From Thermoproteota archaeon (GTDB lineage: Archaea > Korarchaeota > Korarchaeia > B14-G2): a DNA stretch of 5,159 nt. Below are positions 1 to 5,159 of this stretch, piece by piece (position 1 is the stretch's first letter; the number at the start of each line of letters is the position of its first letter). Where the stretch lies: assembly GCA_003661385.1 (NCBI GenBank), contig QMWA01000133.1:1-5159 (forward strand), given 5' to 3'. Position numbers and translations under genes: made by a program. The notes under the pieces are model-generated. The model saw only the letters and a program-made list of their open reading frames with translations. It made no database searches and was not told the DNA's origin.

Positions 1-15
1 GGCCAATCCTCTCAT
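1..15 (-). CDS. Start of a leaderless minus-strand gene, cut by the window edge
   Basis: Reading leftward from position 15 gives ATG AGA GGA TTG GCC (MRGLA), after which the window ends. The call rests on promoter geometry: a TTTTAAAG box on the minus strand at 36-43 is centred about 24 bp before the ATG, so transcription would begin at or next to the start codon. The 219-1427 gene shows nearly the same spacing. The top strand here is rich in C and A, meaning the minus strand is rich in G and T, as at the 5' ends of the other genes in the window. Nothing can be said about the product. A chance ATG remains possible. Confidence 0.4.
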
Positions 16-35
16 AGCCTCCCCAGGCTACCTCA

Positions 36-43
36 CTTTAAAA
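36..43 (-). promoter_or_regulatory. TATA box for the left-edge gene
   Basis: The minus-strand word TTTTAAAG fits an archaeal TATA element. Its centre is about 24 bp upstream of the ATG at 15, predicting a leaderless transcript. The upstream BRE purines are only weakly matched. Confidence 0.45.
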
Positions 44-82
44 GACTTGCATGCAGAATGCTATCCTTCTCGGCCTTCACCT

Positions 83-108
83 TACCAGCTAGCTCTAGCA
101 TAGCTTAG
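83..108. other. AGCT-rich spacer between divergent promoters
   Basis: This stretch between the two outward-facing TATA boxes is built from overlapping AGCT/CTAG-type words (CAGCTAGCTCTAGCATAGC). To its left the top strand is rich in C and A; to its right it is rich in G and T. The skew therefore flips here, at the boundary between a minus-directed and a plus-directed transcription unit. No operator or binding site can be named. The rest of 1-218 holds only the two promoters. Confidence 0.35.
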
Positions 109-191
109 TTAGGTGTGGGGAGCAGAGTTCATTGATGTTGGGGGTAAGCTCATAAACTAGTTGCATGTTGGTACTGTGACTCCCAGCTATT

Positions 192-199
192 TTTATATA
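192..199 (+). promoter_or_regulatory. TATA box for the AAA_14/DUF4143 ATPase gene
   Basis: TTTATATA lies inside a T-rich stretch at 190-199. Its centre is about 24 bp before the ATG at 219 and 27 bp before the ATG at 222, which places the transcription start on or beside the start codon. A GGAG at 211-214 would probably not be in the transcript, so leaderless initiation is the simpler reading. Confidence 0.65.
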
Positions 200-218
200 C
201 TTTGATACTTGGAGTACT

Positions 219-1427
219 ATGATGTGGGCTAGTGATGTTCTTAGTTTGCTGAATCCCTGGTGGGAGGGGGGGCGTAGCCCTACTGTTGAGGAGTGGGAGG
301 ATAAGGAGGTTAGGTGGAGGCCTAGCTGGCTTAGGCAGTTGAGTTTGGAGCCCTTCTCTCTTAACATAGTGGTGGGGCCTAGGCTTGTTGGCAAGACTAC
401 AGGGCTCCACCTTCTGGTGGAGGAGCAGCTTTCTGCTAGGGATCCTCTCTCCATTCTATACTTGAACTTGGATCTTGCTTTCAGCTTGGAGGCGTTTAAG
501 TCGCTTATAGACGCCTACCTTAGGATGAGGGAGGCTAGAGGGATAGGGAGCAGCCTGATTATACTCGATGAGGTAACTAGCATCCAGGGGTGGTGGAGGC
601 TTGTGAAGGGGTATGTGGATGCTGGTGTATTCAGAAGGGATGTGCTGATTCTTACAGGCTCATCTTCTCTGAGGCTGAAGGGTGAGGTTGAGCTTTTCCC
701 TGGGAGGATGGGTAGGGGAAGGGAGGTAACTGTCTACCCTCTCTCATTCAGAGAGTACCTGGCTGTGAGGGGGATTGAGGTTGAGGCTTCTGGAAGCCTT
801 GAGGATGCTGATGTTCTTCTCCCGCAGGCTGGGAGGATAAGGGGGCTGTTTGAGGAGTATATGGAGACTGGAGGCTTCCCTCTCTCAGTGAACAGGGACC
901 CTAGGGCAGTGGAGTACTTCATAAGGTCGCTAGAGGGGGAGGTGCTTAGAGTTGGCAGAAGCCTCGACTTAGCTAGAGGGGTGCTCTCCAGCATCCTAAG
1001 GGCAGCTCCCTCCCCAGTCTCCTTCAACTCCATAGCCTCAAGCCTATCCATATCCCACAGGACTGTCAGAGAATACGTTGAGCTGTTGTCAGGCTTAATG
1101 GTCTTAGGCCAAGCCCTCCACTTGGACAAGACCCCTAAGTTCAGGAGGGAGAGGAAGTTCTTTCTAAGAGACCCATTCCTAGCCAGAGCCATATCGATGT
1201 GGACGGCAACAGAGATCTTAGAGCCGGCCCTCTACGAGTGGGTTGTCCAAGAACACCTCCTCAGGAAGTTTGGAGCCGTCTACTACCAGAGAGACTCCTA
1301 TGAGATAGATGTACTAGCAGACGACCTTAGAATTGAGGTGAAAGCCGGCAAACCTCGCAGAAGATATCCTAAGAGGGTTAAGGTACTAGATAAAGAGAAC
1401 CTCCCTCTATTCCTAGCTCTCATCTAG
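219..1427 (+). CDS. AAA_14/DUF4143-type P-loop ATPase with PD-(D/E)XK-like C-terminal domain
   Basis: A 402-residue cytoplasmic P-loop ATPase of the kind annotated as ATP-binding protein, AAA_14 followed by DUF4143. Walker A is GPRLVGKTT at about 53-61 and Walker B is SLIILDEVT at about 112-120. A sensor-like LILTGSSS lies near 143-150, and a GRMGRGREV...PLSFREYL segment typical of the family at about 162-181. A helix-turn-helix-like region lies near 268-298 (SIASSLSISHRTVREYVELL). The C-terminus carries EID (362-364) and EVK (373-375), the core of a PD-(D/E)XK nuclease fold. Length is normal for the family. No signal peptide or membrane segment is seen. The start is set by the TATA spacing; the second ATG at 222 is equally possible. 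The biological role of this family is poorly defined; it is patchily distributed and often strain-variable. Substrate and partners cannot be inferred here. Codon choice shifts from G/T-ending to A/C-ending along the gene. Confidence 0.93.
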   Translation: MMWASDVLSLLNPWWEGGRSPTVEEWEDKEVRWRPSWLRQLSLEPFSLNIVVGPRLVGKTTGLHLLVEEQLSARDPLSILYLNLDLAFSLEAFKSLIDAYLRMREARGIGSSLIILDEVTSIQGWWRLVKGYVDAGVFRRDVLILTGSSSLRLKGEVELFPGRMGRGREVTVYPLSFREYLAVRGIEVEASGSLEDADVLLPQAGRIRGLFEEYMETGGFPLSVNRDPRAVEYFIRSLEGEVLRVGRSLDLARGVLSSILRAAPSPVSFNSIASSLSISHRTVREYVELLSGLMVLGQALHLDKTPKFRRERKFFLRDPFLARAISMWTATEILEPALYEWVVQEHLLRKFGAVYYQRDSYEIDVLADDLRIEVKAGKPRRRYPKRVKVLDKENLPLFLALI

Positions 1428-1457
1428 CCTGCTGGTGGAGGCCTGTCTGAAGAGCTC

Positions 1458-1467
1458 TGCAGCTGCA
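1458..1467. repeat. 10-bp perfect palindrome TGCAGCTGCA
   Basis: Perfect dyad in the convergent spacer, overlapping the tail of a GAGCTC word. It is one of a cluster of AGCT-centred palindromes. Function unknown. Confidence 0.5.
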
Positions 1468-1541
1468 CGCACATGGTACTGTAGTGGAGGCTCTTAGGCT
1501 GGAGGGGCTGAGTGGAAGGCTGTAAGCCCATGTACCCTTTG

Positions 1542-1554
1542 AGCTGCAGCTAGC
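1542..1554. repeat. Direct repeat copy 1 (AGCTGCAGCTAGC) with overlapping palindromes
   Basis: First copy of a 13-bp word repeated exactly 51 bp downstream. It contains the palindrome AGCTGCAGCT (1542-1551) and overlaps GCAGCTAGCTGC (1546-1557). These could be protein-binding sites or transcript 3'-end structure; the sequence alone does not decide. Confidence 0.55.
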
Positions 1555-1590
1555 TGCTCACTTGCCTAGCATAGTAGACTGGCTATTGCT

Positions 1591-1605
1591 CTAGCTGCAG
1601 CTAGC
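1591..1605. repeat. Direct repeat copy 2 containing the 14-bp palindrome CTAGCTGCAGCTAG
   Basis: Second copy of AGCTGCAGCTAGC (1593-1605). Positions 1591-1604 form a perfect 14-bp palindrome. The following GCAGGTGA is nearly an inverted copy of the TCACTTGC that follows copy 1, so the two sites also face each other imperfectly. Confidence 0.55.
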
Positions 1606-1642
1606 AGGTGAAGAATGAGGTAAGGTGCTCGCTACCTGGATG

Positions 1643-2767
1643 CTAGCTGTACTCCACTTCCCTCCACTCTCCTCTCTCTAGCTTCAGAATTTTTAGGCCT
1701 GCTTCAGCTACCCTCTTGAGGAAGTCTTCAGCTGGGATTGCTGCTTCAGGTGGATGTACTCCAGGCTCATCTAGCTCACGTGAAGCGAGCATCATGGCTC
1801 CTAGTGCAGCTGGTATGGAGGTGAGCCTCCACATCCTATCGACCATCCCATAGGTCAAGGTCACCTCCTCTCCTTTGAGCTCTCCTGAGACATCTACTCT
1901 CAGGCCGCTTGCCTGGACTCCTCCAGCTCTGAACAGGTCTTCTATGCTGTGTATTATCTTGGAGAGCTTCCTCTTCCTCCCAGGTGTCTTCGTGAGCCCA
2001 AGCTTGACAAAAAGGGCTACAAGGGAGTTCTGCCACTCTGGTACTAGGGCTCCCTTCAGTGTGACCCTCTCCACCTTGAGGTGCTTTGGTATTGTGACTG
2101 GCTCAGGGTGCCCTGTATAGAATACTTTAACTTCTCCGAATGGCTTTGGGAAGAGCTTAGGTTCCTTTCCGCTTCCAGCCTCAACCTCCTTGAGTTCGCC
2201 GTCGAGGTACATTGGGACCTTGCCTGTGCATGCGTGGAATACGTGCATAACTACGGCAAGCCCCTTGGAGTCTGCTGCTGAGCCAACCCAGCTTATGTCG
2301 ATGCTCCTACAGCTGTCAAGCTCCCTATGCCCTTTGGCAGCGAGGAGGTTGCTCAGCCCTGGGGTCCAGCCTAAGCCTGTGATGCAGGTGACACCAGCCT
2401 TGGCGGCCTCGCTGCTGAGCTCAAGTGAGGCCATGGCTCCATCATAGTCATCGCATATGTCAACCAAGGGGACTCCAGATTTGATAGCAGCTTCAACAAC
2501 AGGCCTAGCAAGCTCGTAGAATGGCCCTATGGCGCCTACAGCAGAGTCGACCCTCTCCTTCCTCAAGGCTTCAGCTAGCTCACTAGGCTTGCTGGCATCA
2601 GCCTTAACACACCTCACCTTCCCCCTGAGCTCACCAAGCTCGCCTAAGGGGGCTCTCTCAGGCCTCAAGTCGAAGACCACGACCTCCTCAACCCTCTCCT
2701 GCCCAGCTAGAAACCTCACAGCACCAAAACCCATGTCACCAGCTCCACCAAGAACCCCCACCCTCAT
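1643..2767 (-). CDS. Saccharopine-dehydrogenase-like NAD(P)-dependent oxidoreductase
   Basis: From the ATG at 2767 this is a 374-residue protein of the saccharopine dehydrogenase family. The N-terminal Rossmann motif is GGAGDMG at residues 7-13, with a hydrophobic strand ending in Asp near residue 33 (VVVFDL), which favours NAD(H) over NADP(H). LVDICDDYD and GLGWTPGLSNLLA match the family's conserved central segments, the latter equivalent to the usual GxDPGxxNLLA. No signal peptide or membrane segment is seen, so it should be cytosolic. Family members oxidise or form secondary amines in lysine or polyamine metabolism, but no neighbouring gene indicates a pathway, so the substrate is unknown. 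The frame stays open 38 codons upstream to 2881; I reject that extension because it contains the TATA box and is not protein-like. A leaderless GTG start at 2776 (adding VPD) is a real alternative; a GGTG six bases before the ATG supports 2767. Confidence 0.92.
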   Translation of the reverse strand: MRVGVLGGAGDMGFGAVRFLAGQERVEEVVVFDLRPERAPLGELGELRGKVRCVKADASKPSELAEALRKERVDSAVGAIGPFYELARPVVEAAIKSGVPLVDICDDYDGAMASLELSSEAAKAGVTCITGLGWTPGLSNLLAAKGHRELDSCRSIDISWVGSAADSKGLAVVMHVFHACTGKVPMYLDGELKEVEAGSGKEPKLFPKPFGEVKVFYTGHPEPVTIPKHLKVERVTLKGALVPEWQNSLVALFVKLGLTKTPGRKRKLSKIIHSIEDLFRAGGVQASGLRVDVSGELKGEEVTLTYGMVDRMWRLTSIPAALGAMMLASRELDEPGVHPPEAAIPAEDFLKRVAEAGLKILKLERGEWREVEYS

Positions 2768-2796
2768 GTCAGGCACCACATGTAACACCCACTGCA

Positions 2797-2804
2797 CTTT
2801 AAAG
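2797..2804 (-). promoter_or_regulatory. TATA box for the saccharopine-dehydrogenase-like gene
   Basis: CTTTAAAG on the minus strand. Its centre is 33 bp before the ATG at 2767 and about 24.5 bp before the in-frame GTG at 2776. Transcription should start near 2776, giving either an 8-9 nt leader containing GGTG or a leaderless GTG start. Confidence 0.5.
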
Positions 2805-2952
2805 AAGATGCCTACAGCGTGCCTGGCGCGCAGTAGGGCACTACACTCCCAGAGCGAGCCTACAGTAGCAGATGAAGCCATCCAATAAAGCCAGCTACAG
2901 CCCCGCTGAAGAGCCTATCTACCTCAATGGGCATGGAAGCTTGTGACATGAT

Positions 2953-3171
2953 GTGAGCCTAATTGAAGCCCTGCTTAAGGAGCTCGACGAGAAACCAGAG
3001 TTGGCGTCAAAGCTCTGGAGAGCGCTGCTAGAGGCCAAAATGAAGGCGGAGGCCGCTGAAGAGAGCGGAAGCAGGCAGCGAGGCAGAGAGGAGGAGCCTG
3101 AGAGCGACAGCAGCACAGCCACACGCTCACCACACAGTGGGATGCCAGCTACAGCCTCCACCCAAGCCTAG
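2953..3171 (+). CDS. Possible small charged helical protein, unknown function
   Basis: A 72-residue frame starting with GTG; no in-frame ATG is available because the nearby ATGs run straight into TGA. The first 38 residues look like a real protein: SLIEALLKELDEKPELASKL continues as an amphipathic, Glu/Lys/Leu-rich helix to about AEAAEE, without cysteine. The second half becomes low-complexity (Ser, Arg, Glu, Pro, Thr) and resembles out-of-frame reading, so the gene may be a broken remnant. GTGA at 2943-2946 is a weak Shine-Dalgarno candidate with 6-base spacing. No TATA box is found at the expected distance, and the 5' part lacks the G/T-rich codons seen at other gene starts. The opposite-strand frame at 2919-3161 is serine/leucine-rich, as expected for an antisense shadow of a charged helix. 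Confidence 0.4.
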   Translation: MSLIEALLKELDEKPELASKLWRALLEAKMKAEAAEESGSRQRGREEEPESDSSTATRSPHSGMPATASTQA

Positions 3172-3303
3172 ACAGCCTTGAGCAGCTCCCGACAGCCGGC
3201 AGCCAAATGCAATCTGCATGCAAGTGAGCTTGCTCCCTCAGTTGCACAGCCAATGGCAAGCTACTGGAGCTAGAGGCTCTGTGAAGTCTACAGCAGCAAA
3301 TGA
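3172..3303. other. Short spacer between convergent frames, no gene seen
   Basis: This 132-bp stretch lies between the small plus-strand frame and the stop codon of the minus-strand ATPase gene. It shows only small inverted words, such as GCAAG-TGAG-CTTGC near 3220-3233, too short to call a terminator. If the small frame is not a gene, the unoccupied stretch is 2805-3303, and it contains nothing else I recognise. Confidence 0.45.
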
Positions 3304-4250
3304 TTATGGTGATAGAAGCAAGCTGATGCAGCTCAGCACTATGGATGCTGCAGAGAGCACAACTGCAATTGCCAGCCACTTGCTCAGGGATGCAAGCTTC
3401 CTGCTTGTCTTCAAGCTGAGCTCGCTCAGCTTAGCAGCCTCCATCGAGCTATCTGCCTCCGAGATCACCCTCACTGCTTCAGGAGGGTATCGAGCTGAGA
3501 GCTTCAAGTACCTCCCTTCACCTCCACCTCCAGCTGCAGCAGCAACTTTCCTACACACGTCATCGTACGTTACCAAGTTGAACCTCCCGCCATCGAGCGT
3601 AAAAGGCTTGACATAGCTCCTGACATCAACCCCACGCAGCTTCTCGATAACAAGCTCCCTGACAACCTGTGAACCCACCCTCCTCTTCAACAGGACAATG
3701 ATGCCATCAACCATGTAGTCTAGGGGAGACTCTCCAACACTCTCACTCACAAGCACCATGTGAGCTCCAGCCTCACATGCCATATTGATCAAAGAAGACT
3801 CCAAGCTGCTTCCAGCACCCACGCTAGCCTTAAGAGCCTCAATGCTGTCTACAACAATGTAGATAGGCCTATCTGCTGCAGCAATCCTGCTATGAAGCAC
3901 CTGAAGGAAGGCAGGTTGATCAAAGTACTTAAACTGCAGCTCGCCACTAACTCCACTAAAGGTGGACAGCTTAGTGGCATCAAGGACACTACTCCTCTCC
4001 ACAGCCTCCTTCAGCCAGGGAAACTGAGCAAAAAGCTTGTCAGGAGACACTCTAGCTGACAGGTAGACTCCACACCCTCCTCCACCAAACTCCCTCAGAA
4101 TCTCAAGAGCAAGAGTAGTCTTACCAGTGCCAGGAGCACCCTTAATCAGAAGAGAGAAGCTTCCAGGAAGGCTAAAGGCATCATAAAGCTCCTCTGGCAG
4201 GCGCCTACCCAGCTTCCAGCTCTCCGCCGGGGGGGGGGTGCCGAGGCCAT
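3304..4250 (-). pseudogene. KaiC/RAD55-like ATPase with C-terminal membrane anchor; frame broken at a poly-C tract
   Basis: A RecA-superfamily ATPase of the KaiC/GvpD/RAD55 group. Walker A is GAPGTGKTT (about 38-46 of the restored protein), read from 4139 down to 4113. Walker B is IYIVVDSIEAL. The order SLLIKGAPGTGKTT, hhhhDSIEAL, LDYMVDGIIVLLKR, ELVIEKLRG, PFTLDGGRF is typical of KaiC-like domains. A flexible AAAAGGGGEG linker and a helical segment lead to a final hydrophobic span (WLAIAVVLSAASIVLSCISL), so the protein is probably tail-anchored with the ATPase in the cytoplasm. The ATG at 4250 has AGGAGG five bases upstream and a TATA box, but the frame holding Walker A is offset by one base across ten C (4229-4238). 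As written, translation from 4250 ends after 34 codons at a TGA (4148-4146). Eight or eleven C would restore the frame, eleven giving 315 residues. The Walker A frame has no ATG/GTG/TTG start of its own; the GTG at 4050 lies past Walker A. Whether this is phase variation, slippage, decay or sequencing error is open. Confidence 0.85.
4229..4238. other. Ten-base homopolymer (G on top, C in the coding strand)
   Basis: The tract lies in codons 5-8 of the KaiC-like ATPase gene, encoding prolines, 12 bases after the ATG. It is the only long homopolymer in the window and coincides exactly with the frame break. Long C/G runs mutate easily by replication slippage and are also misread by some sequencing platforms. 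Confidence 0.9.
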
Positions 4251-4255
4251 AAGAA

Positions 4256-4261
4256 CCTCCT
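4256..4261 (-). promoter_or_regulatory. Shine-Dalgarno AGGAGG deciding the ATPase start
   Basis: On the minus strand, AGGAGG is followed by TTCTT and ATG. This is the best ribosome-binding site in the window and shows that the ATG at 4250 is, or was, the true start, although it is out of frame with the ATPase domain as sequenced. Confidence 0.75.
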
Positions 4262-4284
4262 AAGGCTCAGATACAGCCCCCAGG

Positions 4285-4291
4285 ATATAAA
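4285..4291 (-). promoter_or_regulatory. TATA box for the KaiC-like ATPase gene
   Basis: TTTATAT on the minus strand, centred at 4288. Transcription would start near 4263, leaving a 13-14 nt leader that just includes the AGGAGG at 4256-4261. The gene thus has its own promoter rather than depending on the FmdE-domain gene upstream. Confidence 0.6.
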
Positions 4292-4536
4292 CTTTACTAA
4301 CAATCTCTCATGTGTACAGAGCAGCTAAGCAGCTACCTAAAGCGAAGCTGAAGCTGAGACGACCCCACAGCAATGCCAGCAGCCTCCAGCCAGAAAGCTA
4401 AGATAGCATACAGCACCAAACCCACCTGGCATCAACAAGCATAGCAGCACAGCTACCTCAGCTAGTGAAGACCAGAGCTCCAAGTAGTATGCTCAGAGAA
4501 ATGAAGCAAAGGACGAGGCAGCATAAGCTTGCAGAG

Positions 4537-4992
4537 CTATGGCTCTAGGAGCTCCTCGAACATAGTGTGGAGCTCCTGTCTCATGCACCACCTGCTGGCC
4601 TCGGTCAGCCCGCTTTCAGATGATATTTCTTTTATTCTGCTCCAGACCCATGGCTTAAGCTTGAGGTGTAGGGTTCTCCCCCTGCAGGTGAAGACGTACT
4701 CTATTTCCTCTGGGCTTCTAACGGGCTCTAGCTTGATGTTCAGCTTCCCTAGGGTGCAGCCTGCTGCCACCTGGATGCCATCAGCTGCACACGTGAATGG
4801 AGTGCTCAGCGGAGCCCTCACAACACAAGACATCTCAAACACAGACCTCGGCTCCAGAACCTCTACAGCCCTCCAACCAGCCCTATACCCGAGCACAAGC
4901 CACGGCCCCTCATGCCCATGGAAGACAGCAGCCACCCTGATGGTAAGCTGCCTCCTATCATCCCACGAGTAGCATGAGGCTTCACCAGGCAC
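4537..4992 (-). CDS. FmdE-domain protein (formylmethanofuran dehydrogenase subunit E-like)
   Basis: A 151-residue soluble protein with a stand-alone FmdE domain. FHGHEGPWLVLGYRAG (24-39) is the family's N-terminal signature and CAADGIQVAAGCTLGK (68-83) its second. His25, His27, Cys68, Asp71 and Cys79 are candidate metal-binding or active-site residues by family analogy. The residue after HGHE is Gly29, where methanogen-type members have Cys (HGHxCPG). The family is named after a subunit of molybdenum formylmethanofuran dehydrogenase, but stand-alone members occur in many non-methanogens with unknown function. No other methanofuran gene is present, so a role in methanogenesis should not be assumed. 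No C-terminal zinc ribbon follows; the end is a charged helix (127-151). The GTG at 4992 is the only plausible start: a TAG lies two codons upstream. GGTG eight bases before it is a possible Shine-Dalgarno; no TATA box is seen at leaderless distance. Arginine codons are AGG in the first half and mostly AGA in the second. Confidence 0.88.
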   Translation of the reverse strand: MPGEASCYSWDDRRQLTIRVAAVFHGHEGPWLVLGYRAGWRAVEVLEPRSVFEMSCVVRAPLSTPFTCAADGIQVAAGCTLGKLNIKLEPVRSPEEIEYVFTCRGRTLHLKLKPWVWSRIKEISSESGLTEASRWCMRQELHTMFEELLEP

Positions 4993-5159
4993 CCCCTAGA
5001 CACCCCCAGCTACATGTGAGAGGCTATGGCCAGCTCTACAGCTAAGGAAGCTGAAGCCCTGCAGAGGATGCAGCCAGACATAGGAGGAAAGCAACTGCAG
5101 CCAGCAGGCTTCTCTAAGCTGTATAGTTGGCTGAAGACCCCCATATAGCGCCACCGACA
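4993..5159. other. Right-edge region without a supported gene
   Basis: No convincing gene lies here. A 40-codon plus-strand frame (5026-5148, preceded by GAGAGG) has no recognisable protein features. A CTATATGG word on the minus strand (5141-5148) might be a distant TATA box for the FmdE-domain gene, but it would imply a leader of over 120 bases. Confidence 0.4.

Follow-up and report, generated by a model that had tools for sequence, protein, structure and literature searches.

The window analysed here, 5,159 nucleotides long, makes up the entire contig C133 of an archaeal draft genome (G000), which comprises 1,739,738 bases in 206 contigs and is 91% complete. At its centre of interest lies a frame for a KaiC/GvpD-type ATPase that has no start codon of its own. 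A homopolymer of ten cytosines (C10) stands at its 5′ end, and a short frame with a start codon, a Shine-Dalgarno sequence and a TATA-like element lies on its upstream side (Table 1). The neighbouring genes encode an AAA_14/DUF4143 ATPase, a saccharopine dehydrogenase-like protein and FmdE, and their frames are open.

Table 1. Features of the window, numbered from the first letter of the contig.
Feature	Position	Strand	Remarks
AAA_14/DUF4143 ATPase gene	219-1427		neighbour, frame open
Saccharopine dehydrogenase-like gene	1643-2881		neighbour, frame open
Start-less KaiC/GvpD-type ATPase frame	3304..4230	-	stop included; Walker A GAPGTGKTT, Walker B IVVDS
C-terminal hydrophobic stretch SKWLAIAVVLSAASIVLSCISLLLSP	3307..3384	-	possible tail anchor; read from translation
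34-codon frame from ATG, as assembled	4149..4250	-	stop codon next
C10 homopolymer	4229..4238	-	ten G on + strand
Start codon ATG	4250-4248	-	read directly
Shine-Dalgarno AGGAGG	4256..4261	-	read directly; 5 nt ahead of ATG
TATA-like element TTTATATC	4284..4291	-	read directly
FmdE gene	4537-4992		neighbour, frame open

The translated ATPase frame exceeded the curated cut-offs of two Pfam profiles, GvpD_P-loop (PF07088: 6e-14, 52.7 bits, cut-off 24) and KaiC (PF06745: 4e-13, 49.8 bits, cut-off 26.6), and it matched KaiC chains both by profile and by fold. With both Walker motifs and a RecA/KaiC fold, the protein resembles the GvpD P-loop/KaiC-like ATPases and is classed here as a RecA-fold ATPase of KaiC/GvpD type. 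Assignment to the circadian clock KaiC was rejected, as the score was 28 bits against an NCBIfam equivalog cut-off of 408 and one ATPase domain only is present. The predicted structure had a mean pLDDT of 71, the core being confident and the last 75 residues not. Most full-length aligned homologues in the class continue into a second, degenerate half, whereas the ATPase of C133 ends in this low-confidence stretch with its hydrophobic tail, where a helix was predicted at model residues 295–306 with low pLDDT. The initial annotation had described a ‘membrane-anchored KaiC-like ATPase’; the KaiC-like part held, and membrane anchoring is a possibility raised by a single C-terminal hydrophobic stretch. 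The genome has two further KaiC-like paralogues. In a KaiC-like paralogue on contig C17 (L132:2860-2990), homology extends upstream of the first in-frame ATG, directly behind a short upstream frame.

The TATA-like element is preceded by an A-rich, BRE-like AGTAAAG and lies ~25 nt upstream of AGGAGG, which would put the transcription start near 4261. As assembled, the frame from the ATG encodes MASAPPPRRRAGSWVGACQRSFMMPLAFLEASLF (34 aa) and then stops. The KaiC frame is bounded by a TGA that lies upstream of the ATG and by the stop at 3304; it stays open for ~310 codons and contains no ATG, GTG or TTG ahead of Walker A; the first such codon is a GTG at 4050. Tract lengths congruent to 2 modulo 3 (8 or 11) join the ATG to the KaiC frame and give 314 or 315 aa. 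That is, the position of the tract lets changes in its length shift the ATPase body in and out of frame, and the coding sequence downstream of the tract is otherwise intact, with an open frame and its Pfam and fold matches. The 11 codons after the tract scored −0.8 when read in the KaiC frame, against −5.2 and −5.5 for the two alternative frames, which weakly favours coding in the KaiC frame directly after the tract. A conserved RNA structure at the start was not found, the 5′ region folding no better than shuffles (z −0.05). The initial annotation had placed the promoter, Shine-Dalgarno sequence, ATG and ten cytosines at the right coordinates, all read on the minus strand. Translation likewise confirmed its claims that a stop closes the ATG frame after 34 codons, that 8 or 11 C would join this start to the KaiC frame, and that the KaiC-like gene downstream is intact.

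The C10 tract is unusually long for this genome: no other C or G run in the 1.74-Mb draft reaches nine. Pattern counts, after subtraction of overlapping matches, gave 65 tracts of exactly C7, two of C8, none of C9 and one of C10, and no A8 or T8 run occurs anywhere in the draft. Of 200 dinucleotide shuffles of the window, 3 contained ten consecutive cytosines, so the tract exceeds chance expectation for the window; under an independent-base model such a tract would not be very rare at this genome size. Its status as an outlier is relative to the genome’s own steep drop from seven to eight C. Among 748 proline codons in sampled long ORFs, CCC (127) and CCG (63) were in the minority; thus, codon preference does not explain CCCCCCCCN. 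About 30 C7 and C8 tracts were inspected, and all lay within frames of at least 100 codons, many of them several hundred codons long, though a spanning open frame is no proof of being the coding frame. These loci and the pattern counts are the basis of our genome-wide statements, and they speak against a general homopolymer error in the assembly.

Comparisons covered 26 genomes of the class and 29 of the phylum, among which there was no genus- or family-mate of G000. No orthologue above 43% identity was found in the genomes searched; the nearest homologues were 35–43% identical and had no proline stretch. A search of the genome contigs with the ATPase protein returned no relative, and a contig search with a four-sequence alignment returned 13 loci, of which most were archaeal and distant and two matched over short stretches only.

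A cousin gene in two genomes of one genus (G017 and G019), from the same class as G000 and a different family, also carries a tract near its 5′ end. Here an SD-like GGTG and an ATG are followed after 24–29 nt by G9 in G017 or G7 in G019, and in both genomes the ATG and the KaiC-like frame lie one nucleotide out of register. In a genus-mate (G014), the tract position is occupied by mixed glycine codons and the ATG is in frame. Such a repeat was seen in these cousin genes of one genus; the remaining homologues with 5′ ends examined, none of them an orthologue, had none. In G017 and G019 translation could instead begin at a TTG behind the tract, which the stop of the short frame overlaps, and translational coupling is thus an alternative there. 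G017 has three C or G tracts of nine or more in ~2.9 Mb; by a rough, post-hoc and unsimulated estimate, the chance of a tract of at least nine within the first 60 nt of the cousin gene is ~10^-4 in that genome, and by the same kind of estimate ~10^-3 when all the homologues considered are counted. A comparable homopolymer, out of frame in the cousin gene of a second genus, lends support to a slippable tract.

Of the 26 genomes of the class, 18 have C or G tracts at least nine long. Among the stretches fetched, some of these tracts were intergenic, some stood at contig ends and some lay inside long open frames; long tracts are therefore not specific to switches. One intergenic poly-G tract has 17 residues in G002 (L100:4001-4017) and 11 in G001 (L103:4001-4011), with aligned flanks ~96% identical, a difference between two related genomes that favours slippability. 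Of 394 archaeal genomes searched for C tracts, seven had GGAG and an ATG followed within 30 nt by at least C9, and C133 was the only case in which a start-less frame longer than 150 aa came next. Elsewhere, a C10 in G011 (contig C12, L112:1794-1803) parts two frames (142 aa and ~380 aa) of a membrane protein without a Pfam match, for which no orthologue was found in the class. A CHAT-domain gene of G017 (contig C24, L121) was considered as a second example and rejected, its C9 being upstream of the ATG and not between ATG and body; this C9 (L121:2795-2803) stands right behind a TATA-like element and upstream of an 890-codon CHAT-domain frame, and the nearest ATG is out of frame. In G015 (contig C25, L116:3001-3024), C14-T-C9 follows right behind TATATAAA, without a long gene downstream on that strand. 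A G9 in G004 (contig C1, L119:3001-3009) lies between repeats that resemble a CRISPR array.

Several other accounts of the interrupted frame have to be weighed. The tract may have slipped once (for example, from 11 to 10), leaving the gene off, in an event too recent for the rest to have decayed. The intact ATPase body is what a recent event requires, the two paralogues might cover the function, and singleton frameshifts are usually put down to indels or errors of sequencing (PMC3711429). A one-way loss would leave the similar tract of G017 and G019, likewise out of frame, to be explained separately, and we consider such a loss unlikely. An error in the consensus, with a true tract of 8 or 11 C and a gene that is simply on, is likewise improbable in our judgement. 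The draft is fragmented (206 contigs), ten cytosines are its longest C or G homopolymer and so the hardest to read, and several long C tracts of the class stand at contig ends. However, frames stay open across the C7 and C8 tracts of the same assembly, and the G7 of G019, short enough to read easily, is also out of frame with its ATG.

Some full-length protein could also come from the ten-C allele with no change in the DNA, if transcription slips along the C run or ribosomes shift frame by −1. Ten cytosines could let RNA polymerase or tRNA-Pro slip, and a review lists −1 frameshifting in archaea (PMC5009743). The direction of the offset differs, however: C133 needs −1 or +2, whereas G017 and G019 need +1 or −2, which fits poorly with one conserved programmed shift. 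Together with the shuffle-like folding of the 5′ region, this makes recoding quite improbable. Least credible of all is that translation of the ATPase starts not at the ATG but at a CTG that follows the tract in the KaiC frame, with the 34-codon frame acting as an upstream ORF. Homologues do begin a few residues ahead of a conserved (L)PxEL motif, and the C17 paralogue is likewise without an ATG, GTG or TTG upstream of its homologous N-terminus. Yet CTG start codons are rare in archaea, the Shine-Dalgarno spacing suits the ATG, and the codon scores after the tract weakly favour the KaiC frame.

Given the anatomy of the locus and its parallel in a second genus, the leading explanation is a slippable switch. 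We give a probability of roughly 0.45 to the reading that C10 is a real, mutable homopolymer which joins or separates the start codon and the ATPase body by replication slippage (phase variation). Slippage at the tract would connect or part the two; the assembled consensus would represent the OFF state, with its 34-aa peptide, and alleles of 8 or 11 C would encode the full protein. Tract length would be expected to vary between cells, such variation would be reversible, and it may be kept by selection as a switch. Read from one consensus sequence, C10 and the related G tracts suggest a mutational on/off switch. The initial annotation had spoken of a ‘phase-variable contingency gene’; the layout and the intact gene agree with this and the tract of the cousin gene supports slippability, while switching itself is not demonstrable from a single consensus. 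Among the genomes of the class, a NucS-family match above cut-off was seen in G000 (contig C14, L151) and, of the other 25, only in G017; some mismatch repair may thus act in G000, a point against the switch.

Slipped homopolymers are a familiar cause of phase variation in bacteria, and to our knowledge one hardly documented in archaea. The C133 locus resembles bacterial poly-C and poly-G contingency genes in having a homopolymer just after the start codon, an intact body and a frame set by tract length. It differs in belonging to an archaeon, in encoding a KaiC-like ATPase and in being known here from a single consensus length. The logic of placing tracts at 5′ ends was described by Orsi et al. 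2010 (PMC2831843), in whose account the over-represented tracts of prokaryotes are mainly poly-A/T and not poly-C; poly-C and poly-G tracts in type III methyltransferases are cited in PMC3711429. A 2025 review states that the distribution of phase variation across archaeal phylogenies awaits expansion (PMC11868660). A broader and doubtful proposal is that a lineage of archaea, probably Korarchaeia, might turn KaiC-like signalling ATPases on and off reversibly through slippage of poly-C/poly-G tracts at the 5′ ends of their genes, switches that would have evolved in at least two genera. The C10 tract in a regulatory-type ATPase, with its parallel in another genus, offers a concrete locus for testing archaeal phase variation.
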